This document shows, piece by piece, positions 1 to 64,000 of a stretch of 64,000 nt of DNA. The translations under genes were made by a program, and so were the position numbers. Location: NCBI RefSeq assembly GCF_000682675.1, contig NZ_AWFA01000056.1:1-64000 (forward strand), in the 5' to 3' direction. Below the pieces are notes generated by a model that was not told where the DNA came from, searched no databases, and saw only the letters and a list, made by a program, of their open reading frames with translations. The stretch comes from Hyphomonas pacifica. Its GTDB lineage: Bacteria > Pseudomonadota > Alphaproteobacteria > Caulobacterales > Hyphomonadaceae. Numbering within the stretch: position 1 is the stretch's first letter; the number at the start of each line of letters is the position of its first letter.

Positions 1-847
1 TGCAGTGGTGGATGCGGCCAGGCCCGAGACGGAGCTGGGAAATCTCAAACCCGCGCCCCTCGCCCAGCAGCATGTTTTCCTTCGGAACACGGACGTTCTC
101 GAACTTGATATGCATGTGACCATGCGGCGCGTCCGGATCGCCGAAGACGTGCATGGGACCGAGGATCGTGACGCCCGGATGCGGCAGCGGCACCAGGATC
201 TGGCTCTGCTGTTTGTTCGGTTCGGCGTCAGGGCTGGTTTTCACCATGGTGATCATGATACGGCAGCGCGGATCGCCAGCACCGGAGATGTAGTATTTCT
301 CGCCATTTATGACCCATTCGTCCCCTTCGAGCACAGCGCTCATGGAGACGTTCTTGGCATCGGATGATGGCAGGGCTGGCTCGGTCATCGCGAAGGCAGA
401 GCGGATTTCACCGTTCAGCAGCGGCTTCAGCCATTTCTCTTTTTGCTCCGGCGTGCCCACGCGCTCCAGAACTTCCATATTGCCGGTGTCCGGCGCAGAA
501 CAATTCATGGTTTCAGAGGCGAGCGAGTTCTTGCCCAGTTCTGCCGCGATGTAGGCATAGTCGAGATTCTTCAGACCTTCGCCGGTTTCGGCATCCGGCA
601 GGAAGAAGTTCCACAGGCCTTGCTTCTTGGCTTCGTCCTTGGCTGCTTCCAGAGCTTCCAACTGGCCGGGCGCGTAAGACCAGATGTCGGTCTTGTTTTC
701 GCCCAGGCGATGGAATTCCTCGCTCATCGGCTCCACGACATCGCGGATGAAGGCTTTGACGTGCTCATACAGCGGACGGGCTGCGTCTGACATGCGCAAA
801 TCATTGAGTTCGTTCTGGGCGTCGATTGACGTTTCAGTATCCGCCAT
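1..847 (-). CDS. acyl-CoA dehydrogenase, N-terminal part (runs off window)
   Basis: FAD-dependent alpha,beta-dehydrogenation of an acyl-CoA thioester, probably in fatty-acid beta-oxidation. Translating the reverse strand from ATG 845-847 gives 282 uninterrupted codons to the window edge. The stretch SAFAMTEPALPSSDAKN is the usual ACAD flavin-contact segment, followed by WVINGEKYYISGAGDPRC and a C-terminal RLGPGRIHHC, which marks the larger ACAD10/11-like branch rather than the short-chain enzymes. An AGGAG ribosome site lies just upstream of the start. The C-terminal catalytic domain is outside the window, so substrate length cannot be judged. Confidence 0.93.
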   Translation of the reverse strand, partial: MADTETSIDAQNELNDLRMSDAARPLYEHVKAFIRDVVEPMSEEFHRLGENKTDIWSYAPGQLEALEAAKDEAKKQGLWNFFLPDAETGEGLKNLDYAYIAAELGKNSLASETMNCSAPDTGNMEVLERVGTPEQKEKWLKPLLNGEIRSAFAMTEPALPSSDAKNVSMSAVLEGDEWVINGEKYYISGAGDPRCRIMITMVKTSPDAEPNKQQSQILVPLPHPGVTILGPMHVFGDPDAPHGHMHIKFENVRVPKENMLLGEGRGFEISQLRLGPGRIHHC

Positions 848-988
848 CTTTCGGGTCTCCTCTTAGACTTTCTTGTTTGAATCCATTGGTAAGCCTTGCG
901 GCGCAGTCACCGCAAATTGTTTCTCTGCAATCTTTTGTGTCCTCCCAGGCATGTGGCGCAGCCGGGTAAATGGCGCTAAGCAGCGGCC

Positions 989-1735
989 ATGGGTCCAGTC
1001 GCTGCTGTCATCATTCTTGTCACGGTGCTCATCACGAGCTTCATATCGGGCATATTCGGAATGGCGGGCGGCATCATCTTCATGGGCGTGCTGACCTCCC
1101 TGGTGTCGGTTGCCATGGCCATGATGATCCACGGCGCCGTACAGATGGTCTCGAATGGCTATCGCGCTTTTCTGTGGCGGCGGCACATCAACTGGACGGT
1201 CTTCCGCCGCTATGCACTTGGCTCTGTGGGGGCCGTCTTGCTGCTCTTCGCGCTCAGCTGGCGGCCGGACAAGCAGATGGTCTACCTGATGCTGGGCCTT
1301 GTTACGCTGCTGGTCTGGCTGCCCAAACGCGTGGCCGACCTGGACATCCAGAAGCCGTTCCAGGCCGAAGGCGCGGGCTTTGTTGTACAGGCGCTGAACA
1401 CGGTGGCCGGTGTGGCGGGTCCGCTGCTGGACCAGTTCTTCGTGCGTACAGATCTGACGCGCCACGAGATTGTCGCTACAAAGGCCATAACGCAGGTACT
1501 CGCGCACTTCGTGAAGATCATCTTCTGGAGCGTGCCAGTGCTGATGACCGCAGGTGTGGAGGCACTGCCGCCGGCCTGGCTGATCCTGCTGGCGGCGCCG
1601 CTGTCCATGCTGGGCACGACGCTGGGCGGCAAGGTGCTGGACCGGATGAGCGATGTGAACTTCAAGCGCGGAATGAAGTATCTGGTGACGGCGGTCGGCA
1701 TCGTGATGTTCATAAAGGCTGTCGGCTGGCTTTAG
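989..1735 (+). CDS. TauE/SafE (TSUP) family membrane permease
   Basis: Predicted inner-membrane exporter of the TSUP family, whose members move sulfite, sulfoacetate or related organosulfur anions. The 248-residue protein is almost entirely hydrophobic, with about eight membrane segments arranged as two halves. The family signature GIFGMAGG is at residues 21-28. It begins at ATG 989 and stands alone: its upstream neighbour is divergent and the LysR gene downstream has its own operator. No sulfur-metabolism gene is adjacent, so the substrate is unknown. Confidence 0.85.
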   Translation: MGPVAAVIILVTVLITSFISGIFGMAGGIIFMGVLTSLVSVAMAMMIHGAVQMVSNGYRAFLWRRHINWTVFRRYALGSVGAVLLLFALSWRPDKQMVYLMLGLVTLLVWLPKRVADLDIQKPFQAEGAGFVVQALNTVAGVAGPLLDQFFVRTDLTRHEIVATKAITQVLAHFVKIIFWSVPVLMTAGVEALPPAWLILLAAPLSMLGTTLGGKVLDRMSDVNFKRGMKYLVTAVGIVMFIKAVGWL

Positions 1736-1855
1736 GCCAGCCGCTGTCAGGACGCTGTCCGTGTCAGGCCTCACTGCGGTGTGCATTCCAACTCCACTTA
1801 TCTACAGCCTTCCTAGCGCACACTGGACTATTCGTGAACTTTATTGCATGAAGCA

Positions 1856-1880
1856 CAAACATCACTGATAGTGATGTTTG
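1856..1880. promoter_or_regulatory. Perfect dyad with LysR box (ATC-N9-GAT) upstream of LysR gene
   Basis: Two 11-bp arms (CAAACATCACT and its exact complement) flank a 3-bp centre. Inside it sits the canonical T-N11-A / ATC-N9-GAT LysR recognition core at 1861-1875. The dyad ends 10 bp before the LysR start codon, over the region where the promoter or ribosome site should be, so binding would most simply give autorepression. The match to the LysR consensus is seen directly; the identity of the binding protein is inferred from proximity. Confidence 0.75.
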
Positions 1881-1890
1881 GAGCGCGCCG

Positions 1891-2802
1891 ATGAATCTGA
1901 GATCGCTGGACCTGAACCTGTTGCCCGTATTGGAAGCAGTCTATGCCGAGCGCAGCCTGACGCGGGCCAGCGAAACGCTGCACATCACCCAGCCAGCCGT
2001 CAGCAATGCGCTGGCGCGGCTGCGCGCCCATTTCGAGGACCCGCTATTCGTGCGTGAGGGGCGCGGCGTGAAGCCCACCGCCATGGCGGAAGCCCTGATG
2101 CCGACGGTGCGCGACGCGCTGGACCGGCTGCGTGCAGGACTGGAACCGCGCTCTGCTTTCGAGGCGTCACGGTCTACCCGCGTATTCAACATCTCTGCCC
2201 GCGATGCTGGTGCCTACATGATCGCCCCGCGTCTTGCGCGCCATCTGCAGCATGAAGCGCCGGGCGTGCGGATCGCGTGGAGCCAGCTGAACCGGGGAGC
2301 CATTTCAGGTGAACTGGCCTCAGGCCGCCTGGATCTGGCCGTGGACGTGCCAGGGATTCGCGGCACCGATCTGGAACGCGAACCGCTGATGACGACGCCC
2401 TATGTCTGCGTTGTCGCCGACACCCACCCGTTGGCCAGACGCGAACTGTCGATGGAAGACTTTGTCGCCCTGCGCCATATCGTGGTCTCCAGCCGCCGCG
2501 AAGGCCGCTCCTATGTGGAGGAAGTTGCCCGCAGTCAGGGGCATCGCATCACGCCCATCATGCGCCTGCCGCATCATATGCCGGCGCTGGAAATCGTGCG
2601 CCAGACCGATCTGGCCCTGACCGTTCCGGCCTCACTTGTGCCAACGCATGGCCTAATCCGGCTCGATCTGCCGGATGTGTTTCCGGCTCTCGACAGCGAG
2701 CTTTACTGGCGGCGGGAGAATTCCGAAGACCCGGCCCTGACCTGGCTGCGCGGTCTGATCCGGAAAATCGTCACAGAAATCGATCCCGGCTTGCAAAGCT
2801 GA
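1891..2802 (+). CDS. LysR-family transcriptional regulator
   Basis: A 303-residue DNA-binding regulator of normal LysR length. The N-terminal winged helix-turn-helix spans about residues 3-62 (TRASETLHITQPAVSNALAR is the recognition region), and a periplasmic-binding-protein-like effector domain covers about 90-300. LysR proteins usually control a divergent neighbour, but here the upstream TauE gene runs the same way and ends 155 bp earlier. The only visible target is the dyad directly before this gene. The effector is not predictable from sequence. Confidence 0.9.
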   Translation: MNLRSLDLNLLPVLEAVYAERSLTRASETLHITQPAVSNALARLRAHFEDPLFVREGRGVKPTAMAEALMPTVRDALDRLRAGLEPRSAFEASRSTRVFNISARDAGAYMIAPRLARHLQHEAPGVRIAWSQLNRGAISGELASGRLDLAVDVPGIRGTDLEREPLMTTPYVCVVADTHPLARRELSMEDFVALRHIVVSSRREGRSYVEEVARSQGHRITPIMRLPHHMPALEIVRQTDLALTVPASLVPTHGLIRLDLPDVFPALDSELYWRRENSEDPALTWLRGLIRKIVTEIDPGLQS

Positions 2803-2822
2803 AGCGATCCCACTAGGAGGAG

Positions 2823-3005
2823 CCGTCACTTGGGGAGTAGCCAGTCGGTCGACAGACCGGGCCTCCGCGTCAACATACTCGGTCAGCAGACCGTGGCGCG
2901 AAGGGAGCGGGCAACCGCTCGGGCGAGACCAATGACACCGCATTCCTGCTCATGGCCGGGCACGGGATGGAGGTGTCATTGCGTCAAGAATTGCCCGGCC
3001 AGGAG
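2823..3005 (+). promoter_or_regulatory. yybP-ykoY manganese riboswitch and expression platform
   Basis: The leader of the GDT1-family gene carries the family's invariant loops: GGGGAGTAGCC at 2832-2842, GTCAACATACTCGG at 2869-2882 and GCGAGACC at 2923-2930. P1 can form between 2825-2833 and 2929-2936 with one bulged C. Beyond the aptamer, the 3' P1 strand region (2930-2939) has a perfect 10-bp complement at 2972-2981. A second stem pairs 2954-2961 with 2993-3000 and can extend over the AGGAG ribosome site at 3001-3005. There is no U-run, so control is probably translational. This family senses Mn2+ and commonly precedes Mn exporters, as here. Confidence 0.95.
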
Positions 3006-3015
3006 ACTTGTTCAG

Positions 3016-3591
3016 ATGGAAGCCTTTTTCACCTCCACCGCCGTGGTCACGCTCGCCGAAATTGGCGACAAGACGCAATTGCTAGCCATCGTCTTGGCGA
3101 CGCAATTCCGCAGGCCGGTTCCCATCATTCTCGGCATCTTTGTCGCGACTGTGGCCAATCACTTTCTTGCGGCTTTGGTCGGGTCTCAGGTTGCATCCAT
3201 CCTCGATGGGCAATGGTTCCGCTACATCGTGGCCATCTCATTCATCGCCATGGCGGCCTGGACGCTGATCCCTGACAAGCTGGACGATGACATGGAGAGC
3301 AAACCGGCTCGGTTCGGGGCATTCCTGACAACGACAATTGCGTTCTTCCTGGTCGAGATGGGCGACAAGACACAGATCGCGACCGTGGCGCTGGGTGCGC
3401 AGTTCGAGAATATTTTCTACGTCACGATGGGCACGACGCTCGGCATGATGCTGGCCAATGTGCCGGCCGTGTTCCTCGGGCATGAGCTGATCAAGCGTGT
3501 GCCGCTAAATGTTGTGCGCATGATTGCGGCGCTGCTGTTCCTGATCATCGGCCTGTGGCTGCTGGCGCAGACGGCGGGCTGGATTGGGTAA
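3016..3591 (+). CDS. GDT1/TMEM165 (UPF0016) family manganese exporter
   Basis: Inner-membrane cation transporter of 191 residues, formed of two inverted three-helix repeats. Each repeat carries the family motif E-x-G-D-K-T, at residues 15-20 (EIGDKT) and 114-119 (EMGDKT). Bacterial members such as MneA export Mn2+. The start at 3016 is fixed by AGGAG at 3001-3005 and by the first motif. An in-frame extension further upstream would run through the riboswitch and is not credible. Riboswitch and protein family independently point to Mn2+ homeostasis. Confidence 0.93.
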   Translation: MEAFFTSTAVVTLAEIGDKTQLLAIVLATQFRRPVPIILGIFVATVANHFLAALVGSQVASILDGQWFRYIVAISFIAMAAWTLIPDKLDDDMESKPARFGAFLTTTIAFFLVEMGDKTQIATVALGAQFENIFYVTMGTTLGMMLANVPAVFLGHELIKRVPLNVVRMIAALLFLIIGLWLLAQTAGWIG

Positions 3592-3594
3592 GTC

Positions 3595-5325
3595 TCAGGT
3601 CGAGGCGCGGCGATATTCCTCGTCGCGCTCGGCCGCCAGGCGGTCGCGTACAGTTTCCTCATCATAGCCAAACTGATGCAGCGTACGGCCAGCCATTTGC
3701 AGGCCGGACTCGATGGCATCCGGGATCACGTCGCGCGCGCCAGCCTCCTGCAGACGGGCGGCGTGTTCCCGGTCTCGTGCGCGGGCAATAATCGGCACTT
3801 CCGGGCGCAGCTGGTGGAAGGCTCTCACCATCGCCTCGGCATCATTGACGTCATCCACCGTGACAACGAACAGGCTGGCCCCATCAGCCCCGGCGCTGTG
3901 TAGGATTTCCGGGCGAGCAGCATCCCCCAGGAAAGCCCGCCAGCCTGCATCCCGGGCCCGCGCAACATTGTAGGCGCTGCGCTCCAGCGCGACGATTTCC
4001 GCCTCTTCCGCGCCAATGATCCGCGCGACCGCCTGCCCGACCCGGCCAAAGCCGGCAATGATGACATGTCCCTCAAGCTCCGAGAAATCCTCTTCCAGCA
4101 CATGCGCAGGTTCCGCACCGCGCAGGCGGTGAGCTATCAGCGTGCCCGCCTTGCCCAGTACCGGGATCAGCAGCATGGAGAGACCTGCAATCGCCGCCAT
4201 CAGGCCAGCGGGCTCAGCCGGCAGCGCGCCGATAGCGGTGGCCGCAGTGATGACGACGAAGGCAAATTCCCCGGCTGGCGCGAGCAGGAAAGCCGCCTCA
4301 ATAGACATAGGCGTAGGCCCGGCAAAGAAGCGCAGCGCTACAAAGCCAATCAGCAGTTTCGTCACCAACAGTGCCGCCAGTCCGCCGAGAATGACCAAGG
4401 GCTGTGACAGGATGGAGGGCAAATCCAGGCTCATCCCCACAGTCATGAAGAACAGGCCGAGCAGGATGCCCTTGAAGGGTTCGAGGTCCACTTCGGTCTG
4501 ATGCTTGAACTCGGTTTCCCCAAGAAGAAGACCGGCCAGGAAAGCACCCAAAGCGAGCGACAGCCCGGCGCTCGCGGTGATGGCCGCTGCGCCAACCACA
4601 GTCAGCAGCGTCAGCGCCATCAGGAAGTCTCGCCCACCCGCCGAAGCTGCGAGGCGAAACATGCGGCGCAGACCGAAGCGCCCGATCACCAGAATGACGA
4701 GAATGGCCACAACGCCATTGAACAGAGCTTCCAGTAGGACCGCCGTAATATTGGCGCCAGCCTCAAGGTTCACAAAGCCAACAAAGATCAGGATCGGAGC
4801 GACGAGAATGTCCTGAAACAGCAAGACACTGAGCGCTGCGCGGCCGACAGGCTGGGTCGCCTGCTTCTGCTCGATCAGCAGCTGCATCACGATGGCGGTG
4901 GAGGACAGAGCGAGCGCCAGGCCGCAAATTATGGCCGCGGCTGGCGGCAGACCGATCAGCCAGGCTGCACCGCCAATCGCGAGCGCACTCACACCTGCCT
5001 GCAGTCCGCCCGCCCCGAACACAGCGCGCTTCAACCCCCAGAGTTTCTCAAACGAAAACTCCAAGCCTAGCAGGAAGAGAAGGAACAGTACGCCGAGTTC
5101 CGCAAAAGGGGCTGCGGCGGCAGGTTCCGAGATCGAGACATATTCCAGCCAATGATACTCGCCCGTCAGGGAGCCAAGTGCGTAGGGTCCCAGCGCGATA
5201 CCGGCCAACATGAAGCCGACCACCGCAGGCAGTTTCAAATACCGGAAAACCGGAACGACAACGCCCGCCGCAAAAAGAAAGACAAGCGTATCCTTGATCA
5301 GTATGTCGTGTCCTGGCTCCGCCAT
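3595..5325 (-). CDS. CPA2-family K+/H+ antiporter with RCK (TrkA-N) domain
   Basis: Cation:proton antiporter of the KefB/KefC/YbaL type, 576 residues. About residues 1-400 form a 12-13 helix membrane domain. A cytosolic Rossmann RCK domain starts near residue 415, with the nucleotide loop GFGRVG at about 425-430. Such proteins release K+ in exchange for protons and are gated by nucleotide or glutathione adducts. The Kef C-terminal regulatory insert is short here. It is convergent with the GDT1 gene, only 3 bp apart, and no KefF/KefG partner is adjacent. Confidence 0.9.
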   Translation of the reverse strand: MAEPGHDILIKDTLVFLFAAGVVVPVFRYLKLPAVVGFMLAGIALGPYALGSLTGEYHWLEYVSISEPAAAAPFAELGVLFLLFLLGLEFSFEKLWGLKRAVFGAGGLQAGVSALAIGGAAWLIGLPPAAAIICGLALALSSTAIVMQLLIEQKQATQPVGRAALSVLLFQDILVAPILIFVGFVNLEAGANITAVLLEALFNGVVAILVILVIGRFGLRRMFRLAASAGGRDFLMALTLLTVVGAAAITASAGLSLALGAFLAGLLLGETEFKHQTEVDLEPFKGILLGLFFMTVGMSLDLPSILSQPLVILGGLAALLVTKLLIGFVALRFFAGPTPMSIEAAFLLAPAGEFAFVVITAATAIGALPAEPAGLMAAIAGLSMLLIPVLGKAGTLIAHRLRGAEPAHVLEEDFSELEGHVIIAGFGRVGQAVARIIGAEEAEIVALERSAYNVARARDAGWRAFLGDAARPEILHSAGADGASLFVVTVDDVNDAEAMVRAFHQLRPEVPIIARARDREHAARLQEAGARDVIPDAIESGLQMAGRTLHQFGYDEETVRDRLAAERDEEYRRAST

Positions 5326-5386
5326 GTGCCCCCTTCATCTTGTTCTCTGATAGCCGCACTGCGCAAGGCAGAACGAGTGGTAATGC

Positions 5387-5848
5387 TCAGGCGCGGCGCG
5401 CCTTGAAGAAATCCTTGAGCAGCCTGCTGGCAGTTTCCCCCGCCGCTTCGTCCTGCTCAACCTCCGGTCGCCAATGGCAGGTCGGCTGCTCGAAGAAGCG
5501 CGCGCCATGAATCACCGCCCCGCCTTTCGGATCACACGCAGCAAAGACGAGCTTGCCGATGCGCGCAAGGCTGATCGCGCCTGCGCACATGGCACAGGGC
5601 TCAAGCGTCACATAAAGGTGCAGTCCTGTAAGACGGTAATTGCCGAACTGTTCCGCCGCGCGGCGCAGGGCGACAATCTCTGCGTGGGCGGTCGGGTCAT
5701 GCCCGGCAATCGGCTGGTTGAAGCCTTCCGCCACAATCGCGCCGGTCTCCGGATCGACAATCACAGCCCCGACAGGCACCTCGCCCGCCTCGGCGGCCTG
5801 CCGGGCAAGATCGAGCGCGCGCTCCATCGGATCAGCGAGAATTGTCAT
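5387..5848 (-). CDS. tadA: tRNA adenosine(34) deaminase TadA
   Basis: Converts A34 to inosine in the anticodon of tRNA-Arg(ACG). This 153-residue cytidine-deaminase-fold enzyme has the zinc and proton-shuttle motif HAE at 55-57 and PCAMC at 84-88. Length and the GARFFEQPTCHWRPEV tail are typical of TadA rather than of guanine or cytosine deaminases. It lies 38 bp from the antiporter gene and is divergent from rsmD across about 50 bp, which must contain both promoters. It is an essential housekeeping gene. Confidence 0.95.
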   Translation of the reverse strand: MTILADPMERALDLARQAAEAGEVPVGAVIVDPETGAIVAEGFNQPIAGHDPTAHAEIVALRRAAEQFGNYRLTGLHLYVTLEPCAMCAGAISLARIGKLVFAACDPKGGAVIHGARFFEQPTCHWRPEVEQDEAAGETASRLLKDFFKARRA

Positions 5849-5899
5849 GAGGCGTGGATCGCCTTACACGGGCGGAAAGTAAAGAGATTGGTTTGCCAC

Positions 5900-6460
5900 A
5901 TGCGCATTATTGCCGGAGAGCACAAGGGCCGCGCCATTGCCGCGCCGAAGGGTCAGGGAACACGGCCGACGGGCGACCGCGCGCGGGAATCCATCTTCAA
6001 CATGCTGGCCCATGCCGACTGGGCGCCGCAGATTGAAGGTGCACGGGTGATCGACCTGTTCGCGGGCTCTGGCGCGCTGGGCCTGGAGGCAATGAGCCGG
6101 GGCGCAGCCTTCTGCCTGTTTGTGGAAACAGATCATGGCGCGCGCGGCGCGATCCGTGACAACATCGAGACGCTAGGACTTTACGGAAACACCCGCCTGC
6201 ACCGGCGCAGTGCGACAGATCTGGGTGAGAAACCAGCTGGCGTTGGCAACCCGTTCACGCTGGCTTTCCTGGATCCGCCCTATCACAAGGATCTGGCAGA
6301 GCCTGCGCTGGCCTGCCTCGTCTCCGGCAACTGGTTGATCGAGGACGCGCTGGCCATTGTCGAGACCGGCTCTGACGAGATGATTGCCCCCGATGGCTGG
6401 ACAATCATAGAGACGCGCGACTATGGCGCGGCCCGCATCTGGTTCATGAAACGGGCCTAA
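5900..6460 (+). CDS. rsmD: 16S rRNA (guanine(966)-N2)-methyltransferase RsmD
   Basis: SAM-dependent enzyme methylating G966 of 16S rRNA. The 186-residue product begins MRIIAGEHKGR, the normal RsmD N-terminus, which fixes the start at ATG 5900 even though the frame is open further upstream across tadA. The SAM-binding loop DLFAGSGALGLEAMSRG is at 52-68 and the catalytic DPPY at 125-128. Its stop overlaps the stop of the convergent patatin gene by 3 bp. tadA and rsmD are often close in alphaproteobacteria. Confidence 0.95.
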   Translation: MRIIAGEHKGRAIAAPKGQGTRPTGDRARESIFNMLAHADWAPQIEGARVIDLFAGSGALGLEAMSRGAAFCLFVETDHGARGAIRDNIETLGLYGNTRLHRRSATDLGEKPAGVGNPFTLAFLDPPYHKDLAEPALACLVSGNWLIEDALAIVETGSDEMIAPDGWTIIETRDYGAARIWFMKRA

Positions 6461-7461
6461 CCGTCCAGGAACTCCTCACGCAGATCAACATTGGAGGTTT
6501 TCTGTCCGACATGGTGGGAACCTTCACGTATCCACTGGTCTGCCGCCGCCCGCCCCAGATCGCGCAGCTGTGTCAGGAAGGTCCAACTAGTATCATATTT
6601 GGTGCGTAGGCTGAAATCTAGAAGATCCTGACCGCCGCGTATCACATGGATGTTCAGACGGCGGTACTTCTTCATTATGGATTCCTTCAGCATGCCATCA
6701 TCAATAAGATGCTGGACGAAGGCAATCGCGCGTAGCTCTCCGATGAGGGAGGCGTTAAAGCTGATCTCGTTGATACGGTCCTGGATCTCACCGGCATGTT
6801 TGGGCACGCCTTCGCGCGCAATGGGGTTCAGCATGACAAGCAGCACATCCCGCGGCGCACCGGAATAGATCAGGGGGAACAGGCTGGGGTTGCCCATGTA
6901 GCCGCCATCCCAGAAGGCCTCCCCATCAATCTCCACCGCCTGAAAGGTCTGCGGCAGGCAGGCGGAGGCGAGCACGGCATCAAGAGAGATATCTCCATCG
7001 CTGAACACTTTTACGCGCCCCTTCTCCACATTCGTCGCAGATAGAAACAGCTGGATACCCGAGGCGTCCACATTCGAGAAATCGACATTGCGCGCGACAA
7101 CCTCACGCAACGGGTTCAGATTGAACGGGTTCAGGTCATAGGGGCTCGCAAGGCTTTGCATGGCGCTGGCATAGGCAAAGACAACGGGGCTGAGCGCACC
7201 GAAAGGCATCAGATTGCCGCTAGTGCGGGAGACATCCTCCCATACGGCCGCCAGCCTGTCTTTTGCTCCCCGAGCACCATCACGCGCAAAGCCATCCGCG
7301 AAGGCCACGGCGTTGATCGCCCCCGCAGACGTGGCAGAAATAGCTGATATTTCAATGTCTTCATCATCCAGAAGCCGGTCCAGGACGCCCCAGGTATACG
7401 CTCCGTGAGCACCGCCCCCCTGCAAAGCGAGACTGATCTGCTTGCACTTCTGCTTTGCCAT
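6457..7461 (-). CDS. Patatin-like phospholipase
   Basis: Serine acyl-hydrolase with the Ser-Asp dyad of the patatin family, 334 residues from ATG 7461. That start is preceded by an AGGGA ribosome site; a start 11 codons further out lacks one. The oxyanion loop GGGAHG is at 15-20. The nucleophile elbow reads SATSAG at 42-47, so the first Gly of GxSxG is Ala, a variant I recall from other bacterial patatins. The catalytic Asp is in DGGYMGNPS. There is no signal peptide, so it is presumably cytosolic or membrane-associated. Substrate unknown. Confidence 0.88.
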   Translation of the reverse strand: MAKQKCKQISLALQGGGAHGAYTWGVLDRLLDDEDIEISAISATSAGAINAVAFADGFARDGARGAKDRLAAVWEDVSRTSGNLMPFGALSPVVFAYASAMQSLASPYDLNPFNLNPLREVVARNVDFSNVDASGIQLFLSATNVEKGRVKVFSDGDISLDAVLASACLPQTFQAVEIDGEAFWDGGYMGNPSLFPLIYSGAPRDVLLVMLNPIAREGVPKHAGEIQDRINEISFNASLIGELRAIAFVQHLIDDGMLKESIMKKYRRLNIHVIRGGQDLLDFSLRTKYDTSWTFLTQLRDLGRAAADQWIREGSHHVGQKTSNVDLREEFLDG

Positions 7462-7606
7462 GGTGAAATCCCTGTTACTTTCCGGCCAAACCAATCTTGC
7501 AAGCGCCGTCTTAATGAGACCTCACCACGCGCATATGACACACGCATCAACAGGCTTGCACCGCGAAGGGCAGATATGGCTCTGTTGCCCTGATTTTGAA
7601 CGAAAT

Positions 7607-7621
7607 TGGCACAGGGCTTGC
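7607..7621 (+). promoter_or_regulatory. Candidate sigma-54 (RpoN) promoter for glycosyltransferase gene
   Basis: TGGCAC at 7607-7612, five bases, then TTGC at 7618-7621 gives the exact GG-N10-GC spacing of -24/-12 promoters. Transcription would start near 7633, a few bases ahead of the glycosyltransferase start. The sequence match is strong, but such a 10-base pattern can arise by chance in a long window. Confidence 0.6.
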
Positions 7622-7646
7622 GGTAACAGCCGCGTGATCATGCAGA

Positions 7647-8687
7647 ATGAACAGGGCAAACACCGTGTCTAAGGCTCCATCCCACTCGCCAGCCGTCTCG
7701 GTCATCATGGCGAACTATAATTGCGAAGCGTATCTGAAGGGTGCCATCCGGTCTGTCCTGAACCAGACGCTAGCCGATATCGAACTGATCCTGGTGGATG
7801 ATGGCTCCAGCGACGGCAGTGTGGCGCTGGCGGAAGAGCTGGCACGTCAGGACCCACGGCTGCGCGTTTTCAGCGGTACCCGCTTTGGTGGCCCCGCGCC
7901 GGTTCGCAACCATGCGCTGGACCAGGCGCGCGGCGAATGGATTGCCATTGTCGACAGCGACGATTTGATCGCGCCGCAGCGGCTGCAACACATGCTGGAA
8001 GCGGCGATTAATACGAAAGCCGACATCATGATTGATGATTTGGCCATCTTCCAAAATGACGGCGAGCCTGACATCACCACGATGCTGGAGGGAGATCTGA
8101 AAGATCGTCCCGGACGCATCATGGAGTGCGAGTATATCAAGGCCAACATGCTGTATGGGCGCGGCAGCCAACTCGGCTATGCCAAGCCGCTGATCCTGCG
8201 CAGCTGTCTCGACACGAACAATATCCGCTACAATGAAGACATGCGCATCGGAGAGGATTACGACCTGATCGTTCGGCTTCTGTCTGCCGGGGCGCGGATG
8301 ATGTCTCTGCCCGAAGCCATGTATTTCTATCGCAAGCACAATCGCTCGATTTCCCACAGGCTGGATGCACAATCTCTGGATGCCCTGCGCGCCGCTGCCG
8401 AAGCCGCGATGTGCCAGCCTACTCCGCATGCGGAAGTGACCGCCGCCCATGCCGCACGCCTGAAATCCATTCGCCGCGCGATTGTGTTTGATGGCGTTAT
8501 TGACGCCCTTAAGGACAGGGACATCATCAGAGCGCTCGTGCTGGTCCGGCAGGATCCATCTATTCTACCGCTTTTGCGCCTGCCCCTGCTCGGCAAGGTA
8601 CAGAAAATGATGGGCAATCCGTTCGCACGGAGAGATGAAGACCTGACAAACGAGCTGCAAAAGCTGCGCCATCAGTGTGAAGCCTGA
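7647..8687 (+). CDS. Glycosyltransferase family 2
   Basis: Inverting GT-A glycosyltransferase of 346 residues that transfers a sugar from a nucleotide donor. The N-terminal GT2 domain shows SVIMANYNCEAYL (18-30), ILVDDGSSDGS (48-58) and the metal-binding DSDD at 103-106. There is no membrane segment. The ATG at 7647 has no clear ribosome site, and GTG 7665 with AGGG upstream is a reasonable alternative start. The gene overlaps the following Nudix gene by one base (TGATG), so the two are translationally coupled. The candidate sigma-54 promoter would suggest a surface or flagellum-linked sugar, which is inference. Confidence 0.87.
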   Translation: MNRANTVSKAPSHSPAVSVIMANYNCEAYLKGAIRSVLNQTLADIELILVDDGSSDGSVALAEELARQDPRLRVFSGTRFGGPAPVRNHALDQARGEWIAIVDSDDLIAPQRLQHMLEAAINTKADIMIDDLAIFQNDGEPDITTMLEGDLKDRPGRIMECEYIKANMLYGRGSQLGYAKPLILRSCLDTNNIRYNEDMRIGEDYDLIVRLLSAGARMMSLPEAMYFYRKHNRSISHRLDAQSLDALRAAAEAAMCQPTPHAEVTAAHAARLKSIRRAIVFDGVIDALKDRDIIRALVLVRQDPSILPLLRLPLLGKVQKMMGNPFARRDEDLTNELQKLRHQCEA

Positions 8688-9136
8688 TGAGCTTTGGACG
8701 CGAAGCCAGAGAACCTGTACCCGCGGTCGGCACTGTCTGCTTCAAGGGCGAAGATGTCCTGCTGATCCAGAGAGGGACCAAACCGCTGAAGGGAGACTGG
8801 TCGCTGCCAGGGGGACGAATCGAACCTGGCGAGCAGGCCGCAGACGCCGCGCTGCGGGAACTGCACGAGGAAACCTGCGTCGAGGCCAGAATTGCCGGGC
8901 TGGTCGATGTGGTGGACGGCATATTCCATTCCCGCACCTCAGGCAATGTGACCCGGCATTATGTCTTGTTTGACTTTGCCGCCATCTGGACTGCAGGAGA
9001 GCCATGCGCGGGCGACGACGCCGCCCATGCCGAATGGATCAGCCCGGAGAAGCTCGCCAGCCTGCCGCTATGGGACGAGACACGGCGCATCATAGAAGCG
9101 GCGCGGAAAATCGTTCAGGATCCGGCTGGGGCTTGA
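8687..9136 (+). CDS. NUDIX hydrolase
   Basis: Pyrophosphohydrolase acting on a nucleoside diphosphate linked to X, 149 residues. The Nudix box G-x5-E-x7-RE-x-x-EE spans residues 43-62 (GRIEPGE ... RELHEE) and all catalytic residues are intact. The residue after the box is Cys instead of the usual Gly. Start ATG 8687 overlaps the glycosyltransferase stop, so the two are co-translated. Hydrolysis of a sugar nucleotide or a toxic nucleotide is possible; the sequence resembles ADP-ribose-pyrophosphatase-like members but does not prove the substrate. Confidence 0.87.
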   Translation: MSFGREAREPVPAVGTVCFKGEDVLLIQRGTKPLKGDWSLPGGRIEPGEQAADAALRELHEETCVEARIAGLVDVVDGIFHSRTSGNVTRHYVLFDFAAIWTAGEPCAGDDAAHAEWISPEKLASLPLWDETRRIIEAARKIVQDPAGA

Positions 9137-9199
9137 CCGCCCTTACGTCATGCCTCTGAAGTGCGTCAAAACCAAGAATGACTATCTGAGGAGACCCAT

Positions 9200-9985
9200 A
9201 TGACTTACGCCCCCTTCAACCTGACTGGCAAAGTCTGCGTCGTGACCGGCGGCAACAAGGGCATTGGCTTGGGCATGGCCGAAGCGCTCGCAGCTTCCAA
9301 TGCCGATGTCGTCATCTGGGGCCGCAAGGCAGAAGACAATGACGCCGCCGTCAAAAAACTGGAAGGCTTGGGTACCGGCCGGGCAAAAGCCTGGCAGGTG
9401 GATGTCGCCGACGAAGACGCTGTCATCAAGGCGATGGCAGAGAGTGAAGAAGAATTCGGCCGCATTGATACCTGTATCGCTAATGCGGGCGTTGGCCGGG
9501 GCGCGTCTTCCTTTGAAGAAATGTCGCTCGACACGTGGCGGTTCAATCAGCGTATCAACTCCGAAGGTGCCTTCCTCACTCTGCGCGAGGCGGCCAAATC
9601 CATGGTCAATCGCGCCAAGGCAGGTGATCCGGGTGGCAGCCTGGTCGGCACGGCCTCTCTGGCGGCCCTGTCAGGCGCGGCGCGTAATCAGGCCTACGGC
9701 CATACCAAGGGCGGCCTGATCGCGATGATGAACGCCATCGCAGTCGAGTATGGTCGCTACAAGATCCGCGCTAACTCTGTCCTGCCGGGCTGGATCGCGA
9801 CCGACATGACCGAAGGTGGCCAGGGTAGCGACGTTTTCAACAGCAAGGTCATCTCCCGCGTTCCGATCCGCCGCTGGGGTGAGCCGGAGGATTTCGGCGG
9901 CATCGCGGTTTACCTCGCCTCGGACGCATCGAAGTTCCATTCCGGCGACACGCTGCTAATCGATGGTGCGTATTCCAAGTTCTGA
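9200..9985 (+). CDS. SDR-family oxidoreductase
   Basis: Classical short-chain dehydrogenase/reductase of 261 residues. The NAD(P)-binding loop TGGNKGIG is at 16-23, the NAG-type motif (ANAG) sits near residue 95, and the catalytic Y-x3-K is in AYGHTKGG (about 166-170). The C-terminus ends in the usual LLIDGAYSKF-like strand. An AGGAG ribosome site precedes ATG 9200 and a strong terminator follows the stop. It is a single-gene transcription unit. The substrate is not predictable. Confidence 0.9.
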   Translation: MTYAPFNLTGKVCVVTGGNKGIGLGMAEALAASNADVVIWGRKAEDNDAAVKKLEGLGTGRAKAWQVDVADEDAVIKAMAESEEEFGRIDTCIANAGVGRGASSFEEMSLDTWRFNQRINSEGAFLTLREAAKSMVNRAKAGDPGGSLVGTASLAALSGAARNQAYGHTKGGLIAMMNAIAVEYGRYKIRANSVLPGWIATDMTEGGQGSDVFNSKVISRVPIRRWGEPEDFGGIAVYLASDASKFHSGDTLLIDGAYSKF

Positions 9986-10014
9986 TTCTTCAGAACCAGA
10001 CTTCAGGCAAGCAA

Positions 10015-10042
10015 AAAGGGCTGCCCCAAGGGGCAGCCCTTT
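10015..10042. terminator. Bidirectional Rho-independent terminator
   Basis: A 13-bp perfect stem (AAAGGGCTGCCCC with its complement) around an AA centre, flanked by a run of A on the left and T on the right. Read rightward it ends the SDR transcript. Read leftward the A5 run becomes a U-run, so it also ends the transcript of the acidic lipoprotein gene. Confidence 0.9.
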
Positions 10043-10047
10043 CAGTA

Positions 10048-10065
10048 TCTGGCACTGGTGCCAGA
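10048..10065. repeat. Inverted repeat beside the terminator
   Basis: TCTGGCAC and GTGCCAGA form 8-bp arms around TG, immediately past the lipoprotein stop codon (leftward). It lacks a U-run of its own and probably adds to 3'-end protection or termination on the reverse strand. Confidence 0.6.
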
Positions 10066-10066
10066 C

Positions 10067-10318
10067 TTATTCCGGCTCACCGTCGGTGGCGTCTTCGTAA
10101 GCTTCTTCAGCTTCTTCAGCCGCGTCATCCATGGCGTCTGCAGCGTCGTCAGCAGCTTCTTCCATGTTGTCACCAGCTTCGTCCATGGCATCAGCAGCAT
10201 CATCTGCAGCATCTTCGATGCTTTCGCTCACCGTGGTGTCTTCAGCAGGCTTCGTCTCTTCAGCGCTGCAAGCAGCAAGCACGAGAGCAGCAGCACCCAT
10301 GATCAGGAATTGTTTCAT
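10067..10318 (-). CDS. Small acidic repeat lipoprotein
   Basis: An 83-residue predicted lipoprotein: signal MKQFLIMGAAALVLAAC with lipobox LAAC, cleaved before Cys17. The mature part is almost only Ala, Asp, Glu and Met and carries two copies of an AADDAADAMD(E/D)A unit near residues 37-67, probably one long amphipathic, strongly negative helix. An AGGGGA ribosome site precedes the start. No catalytic motif is present and no function is known to me. Proteins with this composition are seen in alphaproteobacterial envelopes, possibly as spacers or cation-binding polymers, but that is a guess. Confidence 0.8.
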   Translation of the reverse strand: MKQFLIMGAAALVLAACSAEETKPAEDTTVSESIEDAADDAADAMDEAGDNMEEAADDAADAMDDAAEEAEEAYEDATDGEPE

Positions 10319-10338
10319 AATGTAGTTCCCCTACTTGA

Positions 10339-10352
10339 GGTCAAAAATGACC
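10339..10352. repeat. Short inverted repeat in lipoprotein leader
   Basis: GGTCA-N4-TGACC lies 21-34 bases upstream of the acidic lipoprotein start. It could be an operator half-site pair or a small 5'-UTR hairpin. Nothing else identifies it. Confidence 0.35.
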
Positions 10353-10491
10353 GGGCAAATCATTACCATCTGCCGACCATGACGAAAAGATAATTTAAAT
10401 TTGACGCAATCCGCACCAGATTTCGCCTAAATCCTTAAGGCAAAAAGCGATTTCGCGCTCTGCATAGGCAGTTTTAAAGCCACCGGGATAA

Positions 10492-10806
10492 TTATTCGGC
10501 ATCATCCGGCATGGATGTCTCGTCAACTTCCGATTCGAAATAGCCGGTTTCCTCGACTTCCGTTTCCTGTTGGTCAGAATCAATAATCTCGAATTCTTCG
10601 CCCATTCCGTCTTCTGTCAGCACAGCCGCCTCATCAAGCGCGCCAGAATTGCCCCCTGCCACCACCATTTCTGCCAAGCAGTCATGGACGTCCTGCGACA
10701 GAGCATCATGAGTGGAGACCGAGTGCACCTCTTCGCCCTGTTCACGGGCCATGGCAGGCGAAACCAGAACAGACAAGACAGCCGCAATGGCGAGCGTTTT
10801 CTTCAT
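10492..10806 (-). CDS. Small acidic exported protein, unknown function
   Basis: A 104-residue protein with a classical Sec signal, MKKTLAIAAVLSVLVSPAMA, cleaved after AMA. The mature part is acidic, with a C-terminal run rich in Glu and Asp and a single Cys (VHDCLAEMV). Start ATG 10806 is chosen because GGGAGGT lies eight bases upstream; the longer reading frame has no such site. I do not recognise a family. Another small acidic envelope gene lies about 170 bp further left on the same strand, but the two are not obviously homologous. Confidence 0.7.
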   Translation of the reverse strand: MKKTLAIAAVLSVLVSPAMAREQGEEVHSVSTHDALSQDVHDCLAEMVVAGGNSGALDEAAVLTEDGMGEEFEIIDSDQQETEVEETGYFESEVDETSMPDDAE

Positions 10807-10887
10807 GTGGACCTCCCTTTTATTCTTCCCTGTCGGCCACATTCGACAGGATATAATTCTATACCTCCGCATGAAGGCTGGAATGCG

Positions 10888-10905
10888 GCATGATACGTAT
10901 CATGC
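10888..10905. promoter_or_regulatory. 18-bp perfect palindrome, candidate operator
   Basis: GCATGATACGTATCATGC is fully self-complementary and lies between the divergent acidic-protein gene and the nitronate monooxygenase-like gene, 89 bp before the latter. Its size and symmetry suit a TetR or MarR dimer, but no such regulator is encoded nearby. Confidence 0.5.
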
Positions 10906-10993
10906 TGCTCTCTCAAAGGCCTATTGCGTTGACGCTGGGGCGGCTGCGTATCGTGTATATCAACAAAATAATTATAGTGAGGAGACACGTGAC

Positions 10994-11977
10994 ATGGCCC
11001 TGCAAACAGCTCTGACCAAAATGCTGAATATTGACCACCCGATCATGCTGGCCGGCATGGGCGGCGTATCCTATGCGGAAGTGTGCGCCGCGATGTGCAA
11101 TGCAGGCGGCTATGGCGTACTGGGCATGGCGGGCACGACGCCAGACTTTATCGAAGGGCAGATGAAACGCGTCCGTGAGCTGACGGATCGCCCGTTCGGG
11201 GTGGACCTGCTGGCGGCCAGCCCGGAAAGCCTGGAAGAGAGCGTAGACGTCATCATCAATAATGGTGCGGACAGCTTTGTGGCAGGCCTGGGCGTGCCGA
11301 TGCCGATCATGGAGCGCCTGAAGAAAGCCAATGTGAAGGTCATGGTTGTCGGCGGCGCGGTGAAGCATGCCATCAAAGCCGAACAGGCAGGCTGCGATGC
11401 CGTGATCCTGCAAGGCGGCGAAGGCGGCGGCCATACAGGCCTCGTCGGCACGATGCCGCTGGTGGCGCAGGCTGTGGAAGCGGTAAACATTCCAGTCATC
11501 GCCGCGGGTGGCATCTATGATGGACGCGGGCTGGCCGCGGCTCTTTCACTCGGCGCCTGCGGCGTCTGGATGGGAACGCGCTTTATCGCCTCCACTGAAG
11601 CTCACGCAGCGCAAATGTACAAGGATACTGTAGTTGGCGCAGGCGATACCGACACAACCCGTACACGGTGTTATTCCGGCAAGCCGATGCGCTGCCGAAC
11701 GAACGAGTATATCAAGGATTGGGAAAACCGCCCTGAGGACATACAACCCTTCCCGCAACAGGCCATCCACTCCACCCAGACCGGCGTTATTGGCGGCATT
11801 GGCGGGATCACGGACGAGACCAAACTGGACGAAGACAAATCCTGCTTTGCCATGGGCCAGTCTGCCGGCGGCGTGAAAGAGGTAAAACCGGTCGCGGACA
11901 TCGTGGCTGACATCATGCGCGATGCCGAGGCCGCGATTGACCGCGTTTCCAGCTTGAAAGTCTCCGTCAACGCCTGA
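10994..11977 (+). CDS. Nitronate monooxygenase / FabK-like FMN oxidoreductase
   Basis: FMN-dependent TIM-barrel enzyme of 327 residues in the nitropropane dioxygenase superfamily. Key segments are PIMLAGMGGVS at 16-26, the phosphate loop QGGEGGGHTG near 140-148 and IPVIAAGGI near 168. Members oxidise alkyl nitronates or, in the FabK branch, reduce enoyl-ACP. The GGEGGGHTG loop is common to both, so the reaction is uncertain. Start ATG 10994 follows GAGGAGA. A perfect palindrome upstream suggests it is inducible. Confidence 0.8.
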   Translation: MALQTALTKMLNIDHPIMLAGMGGVSYAEVCAAMCNAGGYGVLGMAGTTPDFIEGQMKRVRELTDRPFGVDLLAASPESLEESVDVIINNGADSFVAGLGVPMPIMERLKKANVKVMVVGGAVKHAIKAEQAGCDAVILQGGEGGGHTGLVGTMPLVAQAVEAVNIPVIAAGGIYDGRGLAAALSLGACGVWMGTRFIASTEAHAAQMYKDTVVGAGDTDTTRTRCYSGKPMRCRTNEYIKDWENRPEDIQPFPQQAIHSTQTGVIGGIGGITDETKLDEDKSCFAMGQSAGGVKEVKPVADIVADIMRDAEAAIDRVSSLKVSVNA

Positions 11978-11997
11978 CCGGGATAGGCGCCGTCGCC

Positions 11998-13215
11998 TTA
12001 CGCCCCGGGTGTAAGGCGGACGAGGCGTCCACCGTCTTCATCTTCCAGCACATAGAGCGCGCCATCCGGCCCCTGCTCTACCTCGCGGATGCGCTTGCCC
12101 CATTCATAGCGTTCAGCTTCAGATGCAACCGGCTCTGTCTGAGAGGGCTTCGGCGGCTGCCCAAGATTGTCGGTTTTCTCGGTCTCAAAGCTGACGCGGA
12201 TCAACGCCTTCGAAGACAGTCCGCCGATAAAGGCATTGCCCTGCCAGTCCGCGAACATCTCGCCATTATAGAATATCAGGCCTGCCGGGCTGATAACCGG
12301 ATTCCAGGCTATGGCTGGGTTTTCATAGATCGGGTTGCTCTTATGGCTGGCAATGGACTTGCCGCTATAATGATCTCCTTCCGAAACATGCGGATAGCCA
12401 TAATTCTCTGAACGGACTATCAGGTTCAGCTCATCGCCGCCTTTCGGGCCCATCTCAACAGCCCAGAGCTGACCATCACCATCAAATGCGATGCCCAGTG
12501 GGTTGCGATGCCCCAGGGACCAGACCTGATCCGCCGCCGCTCCATTTCCGTAAAAGGGGTTATCCTCCGGCACGCTGCCATCTTGATTGATCCGAATAAC
12601 CTTGCCGAGATTCATTGCCATGTTCTGGGCGGGGGTGAATTTCTGGCGCTCGCCCGATGTGATAAACAAATGGCCGTCCACCCCAATGACGAGGCGGTGA
12701 CCATAATGGCCATTACCTTTCACTTTGGGGGACTGGCGCCAGATGATGTCGCGCTCCAACAAGCTGCCACCATCTTCGGTAAGCATCAGCTTCGCGCGCT
12801 CTACAGCAGCGCCGCTGAGTTCATCATTCTCTGCATCACGCTCGACATACGAGATGAAGACAATACCATTGCTGGCAAAGTCCGGATGCACGATGATATC
12901 GCCTAGGCCACCCTGACCTCTTGGCGTGACAGTTGGGACATTGGAAATCTTGCCAGCCTTTGCACCGGTCTTGTCCAACAGCCATAGATCACCATCCTGC
13001 TCCGTCACAAGCGCGCGGCCATCCGGCAGGAAGGCCATGGCCCATGCCCCGTCAAATGTCTCAAGCGGCTCAGCGGTCAGAACTGTACCTTGTGTGCCTT
13101 TGACAGACATCGGCTCGGCATCCGCCAGTACTGTCTGATTTTGCGCGGATGCACAGGCGGCGATGGCAATGGCAGATCCGCCGACAAGCAGCGCACGTAC
13201 CCTGAATGAAGACAT
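11998..13215 (-). CDS. PQQ-type aldose sugar dehydrogenase (Asd/YliI-like), lipoprotein
   Basis: A 405-residue beta-propeller of the glucose/sorbosone dehydrogenase family, which oxidises sugars in the periplasm with PQQ. Start ATG 13215 is set by GGAGGA upstream and by a good signal sequence ending in a lipobox-like AIAACAS, so it is probably a lipoprotein. Recognisable elements are ALVTEQDGDLWL near the N-terminus, GHRNPLGIAFD in the middle and a C-terminal DGALYVLEDEDGGRLVRL. No PQQ biosynthesis gene is in the window. Confidence 0.85.
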   Translation of the reverse strand: MSSFRVRALLVGGSAIAIAACASAQNQTVLADAEPMSVKGTQGTVLTAEPLETFDGAWAMAFLPDGRALVTEQDGDLWLLDKTGAKAGKISNVPTVTPRGQGGLGDIIVHPDFASNGIVFISYVERDAENDELSGAAVERAKLMLTEDGGSLLERDIIWRQSPKVKGNGHYGHRLVIGVDGHLFITSGERQKFTPAQNMAMNLGKVIRINQDGSVPEDNPFYGNGAAADQVWSLGHRNPLGIAFDGDGQLWAVEMGPKGGDELNLIVRSENYGYPHVSEGDHYSGKSIASHKSNPIYENPAIAWNPVISPAGLIFYNGEMFADWQGNAFIGGLSSKALIRVSFETEKTDNLGQPPKPSQTEPVASEAERYEWGKRIREVEQGPDGALYVLEDEDGGRLVRLTPGA

Positions 13216-13263
13216 AAGTGTTCCTCCGATAGTTTGATTGGCTACCGAAAGAATGGTTGGGAT

Positions 13264-13280
13264 GGGCGGAAGTTCCGCCC
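13264..13280. terminator. Hairpin after hydroxyacid dehydrogenase gene
   Basis: GGGCGGAA and TTCCGCCC form a perfect 8-bp inverted repeat around one base, starting at the stop codon of the leftward dehydrogenase gene and 49 bp before the sugar dehydrogenase start. There is no U-run, so it may be a transcript-stabilising hairpin or operator rather than a true terminator. Confidence 0.4.
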
Positions 13281-14272
13281 TAAGCGGTCTCAAACACTTT
13301 TGGATCGACAAGGTGCTTCATAGGTTTGCCATTCAGATAACGCTCAAGATTGTCGAGGAAAGTTTCATCTGCGCGGTCATCCGTACCCGGAGTCATAGAG
13401 CTGTCATGCGGGGTAATCGCGATTTTCGAGTGATTCCATAGCGTACTTTTCTGAGGCAATGGCTCTTCCACCGTCACATCCAGGGCTGCAAAGGCGGGCC
13501 GCCCCGCATCCAGTGCCGCAATCAATTCGTCTTCCTTCACCAACCCGCCCCGGCCCATATTCATGAACAGCGCATCTTGCTTCATGGCCGCAAAGAAATC
13601 GGCGTCTGCCATACCTTCCGTATCCTCTGTCAGAGGAAGACTCAGAAGCACAATGTCCGCCTTGCCGAGTTCCTCATGGATCAGGGCTGGCGGCAGGATA
13701 TGATCTGCCCCCTCCGCCGGGCCAGGCGAACGGCGTACGCCCGTGACATGACCGCCCAGCACCTGAACGCGGCGGCCGACAGCCTCCCCTATCGAGCCAA
13801 AGCCGATGATCAGCCAGTTGGAGCCCATGATCTCGCGTTTCACCTGGCGCTGCCATAGGCGCTCTTCCTGTTGCGCCCGATAGGCGGGGCCGCATTTAAG
13901 AAAGTCCAGCCCCTGCCAGAGCGCCCACTCAGCCATGGCTTCAGCCTGGCGGTGATTGGTGGTGTAGAGGCGGGAAATCTTTCCCACCGAGATCAGGGCT
14001 GCATTGTCCAGACCTGCCGCAGACGACTGGAACCAGTCAATCTTTCCGGTTTTCAGCACGGTCACCATGAAGTCCCGCGCATGCGCGCCAAACCACACAT
14101 CTGTATTGCCAAAAACGATGTCGGGCTTGGGATCATGCACCACAACGCGATTGCCCGCATGGTAGAACAGGCCATCCTCATCCATGACAATCACATCAAG
14201 CTTGTGCTCTAGGCTCTTGAGCCGTTCCGAAATGCGGGCGAAAGTCTTCGCATGAAGCAAACAGGTTTTCAT
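13280..14272 (-). CDS. D-2-hydroxyacid dehydrogenase, NAD-binding
   Basis: NAD(P)-dependent reductase of 2-keto acids, 330 residues, of the D-isomer-specific family. The Rossmann loop GFGSIG is at 157-162. MGRGGLVKEDEL carries the catalytic Arg, followed by the conserved Glu region (ALDVTVEEPLP) and an ITPHDSS His. It resembles the GhrA-like glyoxylate/hydroxypyruvate branch. The N-terminal strand MKTCLLHAKTF supports start 14272, which makes the gene overlap the divergent TIGR02301 gene by 21 bp. Confidence 0.88.
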   Translation of the reverse strand: MKTCLLHAKTFARISERLKSLEHKLDVIVMDEDGLFYHAGNRVVVHDPKPDIVFGNTDVWFGAHARDFMVTVLKTGKIDWFQSSAAGLDNAALISVGKISRLYTTNHRQAEAMAEWALWQGLDFLKCGPAYRAQQEERLWQRQVKREIMGSNWLIIGFGSIGEAVGRRVQVLGGHVTGVRRSPGPAEGADHILPPALIHEELGKADIVLLSLPLTEDTEGMADADFFAAMKQDALFMNMGRGGLVKEDELIAALDAGRPAFAALDVTVEEPLPQKSTLWNHSKIAITPHDSSMTPGTDDRADETFLDNLERYLNGKPMKHLVDPKVFETA

Positions 14273-14680
14273 GCTCTTGTGCTTAGCGCGCTCCTATTCT
14301 GTGGCGCAAGCACTGCGCAGTCCGATATCCCGATGCGGGGACCGGATTATTTCCGCGATGCGGCGGATCTGGCCAGCACGCTGGGCGCGGCCCATGCCAT
14401 TCGCGTGCGCTGCAATGGCCGGGAAGACCAGTATTGGCGGCGTTACATGTCTGACATGCTGAGCTACGAGGCGCCCAATCGCGGCAGTCTACGCTCCAGC
14501 CTGGTAGATGCCTTCAACTCTGCTTTCAAGAATGCAAGCCGCCTCTACCCGAGCTGTGACAACACAGCAATTCAGGCCGAATCTGACTTCGCCGTGCGCG
14601 GGCAGGAAATCGCCACTCGCATGGCCACGCATTATTTCCCGAAAGAGTCAGACCTGCCCCCGGCCTCTAATCGGCCCTGA
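14252..14680 (+). CDS. TIGR02301-family exported protein
   Basis: A 142-residue periplasmic protein found in alphaproteobacteria and without assigned function. An N-terminal signal (MKQTGFHALVLSALLFCGASTA) is followed by the family core: RDAADLASTLGAAHAIRVRC, DQYWRRYM, and RSSLVDAFNSAFKNA. Two Cys (in RVRCNG and YPSCDN) could form a disulfide. The 5' end overlaps the divergent dehydrogenase, so its promoter must lie inside that gene. The 3' end overlaps the convergent soxR by 14 bp. Confidence 0.8.
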   Translation: MKQTGFHALVLSALLFCGASTAQSDIPMRGPDYFRDAADLASTLGAAHAIRVRCNGREDQYWRRYMSDMLSYEAPNRGSLRSSLVDAFNSAFKNASRLYPSCDNTAIQAESDFAVRGQEIATRMATHYFPKESDLPPASNRP

Positions 14681-15131
14681 CCTGGCTGACATTATCCAGA
14701 ACGAAACGCGGCCCTGTGCCCAGGTTGCGGGCCCGATCTTCCGGATTGTAGAGCTGGCACTTTTTGAGGGACAGACAACCACATCCGATACAGCCATCCA
14801 GCTTGTCCCGTGTCCGTTCCATCAGGGCGATACGTTCATCCAGCATGTGCCGGAATGCAGTGCTGATGCGTGACCAGTCTGCCTTGGTGGGCGTGCGGCG
14901 CTCCGGCAGGGAGGCGAGCAAATCCGAGATTTCCTCAATTGTCAGGCCGATCTGCTGAGCAATCATGATGAAGGACAGCCGCCTTATGTCAGAGCGCAGG
15001 AAAACACGCTGACCGGCTGAGCTGCGCTCGGGATGCACCAATCCACGCCCCTCATAAAAGCGAATTGCCGAGACAGACAGTCCTGTCCGCGCGGCCACAT
15101 CGCCGATGGAAAGCCTCTTCTGTGCCGCCAT
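14667..15131 (-). CDS. soxR: Redox-sensing activator SoxR
   Basis: MerR-family regulator of 154 residues that is activated when its [2Fe-2S] cluster is oxidised by redox-cycling compounds. The N-terminal MerR helix-turn-helix (SIGDVAARTGLSVSAIRFYE) is followed by the dimerisation helix and the diagnostic cluster motif CIGCGCLSLKKC (C-x2-C-x-C-x5-C). It is divergent from a glyoxalase-fold gene, and the 95-bp gap contains a perfect SoxR operator. In non-enteric bacteria SoxR controls a few small genes directly without SoxS, which fits. Confidence 0.96.
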   Translation of the reverse strand: MAAQKRLSIGDVAARTGLSVSAIRFYEGRGLVHPERSSAGQRVFLRSDIRRLSFIMIAQQIGLTIEEISDLLASLPERRTPTKADWSRISTAFRHMLDERIALMERTRDKLDGCIGCGCLSLKKCQLYNPEDRARNLGTGPRFVLDNVSQVRAD

Positions 15132-15152
15132 GAAAAATCTCCTCAGACACGC

Positions 15153-15183
15153 TTGACCTCAACTTAAGTTGAGGAATTACGAC
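15153..15183 (+). promoter_or_regulatory. SoxR-controlled promoter with 19-bp spacer
   Basis: An 18-bp perfect palindrome, CCTCAACTTAAGTTGAGG (15157-15174), matches the SoxR box. It lies between a -35 TTGACC (15153-15158) and a -10-like TACGAC (15178-15183) separated by 19 bp, the over-long spacing that MerR-type activators correct by twisting DNA. It faces the downstream VOC gene and overlaps the region upstream of soxR. Confidence 0.92.
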
Positions 15184-15226
15184 AGTCAAATCAGACAATT
15201 GACCAAGCCAGAATGGAGTTGAAATC

Positions 15227-15610
15227 ATGAGCACCCCGATATTCGAACACGTGAATGTCACCGTTGCAGACCCGAAGAAAACCGCCGCCATGCTGGTGAA
15301 GCTGTTTGGCTGGAAGATCCGCTGGGAAGGCCCTGCGAAATATGATGGCTATACGGTCCATGTGGGCACGGATGATGCCTACATTGCTCTCTACACCTTG
15401 CCCGAGAGCGCCCAGGCCGACTCAGAAAGCTATTATCGGATCGGCTCCATCAATCATTTCGGCATTGTCGTGAATGATCTGGACGCATCGGAGAAAGTGA
15501 TTTTGGAGGCAGGCTACAAGACCCACAACCACCAGACCTATGATCCCGGCAGCCGCTTCTATTTCCATGACGAGGATGACATCGAATGGGAGGTTGTCAG
15601 CTACAGCTGA
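15227..15610 (+). CDS. VOC (glyoxalase/bleomycin-resistance fold) protein, SoxR target
   Basis: A 127-residue single-domain vicinal-oxygen-chelate protein with two beta-alpha-beta-beta-beta modules. Candidate metal or substrate residues include His9 (FEHVNVTVAD), INHFGIVVND in the middle and the terminal DIEWEVVSYS strand with its Glu. Members act as lyases, dioxygenases or drug-binding proteins. The SoxR promoter immediately upstream implies induction by redox-active compounds. The gene stands alone in its transcription unit as far as can be seen. Confidence 0.88.
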   Translation: MSTPIFEHVNVTVADPKKTAAMLVKLFGWKIRWEGPAKYDGYTVHVGTDDAYIALYTLPESAQADSESYYRIGSINHFGIVVNDLDASEKVILEAGYKTHNHQTYDPGSRFYFHDEDDIEWEVVSYS

Positions 15611-15745
15611 AGGAAGGATGCATGCCTGTCTGGAGCAGCTTTGGTCGCGGATGGGGCCTGCGGGATGCCTATCTTCTTCCCAATGGAGACTCGATTATCG
15701 GACGTAACACGCTAAGCTCTCCCTCAAACAGGAGAGGTGAGGCAG

Positions 15746-17677
15746 ATGAAACCAGTCCGCATGATCGCTATGGTCGCTCTGGCGGCGGGGCTTAGCGCCT
15801 GCGCCAGCACTGAGCCGGCCCCGGAAACCGAAATGGAGGCCAATGCTAAGGTCACCCAGACCAGCATGGTCTCCATTGAGATTGCAGAGCAAGACACCAA
15901 GGCCACACCGCCCGGCCCGGGAGACCGGATGCCAACCGGGCGTGATCTGGGCGTGCGCTCAGCGGTCGTCGCCCCGAATGGCGCGGCGGCGACCGCCCAT
16001 CCGCTGGCGACGCAAACAGCACTCGATGTGCTGAAATCCGGCGGCTCGGCGGTCGACGCCGCAATTGCCGCGAATGCGATGCTTGGCTTGGTCGAGCCGA
16101 CGGGAAACGGTATTGGCGGAGACCTGTTCGCAATTGTCTGGGACCCGGAAACGCAGCAGCTTTACGGCTACAATGGCTCAGGCCGCAGCGCGAAGGGCGC
16201 GACGCTTGCCGAGATGCAGGCCAAGGCGGATGAGTTCATGGACGGCGAGGAAATCCCGCCCTTCGGCGCCGCGCCTGTCACCGTGCCCGGGACCGTCGAG
16301 GGCTGGTTCACGCTGCATGAACGGTTCGGCAAGAAGCCGATGGCGGACAATCTGAAGCCCGCCATCACCTATGCCCGCGAAGGCGCGCCGATCCCCGAAG
16401 TCATTTCCTATTATTGGAGCTTTGGCCCCAAACGCTTTGAGCCTGCCTATGAGAGCGGCATGCTTGAAGAGTATGAGAATGCCAGGAAAACCTATTTCTC
16501 CCCTGCGCCCATAGAAGGCAGCCTGTTCCGCAATCCGGATCTGGCCGACACGCTGAGCCAGATTGCCGAAGGCGGACGCGACGCATTCTACAAGGGCAGC
16601 CTCGCGCACCGAATGAATGACTATTTCGAGCGCATTGATGGCTTCCTGACCTATGACGATTTCGCCAGTCATACCGGCGAATGGGTAGAGCCCGTCTGCG
16701 TCACCTATCGCGCGAACTACAAAGTGTGCGAACTGCCGCCAAACACGCAGGGCATCGCCGCGCTGCAGATGTTGCAAATGCTGGAACGGTTTGATTTGCG
16801 GTCCATGGGCTTCGGCTCAGCCGACAGCATCATGGCGCAGGTGGAGGCCAAGCGGCTGGCTTTTGCGGACCGGGCTGCAGGCTATGCCGATCCGGAATAT
16901 TCCGGAATTGAACCGGAAGTTTTCATTCGCCCCGGCTATAACGCAGAGAGAGCAGGCCAGATTGATCTGGCAAAAGCCATGGCTCCCCCGGCACCCGGCT
17001 TTGCCGAGGCTGACGCCAAGCTCAAGGATGGCGACACAACCTATCTCACCGTGACGGACAAGAACGGCATGATGGTCTCGCTGATTCAGTCGAACTATCG
17101 CGGCATGGGCTCCGGCCTCGTCGCGGACGGCATGGGCTTCATGTTCCAGGATCGCGGCCAGCTGTTCAGCCTGGACCCGGACCATCCGAATGTCTGGGAA
17201 CCGGGCAAGCGCCCTTTCCACACGATCATCCCGGCCTTTGCCTTCAAGAAAGACATGCCGGGCTGCCAGGTCCGCGCCGAGCCGATTGAGCAGGCCTGCC
17301 CGTTCGAACCCTGGCTGAGCTTTGGCCTGATGGGCGGCGGGATGCAGCCCCAGGGTCATGTGCAGGTCATCCTGAACCTCGTCGATTACGATATGGGCCT
17401 GCAGGAAGCAGGCGATACGGCGCGCTGGGAACATACCGGCGGGTGCGAGCCGACGAACGACCTCACCGGCGATACCTGCGAAACCGATATGGGCATCGTG
17501 CATCTGGAAAGCGGCATCCCGCCGAAAACCCGCGCCGAACTGGAGGCGCGCGGCCATACAGTCGACTGTTGCAAGGCCAATGCCGGCGGATATCAGGCCA
17601 TCATGCGCGACTTTGAGTCCGGCGCCTGGATCGCCGCCACCGAAATGCGCAAGGATGGCAGCGCGGATGGGTACTAG
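15746..17677 (+). CDS. Gamma-glutamyltransferase (glutathione hydrolase), lipoprotein
   Basis: Ntn-hydrolase precursor of 643 residues that cleaves gamma-glutamyl bonds, typically of glutathione, in the periplasm. The signal MKPVRMIAMVALAAGLSAC with lipobox LSAC suggests a lipid anchor. Large-subunit motifs include GGSAVDAAIAANAMLGLVEP and GNGIGGDLF. Autocleavage and the nucleophile Thr lie in DTTYLTVTD near residue 430, where the usual TTH is TTY. Start ATG 15746 follows GGAGAGG; a GTG three codons upstream is less likely. Confidence 0.9.
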   Translation: MKPVRMIAMVALAAGLSACASTEPAPETEMEANAKVTQTSMVSIEIAEQDTKATPPGPGDRMPTGRDLGVRSAVVAPNGAAATAHPLATQTALDVLKSGGSAVDAAIAANAMLGLVEPTGNGIGGDLFAIVWDPETQQLYGYNGSGRSAKGATLAEMQAKADEFMDGEEIPPFGAAPVTVPGTVEGWFTLHERFGKKPMADNLKPAITYAREGAPIPEVISYYWSFGPKRFEPAYESGMLEEYENARKTYFSPAPIEGSLFRNPDLADTLSQIAEGGRDAFYKGSLAHRMNDYFERIDGFLTYDDFASHTGEWVEPVCVTYRANYKVCELPPNTQGIAALQMLQMLERFDLRSMGFGSADSIMAQVEAKRLAFADRAAGYADPEYSGIEPEVFIRPGYNAERAGQIDLAKAMAPPAPGFAEADAKLKDGDTTYLTVTDKNGMMVSLIQSNYRGMGSGLVADGMGFMFQDRGQLFSLDPDHPNVWEPGKRPFHTIIPAFAFKKDMPGCQVRAEPIEQACPFEPWLSFGLMGGGMQPQGHVQVILNLVDYDMGLQEAGDTARWEHTGGCEPTNDLTGDTCETDMGIVHLESGIPPKTRAELEARGHTVDCCKANAGGYQAIMRDFESGAWIAATEMRKDGSADGY

Positions 17678-17709
17678 GCAGTGAAAGCAACGCCGGTTAG
17701 GGAGGGCGT

Positions 17710-18363
17710 ATGACGAACACGATCCCTCCCGAAGCCCCTGCCGACTGCCCTCTTTGCCCGCGTCTTGTCGCGTATCGGGAAGAAGTGGCAGAGAAACATC
17801 CGGACTGGTTCAATGGCGCCGTGCCGAGCTTCGGGCCGGAGACGGCAGAGCTTCTGATCATCGGCCTTGCGCCGGGTGTGACCGGAGCGAACCGCACAGG
17901 CCGGCCTTTCACGGGCGACTGGGCCGGTGACCTGCTCTATGCGACAATCGACAAGTTCGGATATTCGACGGGCAAGTTCGATGCGCGCCCGGATGACGGG
18001 CTGAAGCTGAAACGTGCAATGATTACCAATGCCGTGCGCTGTGTCCCGCCGCAGAACAAGCCGGTCGGCGCCGAGATCAATCAGTGCCGCCAGTTCCTGA
18101 CCGCCCGCATTGATGCCCTGCCCAAACTGAAAGCGATGGTCTGCCTTGGCAAGATTTCCCACGATTCGACCGTGCGAACGCTGGGCCTGAAACTCAAGGA
18201 TTATCCGTTCGGACACGGAACACATTACAATGTGGAGATTGACGGCCGCAAGGTGGCGCTGATCTCATCCTACCACTGCAGCCGCTACAATACGAACACC
18301 GGCCGCCTGACGGCAGAGATGTTCGAAGACGTCTTTGCAATGGCGAAAAAGGTAACGGGGTAA
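17710..18363 (+). CDS. Family 5 (UDGb) uracil-DNA glycosylase
   Basis: Iron-sulfur uracil-DNA glycosylase of 217 residues for base excision of uracil and other deaminated bases. Motif A, GLAPGVTGANRTGRPFTGD, is at 52-70 and is typical of UDGb. Cys13, Cys16, Cys111 and Cys126 are positioned as the [4Fe-4S] ligands. Motif B reads YHCSRYNTNTGRLT, with Cys where Pro is usual in HPS. It starts 32 bp after the GGT gene and is followed after 4 bp by a small exported protein gene. Confidence 0.9.
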   Translation: MTNTIPPEAPADCPLCPRLVAYREEVAEKHPDWFNGAVPSFGPETAELLIIGLAPGVTGANRTGRPFTGDWAGDLLYATIDKFGYSTGKFDARPDDGLKLKRAMITNAVRCVPPQNKPVGAEINQCRQFLTARIDALPKLKAMVCLGKISHDSTVRTLGLKLKDYPFGHGTHYNVEIDGRKVALISSYHCSRYNTNTGRLTAEMFEDVFAMAKKVTG

Positions 18364-18367
18364 GCGC

Positions 18368-18781
18368 GTGAAGGTTTCCGGCAGCCCTCTTGTCATCGCA
18401 GCCATTTTTAGCGCCCTTGCATGCCCCGGCACGCAAGCTCAGGAAGTCCCGTCTACGGACATGATGTGCGACGGCGTATTCATGTCGGAAGAGACAGGAG
18501 ACGAAGAGATATACGTCCCCCGCTTTGCCGTAATCCTGTCAGACGGAACTGTAGAGATCAGCGGCGCGTCAGTATTCGATGGCCTGTACGAAATCTATGA
18601 CGCCTCACCCAGCGAGTACGCGTTCGCACTTACAGGCCAGCTGCCGGAAGACGAAGAATTCCTGAGCGGGTCCGTAAACAGGCTGGATGGCACGATAAGC
18701 CTGGTGCGCCTGTATAATGCCAGCCAGATCTGGACCCACCGCCTTGACGCACAGTGCCAGCCCATGCGGCAGCTGTTCTAG
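18368..18781 (+). CDS. Exported protein of unknown function
   Basis: A 137-residue protein with an N-terminal signal (MKVSGSPLVIAAIFSALACPGTQAQ). The mature part is beta-rich and acidic, with two Cys near its ends (MMCDGVF and DAQCQPM) that may pair. No family recognised. It starts 4 bp after the uracil-DNA glycosylase stop, so the two are probably co-transcribed, although no functional link is evident. Confidence 0.7.
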   Translation: MKVSGSPLVIAAIFSALACPGTQAQEVPSTDMMCDGVFMSEETGDEEIYVPRFAVILSDGTVEISGASVFDGLYEIYDASPSEYAFALTGQLPEDEEFLSGSVNRLDGTISLVRLYNASQIWTHRLDAQCQPMRQLF

Positions 18782-18787
18782 GCGCGG

Positions 18788-19267
18788 CTAACTTTCCTTC
18801 AGGATACGTGCCTTCTGGCGCTGCCAGTCACGCTTGGCTTCTACGTCGCGCTTATCATGGCTCTTGCGACCTGTGGCGAGGCCGATAAGAAGTTTCGCAA
18901 GGCCGCGTTCATTGAAATAGAGCTTCAGAGGCACAATTGTACGGCCCGCGCGATCAACGCCCTGGGTCAGCTTCGCCAGTTCCCGTTTGGAGACGAGCAG
19001 CTTCCGTTTGCGCTTGGGCTCATGGTTGAAGCGGTTTGCCGCATTATAGATCGGGATATCAGCATTGATCAGATAGAGGCCGCCATCTTCCGGGCTGACA
19101 TAGGCTTCGGCAATATTGGCCTTGCCCTCACGAAGGGACTTTACCTCAGAGCCGACCAGCATGATGCCAGCCTCCAGCGTATCCTCAACCGCGTAATCGC
19201 GGCGGGAGCGGCGGTTTTCCGCGACCAACCCATCCGAGCGGCCTTTTGCCTGGTTCTTCTTTGACAT
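18788..19267 (-). CDS. smpB: SsrA-binding protein SmpB
   Basis: Binds tmRNA and is required for trans-translation rescue of stalled ribosomes. The 159-residue protein has the OB-fold core: [39 protein letters not shown] and [19 protein letters not shown]. The basic C-terminal tail ([20 protein letters not shown]) enters the decoding centre. It lies 9 bp downstream of dapA on the same strand, a common alphaproteobacterial order. The tmRNA gene itself is not in the window. Confidence 0.97.
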
Positions 19268-19276
19268 GGACCTGAT

Positions 19277-20158
19277 TTAGGCGCTCAGGCCCGCACTTGC
19301 CATGGCCTGATCAATTTCCGCTCGTTTTTCTGCACTGGGCGGCGTAATCGGCAGGCGCACCTCATCGGTGCACAGGCCAAGCTTGGAGAGAGCATATTTC
19401 GCCGGGCCGGGCGATGGCGAGCAGAACATCGCCTTGTGAAGGCGGATCAGCTTGCGCTCAATCGCACGAGCCTCATCCAGATTTCCGGCATGGAAAGCAG
19501 TGTGCATTGCGGCGCAGGCATCCGGCATAACATTGGCCGTAACCGAGATGCAGCCCATGCCGCCCATGGCGAGAAAGCCGAGCGCGCTCGGGTCATCGCC
19601 CGACAATTGCACGAACTGTGTGCCTTCCGGAATGGCGGCAGCATGCTGGCTGACCCGGGCGAGATCGCCTGCCGCATCCTTGATGCCGACAATGTTCGGT
19701 AATTGCGCCAATTGGGCCACAGCGGCAGGCTGAAGGTCTACAACGGTACGACCGGGCACATTATAGAGCAGAATGGGCAGGGCAACTGCGTCATTGATCG
19801 CCTTGAAATGGGCGATCAGCCCGTCCTGATTGGGATTGTTGTAATAAGGGCAAACAACAAGCGCTGCATCAGCGCCGACCGCCTTGGCGTGCTCGACCAA
19901 CTCGATCGCCTCATCTGTTGCGTTGGCCCCGGCCCCGGCGATAACGGGCACGCGGCCTTTGGTAATTTCAACACAAAGCGTTACGACATCTTTATGTTCT
20001 TGGGTGGACAGTGTGGACGTCTCGCCTGTGGTTCCGACGGGGACGAGCGCACTGGAACCGCCCGCAATCTGGCGTTCTACCAGCGCTGCGAACGCGTCCC
20101 GGTCAACGGCACCATTTCTGAAAGGAGTGACGAGAGCTGGGATTGAGCCATGAAACAT
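19277..20158 (-). CDS. dapA: 4-hydroxy-tetrahydrodipicolinate synthase DapA
   Basis: Condenses pyruvate with aspartate semialdehyde in the lysine and diaminopimelate pathway. The product is 293 residues from ATG 20158 ([13 protein letters not shown]), the standard N-terminus; the frame is open for 22 more codons upstream without homology. The active-site set is complete: GTTGE at 42-46, Tyr132 in LYNVPGRT and the Schiff-base Lys160 in GIKDAAGD. It is divergent from the lytic transglycosylase gene, matching a shared role in peptidoglycan supply and turnover, though this may be chance. Confidence 0.97.
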
Positions 20159-20260
20159 CGTAAATTTGCCGCGATTCAGGTGTTGTTTGTTTTGTTCGAA
20201 TATAAACCGCCAAAGCCTTCTCACGCTTTGGCCAAGAAATAAACTCCGCTGAGCTGTAAC

Positions 20261-22285
20261 ATGATGCGACCCCTTGCCATTCTTGCCTCAATTGCCGTGC
20301 TGGCGCAGGGCGCTGCTGCTGCGGGCGTACCTGAAACGCCGAGCCTGAAACCTGCGCGCACCTATCAATCCCAGGTCACAGACGCCAAAAATGCGGAAAT
20401 CCTGCACAAGGCGCTGAAAGCTGCAGGTAGTTATGACTGGCCCACAGTGGCCCGTTTGCAGTCCCAGACCTCTGATCCGGATGTGCGCAACCTCATCATG
20501 TGGGTCCGCGCCAGCCAGGGCGTTCCGGGCATGAATTTCTCGGAAATCTCGTTTGCGCTGGAAAAGCTGAATGACTGGCCGCGAACCTCTGCCATGCAGC
20601 GCCGCGCGGAAGAGATTATCGGCGAGTCCAATTATAGCCACAAGGAACGTATCGACTGGCTAACCAAATCAGGCCCGATAACCGGCGCCGGCAAGGTCGC
20701 GCTGGCCGAAAGCTGGAAAGCCATTGGAGAACCCGGCAAAGCCTTCGAAACAATCCGCGATGCCTGGCACAACAATTCGATGGATCGTGATACGGAACGC
20801 AAGGTTCTGGCTGATTATGGTAATCAGTTGACCCAGGAGGACCATCGAGCCCGCGTTGAATTTTTGCTCTGGACTAACCAGCGCACATCAGCCTCGAAAC
20901 TGAAATACCTGCTGACTGCCGACTATCAGAAACTGGTAGACGCTCGCATCGGTCTGGCCGCCCGCTCCCGCGATGTGGACGCACTGGTAAATGCCGTGCC
21001 CGCACATCTGCAGGACAACCCCGGACTTCTTTACGAGCGCGCCAAATGGCGCCGCCAGAAGCTGCGCAATCAGGATCTCGCAACGCCACTGCTGACCGAA
21101 ATTGATGGCAATGATGTGCCCGAAGCCGGGCGCTCGCGGCTCTGGGACGAGCGTAACATTGCCATCCGAACCGACCTGAAGGACGGTAACTGGACGCGGG
21201 CCTATCAACTGGCCGCGCCGCACGGCATGGAGTCCGGCGCAGACTTTGCCGAGGCTGAATGGGTCTCCGGCTGGATCGCGCTGCGCCTGACCAATGATGC
21301 ACACCGCAGTCTGCAGCATTTTGAAACCATGTCAGATGGCGTCTCGACACCGATCAGCCTGGCCCGGGGCAAGTATTGGGCCGGCCGCGCCAAGGATGCG
21401 CTGGGCGACCCGGCGAACGCCCGCACAAGCTATAGCGCAGCAGCCGAGCACAAATTCACCTATTATGGACAGCTGGCGGCCGAGCGCCTTGGCGACAAGA
21501 AACTAGACTTCGTAAAATCTGTCGACCCGACGCCGGAACAGATCGAGGCCTTTGAAAGCCGCCCTATGGTGCGAGCGCTGCGCCTTCTGGGAGAGGCGGG
21601 GGAAGACAGACTGTTCCGTCAGTTCGCCTATCATTTGGACGACTTGCTGACGAGCGAAGCCGACTATCTGTTGCTTGCCCGTATGGCGACAGAATATCAG
21701 GTGCCGGATGTCGGCGTGCGCGGGGCAAAAGCAGGCCTTGCCAAGGGTATCGTTGCGACAGATGCGGCCTATCCCGTGGTTGCCTATCCGCTACTGAAGG
21801 AGCCGCAAGTGGAACGCCCGCTGATGCTGGCCCTGTCACGTCAGGAAAGCGAGATGAACCCGAACGCGATCAGCCATGTCGGCGCACGCGGCCTGATGCA
21901 GTTCATGCCGGCCACTGCCTCACGCGAGGCAAAGATGAGCGGCCTGCCTTACCGCAAATCCTGGCTGACAGACGACCCAGGCTATAACATGACACTTGGC
22001 GGCCAGCACCTCGACACTTTGCTGTCGCGCTTCAATGGTAGCTACATCATGACAGCGGCGGCCTATAATGCCGGGCCGTCACGTCCGCGCCAATGGGCGG
22101 AGGATTATGGTGATCCGCGCACAGGGCAGGTCGATCCGATCGACTGGGTGGAGTTCATTCCATTCTCTGAGACACGCAACTATGTGCAGCGTGTGCTGGA
22201 AAACACACAGGTTTACCGTCAGCGCCTGCTGGGTGAGCCGGTTGAAATCCAGATTGAAGAAGACCTGAAGCGCGGGCGGGAATAA
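20261..22285 (+). CDS. Soluble lytic murein transglycosylase (Slt-like)
   Basis: Periplasmic muramidase that cleaves the MurNAc-GlcNAc bond to anhydro-muropeptides, 674 residues. The signal peptide is [21 protein letters not shown] long alpha-superhelical region of short repeats covers residues 40-490, as in Slt70. The catalytic SLT domain begins near 520, with Glu at about 529 in [19 protein letters not shown] followed by [10 protein letters not shown] and AAYNAGPSR. Length and order match family 1A. Confidence 0.94.
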
Positions 22286-22291
22286 CCCGCC
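22275..22291. terminator. GC-rich hairpin between convergent genes
   Basis: GGCGGG and CCCGCC pair around AATAA, spanning the Slt stop codon and lying 10 bp before the stop of the convergent TPP-enzyme gene. No U-run on either side, so its role as a terminator is uncertain. Confidence 0.4.
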
Positions 22292-22300
22292 CCGCCAGAC

Positions 22301-23872
22301 TTATCGTGCAGGAACGTGCGCAGCAATCAATTGTGGCCCGTCCGCCGCAAAGGCGCGCTCCAGTGCGGCGTCAAACTCTTCCGCATCGGTCGCATTAACG
22401 GCCGGAACGCCTTGCGCTTCCGACAGTTTCACCCAATCAATTTCCGGGTGGCCAAGACCAAGCAGATCCTGTGCCACCGGTCCTGGATTGCCAGCCCCGG
22501 TACGGGCAAGCTCAATATTCAGGATACGGTAGGAGTGATTCACAAAGACGACATTCACGACATTCGCGCCCTCTCGCGCCATGCTCCACAGCGCCTGATT
22601 GGTATACATGCCTGCACCATCGCCAGAGATGCACAGCGTCTTGCGATCAGGTGCAGCCAGAGACGCGCCGAGGGCTAGCGGCATGCCCTGCCCGATCGCA
22701 CCACCTGTCAGCATCATCCATTCATGCGGCCGAGCGCGTTGGGTCATCAGGAAGCATGGCAGGCCATTTGACACGCCATCATCAGAGACGAAGGTGCCCT
22801 CCGGCATGTGCCTTACGATGGAGGCTGCAACGGTCATCGCATTCAAGTCTCCAGACGGCAGACCCGGCATTTCCAGAACCGCGACATCGGCCGCTTCCTT
22901 CGCACCGAGGGCATCGGCCAGGGCCTCCAGAATAGCGGCGCTATCGGATTCGGGACCGCCAAGTATCATGGGTGTACAGCCTTCCGGTACGAGTACGCTG
23001 GGCTTGCCCGGATAGGAGAAGAAGGCGACGGGCACCTGCGTACCGGCAATCAGCATCAGGTCTGAGCCTTCAAGATCCGTCATCGCCCCTTCGGCAAAAT
23101 ATTGCATCCGGTCCGGGATAAAGCGCCCTGCGCCGCGGGCCTGGCGTGGGAAAAAGGTATCCGTCAGCACACGTACACCTGCCGCCTTCACACGAGCAGC
23201 CTGCGCGATACCAGCCTCCGTCAGGGCTGTGCCACTGATGATGATGACAGGCTTGCTGGCGGACTTCACAGCGGCTGCAGCTGCTTCTATGCGGGCGCCA
23301 TCAGGCTTACGTAGCGTAGGACGCACGCGCGCCTTGCCGGGTTTGCCGCCTTCAAGCCAGGCCGTGTCTGCAGGAAGCACAAGAGACACAGGCCCCGCCA
23401 CCGGGCCAAAGCTTGCCTCCCATGCCTCAGCGGCCATTTCGCCGACCGCGCTAACCTTGTCTGCCGATTTGATCCAGTTGGAGTTCGGCCCAGCCATACC
23501 GGTAATGTCAGAGGTCAGCGGTGCATCATAGCGCTGGTGAGGCACAGCATGATCGCCGATCACATTGATCATTGGCGTCCAGGCTCGGCGCGCATTATGG
23601 ATGTTTGCCCCGCCATTCAGATACCCTGCGCCAAGATGCAGCAACGTCATGGCCGGGTCGCCAGTGACACGCGCATGACCATCTGCGGCACCAGTTGCCA
23701 CACCCTCGAACAGGCAGAGTACGGACTTGATACGCGGCTCATGGTCCAACGCTGTGACAAGGTGCATCTCGGATGTACCGGGATTGGCGAAACAGGCTTT
23801 CACGCCATGATCTGCCAGTGTGGAGACGAGCGCCTCGGCTCCGGTCATCTTCTGAATGGGTTGATCGGTCAT
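22301..23872 (-). CDS. Thiamine-diphosphate-dependent decarboxylase/acetolactate synthase-like
   Basis: TPP enzyme of 523 residues with the three-domain pyruvate oxidase/decarboxylase fold. The conserved N-terminal Glu is in CLFEGVATGAADG. The TPP-binding motif starts GDGAGMYTNQ and ends about 28 residues later at VNHSY. It is shorter than true AHAS large subunits and has no adjacent ilvN, so biosynthesis of branched-chain amino acids is unlikely. It shares a strand with the CoA ligase gene 47 bp upstream, suggesting a catabolic pair, perhaps a 2-keto acid decarboxylase. Confidence 0.85.
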   Translation of the reverse strand: MTDQPIQKMTGAEALVSTLADHGVKACFANPGTSEMHLVTALDHEPRIKSVLCLFEGVATGAADGHARVTGDPAMTLLHLGAGYLNGGANIHNARRAWTPMINVIGDHAVPHQRYDAPLTSDITGMAGPNSNWIKSADKVSAVGEMAAEAWEASFGPVAGPVSLVLPADTAWLEGGKPGKARVRPTLRKPDGARIEAAAAAVKSASKPVIIISGTALTEAGIAQAARVKAAGVRVLTDTFFPRQARGAGRFIPDRMQYFAEGAMTDLEGSDLMLIAGTQVPVAFFSYPGKPSVLVPEGCTPMILGGPESDSAAILEALADALGAKEAADVAVLEMPGLPSGDLNAMTVAASIVRHMPEGTFVSDDGVSNGLPCFLMTQRARPHEWMMLTGGAIGQGMPLALGASLAAPDRKTLCISGDGAGMYTNQALWSMAREGANVVNVVFVNHSYRILNIELARTGAGNPGPVAQDLLGLGHPEIDWVKLSEAQGVPAVNATDAEEFDAALERAFAADGPQLIAAHVPAR

Positions 23873-23919
23873 TGGTGTTCCCTCTGAAGTATCTGGTTCT
23901 TGATGCTGTGTTCTGTCGC

Positions 23920-25794
23920 TTACAGGATCAGGAGCGTGTCCTGCGCTGCGCTGTCTTCTGCATAGAGCAATTCAACCTGATCCTGCCGCAGGACCTGCGT
24001 GCGGGACTGGTTGATATAGCCCTTTTCGGTAATCTCTCCGTCATCCGCGCGGGGTTGTTCGGCCTGCAACAGAATACGTGCAATCCGCGCCGACGCGTTC
24101 GGGTGATGCCTGTTGTGCGCCTCCAGCCCGCCGCGAATCTTCGCAATCACGTCTGGATGCCGAATCAAATCGCTTAGCGGCATTTCTTTGCCGACCAACC
24201 GCTTGCACCAAGCTTCGTTCAGAAAGCCCAAAAGACGCACATCATTCTTGTTTAGCCCACAGACGACAGCATCCGCCAGGGCACCGCCTGTCGCGGCAAC
24301 GGCCTGTACGCGCACGGTGCCCGCCGACACCCATGTGCCATTTGCCAACTTGAACTCTTCTGCCGTGCGGCCATCAAAGGCCAGCCCGCGCTCCGGCTTG
24401 TTCGGGTCCACGAACTTCACGGCATCGCCCAGCTTGTAAAAGCCTTCTTCGTCAAAGGCCTCTGCCGTCTTTTGGGCATTGCGGAAATAGCCGGGGGTCA
24501 CATTTACGCCCTTGACGCGCAGTTCCATCTTCTCGGTATTGGGCACCATCTTGAACGTGTTGCCCGGCAGCGGCAGGCCGATCAGGCCCATCCGATCATT
24601 CGGCCAATGAACATTGGAGGCGGTCGGCGCCGTCTCTGTGGCACCATAGCCTGCCGAGAGCGAAATGCGCTCGCCCGTGATGCGCACGGCCACGGACTGA
24701 ATGCGCTCGTAAATGTCCTGCCCCATGGACGCCCCGCCATAGGCCATACAGATCAGGCGCGAGAAAAACGTCTCGGCCAGTTCATCATCGCGCTCCAGTT
24801 CCGTCGCCAGGGCGGCCCAGGCCGCCGGCACGGTGGTGTGCTGTGTTGTGGCAACGTCTTTCAGGTTCCGAAGCATTTCCGGCAGGCGCCCAGGCGTTGG
24901 CGCGCCTTGGTCGATATAAAGCGTTCCGCCCCAATCGAGCATATTGTGCAAAATGGAGTGCGCCCCATAGGTGTGGCTCCATGGCAGGAAATTGCACATA
25001 ACCTGCGGGCCGCCTGTAAGCTCATCGAGGCGGTCTTCATCCCAGACAGAGCGTATCATCCGTGCATTTGAAGCCACCATGCCCTGCAGATTGATCACCG
25101 CCTTTGGCTCACCCGTGGAGCCGGACGTCATCATGTATTTGGCGACCGTATCCGGCGTCAGCCTGTCATAGGCCGCGTCAACGGCCTCGGTCGGCGCGCG
25201 CATGAATTGTTCAAGACGCACCGCCTCGCATCGCTCAGGCGCACGGCCGCTATAGATGACGAGACGCTCTGTCAGGTCCATCCCGTCCAGCGCGCGCTGA
25301 TAGTCAACGCCGTCCTCGACATAGATGAATTTCGGCTGTGTCAGGCCATTGATATATTTCAGGCGCCCCAGATCTTCGCTGAGCAGCGCATAGGCTGGTG
25401 TCACCGGCACAGCCGGGCTGCCTGCCCACATGGCGGCGTACATGATCAACGCATTGGAGATGGAATTCTTCGACAGGATCATCAGCGGCGCATACTGCCC
25501 ACCCCCAGCATCCAGGAAGCCCTGCGCCAGTCTGCGCACGGACGCGAGGCCCGCTTCATAGGTGACGGTATTCCAGCCTTCGGCGGCGAAGTTTTCCGGG
25601 TCACGCTCTGCCAGCCACACCGTATCCGGCCGCTCGGCGGCCCATCTCACCAGCGGTGCCAGCATGTGCGGGGGGCACGCCTTTAGCGGCTGGCCATTGT
25701 TCAGATAAATTGTTCCATCTGGTTGGCGGTCGACCTCCAGCTTCAGGGGCAGATAAGGTACTTCCCGAAAAGGTATGTCTGACGTGTCAGCCAT
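23920..25794 (-). CDS. Feruloyl-CoA synthase-like AMP-dependent acyl-CoA ligase
   Basis: Adenylate-forming enzyme of 624 residues that activates an acid as its CoA thioester using ATP. Motifs seen are the P-loop-like MMTSGSTGEPKAVIN near residue 220, SAGYGATETAP near 390, and FDGRTAEEFKLANGTWV near 475. The ending RDQVELLYAEDSAAQDTLLIL and the opening FREVPYLPLKLEV resemble feruloyl-CoA synthases. No hydratase-aldolase of the ferulate pathway is next to it; a TPP enzyme is instead. The aromatic substrate is inferred only from family resemblance. Confidence 0.85.
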   Translation of the reverse strand: MADTSDIPFREVPYLPLKLEVDRQPDGTIYLNNGQPLKACPPHMLAPLVRWAAERPDTVWLAERDPENFAAEGWNTVTYEAGLASVRRLAQGFLDAGGGQYAPLMILSKNSISNALIMYAAMWAGSPAVPVTPAYALLSEDLGRLKYINGLTQPKFIYVEDGVDYQRALDGMDLTERLVIYSGRAPERCEAVRLEQFMRAPTEAVDAAYDRLTPDTVAKYMMTSGSTGEPKAVINLQGMVASNARMIRSVWDEDRLDELTGGPQVMCNFLPWSHTYGAHSILHNMLDWGGTLYIDQGAPTPGRLPEMLRNLKDVATTQHTTVPAAWAALATELERDDELAETFFSRLICMAYGGASMGQDIYERIQSVAVRITGERISLSAGYGATETAPTASNVHWPNDRMGLIGLPLPGNTFKMVPNTEKMELRVKGVNVTPGYFRNAQKTAEAFDEEGFYKLGDAVKFVDPNKPERGLAFDGRTAEEFKLANGTWVSAGTVRVQAVAATGGALADAVVCGLNKNDVRLLGFLNEAWCKRLVGKEMPLSDLIRHPDVIAKIRGGLEAHNRHHPNASARIARILLQAEQPRADDGEITEKGYINQSRTQVLRQDQVELLYAEDSAAQDTLLIL

Positions 25795-25831
25795 GGTGTC
25801 AGCGTTTCATCCCCGATTTTATCTTGTCGCG

Positions 25832-26617
25832 TCAATCAAAGCCGCGTGTGGGAATATGGATCACTTCTCCGCAATGCTTGCAATGGATTGCGTCGCGTTC
25901 ATGCAAGGTAAGGCCGCATTCCTCGCACTCATGTTCCACCTTGTCGCGGGGGTCCACAATCGCGCGGAGCAATTGCAGGAACAGTGTCAGGCCCAGCCCC
26001 ATAATCAGGATGGACAGCACACGCCCCAGCGTTCCCACCATCAGCACATCGCCATAGCCGGTCGTCGTCAGGCTGGTGACGGTGAAATAGAGCGCGTCAA
26101 TATAGGTATGAATGCCATCATTCACGCCGACCTGCGTGGAATAGACCACCGCAGCCATGATAAAGACGAAGACTACAAGATTCGTCACCTTGTCGATCAC
26201 GCGCTCATGTCGCTGGAAGAAAGGCGTCAGCACCTTGATGCGACGCACGAAGGTAAACGCCCGGATGGCCCGTACCGCTCGCAAGATGCGCAGGAAGGCA
26301 AAATTGGAGACCAGCAGTGGCGCGAACATCGTGAACACGACGATCATGTCCGCAATATTGATCGGACGGACAACATAGTTCCAGCGATGGCGGGCAATGT
26401 AAAACCTGGCCAACCAGTCCAGGGCAATGATTGACCCGATCACATAGTCAAATGCGACATGGGTTCGGTCACGATGCTCGAAGGGGGCCCAGAGAAAATA
26501 GCCGATGCTGAGAACATCAAAAATCAGCATCGCCCACCGGAAAATGAAAGGCCATTTCCCGTGGCCTTCATACAGCCAGAACAGCTGCCGGTTCAGCCCC
26601 TTGCGTTCGTGCTTCAT
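25832..26617 (-). CDS. Voltage-sensor K+ channel with C-terminal zinc ribbon
   Basis: Six-helix tetrameric potassium channel, 261 residues. The S4 voltage sensor carries regularly spaced arginines (R110, R113, R116, R119, then R125-R126). The pore loop has the K+ selectivity filter TTTGYGD at 184-190, followed by S6. An unusual short cytosolic tail has CEEC (231-234) and CKHC (246-249), a compact four-Cys zinc ribbon. No cyclic-nucleotide domain is present. The gene is monocistronic, 37 bp downstream of the CoA-ligase start side and on the same strand. Confidence 0.9.
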   Translation of the reverse strand: MKHERKGLNRQLFWLYEGHGKWPFIFRWAMLIFDVLSIGYFLWAPFEHRDRTHVAFDYVIGSIIALDWLARFYIARHRWNYVVRPINIADMIVVFTMFAPLLVSNFAFLRILRAVRAIRAFTFVRRIKVLTPFFQRHERVIDKVTNLVVFVFIMAAVVYSTQVGVNDGIHTYIDALYFTVTSLTTTGYGDVLMVGTLGRVLSILIMGLGLTLFLQLLRAIVDPRDKVEHECEECGLTLHERDAIHCKHCGEVIHIPTRGFD

Positions 26618-26737
26618 TACCCCAACTCCAGCGGCCTGAGTGCGCGCTCAAGATTGGCGCGGCCCGCTTTGTCCCAGTTTGCATGGGCTGAATGCGTCAA
26701 GTAAAGCCCGTGACTGCTTGGTCAGGTCGTCTCGCTT

Positions 26738-28072
26738 TCATTCCGCGGTCTCCAGAGTCTCGTTGAAGCGTACAGGTTGACCGCCGCCTTTTTTCACAAT
26801 CTCTCCGTCACGCATGACGAAGCCGCCACGGATGATGGTCGCCACGGGCCAGCCGGTGGCTTCAAAACCATCATATTGCGTCCAGCCGCATTTGGATTTG
26901 GACCAGTCTTCCGTGATCGTCTCCTGCCGCTTCAGGTCCACGACCGTGAAGTCGGCATGATAACCCTCGGCAACACGGCCCTTGTCGGCCAGGCCGAAAA
27001 CACGTTGCGGCCCGGCGCTGGTCAGCTCGACAAAGCGCTGCAGACTCAGCTTTCCATTGTTCACATGGGTCAGCATCACCGGCACCAGTGTCTGCACCCC
27101 CGGCATACCAGACGGGCTGGCCGGATAGGGCCGCTCTTTCTCTTCACGTGTGTGCGGCGCGTGATCTGTTGCCAACACATCGACAATGCCCGCATTCACC
27201 GCGCGCCAGAGGGCATCCTGATGGCGCTGCTCGCGCACGGGTGGGTTCTGCTGGGCAAAGCCCTTCAGGCGCTCATAGCAATCCGGCGCTGCAAGGGTCA
27301 GGTGGTTCGGCAGCACTTCAACACTGGCCACATCCTTTGCATCGCGCAGCAATTCCATCTCTTCAGCGGTCGAAATGTGCAACACATGGATGCGCTTGCC
27401 AGTCTTGCGGGCGAGGCGCAGCAGACGCCGCGTTGAACTGACGGCGGCCTCCACATCACGCACAACAATATGGCTCTGCCAGTCGCCTGTGACGGCCAGT
27501 TTGCGACGCTCTTCCAGGCGGTATTCGTCTTCGGAGTGGAATGCCGCGCGGCGCTTGATGGCGCGAAGCACGGCCTCCACACCTTCATCATCCTTGATCA
27601 GCAGATCGCCGGTGGACGCGCCCATGAACACTTTCACGCCGCAACAGCCGAGCATCTTCTCCATTTCTGGCAGAAGGTGGATATTCTCGTGCGTCGCCCC
27701 GGCATAGAAAGCGTGGTCCACATCCATGCGGCCCTTCGCGCGGTTCAGCTTGTCCTGCAACATATCCGGCGTGGTCGTTGTGGGATTGGTGTTCGGCATT
27801 TCGAACACGGCCACCACACCGCCCAGTGCGGCAGAGCGTGCCTCGGTTTCAAGGTCTGCCTTGTACTCCATCCCCGGCTCGCGGAAGTGTACCTGGCTGT
27901 CGATCACGCCCGGCAGGATGTGCAGGCCGGTCGTGTCATAAATCTCTGCGGCCTCTGCCCCGGAAAGGTTTCCGATAAAGGCAATTCGCTCACCACGCAC
28001 GCCGATATCTGTCTCGGCTGTGCCGCCCGGCGTCACAACCGTGCCGCCCTTCAGGATCAAGTCATAGGTCAT
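26738..28072 (-). CDS. pyrC: Dihydroorotase (type I, PyrC-like)
   Basis: Zinc amidohydrolase of 444 residues that cyclises carbamoyl-aspartate in pyrimidine synthesis. The metal-binding segment reads GVIDSQVHFREPG, with Gln60 in place of the first His of the usual D-x-H-x-H and His62 kept. I recall the same QVH form in other alphaproteobacterial dihydroorotases. Other elements are VFEMPNTNPTT, VLHISTAEE and VLATDHAPHT. The neighbouring pyrB usually seen is absent. A hydantoinase-like activity is less likely given the overall match. Confidence 0.88.
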   Translation of the reverse strand: MTYDLILKGGTVVTPGGTAETDIGVRGERIAFIGNLSGAEAAEIYDTTGLHILPGVIDSQVHFREPGMEYKADLETEARSAALGGVVAVFEMPNTNPTTTTPDMLQDKLNRAKGRMDVDHAFYAGATHENIHLLPEMEKMLGCCGVKVFMGASTGDLLIKDDEGVEAVLRAIKRRAAFHSEDEYRLEERRKLAVTGDWQSHIVVRDVEAAVSSTRRLLRLARKTGKRIHVLHISTAEEMELLRDAKDVASVEVLPNHLTLAAPDCYERLKGFAQQNPPVREQRHQDALWRAVNAGIVDVLATDHAPHTREEKERPYPASPSGMPGVQTLVPVMLTHVNNGKLSLQRFVELTSAGPQRVFGLADKGRVAEGYHADFTVVDLKRQETITEDWSKSKCGWTQYDGFEATGWPVATIIRGGFVMRDGEIVKKGGGQPVRFNETLETAE

Positions 28073-28178
28073 GAGGATGGGGTGAAACTGTCAGGGTGTT
28101 TAGTCAAGGCCGTTTTCTGTGCCGTCATGCTGGAGAGGCGCTCTTGAGACAGTCTGCAACCCTACCTACAACAAGCAG

Positions 28179-28991
28179 ATGAAACGTATTCTTCCCAATC
28201 GCGCCATCATTCGCCTGACCGGACCGGACATGCTGCACCTGCTTGGTCGCACGGTGACGCATTCTGTCGACAATTGGAACACTGGTGAAATGCGCTATGG
28301 TGCCCTGTTGACGCCGCAGGGCAAGGTGATCGCCGATTATCTTGCCATGCTGTCGCTGGAAAACATTTATATCGATGTCCATGCAGACGCGGCGGACGAC
28401 CTCGAAAAGCGCCTCAAGATGTTCAGAATGCGCAATGATGTTGCCATCGACCGGCTGGAAGAAGATGTCGTGACCGAAGGCAGCTGGGTGGATGTCCGCT
28501 CCACGGCTCTGCCTCACCGCGCGATCACGCCCACAGGTATGGCCGGTGAGCCAATGACCGAAGACGACTGGCACGCCGCTCGTATCGCCGCTGGCATTCC
28601 GGAATGGGGCGCAGACTATCGCGGTGCAGAAGTTTTCCCTACCGACATCAACATGGATATGATGAACGGTATCGACTACAAGAAAGGCTGCTTTGTAGGC
28701 CAGGAAGTCGCCAGCCGCATGAAGCGCAAGGGCAAAATCCGCAAGCGCACGGTGAAAGTGTCGGGCAGCAATCTCGAAGCTGGCGCAGACATAATGGCAG
28801 ATGCGCCGATCGGCACCATCACGAGTGTCTCCGGCAATATCGGCCTCGCCCTGATCCGTACGGACCGCCTGGCAAAAGCCGAGCAGGATGGCAAAGCCTT
28901 CACCTGCAATGATGCGCCCGTGACGTTTGACCTGACAGAACGTCAGCGCGCCGAGATCGACGCACATGCGACAGAGGCTTCCAATGACTGA
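28179..28991 (+). CDS. ygfZ: YgfZ/CAF17-like folate-binding Fe-S repair protein
   Basis: Tetrahydrofolate-binding protein of 270 residues that supports maturation or repair of certain [4Fe-4S] enzymes. The hallmark K-G-C-F-V-G-Q-E motif is at about 169-176 in YKKGCFVGQEVASR. The N-terminus MKRILPNRAIIRLTGPDMLHLL is typical, fixing the start at ATG 28179. Its stop overlaps the start of tag by 8 bp, so the pair is translationally coupled. It is divergent from pyrC, another common alphaproteobacterial neighbour. Confidence 0.92.
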   Translation: MKRILPNRAIIRLTGPDMLHLLGRTVTHSVDNWNTGEMRYGALLTPQGKVIADYLAMLSLENIYIDVHADAADDLEKRLKMFRMRNDVAIDRLEEDVVTEGSWVDVRSTALPHRAITPTGMAGEPMTEDDWHAARIAAGIPEWGADYRGAEVFPTDINMDMMNGIDYKKGCFVGQEVASRMKRKGKIRKRTVKVSGSNLEAGADIMADAPIGTITSVSGNIGLALIRTDRLAKAEQDGKAFTCNDAPVTFDLTERQRAEIDAHATEASND

Positions 28992-29568
28992 AACATTCCC
29001 CTGCGCCTGGGCCCCCCTGACGAACAAAGTGTATCGCGACTATCACGATACCGAATGGGGCGTGCCGGAATATGATGGCCGGGCCCTTTGGGAAAAGCTG
29101 CAGCTGGACGGCATGCAGGCCGGACTCTCCTGGATCACCATCCTGCGCAAGCGCGAGACGATCCGCGAGGAATTCGACTATTTCGACCCGGAAAAGCTGG
29201 CGCGCTGGACGCCCAAACGCGCAGAAAAGGCCCTGAAGAATCCCGGCATCATCCGCAGCCCTAAGAAGATTGAAGCGGTCATAGGCAACGCACAGCTATA
29301 TCTGGCCATGGAAGAAGCTGGCGAGAGCTTCTCAGACTATTGCTGGAGCTTTGTTGAAGGCAGTCCAATCGTAAACCGCTGGAAGCATTTCAGGGACGCG
29401 CCGACGCAAACCGACTGGTCCGCCACCATGTCAAAGGATCTGAAGAAGCGTGGCTTCAAATTCGTCGGCCCGACGATTGTCTATGCGTGGGCGCAAGCTG
29501 TTGGTATGGTCAACGATCATGATGTATCATGCCCCAGACACAAAGCTGTTCAGGACATGTCCAAATGA
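28984..29568 (+). CDS. tag: DNA-3-methyladenine glycosylase I (Tag)
   Basis: Excises 3-methyladenine from alkylated DNA; a 194-residue helix-hairpin-helix glycosylase. The structural zinc ligands are visible: Cys near the N-terminus in FPCAWAP, His in RDYHDTEWG, and the C-terminal DHDVSCPRH. The catalytic region LQLDGMQAGLSWITILRKRE is intact. It overlaps ygfZ by 8 bp upstream and the lipoprotein gene downstream by 4 bp (ATGA), forming a tight three-gene run. Confidence 0.95.
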   Translation: MTETFPCAWAPLTNKVYRDYHDTEWGVPEYDGRALWEKLQLDGMQAGLSWITILRKRETIREEFDYFDPEKLARWTPKRAEKALKNPGIIRSPKKIEAVIGNAQLYLAMEEAGESFSDYCWSFVEGSPIVNRWKHFRDAPTQTDWSATMSKDLKKRGFKFVGPTIVYAWAQAVGMVNDHDVSCPRHKAVQDMSK

Positions 29569-29873
29569 AGCGCACGCTCTTTCTCGCCGCCCTGATTTCC
29601 GCTCCTCTGCTGGTTCAGGCTTGCGCCTCTGCCGATCAGACGCGCCGAACCGAAGCCTGGAGCCGATGCAGCAAGGCACCTAACCCGGACATACGCGAGC
29701 GCTGCATACAAACCGAGATGGCCCTGATTGAAGCGCGTGAACGTCAGGAAATGGAGTCCAGAGAGGCAGCAGAGCGACGGGCTGAGGAACAGCAAGCCAA
29801 ACTGGAAGCCCATGGGGTCCCCTCTGATGAAGCTCGCCAGACAGTTGAATCCGGGCTGAAGATCCCCGACTGA
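29565..29873 (+). CDS. Small lipoprotein with Glu/Arg/Ala helix
   Basis: A 102-residue predicted lipoprotein: MKRTLFLAALISAPLLVQAC with lipobox VQAC. The mature part has two Cys (SRCSKAP, ERCIQTE) about 15 residues apart, followed by a charged helix rich in Glu, Ala and Arg (about 50-85) likely to be coiled coil. It overlaps the tag stop by ATGA. Function unknown. Confidence 0.75.
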   Translation: MKRTLFLAALISAPLLVQACASADQTRRTEAWSRCSKAPNPDIRERCIQTEMALIEARERQEMESREAAERRAEEQQAKLEAHGVPSDEARQTVESGLKIPD

Positions 29874-29997
29874 GCCTGTCCCCTACGCAGTACCTCTCTC
29901 TGTGCAGCAGCCTCGACCTATCCTCAAACCCGCGCTACTCCCTAAGAATCAATTCAAGAACGCCCGGAAACAGCGGGTGGCAACATGAGGGCCTAGG

Positions 29998-31119
29998 ATG
30001 AAAACCCCTGTAATTTCGGCGACAGGCCTATGGACACCGCCGCACTCCATCTCGAACTCAGAACTGGTCGACAGCTACAACCAGTGGGCCGATAACTGGA
30101 ACCTTGAGCGCGAAGCAGACATTGCCTCCGGCGCAATCGAGCCGAAGACGCATTCCTCGGTCGAGTTCATCGAGAAGGCTTCCGGCATCAAATCCCGCTA
30201 TGTTATCAACAAGAGCGGCGTGTTGGACCCGGACATCATGGCCCCCCGCATTCCTGAGCGTCCGAACGAAAAGATCTCTGTCCTCGCAGAAATCGCTGTA
30301 GAAGCTGCGCATGAGGCGCTGGCCCGTGCCGGCCGCAAGCCTGAAGACGTGGATGCGGTTATCTGCGCGGCTTCCAACATGCAACGCGCCTATCCCGCCA
30401 TGGCCATTGAAGTTCAGGAAGCTCTCGGCTGCGGCGGCTTTGCCTTTGACATGAATGTCGCCTGTTCTTCCGCAACGTTTGGCATCCAGACGGCGGCAGA
30501 CTTTGTCCGCTCCGGTAGCGCGCGATCTGTGTTAATGGTGAACCCGGAAATTTGCTCCGGGCATCTGAACTTCACTGACCGCGACAGTCACTTCATCTTC
30601 GGAGATGTGGCAACAGCGGTTCTCGTCGAAGACAAGGATTTTGCCCCGGCCGAGCATTGGAAGATTCTCGGGACGAAACTCAAAACATCCTTCTCCAACA
30701 ATATCCGCAACAATTTCGGCTTCCTCAACCGCGCCGCACCGGAAGGCATTGATGCCCCGGACAAACTGTTCAAGCAGGAAGGCCGCAAAGTGTTCAAGGA
30801 AGTCGTTCCCATGGTGGCGGAGATGATCAACGCGCACTTGAATGAGTTGGGATTGGAAAAGGAAGGCCTGCGCCGCATGTGGCTGCACCAGGCCAATGCC
30901 AACATGAACCGTCTGATCTCTTCAAGGGTTCTGGGCCGTGAAGCTTCAGATGATGAAAGCCCAACGGTTCTGGATACTTATGCCAACACCTCGTCGGCCG
31001 GGTCGATCATCGCATTCCACAAGCATTCGGGCGATTTCAACGCCGGTGACAAAGGTCTTATCTGTTCCTTTGGAGCGGGCTATTCCGCCGGTACGGTGTT
31101 TGTCGAAAAATCTGCCTGA
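29998..31119 (+). CDS. Beta-ketoacyl-ACP synthase III (FabH-like), long form
   Basis: Thiolase-fold condensing enzyme of 373 residues with the complete Cys-His-Asn triad: Cys156 in NVACSSATF, His297 in LHQANANMN and Asn330 in YANTSSAGS. It is about 50 residues longer than housekeeping FabH and carries inserts after residue 30 and near 230. From memory it resembles the Pseudomonas PA3286 type, which condenses medium-chain acyl-CoA with malonyl-ACP. No fab genes are adjacent, so a shunt or accessory role is more likely than the main initiation step. Confidence 0.88.
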   Translation: MKTPVISATGLWTPPHSISNSELVDSYNQWADNWNLEREADIASGAIEPKTHSSVEFIEKASGIKSRYVINKSGVLDPDIMAPRIPERPNEKISVLAEIAVEAAHEALARAGRKPEDVDAVICAASNMQRAYPAMAIEVQEALGCGGFAFDMNVACSSATFGIQTAADFVRSGSARSVLMVNPEICSGHLNFTDRDSHFIFGDVATAVLVEDKDFAPAEHWKILGTKLKTSFSNNIRNNFGFLNRAAPEGIDAPDKLFKQEGRKVFKEVVPMVAEMINAHLNELGLEKEGLRRMWLHQANANMNRLISSRVLGREASDDESPTVLDTYANTSSAGSIIAFHKHSGDFNAGDKGLICSFGAGYSAGTVFVEKSA

Positions 31120-31154
31120 CAAAGTTTGCCCTTAAGGGCGGCAGGCGATCCGGA

Positions 31155-31304
31155 TCAATCGTCCAGATCGTCCATGAACATGTCGCCCCAAAGCACTTCC
31201 CGGCTGGAACGGACAGCCTCAACCACGACGATGCCACAGCCCATCAGCAATACACCAAATGCAATTGCCTGGGTCGAGAAAGCAGTCGTCAATGATTCAA
31301 GCAT
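31155..31304 (-). CDS. 49-residue single-pass membrane protein (candidate)
   Basis: Begins at ATG 31304 with GAGGTGA shortly upstream. It has one hydrophobic helix (AIAFGVLLMGCGIVVVEAV) and an acidic end, MFMDDLDD. Topology would be an N-terminal short tail, one membrane segment and a charged C-terminus. The same frame is open further upstream but without a ribosome site. The organised layout supports a real small gene; no homologue recognised. Confidence 0.5.
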   Translation of the reverse strand: MLESLTTAFSTQAIAFGVLLMGCGIVVVEAVRSSREVLWGDMFMDDLDD

Positions 31305-31761
31305 GGTCACCTCATTTTGTGCCGGAAAACACCTGATGGGCGTCGTCCTGAATATGATGTGACCTTTCTGCCCTGAACGCCTTAACAGCTGCTTTTTTAA
31401 TTGGGGCGGAAAAGCGATGACTTCGTAACCGAAAAGCCGTTTTTTGTTTACCCTTATGTTCATCGTATGCGGAACAATTAACGCACGCGACATAACACGA
31501 GGATTTGAAACATATTTTTCATGAACACAGAAAGCTGTGAATTTCATCCGTCCACATGCCCTTTTCTTAAATATGGTTCATGCTTCCTAACCAACGCCCC
31601 CTATGAAAGCTTATCTACGAATCCCTTGCCGCACGGATTGCCCCGGGTATTCCCGCTTTCAGCCAGCTAAGCACATAGCGGCGACAGATAGCACACAACA
31701 CTGAAACCAAAGGATTTACCCTTTTGCCACTCTGCCTCGAATGCCTTAAAGAGGAGACGAG
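31305..31761. other. 457-bp stretch without a recognised gene
   Basis: Relatively AT-rich compared with its surroundings and likely to hold promoters for the leftward small membrane protein and the rightward HD/NrtR-like operon. I see no convincing reading frame, tRNA-like structure, terminator or strong dyad. GAGGAG at 31751-31756 is the ribosome site of the HD gene. Confidence 0.5.
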
Positions 31762-32382
31762 ATGACCGCGCACGTGAAGCAATCCACAAAAACACCCAGG
31801 GTTTGGCAGCGTATGCTATCCGGCCGACGGCTGGATCTTGTCCACCCCTCTCCAATGGATGTCGAGATTGAGGATATCGCCCATGGCCTGGCCCGTGTGG
31901 CCCGCTGGAACGGCCAGACAACGGGGGAGCATGCATTTTCCGTGGCCGAACATTCGGTTCTGGTGGAACAAATCTGCCGAAAGCTGGAACCAAAGCTCTC
32001 GGCGAAGCACAGCCTTACCGCCCTGCTGCACGATGCACCGGAATATGTGATCGGTGACATGATCTCTCCCTTCAAGGCGCTTTTGGGAGACAGCTACAAA
32101 TCCATTGAAGGCCGCCTGCAGGAAGCCATCCACATCCGCTTTGGCCTCGCTCCTGTGACGCCGCTCAAATTGAAACGCCTGATCAAGAAGGCTGACTTGA
32201 TCTGCGCCTGGCATGAGGCCGTGCAACTGGCAGGCTTCTCAGAGACGGAATCCAACCGGCTGTTCGGCAAGCCGCCGCAAGAAACTCGGCTGAAGCTGAA
32301 ACCCAGCGCGATTCCGGAGGCACAGGAAGCTTTCCTGAAGCGTTACGAACAGATCAACAAGAAGATTGGGCCCGCTACATGA
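31762..32382 (+). CDS. HD-domain phosphohydrolase (YfbR-like)
   Basis: Metal-dependent phosphohydrolase of 206 residues. The HD ligands are seen as GEHAFSVAEHS (His57/His64 region) and LLHDAPEYVIGD (His90-Asp91), with a later Asp in KKADLICAWHEA. The pattern resembles YfbR-type 5'-nucleotidases acting on deoxynucleoside monophosphates, not RelA/SpoT. The last four bases overlap the start of the NrtR-like regulator (ATGA), so the two proteins are made together. A nucleotide linked to NAD metabolism is a possible substrate by association only. Confidence 0.85.
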   Translation: MTAHVKQSTKTPRVWQRMLSGRRLDLVHPSPMDVEIEDIAHGLARVARWNGQTTGEHAFSVAEHSVLVEQICRKLEPKLSAKHSLTALLHDAPEYVIGDMISPFKALLGDSYKSIEGRLQEAIHIRFGLAPVTPLKLKRLIKKADLICAWHEAVQLAGFSETESNRLFGKPPQETRLKLKPSAIPEAQEAFLKRYEQINKKIGPAT

Positions 32383-33329
32383 TCTCATCCATCCCACTGC
32401 TGATTGGCCTGTCCGCCGTCATGGTGGCGACGGAGGAAGACATGCCGCTGGTTCTGGTCACCCAACGAGAGACAGGCGAAGACGCCCTGCCCTTTGGCGT
32501 GTTCAATCCTGAACGCCACCGCACATTTGACCTGTCCCTGCGCGGATGGGTTAGAGAACAAACCGGCTTTGAGCTCGGCTATGTCGAGCAACTCTACACA
32601 TTCGGCGACAAGGACCGGGAAACACCGGAAGCGACACTGGCTGGCGCGCCGCCCAATGCCCGCGTGATCTCCGTCGGATATCTGGCGCTAACGCCGGACG
32701 CCCGGCCTGCCGGTGCCTCTTTCGAGGCAAAATGGCAGTCCTGGTACAGATATTTTCCGTGGGAAGATCACCGCAATGGCCGCCCATCCCTGATTGACGA
32801 GCAGATTGCCCCGCGCCTCATGACCTGGGCGCTTGGCAATGATCAACGTCTGGAACGCGCGCGCCTCGCCTTTGCGCTGGAAGGCGAGCGCTGGATAGAG
32901 GAACGCGTGCTAGACAGATATGAATTGCTTTATGAAGCGGGGCTTGTGGCCGAGTGTGCGCGCGATGCAGGTCTGCCCAAGCCGGATGTACGCCTTGGAG
33001 AAGTCATGGCCTCAGATCACCGCCGCATTCTGGCGACCGCCATTTCCCGCCTTCGCGGCAAGCTGAAATACCGCCCGGTCGTGTTTGAACTGATGCCTGA
33101 GCGCTTCACGCTCAGCGCCTTGCAGCGCACTGTGGAAGCTATATTGGGTATGCCGTTGCACACCCAGAATTTCCGCCGTGCGCTGGACAAGACCGGCTTT
33201 GTCACCGGAACCGGCGCCATGGAAACAGGTACGGGCGGACGCCCGGCAGAACTCTATCGATTCTGCCGGGACAAGAGTGCGGGCCTGGCTACGTCTGGAC
33301 TGTCAGCCCCGCGCAAGACTGCGGACTAG
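32379..33329 (+). CDS. NrtR/NadQ-like Nudix-fold transcriptional regulator
   Basis: Predicted regulator of NAD metabolism, 316 residues. The N-terminal half has the Nudix fold but a degenerate box (RGWVREQTGFEL in place of REUxEExGU), as expected for a sensor domain that binds ADP-ribose or NAD without cleaving it. The C-terminal winged helix is the NrtR type: RLRGKLKYRPVVFELMP, FTLSALQRTVEAILG and NFRRALDKTGFV. It is coupled to the HD hydrolase upstream. No NAD biosynthesis genes are in the window, so its regulon lies elsewhere. Confidence 0.85.
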   Translation: MISSIPLLIGLSAVMVATEEDMPLVLVTQRETGEDALPFGVFNPERHRTFDLSLRGWVREQTGFELGYVEQLYTFGDKDRETPEATLAGAPPNARVISVGYLALTPDARPAGASFEAKWQSWYRYFPWEDHRNGRPSLIDEQIAPRLMTWALGNDQRLERARLAFALEGERWIEERVLDRYELLYEAGLVAECARDAGLPKPDVRLGEVMASDHRRILATAISRLRGKLKYRPVVFELMPERFTLSALQRTVEAILGMPLHTQNFRRALDKTGFVTGTGAMETGTGGRPAELYRFCRDKSAGLATSGLSAPRKTAD

Positions 33330-33332
33330 GCC

Positions 33333-34739
33333 CTATTCCAGGCCTTCTGGCTCACCCACCACAATGTAGCTGAACCGGTCGGGCGCGAGATACTCGGCTG
33401 CAACCACATTCACATCGTCGAGTGTGACAGCTTCAACCATCGCGTTACGACGATCAAAATAGTCCACGCCCAACTCGTCTTGCCGGACAGACATCATCTG
33501 TCCGGCAATCTTGGCATTGGAGTCAAATGCCAACGGATAGGAACCAATCAGGTAAGCCTTGGCGTCAGCCAGTTCTTCTTCGGTGACGCCACCTTCAGAG
33601 ATCTTGCTCATCTCTTCTTTGAGGCCGTCAATGAAGTCTCCAGCGCTTTCATTCTTGGTCTGGCCGCCGCCATTCCAGGACTGGAATTTCTCACCAGAAC
33701 TGAGGGATGTGTAGACACCATAGGTCAGCCCCTTTTGGACACGCAGCGTATCCATCAGGCGACTCTTGAAGCCACCGCCGCCAAACGTGTAGTTCAGCAC
33801 ATAGGCCGGGAAGAATTCCGGATCCTTGCGCTCAACACCGGGCGCAACAAACTGTACCAGGCTTTGCGGCTGCGGCAGGTCGACAACGACTGTCCCGAAA
33901 GCGTTTGCGGCAGTGTAGTCAATTGCGGGAATGTCCGGCAGGTCGCTCGTCTCAGGCAGGTTCGCCGCGATCTCATCGATCATTGGCGCCAGCTCTTCCG
34001 GCGTCACGGCCCCAACCGCGGTTACCAGAAGACGGTCCTTCACCATCAGCTTGCGCATATGCGCCTTGGCAAGTTCCGGCGTCAGCGTAGCGATGCTGTC
34101 TGCAGAGGTTTCCCGCGCAAACGGGTGATCCGGATACAGCGCCTGAGCCTGCGCACGCCAGGCAAGATAGCCCGCATTGGTCTCGCGTGTGTTGAGCGAA
34201 ACCTGCTGCTCACGCACGAAACGCTGGAACGGACCATCATCGAAACGCGGATCTTCAAAGGCCTCAGCGATCAGGTCCATCGCGTCGCTCGCATTGTCTG
34301 TCAGCATGGACGCGGAACAGGATGTCCAGAGATTGGACGCGCTGCAGCCAAAGCTCATATTTAGCTCTTCCATCCGCATATGGAAGCCAAGCGAGTCGAG
34401 ATCCCCGGCACCTTCATTCATGTGATAGACCACGGCATCTGCCAAGCCTTCCATGCCTTCGGGATCAGACGCCTCGCCGCCTTCCCAGGCCAGTTCCACT
34501 GACAGGATTGGAATGGACGGCTCAGAGACCAGCCAGACAGAAACGCCGCCCGGCGTCGTGAATTGTTGGATCTGTGCGAAATCCCCTTCATGGGTCGTCA
34601 CGTCCAGCCCGGCCTCTTCTTCAATCAGCTCGGCGGTGACATCTTCTGTCAATTCAGGCGTAGTAACAGGCTCTGCCGTGGTGCACGCCGCCAGCATGAT
34701 GGCCAGGGCAGCCCCGGCCAGGAGGTCAATGCGTTTCAT
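33333..34739 (-). CDS. M16-family peptidase-like lipoprotein, catalytically inactive subunit
   Basis: A 468-residue periplasmic M16 domain pair. The signal MKRIDLLAGAALAIMLAAC has lipobox LAAC. Where active members have HxxEH, this one has VVYHMNEGAGDL, so zinc cannot be bound in the normal way. The C-terminal half keeps the Tyr/Arg region of M16 partners (FGGGGFKSRLMDTLRVQKGLTY, 22 residues in all, beginning near residue 335). It starts one base after the stop of the active M16 gene, the classical arrangement of an active/inactive heterodimer. Confidence 0.88.
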   Translation of the reverse strand: MKRIDLLAGAALAIMLAACTTAEPVTTPELTEDVTAELIEEEAGLDVTTHEGDFAQIQQFTTPGGVSVWLVSEPSIPILSVELAWEGGEASDPEGMEGLADAVVYHMNEGAGDLDSLGFHMRMEELNMSFGCSASNLWTSCSASMLTDNASDAMDLIAEAFEDPRFDDGPFQRFVREQQVSLNTRETNAGYLAWRAQAQALYPDHPFARETSADSIATLTPELAKAHMRKLMVKDRLLVTAVGAVTPEELAPMIDEIAANLPETSDLPDIPAIDYTAANAFGTVVVDLPQPQSLVQFVAPGVERKDPEFFPAYVLNYTFGGGGFKSRLMDTLRVQKGLTYGVYTSLSSGEKFQSWNGGGQTKNESAGDFIDGLKEEMSKISEGGVTEEELADAKAYLIGSYPLAFDSNAKIAGQMMSVRQDELGVDYFDRRNAMVEAVTLDDVNVVAAEYLAPDRFSYIVVGEPEGLE

Positions 34740-34740
34740 C

Positions 34741-36096
34741 TCAGGAATCTCCCTCAGCAGGCAGCAGATGCGCCTCGATATAGTGGCGGTCAGGCCCAAA
34801 CACCTTGCGGACAGCGGCCAGCGCTTCTTCCGTGGTGACGGCGCGGATATTGTCAGGATAGTCCAGCACATCATCGACCGTGCCACCGAGCGCCAGTGTG
34901 GAGCCAAACACATTGGCCATATTGCTCTGGCTATCGCGGGCATAGATCGCGCTCGCGGCCAGCTTGTTGCGCGCGCGTTCGACTTCCTCATCCGTGAAGC
35001 CTTCGGTCAGTACCGCTTCAAGGTCCGTCATGACGGCCATTTCCAGGTCCTCAAGCGACACGCCCGGTGCAGGGCTGGCACTGATAACGGCCGGGCCCTC
35101 ATCATGCAGCGTCGTCCAAGCGAACGTATTCACATTGATTGCAACATTCTGCTCTTCCACCAAAGACTGGTAGAGACGGCTGGTCATGCCGCCGCCCAGA
35201 ACTTCTAGGCCGACATCGAGAGCGTAGGAAAACTCCCTGTCGCGGCTTTCGGATGTGCCATTGTAATAGCGGCTCCAGCTCGGCTGGCGCACTTTCGGAT
35301 CGGAATATTCCAGCTCCTTGGTTTCCGTCAGCAGCGGCACGGATTCCCATTTGCGATTGCCATGGGCGGTGCCGGTCGGCTTGATGCGTCCATAATGCTC
35401 TTCTGCCAGCACGCGGACTTCTTCCGGCGTGACATCCCCGGCAACCACCAGAATGGCATTCTCCGGGCTGTAATATTCCTTGTAGAAGGCCATGCCGTCT
35501 TCCGGTGTCAGCGCGGCGACTTCGTCCATCTTGCCGATAACAGTGATCTCATAGGGGTGCCCCTTCCACAATTCGGAGAGCACCATTTCCTGCAGAATGA
35601 CACCGGGATTGTTGTCGATGCGCTGGCGGCGTTCTTCCTTCACGACGTCGCGTTCAGAAATGAACGGGCCTTCGGGGTCGTCATTGATGATCAGATCCGT
35701 CATGCGCTCAGCTTCCAGCGCCATCATCGTGCCGAGATGCTGCTTGGCCACACGCTCGAAATAGGCCGTATAGTCCCAACTGGTGAACGCGTTGTTCACG
35801 CCGCCATTGCGGGAGACAATGTCATCAAACTCGCCGGGGCCGAGATCATCCGTCTCCTTGAACATAATATGTTCAAACAAGTGCGCGAGGCCGGACTTAC
35901 CGGGGGCCTCATCAACAGCGCCGACCTTGTACCAGACCATATGTGTGACAACGGGCGCGCGGTGATCAGGCACGACCACCACTTCCATGCCATTGTCCAG
36001 GCTGAATATGGTCGGGGCCCAGTCCGTATCATCCGCGCTGGCAGTAGACAGGACAGCCGAGAGCGCAAAAAGCCCCCCGGTGAGTATCCGTTTCAT
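34741..36096 (-). CDS. M16-family zinc metallopeptidase, active subunit
   Basis: A 451-residue exported pitrilysin-type protease: signal MKRILTGGLFALSAVLSTASA, then the inverted zinc motif HLFEH at 72-76 and the downstream third-ligand Glu in ERDVVKEERRQR. The partner gene directly after it encodes the non-catalytic half. The pair lies downstream of lspA and bamF, as in many alphaproteobacteria, which points to envelope protein turnover. Substrate unknown. Confidence 0.92.
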   Translation of the reverse strand: MKRILTGGLFALSAVLSTASADDTDWAPTIFSLDNGMEVVVVPDHRAPVVTHMVWYKVGAVDEAPGKSGLAHLFEHIMFKETDDLGPGEFDDIVSRNGGVNNAFTSWDYTAYFERVAKQHLGTMMALEAERMTDLIINDDPEGPFISERDVVKEERRQRIDNNPGVILQEMVLSELWKGHPYEITVIGKMDEVAALTPEDGMAFYKEYYSPENAILVVAGDVTPEEVRVLAEEHYGRIKPTGTAHGNRKWESVPLLTETKELEYSDPKVRQPSWSRYYNGTSESRDREFSYALDVGLEVLGGGMTSRLYQSLVEEQNVAINVNTFAWTTLHDEGPAVISASPAPGVSLEDLEMAVMTDLEAVLTEGFTDEEVERARNKLAASAIYARDSQSNMANVFGSTLALGGTVDDVLDYPDNIRAVTTEEALAAVRKVFGPDRHYIEAHLLPAEGDS

Positions 36097-36145
36097 GGGC
36101 TTTCTTCCTCTCAGATGTCGAGATTATGCATATTGGTCAGGCGTC

Positions 36146-36640
36146 TCAGGTTCCTGGCAGCTTGATGCGGGCTTTTTCATTGGTCCGCTCGATGGTGACT
36201 TCTTCGCCGCCGGTCGCGCTATCGCTTTCCAGTCCGGCAATCGTCTCTTCGTCATCGCTACGCCAGAAGAGGATACGATCCGCAATGCTCTTGGGCTTAC
36301 GAAGCGTCTTGGTCTCTTCATAGTCCACTTCAGTGCGAATGATCGGATCAACCGCATTGGCATTCGCGGCAGCGACAAGAGCGCGCTCGGATGCACTGGC
36401 ATCCTGGCCAATCGTTGTGCCAAAGGCTGTCGCCGTCTCATTGCGCGAGCCATCCAGTTCCGGTGGCAAAGATCCCCCAGCCGATGGCGGACGCAGCTTG
36501 TAGTTTGGCGGAACAGTCAGTGGCGCCATTGTGACGACGCGGAACTCGTCCGGTGTGCGTGCGCCACTGCCGGAAGAGGTGCAGGCTGTTGACGCGGCAA
36601 CCGCTACGCCTGCAGCAAGAAGGAAAATCTGTTTCTTCAT
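36146..36640 (-). CDS. bamF: DUF3035 lipoprotein, BamF-type outer-membrane assembly factor
   Basis: A 164-residue lipoprotein whose family was described in Caulobacter as an accessory subunit of the BAM complex. MKKQIFLLAAGVAVAASTAC ends in the likely lipidated Cys20, although the -3 residue is Ser instead of Leu. The family core TPDEFRVVTMAPLTVPPNYKL and the following RPPSAG are clear. The rest is low-complexity and probably extended. It sits between lspA and the M16 pair on the same strand; lspA itself would process it. Confidence 0.82.
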   Translation of the reverse strand: MKKQIFLLAAGVAVAASTACTSSGSGARTPDEFRVVTMAPLTVPPNYKLRPPSAGGSLPPELDGSRNETATAFGTTIGQDASASERALVAAANANAVDPIIRTEVDYEETKTLRKPKSIADRILFWRSDDEETIAGLESDSATGGEEVTIERTNEKARIKLPGT

Positions 36641-36670
36641 ATCAGGGCGTCCTCGCCTTCACATTAACTA

Positions 36671-37198
36671 TTACTCAGGCTGTTTACCGGCCTGTTTACG
36701 GCCTGACAGTACGAACTGGTCAACAAACAGCAAGACCGCACCGACACTAATTGCAGCATCGGCCACGTTGAAGACCCACGGGAAATGTAGCGCCCCGGCA
36801 TTGATAAAGTCTACAACCGCACCAAAGCGTACCCGGTCAATCAGGTTTCCAAAGGCCCCGCCGACAACAAGTGCCAACGAGAGGCGGAGCAGCCAGCCCT
36901 GCGCATGGCGTACCAGCCAGTACAGAAAGCCAATGGCAATCACCAGCATCAGGATCGCCAGGATCCACCGCCCAATCCCTTCGGACTGAAACATGCCATA
37001 GCTCATGCCCCGGTTCCACACCATGGTCACATCAATTGGCCCAGCCACAGGAATATGACCGCAGCGCGTCAGGCCATCCAGACAGGGAATCGCGTTGAGG
37101 CGTGGCTCATTCAGCACGAGCCATTTCGACCACTGGTCCACAACAACGACAAGCGGAATGAGCGCCAGCGCCCAGATATAGCCGGGTTTCAACTTCAT
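36671..37198 (-). CDS. lspA: Lipoprotein signal peptidase LspA
   Basis: Aspartic membrane protease of 175 residues that removes signal peptides from prolipoproteins. Four membrane helices are evident. The catalytic aspartates are Asp121 in GNLIDRV and Asp147 in FNVADAAI, and the first-loop Asp21 in VVDQWSK is conserved. It lies 61 bp downstream of ileS and 30 bp before bamF. Many lipoproteins encoded in this window are its expected substrates. Confidence 0.96.
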   Translation of the reverse strand: MKLKPGYIWALALIPLVVVVDQWSKWLVLNEPRLNAIPCLDGLTRCGHIPVAGPIDVTMVWNRGMSYGMFQSEGIGRWILAILMLVIAIGFLYWLVRHAQGWLLRLSLALVVGGAFGNLIDRVRFGAVVDFINAGALHFPWVFNVADAAISVGAVLLFVDQFVLSGRKQAGKQPE

Positions 37199-37259
37199 GC
37201 CCGGCAGATTGCAGCTTCAGGCGATGCAATCAAGCGATTCTGAGCACTTCGCCCACGGC

Positions 37260-40247
37260 TCATCCTGCCACCTTGTCCCAAGCCTTTACGGCCAGGGCAT
37301 CACGCGGCGTGATATCGGGGAAATTCGGGTCTGCGGTTGCCGGGTCAAAATACTTCCAGCTGCGGCGGCATTTGATGCCGTCTGCCTTCTCCGGATACAC
37401 GATCACGCCGCTTGTATCGTCCAGCGTGAACCCACCGCCATCGCCGCTGGCTGAATGAATCAGCTCTGCACCGGATGTGATGAACAGGTCTGCCGGGTCT
37501 TCGCCCTTGAACGCGTCGATCAGCGCCTCGTCAGCGATGTAGACTTTCGGAGCGGCTTCCAGCGATGCGCCGATGCGCTTTTCCCGGCGCTCAATTTCCA
37601 GCGCGCCTGTCACGACGCGGCGGACGGTGAAGATCTTCGCCCAGCGGGCGGCAAGGTCTGAATTCAGCCAGCCTTCGGGCGTTTCCGGAAATTGCAACAG
37701 GTGCACAGATTCCGCGCGGGATTTCAGATGGCTTTCCAAAAAGGCCTCTTCCATCGTGAACGGCATGACCGGCGCCAGCCAGGTCAGCAGGCGCTCCAGA
37801 ACGGCGGCCATGACGGTGCGCGCCGCGCGGCGGCGATTGCCATACCCGGCCGTCTCGTCATCCCAGGCTGACAGGGTCTCAAAGCGTGGGTCGCAATAGA
37901 GGCTGTCCTTGCGGATGTCGAAATAGACCGCCGATAGGTCCACGCCGCAGAAATTGATCAGCAGCGCCATGATGCGCTTGAAGTCATATACCGTGTAGGC
38001 CGCGCGAATTTGCTGGTCGAGCTCAGCCAGGCGATGAAGCACCCAGCGCTCAAGGCTCGGCATGTTTTCCTTCGGCAGGGCCTCGTTTTCCGTCCAGCCA
38101 TCCAGCGCGCCGAGCAGATAGCGCACCGTGTTGCGCAGCTTGCGATAGGTCTCGACCGAGCCCTTGATGATCTCGTCAGAGATGCGAAGGTCTTCAGTAT
38201 AATCACCCGAGGCCGTCCAGATACGGAGGATCTCGATGCCATACTGCTTCTGGATCTCTTCCGGCTCGATCGTATTGCCGATCGACTTCGACATTTTCTT
38301 GCCCTGGGAGTCGACGATGAAGCCGTGCGTCAGAACCTGCTTGTAAGGCGCAATGCCGCGGGTCGCGCAGCATTCCAGCAAGGAAGACTGGAACCAGCCC
38401 CGGTGCTGGTCAGACCCTTCCATGTATAGGTTCGCCTGCCCGGTCTCGGCATCAATGAGGCCGCGCTCGCGCAGCGCAAAGGCATGCGTCGTGCCGCTAT
38501 CGAACCAGACGTCCAGAACGTCCGTTACCTTGTCCCAGTCATCCGCAGACAATCCGAGCGGAGACAGGAAGTCTTCCGCAGGCGTATCGAACCACGCCTC
38601 AACCCCGCCGGCAGCGATGGCAGACTTGATCGCTTCGTTCAACTGGTCGGCTTGCGCTTGCGGCAAGGCAGCCGTGTGCGGCTGGCCTTCCTTATTAACG
38701 AAGATGGTGATCGGCACACCCCAGTTGCGCTGGCGGGAGATCAGCCAGTCCGGGCGTCCTTCGACCATGGATTGCAGGCGGTTACGGCCCACGGCAGGGA
38801 AGAATTCCGTATCTTCGATAGCTTTGAGCGCGTTCTCCCGCAGCGTCTTGCCGTTCGGGCCGGGCTTGTCCATCGAGATGAACCATTGCGGCGTCGCGCG
38901 GCGGATGACCGGCGCCTTGGAGCGCCAGGAGTGCGCATCGCGGATCGTCGTGATGCCACGCGCAAGCAGATTGCCGCTTTCGGCCAGCAGACGGATCACT
39001 TCAGAGTTCGCCTTGCCGGGCTCCCCGCGTTTCTTGCCACTGGTGCGGATGATGTCGAGCCCCTGCAGCACGTCCGGAAGCTCCGGATGCTGATAGGCGC
39101 CATCCGGGTTTACGATGTCGCGGATTTCAGATGCTTTGCGGCCAGACGCCACCCAGACATTGAAGTCATCCTCACCATGCGCCGGTGCCGTGTGCACGAA
39201 TCCCGTACCGGCATCGTCCGTAACGTGATCACCGGCGAGCATAGCCACATCGTGCTGGAAGAACGGGTCCATGTTAGCCAACGGGTGCGTCAACGACCCG
39301 AGGCTTGCCGGGTCAATATCCTCAACACGTTTGAAGGATTTCACCTTCGCGCCGTCCATTACGCCCTGCGCCAGCTTGTCGGCCATGATCAAACGGTCGC
39401 CCGCTGTCGCATAGGGCGGGAAGCCAAGCTCTTCCTCGGTCATGACCTCTTCGACCTCGAACAGACCGTAGGAGATGTCAGTGCTATAGGAGACAGCCTG
39501 GTTGGCCGGGATTGTCCAGGGGGTTGTTGTCCAGATCACCAGCTTGGCACCATCCCCGCGGGACGGGACGCCGAAGGTTACCCAGATCACCGGCACCTTG
39601 CGATCCTGGTATTCCACTTCCGCTTCGGCGAGCGCGGTGCGCTCTACGGGGCTCCACATGATCGGTTTCGCGCCGCGCACGAGAGACCCGGTCATCGCCA
39701 TGCGCAGGAACTCGCCGACGATGGAGGCTTCGCTCTCGAACTTCATCGTCAGGTATGGATTGTCCCATTCACCCTCGATGCCGAGATTGCGGAATTCCTG
39801 TTTCTGGATGTCGACCCATTTTTCGGCATAGGCACGGCAGGCAGCGCGGAACTCTCCCGGCGGCACGTCATCCTTTGTCTTGCCCCTGGAGCGGAACTCT
39901 TCTTCCACTTTCCATTCGATGGGCAGGCCGTGGCAGTCCCAGCCCGGCAGATAGGCCGCATCATAGCCCGCCATCTGGTGGCTGCGGACGATGATGTCCT
40001 TGACGATCTTGTTCATCGCCGTGCCGAGGTGAATGTGCCCGTTCGCATAGGGCGGGCCATCATGCAGTATCCACTGCTCAGCCCCGCGTGCCTTCGCATC
40101 GGCGCGCAGCTTTTCGTACAGTTTCAGGTCATCCCAGCGCTTGATCCAGTCGGGTTCGCGCTTGGGCAGGCCGCCCCGCATCGGAAACTCGGTGGCAGGC
40201 AGGAACAGCGTATCGCGGTAATCGCGGGCAGTCAGGGAATCGGTCAT
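37260..40247 (-). CDS. ileS: Isoleucyl-tRNA synthetase IleS
   Basis: Charges tRNA-Ile; class I synthetase of 995 residues. The ATP motif PYANGHIHLG is at 66-75, an editing CP1 domain fills the middle, and KMSKS is near 650. Start ATG 40247 gives MTDSLTARDYRDTLFLP, the normal N-terminus; 22 upstream codons of open frame are not conserved. The C-terminal zinc finger is degenerate: CRRSWKYF stands where C-x2-C-W is expected and no second Cys pair follows. Confidence 0.97.
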   Translation of the reverse strand: MTDSLTARDYRDTLFLPATEFPMRGGLPKREPDWIKRWDDLKLYEKLRADAKARGAEQWILHDGPPYANGHIHLGTAMNKIVKDIIVRSHQMAGYDAAYLPGWDCHGLPIEWKVEEEFRSRGKTKDDVPPGEFRAACRAYAEKWVDIQKQEFRNLGIEGEWDNPYLTMKFESEASIVGEFLRMAMTGSLVRGAKPIMWSPVERTALAEAEVEYQDRKVPVIWVTFGVPSRGDGAKLVIWTTTPWTIPANQAVSYSTDISYGLFEVEEVMTEEELGFPPYATAGDRLIMADKLAQGVMDGAKVKSFKRVEDIDPASLGSLTHPLANMDPFFQHDVAMLAGDHVTDDAGTGFVHTAPAHGEDDFNVWVASGRKASEIRDIVNPDGAYQHPELPDVLQGLDIIRTSGKKRGEPGKANSEVIRLLAESGNLLARGITTIRDAHSWRSKAPVIRRATPQWFISMDKPGPNGKTLRENALKAIEDTEFFPAVGRNRLQSMVEGRPDWLISRQRNWGVPITIFVNKEGQPHTAALPQAQADQLNEAIKSAIAAGGVEAWFDTPAEDFLSPLGLSADDWDKVTDVLDVWFDSGTTHAFALRERGLIDAETGQANLYMEGSDQHRGWFQSSLLECCATRGIAPYKQVLTHGFIVDSQGKKMSKSIGNTIEPEEIQKQYGIEILRIWTASGDYTEDLRISDEIIKGSVETYRKLRNTVRYLLGALDGWTENEALPKENMPSLERWVLHRLAELDQQIRAAYTVYDFKRIMALLINFCGVDLSAVYFDIRKDSLYCDPRFETLSAWDDETAGYGNRRRAARTVMAAVLERLLTWLAPVMPFTMEEAFLESHLKSRAESVHLLQFPETPEGWLNSDLAARWAKIFTVRRVVTGALEIERREKRIGASLEAAPKVYIADEALIDAFKGEDPADLFITSGAELIHSASGDGGGFTLDDTSGVIVYPEKADGIKCRRSWKYFDPATADPNFPDITPRDALAVKAWDKVAG

Positions 40248-40405
40248 TTCGGGCCTATGGCAGTTTTGGCGTGTTTTACGGAAATGCCGGGCAATGGCCA
40301 CGGCTTTTTTCATGTTTGCAGAGCATGAGTTCCCGGCTTCGCGGCCCCATCGAACGGGTCAGCGCGCAGCCGGGCGGCTAATTCGTATGCAGCAAATCCG
40401 TGCCA

Positions 40406-40424
40406 TGCTGCTTGCCTAGCAGCA
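40406..40424. repeat. 7-bp hairpin downstream of YbjN-like gene
   Basis: TGCTGCT and AGCAGCA pair around a five-base loop, 16 bp past the stop of the leftward YbjN-domain gene. No U-run follows on that strand, so it is at best a weak terminator. Confidence 0.35.
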
Positions 40425-40440
40425 CAGACATAAGAAGTCA

Positions 40441-40959
40441 CTATTGGGGCGCATCTTGCGGAAAGGCCTGCAAGCGCTCGGATACCTTGCCGCACAGGAG
40501 GTGGAACACATTCGCATTCTCGATCAAATTCGCCCAGGTGACCCCATTGTCCAGGATCACATAGCGAGAGACATGCACCGTATTGTCATCCGCCTTGTAT
40601 AACGAGATCGCTGCATAATCCCGGTCAATATCCATGACCTCCGCCACACTGGCGCGGCTTGAGTAGACGGCCATGAACTCAACGCCCCGGCAATCACGGC
40701 CGTCTGCTCCGGCGCACACCGTATAGGCCCCAAAGGTCAAACCATTAGGCATCTGGCCGAAGATAAAAGGCTCCCCTTCGGCATTTTCGCCTGCGGCCAT
40801 GAAGGTGGCGCCCAGATCGTTCAGCAGCAGCTGCAGATCATCCAATGTTACGGAATGAACCAGGAAATAGGAAGACCGCTCCGTTTCAGCGGAGACATCA
40901 GCGTGCGCTGGTACACACATCGCCAGCACAATCCCTGCACACATCACCTGTTTCAGCAC
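40441..40959 (-). CDS. YbjN-domain exported protein
   Basis: A 172-residue protein with a signal peptide ending CVPAHA and a YbjN-like core: HSVTLDDLQLLLNDLGATF, a beta region with CAGADGRDC, then RDYAAISLYKADDNTVHVSRY. YbjN folds are chaperone-like and often regulatory, but no specific role is known here. The start is taken as GTG 40959, with AGAGG seven bases upstream; a TTG two codons earlier is too close to that site. It interrupts the usual ribF-ileS adjacency. Confidence 0.75.
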   Translation of the reverse strand: MLKQVMCAGIVLAMCVPAHADVSAETERSSYFLVHSVTLDDLQLLLNDLGATFMAAGENAEGEPFIFGQMPNGLTFGAYTVCAGADGRDCRGVEFMAVYSSRASVAEVMDIDRDYAAISLYKADDNTVHVSRYVILDNGVTWANLIENANVFHLLCGKVSERLQAFPQDAPQ

Positions 40960-41042
40960 ACCCAAACCTCTGCCTCATTTCCAAGCAGAATCTAGGTAAA
41001 GAATGCGGCAGTGGTTTGACGATACGGCTTTCTAAATATGGC

Positions 41043-41957
41043 CTAAAGGCGGGATTTCGCCTCAATCACATCCCGGCCCATCTGGTCGATCATCAGGTCG
41101 ATCGTGTCGAATTTCAGCTCAGGCCGCAGGAAAGACACGACCTCTACCTCCAGCCAAGCCCCATAGATATCCCGATCAAAATCAAAGATGTGCGTTTCGA
41201 ACAGTGGATCACGAAGGCCCGTGGTGGGCGTGCGGCCGAAATTGGCCACGCCATCAAGCCAGTCTCCAGAGCGGTTGACCCTCGCCCGCACGGCATACAC
41301 ACCATGCTTGGGGTGAACCAGTTCGCCCATCTGGATGTTTGCCGTCGGAAACCCGAACTTCCGGCCATTGCGCTCACCTGAAACAACCGGGCCATCAGCG
41401 ATCCAGTTATAACCGAGTATATCCGCCGCGACTTCAGGCTCCCCCGCTCTCAGGGCTTCGCGGATCGCAGTCGAAGACGCCTTGGCATCATGCTCCTGCA
41501 CTTCCTCGACAATTGTAACGCCAAATCCAAGCGCGCGGCCAAGGCTGGAAAGCCTCTGCGCATGCCCCATGCGGCCCCGACCGAAGCGAAAATCAAAGCC
41601 GACAGCCACGTGGCTGATGCCCAGCCCTTCGACCAGAACCTGGCGGACGAATTCTTCGTCCGTCTTGGCTGCCATTTCGCCATTGAACGGCAGCTCGAAA
41701 ACCGAATCCGCGCCCAGCGCAAGAATCGCGGTATCGCGGCGCTCAGGCCGGAGAATTCGGAAGGGCGGATCACCGGGCCGGAAATACGCCCGAGGGGGCG
41801 GCTCAAAAGTGGCCACGGAGAATTTGCCGCCACCAGCTTTCGCTGCCGCTGCAATGACCGTCCGATGACCTACATGCAGACCATCAAAATTGCCCAGCGC
41901 AATGGACGCTCCGCGCGCTTTTTCAGGCAATCCGCGATAGTCTGCGTAAATCGTCAT
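41043..41957 (-). CDS. ribF: Bifunctional riboflavin kinase/FAD synthetase RibF
   Basis: Makes FMN and then FAD from riboflavin, 304 residues. The N-terminal adenylyltransferase domain shows LGNFDGLHVGHR at 21-32; the C-terminal kinase domain shows GRKFGFPTANI near 200 and HPKHGVYAVRA after it. Its start overlaps the MaoC-like gene stop by one base (TAATG). The order ribF then ileS then lspA is widespread in proteobacteria. Confidence 0.95.
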   Translation of the reverse strand: MTIYADYRGLPEKARGASIALGNFDGLHVGHRTVIAAAAKAGGGKFSVATFEPPPRAYFRPGDPPFRILRPERRDTAILALGADSVFELPFNGEMAAKTDEEFVRQVLVEGLGISHVAVGFDFRFGRGRMGHAQRLSSLGRALGFGVTIVEEVQEHDAKASSTAIREALRAGEPEVAADILGYNWIADGPVVSGERNGRKFGFPTANIQMGELVHPKHGVYAVRARVNRSGDWLDGVANFGRTPTTGLRDPLFETHIFDFDRDIYGAWLEVEVVSFLRPELKFDTIDLMIDQMGRDVIEAKSRL

Positions 41958-42388
41958 TATGCGTCCCGGCTGGGGGCGACGACTTCAGCTTCGCCGGTGA
42001 TTACCCGCTTGCCGTCAACTGTGCATTCCACTTTCAGGGTGACGCGATTCCCACGGTCTTTCTTTTCGGCCACCTCGGCGCGCACTGTCACTTCGTCACC
42101 AATGTGAACGGGGCGTTTGAAGCGCATGGACAGCCCGATGAAGATGGCGCCCGGGCCTGGCAGATTATTGCCCAGAATGCCGGAAATGTAGCTGGCGGTC
42201 AGCGCACCATGGGCGATGCGCTTGCCAAAGACAGTTTTCGCCGCAAACTCGTCGGACATATGAAGCGGGTTGAAATCCCCGGACACTTCAGCAAAGCGCT
42301 GAATGTCGTTTTCGGTGATAGTGTGCACAGTCTCATGGGCCATGCCGATCTCAAGATCTTCGTACTTATATCCGGTGAATGCGCTCAT
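41957..42388 (-). CDS. MaoC-like (R)-specific enoyl-CoA hydratase
   Basis: Hotdog-fold hydratase of 143 residues adding water to 2-enoyl-CoA to give (R)-3-hydroxyacyl-CoA. The catalytic Asp38 and His43 are in SGDFNPLHMSDEFA, followed by the RIAHGAL loop. Length and the single hotdog domain match PhaJ-like enzymes that can feed polyhydroxyalkanoate or fatty acid synthesis. It is coupled to ribF by a one-base overlap, with no obvious shared pathway. Confidence 0.9.
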   Translation of the reverse strand: MSAFTGYKYEDLEIGMAHETVHTITENDIQRFAEVSGDFNPLHMSDEFAAKTVFGKRIAHGALTASYISGILGNNLPGPGAIFIGLSMRFKRPVHIGDEVTVRAEVAEKKDRGNRVTLKVECTVDGKRVITGEAEVVAPSRDA

Positions 42389-42446
42389 CCGACTCGGGCT
42401 CCTGATTGTTTTCCGGAAATTTCGTTACACGCTGCAACGCAGCACG

Positions 42447-43298
42447 TCACCATCTGAGGCCAGTCATCGCGTAAGTCGCAGTTTCTCCATAGTCGTCGAG
42501 CAGGTCTGTCACTTCGGCTTTGAAGTCTTCGCCATGCTCCTTCAGGCCGGTACCGACATACAGCCGGTCGAGGCCCTGCTGACGCGCGCCGCGCATGTCT
42601 GTTGCCGGGCTGTCCCCAATACACAAAATGCGAGACTTGTCGGCTGCGGCCTCGCCCAGACGCTCCAGACAAAGCCGGTAAATCGCCGCGTGAGGCTTTC
42701 CGGGATAGATGACCTCTCCGCCAAGATCTTCGTAAATCTCCGCCAGCGCGCCTGCGCACCAAAGCAGCTTGCCGCCCACACGCACCTGCTTGTCAGGATT
42801 GGCGCAGATCATTGGCACTCCCCTGTCGACACCCGGTTGCAACTCGTCGCGATATTGAGACGGGTGATCGCGCAGCTGGTCCCGCAGACCGATGCAGAGC
42901 AGCAGGTCGGCCTCTTCCGGTTCGCCAAAACTCAGGTCCAGGCCCTCATAAAGGAACTTGTCACGCTCCCAGCCGGAATCGGCTCCCATACGCCAGATTC
43001 TCTTGTCGCGATGGCGCGCCAGCACGGTACGTGTTGCATCGCCGGAAGACACGCAATCATCATAGACGGTATCCGGTACCCCCAGGGGCTCGAACAGGTC
43101 CACAACTTGCGCCTTCGGAACAGGTGCATTGGTGATCAGGCAGACTTTGCCGCCGCCCTTGCGGAAATTGGTCAGCGCATCGCAAGCCTCATCAAAGGCC
43201 TGGCGTCCATTGTGGATAACGCCCCACACATCACACAGAATGCCGTCATAATGGCTCGCGATCTCGGACAGTCCGCCCGGAAACTTCAAATCAGTCAT
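42447..43298 (-). CDS. TIGR01459-family HAD hydrolase
   Basis: A 283-residue member of the HAD IIA group related to NagD and eukaryotic phosphoglycolate phosphatase. The nucleophile motif is CDVWGVIHNG (Asp23), in which Trp replaces the usual second Asp, as is normal for this subfamily. Motif II is in CLITNAPVPK, the Lys of motif III in PGKPHAAIYRLCL, and motif IV in CIGDSPATDMRGA. It is found in alphaproteobacteria; the physiological substrate is not known. It lies 58 bp before the MaoC gene. Confidence 0.88.
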   Translation of the reverse strand: MTDLKFPGGLSEIASHYDGILCDVWGVIHNGRQAFDEACDALTNFRKGGGKVCLITNAPVPKAQVVDLFEPLGVPDTVYDDCVSSGDATRTVLARHRDKRIWRMGADSGWERDKFLYEGLDLSFGEPEEADLLLCIGLRDQLRDHPSQYRDELQPGVDRGVPMICANPDKQVRVGGKLLWCAGALAEIYEDLGGEVIYPGKPHAAIYRLCLERLGEAAADKSRILCIGDSPATDMRGARQQGLDRLYVGTGLKEHGEDFKAEVTDLLDDYGETATYAMTGLRW

Positions 43299-43329
43299 AT
43301 CAGCGAGGTAGGCTCAGCCGCCGCACGGG

Positions 43330-43827
43330 TCAATCGCCGATGCCGCAGGCCTTCGCTGGCAACGGGTTCAGCCGCCAGTGCACCGCTGTCGGGATCGCAA
43401 TATTGTGCGCGTAGAAGCAGCCCTTCAGGCGCGTGAGGTGACCAAAGCCGTCATCAGAGATCAGATTCGGCCTGTAATTGCAGGACAGCAAATTCGCGGC
43501 GTGCGTATCCGGATCCCCTATGCGGACTTCCAGCAGCATATGGTTGGAACCAGTTTTGACCATCACGGTCTCGGCTTCCACAGCCCCGAACTCACACCCT
43601 TCCAGCGTGCGCCATGTGCCATCGGCCAGCTTGATGCCAGGGTCCATATCCGAAGCGATGCTGAGATCCAGCAGGACAATGCCTTCTTCCATATTCTGAA
43701 GCGCTTCGGGTGCCTCAAACTCCACCGGTCCCGGCAGGTCTGCTGTAATCCCCTGCACGCCTGGAGCCTCTGCCGTGGCGAAGCCACAAAGGCCCGTGAT
43801 CAAGGCAATCGGAATAAGTCGCATCAT
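43330..43827 (-). CDS. Exported protein of unknown function
   Basis: A 165-residue protein with signal peptide MMRLIPIALITGLCGFATAEA. The mature part is beta-rich and has four Cys (EGCEFG, LLSCNY, KGCFYA, KACGIGD), likely two disulfides, consistent with a periplasmic home. GGAGG sits five bases before ATG 43827; the next codon is also ATG, so the start may be three bases later. No family recognised. Confidence 0.7.
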   Translation of the reverse strand: MMRLIPIALITGLCGFATAEAPGVQGITADLPGPVEFEAPEALQNMEEGIVLLDLSIASDMDPGIKLADGTWRTLEGCEFGAVEAETVMVKTGSNHMLLEVRIGDPDTHAANLLSCNYRPNLISDDGFGHLTRLKGCFYAHNIAIPTAVHWRLNPLPAKACGIGD

Positions 43828-43890
43828 GTCCACCTCCACATCAGAAGGGAGAAGACATCAGGAATCGGGCAAATTGAGGGAGCGGACGGA

Positions 43891-45120
43891 TCAGCCGAAA
43901 TTCGACAGGCGCTGCACCATTTCCTGCGGCGGTGCAGTTTCTTCCATCAGCGAGGTCTTGATTGGACGCGGCGCGCCGAAGACATGACCCTGACCGTAAG
44001 GAATGTCGTATTCCAGAATTTCGACCACGCTGGCTTCGTCTTCCATCTTCTCGGCCACCATAGTGATCCCATAGCGTGAGAAAACAGCACTGACCTCATC
44101 GCCATCAAGACGACGATTGATGGACGAAACAGGACGCGGGCCGGAAGGATCGCGCAGCTGCTCGATCAGCGAGGCACCATTCATCTTGATGAAACGGACA
44201 CCAGCCGATTGCAGACGCGGCAGGTCCAGCTCCAGATTATCAGCATGGTCTATGGAGAAGCGGAAGCCGAGCGCTGTCAGCTTGTCCATATTGTCCCGCA
44301 TCGTGCGCGAGCGCATTTCGAAGCGATCCGCACGGATTTCGAAAATCACAGCCCCCGAGAGATCGCGATTCTCGGTCATGAATTCCAGGAACATCGGGAA
44401 GAAGGTCGCGTCTTCCAGCGAAGATGCCGCAATGTTGCAGAACACACCCACGCGGCGATCCCTCTCTGCCAGACGGCGCACAATCTGCACGCAGCGGAAC
44501 AGGGTGAAATTATCTATGATGCCCATCAGCTTTGCGCGGCGGGCCGCATCCAGGAACTCTGCAGGCAGCAACAGGGAGCCATTCGGGCGACGCAGGCGCG
44601 TAAAGCCTTCATAGAAAGACACGCGACGCTGCGGCAATGACACAATCGGCTGAAGGTGCAGGTCTACCCGGCCATCCTTCAGGGCGTCGCGCACATCGCG
44701 TAAAACAGCGTCCTCTTCCGGCGCCACAGCAGCACTCGTGCTGGTTTCGGCCAGCTTGTTCTCAAAACTGCGGGATAGGCGGTCAATCAGGCTTTCCAGC
44801 TGTTTCATCTCAGAGACGAGCGCGTCACGGCGCTCTGTCAGCTCATGCTTGATCGTGGTTTCGACAGCTTCGGTACGGGCTTCAACTACATCCATGCGCT
44901 CATAATTATCACGTACAGTCTTCTCGACGCGATCCATACGCTCGTCCAGCTCCTTCGTGGAGTTGGAGGATTTCACCAGAATATGAACCTGCCCCAGCAA
45001 GGCGGTGACAACTGCCCCGCCCACAATGGAAAGCGGCAAGCCTACATCCGTCAGCGTGAAGATGCCGTAACCCGCGGCGCCCCCAATGGCTGCGTACAGA
45101 AGGAACAGGACAAAAGTCAT
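43891..45120 (-). CDS. tipF: TipF-like degenerate EAL-domain protein
   Basis: A 409-residue membrane protein: two N-terminal helices (about 1-22 and 30-50), a coiled coil (about 55-120) and a C-terminal EAL domain. This is the architecture of Caulobacter TipF, a c-di-GMP-binding factor that positions the flagellum at the pole. The EAL motif reads YEGFTRLR, the paired aspartates are replaced in FSIDHADN, and IFEIRAD and DIPYGQGHVFGAPRP remain. It is therefore probably a receptor and not a phosphodiesterase. Start ATG 45120 lacks a strong ribosome site. Confidence 0.8.
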   Translation of the reverse strand: MTFVLFLLYAAIGGAAGYGIFTLTDVGLPLSIVGGAVVTALLGQVHILVKSSNSTKELDERMDRVEKTVRDNYERMDVVEARTEAVETTIKHELTERRDALVSEMKQLESLIDRLSRSFENKLAETSTSAAVAPEEDAVLRDVRDALKDGRVDLHLQPIVSLPQRRVSFYEGFTRLRRPNGSLLLPAEFLDAARRAKLMGIIDNFTLFRCVQIVRRLAERDRRVGVFCNIAASSLEDATFFPMFLEFMTENRDLSGAVIFEIRADRFEMRSRTMRDNMDKLTALGFRFSIDHADNLELDLPRLQSAGVRFIKMNGASLIEQLRDPSGPRPVSSINRRLDGDEVSAVFSRYGITMVAEKMEDEASVVEILEYDIPYGQGHVFGAPRPIKTSLMEETAPPQEMVQRLSNFG

Positions 45121-45148
45121 ATGGTCAGCACCCAATACAATCCATCAA

Positions 45149-45177
45149 CGTTAACAGATAGGCCCAATTGGTTAACG
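45149..45177. promoter_or_regulatory. CGTTAAC dyad upstream of tipF-like gene
   Basis: CGTTAAC (45149-45155) and GTTAACG (45171-45177) form inverted 7-bp arms spaced by about two DNA turns, 29-57 bases before the tipF start. Each contains TTAAC, the half-site of CtrA, but the spacing is not the CtrA 7 bp, so the binder is uncertain. Confidence 0.4.
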
Positions 45178-45216
45178 AATTGCATGGAAATGAAGGAATT
45201 TGCCCATTGCGGCAAT

Positions 45217-45247
45217 CCTGTCACATCACCGTTGCCAACCTGTCACA
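45217..45247. repeat. Direct repeat CCTGTCACA, 22-bp period
   Basis: Two exact copies, at 45217-45225 and 45239-45247, lie about 100-130 bp upstream of the tipF-like gene. The two-turn spacing is typical of a cooperative activator site. Confidence 0.4.
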
Positions 45248-45389
45248 CGCCATATGACGCGCAGCATGGCAGTCACTGCGCACATGGACAAGCCGCAAGC
45301 TGAGCGATACCAGTGGATAGATAAAGCCTGGAACCACCGGTCTGTGGCCATATGACTGGCCAGAGCGGGGGCATCCCGGGGGAGACTGG

Positions 45390-45422
45390 GGTTCTGTGGA
45401 AACGCAGAACCTCGTCGTTTTT
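45390..45422 (+). terminator. Terminator-like hairpin with GAAA loop and U-run
   Basis: GGTTCTGTG pairs with CGCAGAACC (one G-U) around a GAAA tetraloop at 45399-45402; six bases later comes TTTTT. It is oriented rightward, but no rightward gene lies upstream within 4 kb. It is only 21 bp beyond the leftward MBL-fold gene stop, where the U-run would be on the wrong side. Confidence 0.55.
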
Positions 45423-45432
45423 CTGGCAGAAT

Positions 45433-46155
45433 TTATCCCTGAATCACAAATTTTGGCGTTTTCAACGGCCATCCTGATTCGCAATTCAGAATCAGATCGG
45501 CAGCTCCAGCAAACTCTTCCGCCTGATTTGCGCCACACGGCTCCAGCACCACACGATGGCCTTCATAATCCACCCAATACCCGGCCCGGCTGGACCGCGA
45601 TTCGATTTTGGTGACCTGCAAATCGCCCGTATTGAAGACAATTGAGCGCTCGTCATCTTCTCCGGGCAATAGGGCCAGCAGCGCCGCATCAAATCCGCCC
45701 GCAGGCCTGTCTTCTACAAAGGTCAGCGCGTCGGAAACCTCATAAGCTAGATTCAGCGCACCGATGAAGGCCCCGGTGCCGGAAGGGCCGCTGACAGGCA
45801 GGCTGCCTTCATGCCCTGCCCGCCAGCTCGCATTGCGAATTTCGTCGAGGCCTTCGCTGCCTTCTGATCGCAGCGAGAACAGCATGACGGCATCCATGTT
45901 ACGCACATCATCGCGGCTCAGGGTACGACCGATCCCACCAGGCGCACCAAAAAGAACGCGTTTGCCCCCGGCCATAACCAAAGCACACGGCGCAGCCTCT
46001 TCAAGCCCCTTGCAGGGAAGAATCGCGAAATCGGTGGATTTGACCTGAGGCTTCGTCACAGCTTGCACTGCAGGCTCATCACCAGATCTGGCAGGCTCAC
46101 CACAGGCCACGCATACACTGGCCATTGCGACCAGCAGAAGCTCTTTCCACCGCAT
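45433..46155 (-). CDS. Metallo-beta-lactamase-fold lipoprotein without metal ligands
   Basis: A 240-residue predicted lipoprotein (MRWKELLLVAMASVCVAC). Its layout follows the arylsulfatase/RNase Z branch of MBL-fold hydrolases: KRVLFGAPGG, RDDVRNMDAVMLFSLRSEGSEG, PVSGPSGTGAFIGALNLAYE and a late YEGHRVVLEPCG. At each metal site the ligands are gone: the place of THLHSDH reads FSLRSEG and that of GDT reads EPC. It is therefore probably a non-catalytic binding protein. This alignment is by eye and should be tested. Confidence 0.65.
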   Translation of the reverse strand: MRWKELLLVAMASVCVACGEPARSGDEPAVQAVTKPQVKSTDFAILPCKGLEEAAPCALVMAGGKRVLFGAPGGIGRTLSRDDVRNMDAVMLFSLRSEGSEGLDEIRNASWRAGHEGSLPVSGPSGTGAFIGALNLAYEVSDALTFVEDRPAGGFDAALLALLPGEDDERSIVFNTGDLQVTKIESRSSRAGYWVDYEGHRVVLEPCGANQAEEFAGAADLILNCESGWPLKTPKFVIQG

Positions 46156-46170
46156 GAAAAAATCCCCCCG

Positions 46171-47007
46171 CTATCCGATGACGGTCTCGCCCAGTTCCCT
46201 TACGATTTCGTTCTCAATTGTGCCGACGCCATCAATCTCGCACCGCACCCTGTCGCCCGCCTTCAACCATTTTGGCGGCGTGTGTCCCGCCCCGACACCG
46301 GAGGGCGTTCCGGTGAAGATCAGGTCGCCCGGCTCAAGCGTGAACGCTGCGGTCAAATGCGCAATCTGTGCCGGAATATCATGGATCATGTCACGGACCT
46401 GCCCCGTCTGGCGTAGCTCATCATTCACGAAGCAGCGAAGCTTTACCGAGGCCAGGTCGCTGATTTCATCCGGTGTGACAATAGCTGGCCCGAAAGGCGC
46501 ATGTGTATCAAAGCCTTTGCCCATGATCATGGTCTGGCTGGCCTTTTGCCAATCGCGAACCGAATAATCACAGCCGACACAAAAGCCGGCAACAATCTCC
46601 ATGGCCCGCTCTCTGGGAACATGCCGGCCACGCTTGCCGATGACGGCGACCAGCTCGACTTCATAATCCAGCTGATCCGAAACCATAGGTAGATGCACCT
46701 GCCCGTTCGGGGCGTTGGCCGCTGTGGCCTGCTTGTTGAACCATTTCTGTACCTGAGGCGTCTTCGTATCTATAAAACTGACACTTTCGGCAGCGTGAGC
46801 CGCATAATTCACGCCAATGCCCAGAATCTTTCGCGGCCGCTCAACCGGGGCCAGCAACTGAACCTCTGACAGCGGAATAGCCGCTTCATCGGACGCTGTA
46901 GCAGTCAAAGCACGTTGCAATGTCCGCGCAGTTGTCGGACGGACGACATCGCCCTCCAGCAAGCCATACCTAGGGCCGTCAAGCCCTTCATATCGGACCA
47001 GTCTCAT
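46171..47007 (-). CDS. Fumarylacetoacetate hydrolase (FAH) family protein
   Basis: A 278-residue FAH-fold enzyme acting on 2-oxo-acid or acylpyruvate C-C bonds or on decarboxylation. Core motifs are KILGIGVNYAAHAAE (about 70-85), a Glu-rich metal site in LDYEVELVAVIGKRG, the middle GKGFDTHAPFGPAIV, and LIFTGTPSGVGAGHTPPKWL. The catalytic His-Glu pairs are present. The gene is monocistronic; a 5-carbon aromatic-catabolite role is likely but unspecified. Confidence 0.9.
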   Translation of the reverse strand: MRLVRYEGLDGPRYGLLEGDVVRPTTARTLQRALTATASDEAAIPLSEVQLLAPVERPRKILGIGVNYAAHAAESVSFIDTKTPQVQKWFNKQATAANAPNGQVHLPMVSDQLDYEVELVAVIGKRGRHVPRERAMEIVAGFCVGCDYSVRDWQKASQTMIMGKGFDTHAPFGPAIVTPDEISDLASVKLRCFVNDELRQTGQVRDMIHDIPAQIAHLTAAFTLEPGDLIFTGTPSGVGAGHTPPKWLKAGDRVRCEIDGVGTIENEIVRELGETVIG

Positions 47008-47119
47008 ACCGTTACCCTCCTGTCACACTTTTTCCTCAAACCCATTGCAAAGCGTTCTTGGGCCGTTGTGATGACACTTGGCAAGGGCTAGTCAGAAAGC
47101 TTGTAGAAGGGAAGCCAGA

Positions 47120-48787
47120 ATGGATCTCGGCGTACGCGCTCAGGAGAGCTCGCTCAGAAATATTTTTGGCCCCAGTGACCAGCTGTGCATGCCGCCCTAC
47201 CAGCGCAGTTATTCCTGGGGAGAGCGCGAAGCAGGCGAACTACTGAATGATCTTCTTGATGCAGCAGACAGCAAAACGCCGCACTTTGTTGGTGCGGTTG
47301 TGCTGAACAAGAGTGCTGAAGAAGGCATCCTCGAAATCGTTGATGGCCAGCAGAGGCTGACGACGTTGACCATTCTTCTTGCGGTTCTGCGAGACTTGGA
47401 AGAAGACAAGGCGCGCAGCGCAGACATTCACTCCCTAATTGCAAATGAGGCCCGTCCGCTACTTGGCGAACCCGCCAGTTGGCGACTGACGCTGAATCAT
47501 ATGGATGGCCCCTTCTTCCGGCATGCAATCCAGACCCCCGGTGCGACACTGACGATTGAATCAGAACCTGGCGAAAGCGAAAGCCAGCAGCGAATGGTAC
47601 AGAATGCCAAAGTCTTCCTGAAACGCTTACGCGCCTTATCGAAAGACAAGCGGCATGAATTGTCCGAGGTCGTCATGAATGGGTGCGCACTGGTAAGAGT
47701 CGTAGTCGCCGATAAGGAACAAGGCTTCACAGTATTCCGTGTTCTGAACACACGCGGCAAGGAGCCCGACGCGCACGACATCATCAAGACGGAACTGTTC
47801 CAGCGCGCCAAGTTTGATGTCAAGGATGCCGCCTTCTACTCCGAACGCTGGTCTGAGCATGAGGCCATCCTCGGCGGCGCCGCTTTTGATGACCTGTTGC
47901 GCCAGATCCGGGCAATCTATGACAAGTCTTCCAAAGGCGAATTAATCTCGGCCTTCCTCAAAAATGTCATCTCCAAGGTAAGCCCGCGCAAATTCCTTGA
48001 CGATGTCCTGCCACGCTATGTTGAGGCCTACCAATTGGTCACGACAGCCAAGCTTCCCAATGGTGAGCATGCGGATCACATCAGTGACAAACTGAACCAG
48101 ATGCGCGCGCTGGACCAGGCAAGCTGGCGTGCCCCTGCCCTGAAGTTTTTGGTGGAGCGCGGCGTGGATGATCCGGATGCGCTGGACTTTTTCAACAAAC
48201 TGGAACGCTTGGCCTATGTCATCATGCTAATCCTACCTGACAGAGACCAGCGCAATAAACGGTTCAACAAGGTTAGCGAGAACATCATCAACAAGCGTGT
48301 CCTCAATGGGCGCAACAGCCCCTTTATCATCAATAATGATGAAGCCCGCCGCGCATTTGAGCGCCTACATGGCCGCTTTGCCACTTTCGGCCAGCGCCGC
48401 GCAATGGCCTTGCGCCTCAACGCTGCGTTGGATGGCGGCTTCACCATACCGCCGGAATCGGATGCCACCGTAGAGCATGTTCTGCCGCGCAATGTACATG
48501 AAGACAGCCACTGGATGATTACCTGGCCTGACCCTGCCAAGCGCCGGGAACAATGTGACACGCTGGGCAATTTCGTGTTGCTGACCAATAAGGTGAACCA
48601 GAGGGCAGACCGGCTGGACTATCGCGCCAAGAAGGAAGTCTACTTCAATGGCGGTGGTGGCGAGGCCTTTGCCTTGACGCGTGATCTGATTGATCAGGAC
48701 GCCTGGACTTCGGAAGTCGTGCGCAAGCGCACGGAAAGACTTGCCGAAATCCTGATGCAGGAATGGGGCCTTCAACACTACCTGTAA
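47120..48787 (+). CDS. DUF262-DUF1524 (GmrSD-type) nuclease, putative phage defence
   Basis: A 555-residue fusion of a DUF262 nucleotide-dependent domain and a DUF1524 HNH-like nuclease. DUF262 marks are PPYQRSYSW near residue 32, IVDGQQRLTTLTIL near 75 and FRVLNTRGKEPDAHDIIK near 210. The nuclease centre is EHVLPRN followed by LGNFVLLTNKVNQRADRL. Related proteins (GmrSD, BrxU, SspE) cut modified phage DNA. Start ATG 47120 follows AAGGGA. It stands alone among housekeeping genes with no visible methylase or mobile-element relic. Confidence 0.9.
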   Translation: MDLGVRAQESSLRNIFGPSDQLCMPPYQRSYSWGEREAGELLNDLLDAADSKTPHFVGAVVLNKSAEEGILEIVDGQQRLTTLTILLAVLRDLEEDKARSADIHSLIANEARPLLGEPASWRLTLNHMDGPFFRHAIQTPGATLTIESEPGESESQQRMVQNAKVFLKRLRALSKDKRHELSEVVMNGCALVRVVVADKEQGFTVFRVLNTRGKEPDAHDIIKTELFQRAKFDVKDAAFYSERWSEHEAILGGAAFDDLLRQIRAIYDKSSKGELISAFLKNVISKVSPRKFLDDVLPRYVEAYQLVTTAKLPNGEHADHISDKLNQMRALDQASWRAPALKFLVERGVDDPDALDFFNKLERLAYVIMLILPDRDQRNKRFNKVSENIINKRVLNGRNSPFIINNDEARRAFERLHGRFATFGQRRAMALRLNAALDGGFTIPPESDATVEHVLPRNVHEDSHWMITWPDPAKRREQCDTLGNFVLLTNKVNQRADRLDYRAKKEVYFNGGGGEAFALTRDLIDQDAWTSEVVRKRTERLAEILMQEWGLQHYL

Positions 48788-48869
48788 AAAGGTTTCCCTA
48801 GGGAGCCCCCTAGTCGAATGTGTGCCGGGCGCTTAGCCTTAGGGCGATAATCGACAAAGGGAGTTTCAC

Positions 48870-49637
48870 ATGAGCCTGTTTGACCTGACTGGAAAAACCG
48901 CAATTATTACCGGGTCATCCCGCGGTATTGGCAAGGCCATAGCAGAGCAGATGGCTGAGCAGGGCGCGAAAGTCGTCATCTCCTCCCGCAAGCCCGGCCC
49001 ATGCAAAGACGTCGCCGCCGCCCTGAATGAAAAACATGGCGACGGCACCGCGATTTCCATCCCTGCCAATATCTCCTCCAAGGAAGACCTGACTCATCTG
49101 GTGGAAGAAACCCGCAAAGCCTTTGGCCAGATCGACATTCTTGTCTGCAACGCCGCATCGAATCCCTATTACGGACCGCTGGAAGAGATTGATGATGACT
49201 CCTTCCAGAAGATCCTGAACAATAACATCATCTCCAATCATTGGCTGATCCAGCTCGTCGCACCGGAGATGAAAGAGCGCAAGGATGGCGCGATCGTTAT
49301 CATTTCATCCGTGGGTGGTCTGAAAGGCTCCAACACGATTGGCGCTTACAACATCTCCAAGGCAGCAGACTTCCAGCTGGCCCGAAATTACGCCCTCGAG
49401 CTTGGCCCACACAATATTCGCGTAAACTGTGTTGCGCCGGGGCTGATCAAGACAGATTTCGCCCGGGCTCTTTGGGAGAATCCTGATCTTGTCACCCGTA
49501 TTGAAAAAGGCACCCCCATGAGACGGATTGGTGACCCGGAAGACATTGCGGGGGCGGCGGTGTTCCTTTCCTCAAAGGCTGGTGCCTATATGGCCGGTCA
49601 AATGATCGTCGTCGATGGCGGCACGGTGATTGTTTAA
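48870..49637 (+). CDS. SDR-family oxidoreductase
   Basis: Classical short-chain dehydrogenase of 255 residues. The cofactor loop TGSSRGIG is near 15-22, CNAASN follows at about 90, and the catalytic set is SSVGG with Y-x3-K in GAYNISKAAD. PMRRIGDPEDIAGAAVFLSS and MIVVDGGTVIV form the usual C-terminal segment. It resembles the DHRS4/FabG-like group active on carbonyls of acyl or steroid substrates. It is followed after 3 bp by csaA. Confidence 0.9.
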   Translation: MSLFDLTGKTAIITGSSRGIGKAIAEQMAEQGAKVVISSRKPGPCKDVAAALNEKHGDGTAISIPANISSKEDLTHLVEETRKAFGQIDILVCNAASNPYYGPLEEIDDDSFQKILNNNIISNHWLIQLVAPEMKERKDGAIVIISSVGGLKGSNTIGAYNISKAADFQLARNYALELGPHNIRVNCVAPGLIKTDFARALWENPDLVTRIEKGTPMRRIGDPEDIAGAAVFLSSKAGAYMAGQMIVVDGGTVIV

Positions 49638-49640
49638 ATC

Positions 49641-50012
49641 ATGCATCTGACAGATAAACCTGAAAACAGCCCTGTGGAAGAAATCAATTTTGACACCTTC
49701 CGGCAGATAGACATTCGTATCGGCACAATTCTGGAGGCGGCCCCGCTGGAAGGCGCACGCAAACCAGCAATCCGTCTAAAGATAGATTTTGGAGCGGGCG
49801 TCGGCATCAAGAAATCCTCGGCGCAGATTACGGTACACTATGAGTGTGACGCGCTGGTCGGCAAACAGGTGGCGGCTGTCGTCAACTTCCCGCCACGCCA
49901 GATCGGCAAATTCATGTCTGAAGTTCTGACACTTGGGTTTCCGGACTCCTCCGAAGACATCGTTCTCTTTTCACCCGACCAGCCTGTCCCAAACGGAGCC
50001 CGCCTCGCATGA
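49641..50012 (+). CDS. csaA: tRNA-binding/chaperone-like protein CsaA
   Basis: OB-fold tRNA-binding protein of 123 residues, related to the C-terminal domain of MetRS/PheRS beta. Conserved features are FRQIDIRIGTILEAAPLEGA, the KIDFGAGVGIKKSSAQIT stretch and NFPPRQIGKFMSEVLTLGF. CsaA proteins act as chaperones or export helpers. It overlaps the thioesterase gene start by 4 bp (ATGA). Confidence 0.93.
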   Translation: MHLTDKPENSPVEEINFDTFRQIDIRIGTILEAAPLEGARKPAIRLKIDFGAGVGIKKSSAQITVHYECDALVGKQVAAVVNFPPRQIGKFMSEVLTLGFPDSSEDIVLFSPDQPVPNGARLA

Positions 50013-50488
50013 CATCGCAAAAAATCTCAAAACAGGCCGAGGCGTTTCTGACCAATCTGCAGAATGGTGCATGGCAGCCGCCCGTCGGCCTGCGCAATCT
50101 CGGCATCCGTCCGGATCTTTGGCTGAAAGATTTCTCCTATGGCTACACACGCTATGAATGGCCCAATACCGGTGACCGAGACATCAGCGACAACCGCGCC
50201 TTTGGCGGCTGGATCGCTGGATTCTCAGATCACATCGTTTCCATCACGATGGCCAGTGCCCTGAACGATCAGGAATGGTTCACCACCATGGAACTGCAAA
50301 CCCGCATTCTAAGGCCCGTCGGCCATGGCCTGATCACGATTGAAGGCCGCCTTGTCAGCCGGGGACGCACGACAGGCCTTGTCGAGGCGGACTGGAAGGA
50401 TGAGGACGGACGGCTTCTGGCACGCATCACGGCAGCAAAGGCCATCCGTTCAATGGAAGAGCTCCGTCCGGACGCCTCCGCCAAGTGA
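50009..50488 (+). CDS. Hotdog-fold acyl-CoA thioesterase-like protein
   Basis: A 159-residue PaaI/YdiI-like hotdog domain. AFGGWIAGFSDHIV contains the helix with the usual acid residue, and MELQTRILRPVGHGLITIEGRLV is the core strand pattern. It is translationally coupled to csaA and convergent with queA. Substrate not known; the context gives no clue. Confidence 0.82.
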   Translation: MTSQKISKQAEAFLTNLQNGAWQPPVGLRNLGIRPDLWLKDFSYGYTRYEWPNTGDRDISDNRAFGGWIAGFSDHIVSITMASALNDQEWFTTMELQTRILRPVGHGLITIEGRLVSRGRTTGLVEADWKDEDGRLLARITAAKAIRSMEELRPDASAK

Positions 50489-50546
50489 CAAAGCAGCTCA
50501 TGATACAAGTCTGACAGAAGACCTCAGCCCCCGCATGGAGCTTGTC

Positions 50547-51602
50547 TTATGGCAACAACAGGCAGGCGTCTCCATAGGAATAGAAGCGATAATCATTCTC
50601 TATGGCGTACGCATAGGCGGCCTGCATAATGTCTGTTCCCATCAGGGCGCAGACCAGCATGAACAGGCTGGAGCCCGGCAGATGGAAGTTCGTCATCAGC
50701 GCATCCGTGGCCCGCACGGCATCCCCCGGTTTCAGAAAAATATCGGTTGGCCCTGTAGCCGCATGCAGAATGCCCTCTGCATCGACACAGCTCTCCAGCG
50801 TTCGCATGGCTGTCGTACCCACTGGCACAACACGATGCCCTTCCTGCCGCGACTGATTCAGAAGGCTTGCCGTTTCAGGGGTCAGCCGCCGCCACTCTTC
50901 ATGCAGACGGTTTTCCTGAAGATGCTTTTCTTCAAGCGGCTTGAACGTACCCAGACCGACATGTAGGCGCACCGTCTGACGCGACAGCCCGGCGGCATCT
51001 ATGTCTTCCAGCAAACCCGGCGTGAAGTGCAGTCCAGCTGTCGGTGCCGCGACAGACGCCGCATCCTCGCCGGCAAACTTCGTTTGATAGGTTTCCCGGT
51101 CCCGGGCATCCGCAGCGCGGCGGCGCGCGATATAAGGCGGTAAAGGCATCGCGCCATGCGTGTCGAGCGCAGCTGTCAGGGCGTCGCCAGAAAGGGAAAA
51201 CCGCAATTCGATTTCGCCTCCTTCCATGCGGCTGATGATGGCCGCGGAAAACCCATCCGCAAACTGAATGACATCGCCTTCCTTTAGCCGCCTGCCCGGT
51301 CGCGCCAGCGCGCGCCAGGTTTGCTCATCCATGCGCTCTGTCAGGTTCACATCGCAGCTGACATCCTGCCCCGTCTCGTCTCTCGCAGGCCGAACCCCTT
51401 TCAGCGCCGCAGGCAGCACGCGCGTGTCATTGAAAACCAGCACATCCCCGGCGGAGAGGTAATGTGGCAGATCCCGCACGCATGCATCTTCAAGACGCCC
51501 ATCCCCATGCACGACCAGAAGCCGTGCGGAATCCTGCGGCTCGACAGGCCGCAGCGCGATCAACCCCTCGGGCAGATCAAACTGGAAAGCTGAAATATCC
51601 AT
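50547..51602 (-). CDS. queA: S-adenosylmethionine:tRNA ribosyltransferase-isomerase QueA
   Basis: Transfers and isomerises the ribosyl group of SAM onto preQ1-tRNA, making epoxyqueuosine. The 351-residue protein begins MDISAFQFDLPEGLIALRPVEP, has VFNDTRVLPA and the conserved SVAAPTAGLHFTPGLL, and ends LPGSSLFMLVCALMG near the C-terminus. It is the last of the leftward gyrA-coaD-PPIase-queA block. tgt, which often follows, is not here. Confidence 0.97.
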   Translation of the reverse strand: MDISAFQFDLPEGLIALRPVEPQDSARLLVVHGDGRLEDACVRDLPHYLSAGDVLVFNDTRVLPAALKGVRPARDETGQDVSCDVNLTERMDEQTWRALARPGRRLKEGDVIQFADGFSAAIISRMEGGEIELRFSLSGDALTAALDTHGAMPLPPYIARRRAADARDRETYQTKFAGEDAASVAAPTAGLHFTPGLLEDIDAAGLSRQTVRLHVGLGTFKPLEEKHLQENRLHEEWRRLTPETASLLNQSRQEGHRVVPVGTTAMRTLESCVDAEGILHAATGPTDIFLKPGDAVRATDALMTNFHLPGSSLFMLVCALMGTDIMQAAYAYAIENDYRFYSYGDACLLLP

Positions 51603-51631
51603 TTGCCTTGCCCTGGGGCAGATACCGGAAC

Positions 51632-52534
51632 CTAGTTCTCGACGACAGCCGGAACTGCCGGCAGGTCACACACATGCGGAAGGTCACCTTCCTTGAGGTC
51701 GAGCGTCTCTACGAACTCCTCTGTGTCGGTCCGCATCACCCAGGCCTTCGGACGTTCGGCCGCCGGCATGTCAGCCGCCACGCTTGCGGAGTTTAAGATA
51801 TCCGGATCCGTCACCAGGCCATCGCGCGCATCCGGCCCCTTCTTCAGGGACATGACCACATCCTGACCAGAGATTACCCGGCCCCATGCCGTATAGTCCT
51901 TGTCCAGATGGTCCGCATAGCCGCGCATCAGGAAGAATTGGGAATTACCGGAATTCACATTGTCACCCAAGCGGGCCGTGGAAACGACCCCTTGGCAATG
52001 GGGTATCCAACTCTCAACCGTCTCATTGCCAAAATCCTGCGCAATCCACAGCGGACGCGTGGCAATCGGGAAGCCCTTGATAAAGCCGCCCTCGGCATCT
52101 TCCGGATAGCCGATGGCGTATTCCAGTGGCATCTCTTCAGGCTTGCGCTGGAAGGTGAATTCGGCCTCGATATTCGGCAGGCCGGAGCCTTCTCCATTGA
52201 TCGCACGAATATCGCCGCCCTGCGCCATGAAACCTTCGATCACGCGATGAAATTTCGTGCCCGAATACATGCCGGAACGGATAATGGTCGAAAATTGCTT
52301 GTAGTGTTTGGGCGCAATTTCCGGAAAAGCCTCAATAACGACGCGCCCCTTGGTCGTGTCGAAAATGAAGAGGTTTTCAGGATCCACCGCGCGCCAATGC
52401 GCAGGGTCCGCCTTGGCTTCGGCCACTGTATATTGCGGGGTCGCCTCGCTCGTCGCGCTTGCATCTTCCGTAGTTTCTGCCGCAGCTGTCAGGGCGAGAG
52501 CGGAGGCGGCAAGCGCGATGGCAACCAGTTTCAT
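51632..52534 (-). CDS. Periplasmic cyclophilin-type peptidyl-prolyl isomerase
   Basis: Prolyl cis-trans isomerase for folding of exported proteins, 300 residues. It has the signal peptide MKLVAIALAASALALTAAAE, a short linker, then a cyclophilin domain from about residue 55. Recognisable stretches are GVYSG-like MYSGTKFHRVIEGFMAQGGD and NSQFFLMRGYADHLD. A C-terminal extension past 250 ends in two Cys. It overlaps coaD by 4 bp. Confidence 0.93.
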   Translation of the reverse strand: MKLVAIALAASALALTAAAETTEDASATSEATPQYTVAEAKADPAHWRAVDPENLFIFDTTKGRVVIEAFPEIAPKHYKQFSTIIRSGMYSGTKFHRVIEGFMAQGGDIRAINGEGSGLPNIEAEFTFQRKPEEMPLEYAIGYPEDAEGGFIKGFPIATRPLWIAQDFGNETVESWIPHCQGVVSTARLGDNVNSGNSQFFLMRGYADHLDKDYTAWGRVISGQDVVMSLKKGPDARDGLVTDPDILNSASVAADMPAAERPKAWVMRTDTEEFVETLDLKEGDLPHVCDLPAVPAVVEN

Positions 52535-53028
52535 TTTCCGTATTTCTCCAAGAGAGCCTTTTTGATTTCAGGCGTTACAAAAGGCGTAATGTCACCGCCG
52601 AGGCTCGCGATTTCTTTAACGAGCCGTGAGGCAACCGCCTGATGCCTAACATCGGCCATCAGAAACACAGTTTCAATCTCGGGATTCAGTTGTTCGTTCA
52701 TGGCGGTCATCTGGAATTCGTATTCGAAGTCCTGAACGGCCCTGAGCCCTCGCACGATAATCTGTGCGCCACTGGCCTCAGCAAACTTCATGAGGAGGCC
52801 ATGCATCGGCATAACCTTGATCTCAGCCAGCCCCGGCCCGTTCAGTTTCGCACATTCGAACTGAACCATCTCCACCCGTTCTTCCAGCGAGAAGAGCGGT
52901 TTCTTGGCCTCATTCACAGCAACGCCGATAATAAGCGTATCAACCAGTTTACGGGCCCGACCGATAATGTCGACATGCCCATTCGTCGGAGGATCGAAAG
53001 TTCCTGGATAAAGTCCGACACGATGCAA
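52531..53028 (-). CDS. coaD: Phosphopantetheine adenylyltransferase CoaD
   Basis: Penultimate step of coenzyme A synthesis, 165 residues. The nucleotidyltransferase signature is YPGTFDPPTNGHVDI near the N-terminus, with the (T/H)xGH motif as NGH. VRGLRAVQDFEYEFQMTAMN and the SRLVKEIASLGGDI region complete the CoA-binding site. Start ATG 53028 lies 44 bp after gyrA. It is in the conserved alphaproteobacterial gyrA-coaD-PPIase order. Confidence 0.97.
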   Translation of the reverse strand: MHRVGLYPGTFDPPTNGHVDIIGRARKLVDTLIIGVAVNEAKKPLFSLEERVEMVQFECAKLNGPGLAEIKVMPMHGLLMKFAEASGAQIIVRGLRAVQDFEYEFQMTAMNEQLNPEIETVFLMADVRHQAVASRLVKEIASLGGDITPFVTPEIKKALLEKYGK

Positions 53029-53072
53029 TGGCCTGTCCTCCCAACCTTTATGGTATGTGTGGAGGCGCGGGC

Positions 53073-55868
53073 TTATTCACCCGCGCCGTCTTCTGCACCA
53101 TCCATAGCTGTTTCAGCGTCTTCCACAAGACGCGCGACCGAAACGACGCGCTCTCCTTCGGCGGTCCGGAGCACCCAGACACCGCCTGTCGAGCGACCAG
53201 CAATGCGGATCTGCTCCACCGGCGTGCGGATCAGCTGTCCCGCATCCGTGACCAGCATGACCTGATCGCCATCGCCAACCGTGAAGGATTGAGCCACTTT
53301 CTTGACCGGCCCCTTCTTCTTGTCGCGGCCCCAGATATTTTGGGCCACAAGGCCTTTACCGCCCCGTCCGGTGACGCGGTAATCGTAAGCGGACGAGCGT
53401 TTACCCATGCCGTCATCGGCAATCGTCAGGATGAATTCCTCGGCGGCGCCAAGCTGGGCGATACGCTCGGCGCTCAGCGCGGCCTCTTCGATGCCCTCTT
53501 CGCCCTCATCGTCAGACACCTCCTCCTCTTCGCCGGTTGCGGCTCGGCGCATGGCGGAGGCATGCTTGAGATAGGCACGCGCCTCTTCGGAGGTGACTTC
53601 GATATGGCGCAAAATGCCCATGGAGATGACTTCATCATCATCCCCGAGACGTATACCCCGCACACCGGTCGAGTTCCGACCTGCAAACACGCGCACATCC
53701 GTCACCGCAAAACGAATACACTGGCCGAGCGCCGTCGTGAGCAGGATGTCGTCATTTTCGGTGCAGATCTTCACCGAAACGATGCCGTCGCCATCATCCA
53801 GCTTCATCGCAATCTTGCCGTTGCGGTTCACGCGGATGAAGTCTGACAGCTTGTTGCGGCGCACGGTGCCCGTCTTGGTGGCGAACATGACGTCCAGTTC
53901 ATTGCGGGACTCGTCATCCTCGGGCAGCGGCATGACGCTCTCAATGCGCTCATCCGCAGCCAGCGGGAAAATGTTGACCAGCGCCTTGCCGCGCGAGTTC
54001 GGCCCGCCCATCGGCAGACGCCAGACCTTCTCCTTGTAGACCATGCCGGCGGAGGAGAAGAACAGCACTTCAGTGTGCGTCGTGGCAGAGAACACGTTCA
54101 CGACGAAGTCCTCGTCCTTCATGCTCATGCCAGAGCGGCCTTTGCCGCCGCGATGCTGAGTCCGATAGGTCGAGAGCGGTGTGCGCTTGACGTAGCCGCC
54201 ATGCGTAACGGTCACGATCATGTCTTCGACCTCGATGAGGTCTTCGTCTTCCATGTCGACACCGCCAAACGCGAATTCAGAGCGGCGCGGTACGGCGAAT
54301 TTGTCTTTCACCTCATTCAGCTCGGCGCGGATGATGTCCAGAACGCGCGGACGAGACCGCAGGATATCCAGATAATCGGCAATCTTTTCAGACAGGCCCT
54401 TGGCCTCATTGCCGATCTCGTCACGGCCAAGGCCGGTGAGGCGGGACAGTTGCAGTGCTAGGATGGCACGGGCCTGCTCATCGGACAGATAGATCGTGTC
54501 GCCTTCGCCCTTGCGGGTCCGGCGGTCGGCGATCAGGTCCAGCAGCGGTCCCATATCCATTATCGGCCAGGCCTTTTCAAGCAGGGCTTCACGGGCGGAA
54601 TTTGGGTCCGGAGAGTAGCGGATGATGCGGATCACTTCGTCAATGTTCGCCACGGCCATGGCGAGACCGACCAAGACGTGCGCCCGGTCGCGCGCCTTGT
54701 TCAGCTCGTGCTTGGTCCGGCGAACAACGACTTCCTGGCGGAATGCAATGAAACATTCCAGCACCTTGCGGAGGTTCATCAGCTCTGGGCGCCCGCCATT
54801 CAGGGCCAGCATGTTCACGCCAAAGCTCGTCTGCATCTGACTGAAACGGTAAAGCTGGTTCAGCACGACTTCGGCGCTGGCATCCTTTTTCAGCTCGACC
54901 ACGACACGGATACCATTCCGGTCAGACTCGTCGCGCAGATCAGCAATGCCTTCGATCCGCTTCTCGCGCACGAGTTCGGCGATCTTGGTGATCATGGCGG
55001 CCTTGTTCACCTGATATGGAATCTCGGTGACAATGATGGCCTGGCGGCCATTCTTGGCCTCTTCAATATCGGTTTTGGAACGCATGATGACGCTGCCACG
55101 GCCTGTCATCAGTGCTTTGCGACTGCCGGACATGCCCATGATCAGGCCGCCTGTCGGGAAGTCCGGTCCCGGCACGATCTCCAGCAGCGCATCATCATCC
55201 AGGGTCGGATCGTCAATCAGGGCCAGCGTCGCATCCACGACCTCGCCCAGATTGTGAGGCGGAATGTTCGTCGCCATGCCGACCGCAATACCGCCTGCCC
55301 CATTGACGAGCAGATTGGGGAACTGCGCCGGCAGGACAATCGGCTCCAGCTTGGAGTCGTCATAGTTTTTCTGGAAGTCGACCGTATCCTTCTCGATGTC
55401 TGCAAGAAGGTAGGTCGCCTCACGGGTCATCCGGCTTTCAGTATAACGCATGGCGGCCGGCGGATCATTGTCAATCGAACCGAAATTACCCTGACCATCA
55501 ACCAGCGGCACGCCCATGGAGAAAGGCTGCGCCATCCGGACAAGGGCGTCATAAATCGCGGAGTCACCGTGCGGGTGATAATTACCCATCACGGCGCCTA
55601 CGATATTTGCCGATTTCTTGTAGGGCTTACCCGGCGTATTGCCGCCTTCATTCATGGCATACAGAATGCGGCGGTGAACGGGCTTGAGTCCGTCACGTAC
55701 ATCCGGCAGGGCCCGGCTGACGATCACGCTCATCGCATAATCGAGATAGGAACTTTTTAGTTCGGATTCGATGGAAATCGGCTCAATGCCGTCCGGCAGG
55801 ATCGCGCCACCTTCGCCACCATTTTCGGGGGTTTCCGGGTCGTCCGGCGTGGTCGTGTCGTCGCTCAT
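53073..55868 (-). CDS. gyrA: DNA gyrase subunit A
   Basis: Type II topoisomerase subunit of 931 residues. The breakage-reunion domain is complete, with the active-site Tyr in AAMRYTE. In the quinolone-resistance region, [12 protein letters not shown] keeps the Ser and Asp of sensitive enzymes. The GyrA box of the C-terminal pinwheel reads QHRGGKG instead of QRRGGKG. An acidic insertion ([18 protein letters not shown], near residue 780) lies in the C-terminal domain. Confidence 0.97.
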
Positions 55869-56022
55869 GGAGAAGTCGTCCTGGCTACGGTGAATTCAAA
55901 CGGGAATCACCTGTTCCGTTACAGGAATATGTCTAGCATCCCAGGCACGCGGAAACAAATACCAGAGGGGCTAAAAAGGCAGTAAATACGGGGCGAAACA
56001 ACCGATTCAGAGGCTTTTTCGC

Positions 56023-56847
56023 CTATTCCAGCGCGCCCACAGCGACAAGCCCCTCATGCACCACAATCTTGCGCTTTTCGAGCGCGGGATTGTCCACATC
56101 CATGTCCATATTCATAGCGAAGGCATAGGTGCCGGGTGCAGGTCCGCCGGTCTGTTCCAGCCAACCTACATACCAACCAATATCGGTCTCTCCCTCAACA
56201 CGCTTCCACCCTGTTTTGGCATAGAGCGTCCAGCCTTCGCCCTGATCCGCCAGCATGATGGGAATGGCCTGCTCATAAGTGCGTGCGGACAGCGGCAATG
56301 TATGCGCCGCCAGCCGGGCCAGAAACGCCACCTGCTCGCGCGCAGATATCGCCAACGGCCCCTTCAGCCAGTAAGTCTGAATATCAGACTCGCCGCCCAC
56401 ATCGGCATTTCCATAATCAAACCGCATGAGCCAGTCATGCAGGACGGCACTACCAATGCGCGGTGTTACAGTCTGATAGATCCACACCGTGGAGCGCTGG
56501 AACGCTTTGGCAAAGCTCTGACTCTCATTCCAGCCTGGCGAGAATCGCGTCTCGCCATCCCACTCAAACCACTCATCCGGGCCCGTTACAGCCCCGGTCT
56601 CAAGCGCGATCAGCGTGTGCGGTATTTTTGAGGTGGAAGCTGCGACGAACCGGTTTTCGGGCCGGTCGCCGCTCGTCTCCCATGTGCCGCCATCTTCAAG
56701 ACGGTAGATGACGAGGGCAGCCGCCTCAGGCGTCAGCCCTTGCGCCACCAACACCTCATCCAGCGTCTGCGGGCGCTCCGGCACAGCCTGACAGGCGCAG
56801 AGCAACGCCGTCAGTCCAAGAGCAAGGCCGAACAGATGCCGAATCAC
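56023..56847 (-). CDS. Class D (OXA-type) beta-lactamase, lipoprotein
   Basis: Serine beta-lactamase of 274 residues with an N-terminal lipobox (LLCAC, Cys19). The active-site motif is S71-T-S-K74, where Ser replaces the usual Phe of STFK. S119-T-V is the SxV motif, FDYGN (143-147) the YGN motif, YWLKGPLAIS the omega-like Trp region, and Y-A-K-T-G (209-213) the KTG triad with WYVGW after it. All catalytic residues are present. It lies between gyrA and ssb, which are usually adjacent, so it looks like an insertion. No mobile-element remnant is visible. Confidence 0.93.
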   Translation of the reverse strand: MIRHLFGLALGLTALLCACQAVPERPQTLDEVLVAQGLTPEAAALVIYRLEDGGTWETSGDRPENRFVAASTSKIPHTLIALETGAVTGPDEWFEWDGETRFSPGWNESQSFAKAFQRSTVWIYQTVTPRIGSAVLHDWLMRFDYGNADVGGESDIQTYWLKGPLAISAREQVAFLARLAAHTLPLSARTYEQAIPIMLADQGEGWTLYAKTGWKRVEGETDIGWYVGWLEQTGGPAPGTYAFAMNMDMDVDNPALEKRKIVVHEGLVAVGALE

Positions 56848-56856
56848 GAGCCGCTC

Positions 56857-57342
56857 CTAGAATGGAATCTCGTCATCTAGATCCTGGCTGAAGCTCTCCT
56901 GCGGGCCGCTCATCTGACGCGGACCGCTATTGCCGCCACCGCCTTGATAGCCGCCGAAATCATTACCGGCAGACCGGCCACCGCCTTCACCACGGGCATC
57001 CAGCATGGTCAGCGTAGAATTGAAGCCACGAAGCACAACTTCGGTCGTGTAGCGATCCTGGCCATCCTTGTCCTGCCATTTGCGGGTTTCAAGCTGGCCT
57101 TCGATGTAGAGCTTTGAGCCTTTTTTCACATAGTTCTGGACGACCCGTACAAGGCCCTCACTGAACACGGAAATGCGGTGCCATTCGGTGCGCTCCTTGC
57201 GCTCACCGGTGTTCTTGTCTTTCCAGGTTTCCGAGGTGGCGAGCGTAAAGCTGGCCACCTGGCCGCCATTCTGGAACTGGCGGACTTCCGGATCCTGGCC
57301 GACATTGCCGACAAGAATAACCTTGTTCACTGATCCCGCCAT
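56857..57342 (-). CDS. ssb: Single-stranded DNA-binding protein Ssb
   Basis: Tetrameric OB-fold protein of 161 residues for replication, recombination and repair. It begins [21 protein letters not shown], has [10 protein letters not shown] in the core, a Gly-rich linker with [11 protein letters not shown], and ends DLDDEIPF, the acidic tip that recruits partner proteins. It is divergent from uvrA and shares an SOS box with it, a long-conserved arrangement. Confidence 0.97.
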
Positions 57343-57472
57343 AATTCCATCTCCGATCTGATATGTTTCGTTCTCGATTCGATTCTGCTTTTACTCCGCC
57401 ACGCTGAGCATGTCGCCCATAGCGCAACGAGATTCATGAGTCATCGACATGAAAATGCAGCAAGAAAACGAT

Positions 57473-57487
57473 GTTCACAATTTGTTC
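57473..57487. promoter_or_regulatory. LexA (SOS) box, alphaproteobacterial type
   Basis: GTTC-ACAATTT-GTTC is an exact GTTC-N7-GTTC, the LexA site of alphaproteobacteria. It lies between ssb and uvrA, 131 and 100 bp from their starts, so LexA would control both. Both are SOS genes in many species. Confidence 0.88.
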
Positions 57488-57586
57488 TTGTCGTCAAGCT
57501 GGACTCAAGGCACACATAAGCCCTAGCAAATAGACACACACCGTTTCGCAACCGCAACGGTCTAAATACCATTCCAGAGAAACTCT

Positions 57587-60500
57587 ATGGCCGAGTCCCC
57601 CTATATACGCGTGCGCGGCGCCAAGGAACACAATCTCAAAAATGTCGACGTGGATATCCCGCGCGGCGAGTTGGTTGTGATGACAGGCCTGTCAGGCTCC
57701 GGCAAGTCCTCGCTCGCCTTCGACACGATCTATGCCGAGGGCCAGCGCCGCTATGTCGAATCCCTGTCGGCATATGCGCGCCAGTTCCTGGAGCTGATGC
57801 AAAAGCCTGACGTCGAGAGCATCGAAGGCCTGTCGCCCGCCATCTCGATCGAGCAAAAGACGACCAGCCGCAATCCACGCTCAACCGTCGGCACTGTGAC
57901 GGAAATTTACGACTATATGCGCTTGCTCTGGGCACGTGTCGGTGTGCCGTATTCTCCGGCCACGGGCCTGCCCATTGAAAGCCAAACCGTCAGCCAGATG
58001 GTCGACCGCACAATGGACCTGCCGGAAGGCACGCGCCTCTATCTGCTCGCGCCCATAGTGCGCGGCCGGAAGGGGGAATACCGCAAGGAATTCGCCGAAC
58101 TTCTGAAAAATGGCTATCAGCGCGTTAAAGTGGACGGGGAGTTCCACGAACTCGAAACCCCGCCAAAGCTCGACAAAAAGTTCAAGCACGACATTGATGT
58201 GGTCGTGGACCGGATTGTTGTGCGCGAAGGTATGGAACAGCGCCTTGCGGAGAGTTTCGAAACCGCCATCGGCCTCGCAGACGGTATCGCGATTGGCGAA
58301 TATGCCGATGTGGAAGAGGGTGAGACCGAGCCAAAACGCATCACCTACAGCGCCAATTTCGCCTGCCCGGTCTCCGGCTTCACTATTCCGGAAATCGAGC
58401 CGCGCCTGTTCTCGTTCAACAACCCCTTTGGCGCCTGCCCGACCTGTGACGGCCTCGGCGAGCAGCTTAAAGTAGATGCAGGCCTCGTTGTGCCGGATAA
58501 GGATCTCGACCTGCTGAATGGCGCAATCGCGCCCTGGGCCAAATCTACCTCGCCCTATCAGACCCAGACACTGCAGGCCCTGTCGGCGCATTACCGCTTT
58601 GACCTCAAGAAACCCTGGAACCAGCTGCCAGAGGAAATCCATAATATCATCCTGTTCGGCACTGGGGAGGATGAGGTGAAGTTCGTCTATGATGACGGTA
58701 TGCGCCGCTATGAAGTGAAGAAGACGTTTGAAGGCGTCATTCCGAACCTGGAGCGCCGCTACCGCGAGACTGACAGCCAGTGGGTGCGTGACGAGATCGC
58801 CAAATTCCAGGCCGCCGCGCCATGCCCTGCCTGTGGTGGCAAGCGCTTGAAGCCAGAAGCCCTCGCGGTGAAGATCGACACGCTCGACATTTCAGATGCC
58901 GGCGCGTTCTCCATCAAGCAGGCCCATGAATGGTTCGCCCAAGTCTACAAATCGTTGACCAAGCAGCAGAACGAAATCGCCAGCCGCATCCTGAAAGAGA
59001 TCAATGACCGTCTCGATTTCCTGAATGATGTCGGCCTGGAATATCTGACGCTCAGCCGCGCGTCCGGCACGCTGTCGGGTGGGGAAAGCCAGCGCATTCG
59101 CCTGGCCAGTCAAATCGGCTCCGGCCTTACGGGCGTACTCTATGTGCTGGACGAACCGAGCATCGGCCTGCACCAACGCGACAATGATCGCTTGCTGGAA
59201 ACGTTGAAGCGCCTCCGCGATCTCGGCAACTCGGTCATCGTTGTGGAGCATGACGAGGACGCGATCCTGACGGCCGACCATGTTATCGATATGGGCCCGG
59301 CCGCTGGCGTGCATGGCGGTGAGATCATTGCCGAAGGCACACCGGAAGAGGTGATGGCCAATCCGAAAAGCCTGACGGCAGACTATCTGAACGGCACAAA
59401 GGAAATCCCGATTCCGAAACGCCGCCCGGTAGAGAAAGCCAAGCGCAAGATCACCCTGAAAGGCGCAACCGGCAACAATCTGAAGAATGTGACCGCGACG
59501 ATCCCGCTCGGCAGCTTCACCTGCATTACGGGCGTGTCCGGCGGCGGTAAATCCACACTGATCATAGAGACCCTCTACAAAGCGCTCGCCCGCAAGCTGA
59601 ACGGGGCTTCCGCCCCCCCGCAGCCCTATGAAAGCATTGAGGGCCTTCAGCATCTCGACAAGGTGATCGACATAGACCAGAGCCCGATTGGCCGGACACC
59701 CCGGTCCAACCCGGCAACTTATACCGGCGCATTCGGCCCGATCCGTGACTGGTTCGCCGGACTTCCGGAAGCCAAGGCACGCGGGTATGCGCCGGGACGC
59801 TTCAGCTTCAATGTGAAGGGCGGTCGGTGCGAGGCTTGTCAGGGCGACGGCGTCATCAAGATCGAGATGCACTTCCTGCCAGATGTCTATGTCACGTGCG
59901 AGACCTGCAAGGGCAAACGCTACAATCGCGAGACCTTGGAAGTCCTGTTCAAGGGCAAATCCATCGCAGATGTGCTGGACATGACGGTTGAGGATGCGGC
60001 GAAATTCTTCTCCGCCGTACCAGCCATCGCAACAAAGCTCGACACGCTGAACGAGGTCGGTCTCGGCTATGTGAAAGTTGGGCAGCAGGCGACGACGCTG
60101 TCCGGCGGTGAGGCGCAGCGCGTGAAACTCGCCAAGGAATTGTCGAAACGCGCCACCGGCAAGACGCTTTACATTCTGGATGAGCCGACCACCGGCCTGC
60201 ACTTTGAAGACGTGCGCAAGCTACTCGAAGTGCTGCACTCGCTGGTCGACACCGGCAATACAGTGGTGGTGATCGAGCACAATCTGGATGTCGTGAAGAC
60301 AGCCGACTGGGTGCTGGATCTAGGGCCCGAGGGCGGCGATGGTGGCGGCCAGCTGGTTGCGGCCGGAACGCCGGAAGACATTGCCGCCTGCGAGGAAAGC
60401 TGGACCGGCAAGCATCTGGCCGAAACCTTCCGCCGTCAGGATGAACGCCGCGCGGCCCGCAACAAACGGGTGAGAGCCGCGGAGTCTGCCAAGACCAAAT

Positions 60501-60679
60501 CGAAGCCCAAACCTGAGACCAAACCGGTCCCAAAACCCAAAGCCACCCCGAAGTCCAAGCCGAAAGCCAAGGCTGAGACCAAAACAGCTACTTCCACCAG
60601 GAAACCAGCCAAAAGCGCAGCAAAGAAAGCTCCAGCCAAGCCTAAAGCGAAAGCGCGCAGCAAGAGCTCCGCCAAATAG
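57587..60679 (+). CDS. uvrA: Excinuclease ABC subunit A (UvrA) with Lys-rich tail
   Basis: Damage-recognition ATPase of nucleotide excision repair, 1030 residues. Two ABC cassettes are seen: Walker [10 protein letters not shown] at 34-42 and GVSGGGKST near 647, with the signature LSGGESQRI and LSGGEAQRV. Zinc-finger cysteines are in CPTCDG and CPACGGK of the first half and [15 protein letters not shown] of the second. About 65 residues beyond the usual C-terminus (from about 965) form a Lys/Pro/Ala-rich tail, likely disordered and DNA-binding. Confidence 0.97.
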
Positions 60680-60716
60680 CGGGCGCTCCTGCTGTGCGCT
60701 GTTTCAGTTCAGTCGT

Positions 60717-61661
60717 TCAGCTGAAGGTCTTGTCCATTTCGGGATTGTTCACCCAGCTCGGGTCAGCCTTGGCCGCAAGCGCTGCCGGGCCACCAAAAAT
60801 GTGCATCAACGCCGCAGTAATGAACATGTAAAGCGCGCCGAAAATGATCAGAGGCAGAATAAATTGGGGCGTCATCATTGCTGACATCACAGCTGCAGGA
60901 TCAGCATCCCCTTGCAGAGCAGGCACAAGAGAAACCAGCGCAAATGCCGCGAACGCGATATAGAGCACGACCAGCACCAACATGCTGAGCAGCATAATGA
61001 CAATCCAGCTGCCAACAATGGTCCACGCCTTGCCCTTTGTAACTCGCCAGGCTTCCCCAAACTGAATGGAATTATCGCGAATGGTCATCGCCGCGGCTGG
61101 CGAGAAACGGGCGCAAAACCAGAGCGCAAAGACCATATAGGCGAGGATCGCGACAAACATCAGCAGAACGGCAAACGCTGTTCCGCCATCGCTGCCCGAT
61201 GAGGCGAGAAATGCGAGCAGTCCCGCAGGAACGATCATGACAATGATCAGCCCGACATAGAGCGCTAGAAAGATCCCGATCCAGATCAAGCCAATCAGCA
61301 GAAGCCGCCCCTCATCAGCGCCAAATCTGAGACTGAACCCTTCTGAACGCATGTAGCGACGCTGGCTGGCAGCTTCAAAAACCGTCCATAATGCAATGCC
61401 GCCAACCAGCGAGATGACGTAACCGATCATGATGCGGCCAAAGTTCTGCGTCAGCGCCGCATTAATGGCGCGCTCGTCGCCAAACGTCGCAGGATTGAAA
61501 ATGGCGGCATAGTACGAGCCCATGAAATACCCGCTCAACACCTGTACCAGCAGGGAGCAAAGGCCATAGGCCAGGGCATATTTCCAAAGGAACCCTTTTG
61601 GGCCACCCGTGCGGGAAAAATGGTTCAGTGCATTGCCGAAGGTGAAGGGAAGAGGTGTCAT
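60717..61661 (-). CDS. Multi-spanning membrane protein, unknown function (paralogue 1)
   Basis: A 314-residue protein with about seven predicted membrane helices. A distinctive cytosolic loop reads FEAASQRRYMRSEGFSLRFG followed by ADE. The neighbouring gene encodes an equivalent AASQRRYVR loop, showing common ancestry. No catalytic motif is visible. It is the last gene of a three-gene leftward run and is convergent with uvrA. No family recognised. Confidence 0.75.
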   Translation of the reverse strand: MTPLPFTFGNALNHFSRTGGPKGFLWKYALAYGLCSLLVQVLSGYFMGSYYAAIFNPATFGDERAINAALTQNFGRIMIGYVISLVGGIALWTVFEAASQRRYMRSEGFSLRFGADEGRLLLIGLIWIGIFLALYVGLIIVMIVPAGLLAFLASSGSDGGTAFAVLLMFVAILAYMVFALWFCARFSPAAAMTIRDNSIQFGEAWRVTKGKAWTIVGSWIVIMLLSMLVLVVLYIAFAAFALVSLVPALQGDADPAAVMSAMMTPQFILPLIIFGALYMFITAALMHIFGGPAALAAKADPSWVNNPEMDKTFS

Positions 61662-61670
61662 GCGTAAATC

Positions 61671-62654
61671 CTAATCGAATGCGCCCATCATGGCCTTATC
61701 GTCCACACTGCCGCGAGGATCATGACGCGCAGCGAAAGCTGCCGGCCCCGCCACAGCATGCATCAACAGTCCTGCCGCGAACATGCGCAGAAAAGTGTAA
61801 ATAAAAAGCGGAATAAGAAACCCTGCACTCATGACCAGCGTCATCAGTTCCTCACCTGTCTGCAGGCTGTCGAGGTGAGGCATCATCAGCATGCCCAGGG
61901 GAATCTGGAGTATCTGATCAATGACGGAAACGACCATACCACCGCCTATGGACCAGATCAGATAGGCCCCCAAAATAGGCCAGAAGCGTCCGCGGGAAAC
62001 ATTCCAGGCATCAAAGAAGCAAATGCGTCTTTCCTTGATCGTCAGTGCGAAGCTCGGCGCCAGCCTGGTCGCAAAGAAAACATAGACGACAAACAGGATG
62101 AGCCACAAAAAGCCTCCCATCAGCAAGGTCGTCATGACCCGGCCGACAAGACGGGGATCATCGTCCCCGGACAGGATCAAGGCGACGACATCCAACATAC
62201 CGCCCAGGAAGATAATGATGGGTACAAATGTGAAGACCAGCTGCAGACCGCCCCACAACAGACTGACAACCATCATCCGCAATTCATCGCCGCCAAAGCG
62301 CAGGAAAAACCGCTCATCCCGCACATAGCGCCGCTGACTTGCCGCCTGAAAGACAGACCAGATGACCCAGGCACCGAAGGATCCCAGCAAAATCCAGGGA
62401 AACAGTGGCGCAAAGGAGCCAAGGATCAGGCGCAGGAAGGTAAAAGGCTCAACCTGATCAACATCTATCCTGTCGAGCGCCTCGATTGTTTCTGCGATTG
62501 ATACAAAAGCACTTCTGCCAAGAAACAGCAGAAGCAGGAGGCCAAGGCTCGACACAGTGGCATAGCTGACAGCGAACAGCCAGGGGAACGAATTTGCATG
62601 CGCTGACCGCAACGGGCTGGCGAGCGCTCCGTCAAATGTAAATCGATTCAGCAC
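61671..62654 (-). CDS. Multi-spanning membrane protein, unknown function (paralogue 2)
   Basis: A 327-residue protein with the same layout as the next gene: N-terminal helix, a second helix, the loop AASQRRYVRDERFFLRFGGDE, a pair of long helices and further membrane segments to the C-terminus (RMFAAGLLMHAVAG resembles ITAALMHIFGG of its neighbour). It starts 67 bp after the third member and lies 9 bp before paralogue 1, so all three are probably one transcript. Confidence 0.75.
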   Translation of the reverse strand: MLNRFTFDGALASPLRSAHANSFPWLFAVSYATVSSLGLLLLLFLGRSAFVSIAETIEALDRIDVDQVEPFTFLRLILGSFAPLFPWILLGSFGAWVIWSVFQAASQRRYVRDERFFLRFGGDELRMMVVSLLWGGLQLVFTFVPIIIFLGGMLDVVALILSGDDDPRLVGRVMTTLLMGGFLWLILFVVYVFFATRLAPSFALTIKERRICFFDAWNVSRGRFWPILGAYLIWSIGGGMVVSVIDQILQIPLGMLMMPHLDSLQTGEELMTLVMSAGFLIPLFIYTFLRMFAAGLLMHAVAGPAAFAARHDPRGSVDDKAMMGAFD

Positions 62655-62721
62655 TTAAAAGCCCCCTGATGCCTCTTTTCAGCCTTGCACCACGATAAAG
62701 CGTTTTCGGCGGCAGAGGCAA

Positions 62722-63525
62722 TCACCCTGCAGGGGCTTGTTCCGGTTGCAAACGGCGCAAGACCGCCACAGCCAACCCATGACCCGCCAGCAAAAACGGC
62801 ACCAGCAACAGCATTCCGATAAAACCAGAAAGGAAAGCCCCGACACCGCTTTGCCCCCAAAGGCCGTGAAGCCCCCAATTGATGAGAACGGCACCGGCAA
62901 ACGGCGCGACATGTGTCGCCAGCGCAGCCAGCCAAAGCGAGATGACATGGCCCTTTGTCCACCCCCAGGTACGGAACACCATGGTTTGACGCGTGCTGAT
63001 CGTCGCGGATCCGATCAAAAGCAGGCGGATCGCCAGATAGCAAAGCGCTAGGGCGCCCGCCAGACAGGCCACAATCAGCACTGCGCCATAGGCACTTGGC
63101 AGCATATCCACCAGCGCCTGCTGCACGACGGCGGGCGGCGTATCCGCATCAAGATCCGTCCGTCCCGAGGCTTTCAGCAGAATGCCTGGCAGGGTGAGTA
63201 GAAAAAAGCCGATAAAGACGCCTACAAAAAGGAAGGCGACATAAACAGCCAGATTGGCGTGCGCCAGGCGCAACCTGTCTCCATGCGGCGTACCCAGCAT
63301 CGTACGATATGTGACAAGTGAAAACTCGACGCCGACGACAAAGACCACCAGCGCCGCAATGGCCGGTGCCGCATCTCCCAATGCAGATCCCGGCCCGACG
63401 GCAAATGTGTAAAGCCCACCCGCAATCAGCAGGGCAAGCATGATCAGCAAAGTGGGATGTACCGCCTGGAAGGCCAGCACCCACGCCTCTCTCACAAGGT
63501 CCAGAACAGGCAATTTCCGAGTCAT
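62722..63525 (-). CDS. Membrane protein, possible third member of the run
   Basis: A 267-residue protein with about six hydrophobic helices. After the second helix it has VTYRTMLGTPHGDRLRL, which may correspond to the ASQRRYMR loop of the two genes that follow, and the next helix pair is similar in length. The resemblance is weak and was judged by eye. Start ATG 63525 has GGAGG upstream; an ATG four codons earlier is the alternative. It is divergent from trmFO. Confidence 0.7.
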   Translation of the reverse strand: MTRKLPVLDLVREAWVLAFQAVHPTLLIMLALLIAGGLYTFAVGPGSALGDAAPAIAALVVFVVGVEFSLVTYRTMLGTPHGDRLRLAHANLAVYVAFLFVGVFIGFFLLTLPGILLKASGRTDLDADTPPAVVQQALVDMLPSAYGAVLIVACLAGALALCYLAIRLLLIGSATISTRQTMVFRTWGWTKGHVISLWLAALATHVAPFAGAVLINWGLHGLWGQSGVGAFLSGFIGMLLLVPFLLAGHGLAVAVLRRLQPEQAPAG

Positions 63526-63621
63526 GAAGCCCTCCATACACACCTGATACTGCTCTTGCCACGGCCAATGACGGCATAGGCCATCTTGACGCGACCGCAC
63601 TTGCCCCGCACATCCCGGCTC

Positions 63622-64000
63622 ATGAGCATCAAACCTATACATATAATCGGCGGCGGCATGGCCGGTTCCGAAGCGACCTGGCAAGCCGCGAATGCAGGCG
63701 TACCCGTTATTCTGCACGAAATGCGCGGTGTGAAGGGCACAGATGCCCATCAGACCGACAAGCTGGCTGAGCTTGTTTGCTCCAATTCTTTCCGGTCCGA
63801 TGACCATGAGTCCAACGCTGTCGGCGTCCTGCATGAGGAGATGCGCCGGGCCAATGGCCTGATCATCCAGACGGCCGATGCCCATCAGGTGCCTGCCGGC
63901 AGCGCGCTCGCCGTGGACCGGGAAGGCTTTGCCGAAGCCGTCACCGCAAAGCTGGAAGCCCACCCAAACGTCACCATCGTGCGCGAGGAAATTGACGGCA
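63622..64000 (+). CDS. trmFO: tRNA (uracil-54-C5)-methyltransferase TrmFO, N-terminal part
   Basis: Folate/FAD-dependent enzyme making ribothymidine at position 54 of tRNA. The first 126 codons are inside the window: [20 protein letters not shown] holds the FAD loop, then [19 protein letters not shown] and [13 protein letters not shown], which are the diagnostic TrmFO segments. The remainder of the gene is beyond the window edge. Confidence 0.95.

Follow-up and report, generated by a model that had tools for sequence, protein, structure and literature searches.

A class D beta-lactamase gene of the OXA-1090 family lies directly behind ssb in Hyphomonas and may be under SOS control

Results

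The ssb-bla locus of Hyphomonas pacifica

The window—the whole stretch of 64,000 nucleotides of Hyphomonas pacifica DNA that was analyzed—contains an open reading frame of 274 codons on the minus strand, here called bla, which spans exactly 56023-56847. It is flanked on the same strand by gyrA and ssb, as originally predicted, and the divergent uvrA gene lies beyond ssb. The features of the locus are:

53073-55868, minus strand: gyrA, downstream of bla (open reading frame and domain search)
56023-56847, minus strand: bla, which starts with GTG and encodes a 274-aa OXA-1090 family class D beta-lactamase (open reading frame call and profile searches)
56626-56637, minus strand: codons of S71-T-S-K74, the STSK first active-site motif (sequence and alignments)
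56791-56802, minus strand: lipobox-like L-C-A-C19, with predicted lipid attachment at C19 (sequence)
56848-56856, minus strand: gap of 9 bases from the ssb stop to the bla start (letters read; TAGGAG at the ssb stop)
56857-57342, minus strand: ssb, which encodes a single-strand DNA-binding protein of 161 aa and opens the proposed operon
57473-57487, plus strand: putative LexA (SOS) box GTTC-N7-GTTC, GTTCACAATTTGTTC, at 130 bases from the start of ssb and 99 bases from that of uvrA, upstream of both
57587-60679, plus strand: uvrA, divergent from ssb (UvrA_DNA-bind and UvrA_inter domains)

The TAGGAG at the ssb stop is likely the ribosome-binding site of bla. The gene is on the same strand as ssb and separated from it by a short gap with no terminator between them, as would be typical of a member of an ssb operon; a terminator scan of 32 of the 36 Hyphomonas loci that carry bla gave four matches (L004, L006, L027, and L030), all of them in early bla codons and none in the gap.

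bla belongs to the known OXA-1090 family

The sole Pfam match in the bla product is to Transpeptidase (E 2.3e-26), and 136 solved sequences match it at E <= 0.001, the best among the matches listed being class D enzymes such as OXA-2 (4e-40). Against the NCBIfam model NF040784.1, 'OXA-1090 family carbapenem-hydrolyzing class D beta-lactamase', it scores 474.8 bits and passes the curated cut-off of 400. Alignments place the class D motifs at S71-T-S-K74, S119-T-V, Y145-G-N, W160, and K211-T-G, and the S-x-x-K, S-x-V, and K-T/S-G motifs and the omega-loop W are thus all present; the usual, non-defining F at the third place of S-T-F-K is replaced by S. Judged by these matches, bla is a class D beta-lactamase gene and adds a member to the OXA-1090 family, which was already described. 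Its product is probably lipid-anchored. The original prediction had proposed an OXA-type enzyme with all class D motifs, an STSK motif at residues 71-74, and probable lipoprotein character; the family search and the alignments bear out the first two, the residue numbers and coordinates of STSK are correct, and the lipobox-like L-C-A-C19 agrees with the predicted lipid anchor.

It had also allowed for close homologs that are sensors of the BlaR type. BlaR1-type sensors are longer than 550 aa, carry an N-terminal peptidase domain, and in most cases have a polar residue at the third place of the second motif (PMC9045261); we rejected such a role because the bla product is 274 aa long, has V rather than a polar residue at that place (S-T-V), and gives the Transpeptidase match alone.

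The chromosome-encoded OXAVL06/OXA-1090 (Lupo et al. 2022, PMC9045261) has been purified, and its kcat/Km values are 2 for ampicillin, 0.56 for oxacillin, and 2.5 for imipenem (per micromolar per second); meropenem is not hydrolyzed. Without bicarbonate, OXAVL06 shows a burst and then a slowdown, and bicarbonate improves hydrolysis (PMC9045261), which counts against a loss of lysine carboxylation in the OXA-1090 family, by way of family membership and not of the OXAVL06 sequence. The suggestion that STSK goes with altered carboxylation of the active-site lysine is weakened to that extent, and the window's own copy of bla is presumably active. Class D homologs with complete motifs that lack real activity are known (YbxI and the BAC-1 cluster; PMC9045261), and these, together with a third SxxK residue other than F, would fit a nonhydrolytic penicillin-recognizing protein with a sensor or cell-wall role. 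We consider such a protein highly improbable, however, given that bla shares its NCBI family with an enzyme whose turnover of imipenem and oxacillin has been measured and that the catalytic motifs are kept in 36/36 Hyphomonas copies. Five pairwise comparisons of bla gave dN/dS values of 0.14, 0.07, 0.14, 0.12, and 0.12 (the last three with dS > 1 and therefore rough), and values of 0.07-0.14 point to purifying selection on the gene.

bla appears to be ancestral in Hyphomonas

The original prediction had bla acquired at this site, and set against this the case in which relatives always have ssb and gyrA on either side of the gene; that case is largely what the genus presents. We find bla in 36 of 42 Hyphomonas genomes, and in all 36 it lies directly behind ssb, on the same strand and 1-18 bases 3' of the ssb stop (measured to the first in-frame start). 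The gyrA start follows bla within 400 bp in 25/36 and at 1.1-3.0 kb in nine, and there is none in the analyzed stretch in two. Copies include one of 90% identity in Hyphomonas beringensis 25B14_1 and one of 58% in Hyphomonas jannaschiana VP2, and the tight ssb-bla gap is kept while bla identity falls to 54%. The bla protein distances track those of ssb (Mantel r 0.65 over 31 loci) and those of the N-terminal part of uvrA (Mantel r 0.67 over 25 loci), with 0 of 2000 permutations as high for either. Because the 36 copies are all in place and their divergence tracks ssb and uvrA, bla is not a recent arrival; we take it to be genus-ancestral and intrinsic, and it may have entered at the root of the genus or of the family.

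Six Hyphomonas genomes (completeness 74-99%) are without bla. Three of these (L115, L118, and L119) have 143 or 173 bp between ssb and gyrA, and two gave no close ssb. Elsewhere in the Hyphomonadaceae, bla occurs in only 2 of 63 genomes, behind ssb in both. Recent horizontal transfer of an environmental OXA into the ssb-gyrA interval could account for this patchiness, but the shared place and the tracking divergence of the 36 copies allow no more than an entry at the root of the genus or of the family followed by losses, and we regard a recent acquisition as exceedingly improbable. For the window's strain, a recent insertion at the ssb-gyrA site is rejected, the place being common to 36 species.

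The remaining bla-less Hyphomonas (G031 contig C54, L116) has an ssb-gyrA gap of 508 bp, longer than the 143-173 bp of the three others, and tblastn (E 1e-5) gave no bla match in it. The ssb-gyrA gap accepts other genes too, as seen in a bla-less genome of another family, in which a GFA-domain protein is encoded between ssb and gyrA (L131:5515-5922).

In a plasmid search, 4735 of 72,556 records match bla, the best listed being OXA-198, OXA-2, and OXA-58 types and unnamed blaOXA genes; none of the 4735 has at least 60% identity. Plasmid spread of bla's own family was therefore not seen at 60% identity or above.

STSK is a trait of the clade

The first motif of the 36 genus copies is STSK in 33 (including L282, read by eye), STAK in two, and STTK in one; the second motif S-T/A-V-W and the third motif K-T/S-G-W are present in 36/36. 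Related genes outside the genus encode STSK (a few STAK) proteins and, in a second family of the order that we label f4, also STFK (one STYK) proteins. A permissive lipobox pattern fits 35/36 genus copies and just 2 of the 18 f4 proteins encoded at ssb-linked loci. On these alignments STSK is a clade trait, and its presence in 33/36 genus copies led us to reject the idea that it is a defect of the window's copy. We also dropped the idea that Y before the omega-loop W compensates for STSK because OXA-2 combines YW with STFK.

A putative LexA box upstream of ssb

The SOS box of Caulobacter is GTTCN7GTTC (PMC9578287), and the window has two matches to this pattern where 1.31 are expected, so a single match is by itself weak. 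Within 200 bp upstream of ssb, GAACN7GAAC, sought in this single orientation, is exact in 33 of the 36 genus loci and has one mismatch in the other three; such a conserved upstream box is consistent with membership of ssb in a LexA regulon. The same orientation of the pattern occurs in 0/36 loci upstream of bla and 0/30 upstream of gyrA, and the opposite orientation in 2/36 upstream of bla; a box with its spacing changed by one occurs in 0/36. Two reversed-letter controls upstream of ssb gave 0/36 and 7/36 matches; the seven are all CTTGN7CTTG, a sign that chance matches are shared among related loci. A stricter pattern, in which ATGGC follows the box core at 80-140 bases, occurs once each in 29 of the 42 genus genomes and its control in none, and in at least one such genome (G004) the ATGGC is not the ssb start.

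The box is slightly nearer to uvrA (99 bp) than to ssb (130 bp) in the window and thus may act mainly on uvrA, and in four genus loci with 262-bp intergenic regions (L012, L017, L020, and L021) it holds its distance to uvrA (96-97 bp) and not its spacing to ssb. Moreover, SOS induction of Escherichia coli ssb is moderate only (PMC3323433). It is therefore possible, if on the unlikely side, that bla is constitutive, read from a housekeeping ssb promoter or from one inside ssb, with the LexA box serving uvrA and barely affecting bla. Other loci speak against this: in six with 403- to 410-bp intergenic regions (L024, L029, L030, and L039-L041) the box holds its distance to ssb (127-130 bp), and in L103 and L106 of family f4, where uvrA has been displaced to about 1 kb from ssb, each gene has its own box, that of ssb being 34 bp upstream. 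Some genomes are counted twice in the list of box distances (e.g., L043 and L130). The persistence of the box at ssb in Vibrio has been read as selection for SOS control of ssb (PMC3323433). No sigma-70-type promoter was recognized, and we count this against the reading that we prefer, in which LexA controls ssb and bla as an operon.

The LexA regulon in the genome and genus

A LexA DNA-binding domain is encoded in 40 of the 42 genus genomes, and none was found in G010 and G030, both of which carry bla. Across the window's own genome (G000), the bare LexA pattern shows no excess, with 85 sites and 85 for the reversed control; the SOS argument therefore rests on conservation and on sites with AT-rich spacers. 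We read all 85 sites, and 21 of them, including the ssb/uvrA box, have at least five A/T in the 7-base spacer. Ten proteins at ten of these AT-rich-spacer sites were scanned. Five, whose genes the box precedes, are of repair type: LexA, a RecN-like SMC protein, RmuC, a Y-family polymerase, and a DNA photolyase. The remaining five are an aminotransferase, a sigma factor, a T2SSE ATPase, a DNA methylase, and one without a match. A second Y-family polymerase is encoded behind a site with four A/T (L171).

Three individual sites in G000 are described here in their own right. A LexA-type box immediately precedes a DNA photolyase gene on contig C1 (L144:1501-1517), another lies 159 bp upstream of the gene for an RpoH-looking sigma-70-family factor on contig C30 (L190:1501-1674), and two opposed LexA-type patterns lie just before a gene on contig C45 whose product is a C-5 cytosine DNA methylase that also has a helix-turn-helix domain (L203:1501-1567).

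BlaI-type proteins in Hyphomonas

BlaI-family (Penicillinase_R) proteins are found in 40 of the 42 genus genomes, and one of the two in G000 adjoins an M56 (BlaR1-type peptidase) protein, so bla might be governed from another part of the genome by a BlaI-type repressor with its M56 partner, its place behind ssb being an accident of gene order. We think this very improbable: no BlaI or sensor gene is beside bla in the window, the operator would need to lie inside or before ssb, and the M56 protein ends in an M23 domain, with no penicillin-binding domain found by Pfam. The pair itself (L302:726-2542, G000 contig C1, 181500-186500) consists of a BlaI-like repressor of 130 aa and a 475-aa M56 + M23 protein, and is possibly a cell-wall stress pair.

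Class D genes and ssb outside Hyphomonas

Across the class, 305 of 385 genomes match a general class D model, mostly weakly and in long frames, and among the 30 best loci (with flanks of ~1.5 kb) ssb is adjacent in two Hyphomonas and in 0/28 others. Of the 137 genomes of family f4, 30 have a match to NF040784. There, 18 genes (STFK or STYK) follow a boxed ssb on the same strand at distances of 51 bp to 3.3 kb; these stretches include uvrA in 17 and gyrA in 14, and the box is 33-57 bp before ssb in 17/18 loci and 218 bp in one. For seven f4 STSK genes and five distant ones, ssb is not adjacent (stretches of 2.1-13 kb), and the f5 loci G231 and G306 (STSK or STAK), as well as G060, are without ssb linkage. 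Among the 25 non-genus matches, G088 and G286 were left out and G121 was viewed with 1.5-kb flanks. Unlike Hyphomonas, L101, L105, and L108 in f4 have strong terminator-like hairpins between ssb and bla, and some f4 loci have an extra open reading frame there; the tight ssb-bla operon would thus be a Hyphomonas feature, and co-transcription of ssb and bla in f4 is not supported.

In trees of 69 and 44 rows, the Hyphomonadaceae genes that are linked to ssb fall within a group of unlinked STSK genes (support 96/85 and 81/89, respectively), and the ssb-linked f4 genes form a separate clade (99/97 and 99/94), outside which L112 falls in the 69-row tree. A single clade of all ssb-linked genes is disfavored (AU p 0.018, 44 thinned rows), and a single clade of the unlinked STSK genes is not rejected (AU p 0.217, same rows), although the test is weakened by the groups having been named after the first tree had been viewed. 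Both two arrivals at the ssb locus and one old place with one escape stand on these values. L117 (at a contig end) was left out of all trees; the 69-row tree is without L113, L114, L133, L134, and most class-wide rows, the 44-row tree is without L036, L112, and L253, and another tree was built without L225, L226, and L248.

Discussion

We favor, with somewhat more confidence than doubt, the reading that the intrinsic OXA-1090 family bla gene of Hyphomonas is the second cistron of a LexA-boxed ssb operon and is raised together with ssb by DNA damage. In such an operon, bla would be translated from the ribosome-binding site at the ssb stop codon and have a basal level set by the ssb message, and the LexA box upstream of ssb leads us to expect that DNA damage, through LexA cleavage and relief of repression, would raise ssb and bla together above that level. 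The bla product would be exported, probably lipid-anchored, and would hydrolyze penicillins, and probably also imipenem, through an acyl-enzyme mechanism that uses a carboxylated lysine. In E. coli, beta-lactams trigger SOS through DpiBA (PMC9578287), a route that would let SOS act as an indirect beta-lactam signal; in Hyphomonas, beta-lactam attack and the DNA damage ensuing from it could likewise make SOS such a signal. Co-transcription, LexA binding, the size of the induction, and the benefit to the cell are expectations that we draw from gene order and the conserved box. We speculate further, and this must be seen as doubtful, both that Hyphomonas runs its OXA as an SOS gene, with LexA as an antibiotic sensor by proxy, and that class D genes were recruited twice, in the order, to a LexA-boxed ssb locus—as an STSK, lipoprotein-like form in Hyphomonadaceae and as an STFK form in a second family.

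If the SOS reading is true, a beta-lactamase of a carbapenemase family would be induced by DNA damage and not by its substrate, environmental bacteria would gain cross-protection between DNA-damaging and cell-wall antibiotics, and the locus would be a simple model for studying why SOS is triggered by beta-lactams. The analysis also corrects two views, that bla is a newcomer and that STSK is odd: the enzyme, its motif, and its place are as the original prediction had them, a recent acquisition is not supported, and the LexA box and proposed operon were absent from that prediction. The enzyme family was already known, and we found no earlier description of a conserved SOS-type operon context for bla in the literature searched. 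That search covered titles and the beginnings of abstracts of the papers listed, with most subscription journals outside its scope, and gave no beta-lactamase gene in a LexA-controlled operon, the nearest report being on integron integrases (PMC3375312); a word search of the main text of the OXA-1090 paper (PMC9045261) gave no 'gyrA'.

Among known systems, OXA-1090 (OXAVL06) is like bla in being a chromosomal class D enzyme, and bla matches its family model NF040784 over the full length and above the cut-off. OXA-2, OXA-58, and OXA-198 share the fold family and motifs with bla at 36.6-39.2% identity (in the 12 best plasmid records listed), but are on plasmids, and the first motif of OXA-2 and OXA-58 is STFK where bla has STSK. 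The quinolone resistance gene qnrB is SOS-controlled, under LexA, and often plasmid-borne; it resembles bla as a resistance gene with a link to LexA—proposed in the case of bla—and differs in drug class. The SOS-induced integron integrase rearranges beta-lactamase cassettes (PMC3375312) and, as we propose for Hyphomonas, ties SOS to beta-lactamase expression; that route is indirect, however, through cassette recombination in mobile integrons, whereas the Hyphomonas bla would itself sit in a LexA-controlled operon. The closest counterpart in gene order is the divergent uvrA-ssb pair of E. coli and Vibrio, which likewise has a LexA site between the genes and in which sites are kept by each gene when the pair is split (PMC3323433), as in L103 and L106 here. 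Hyphomonas differs from it in that a beta-lactamase gene comes next after ssb and in that the box is the alphaproteobacterial direct repeat.
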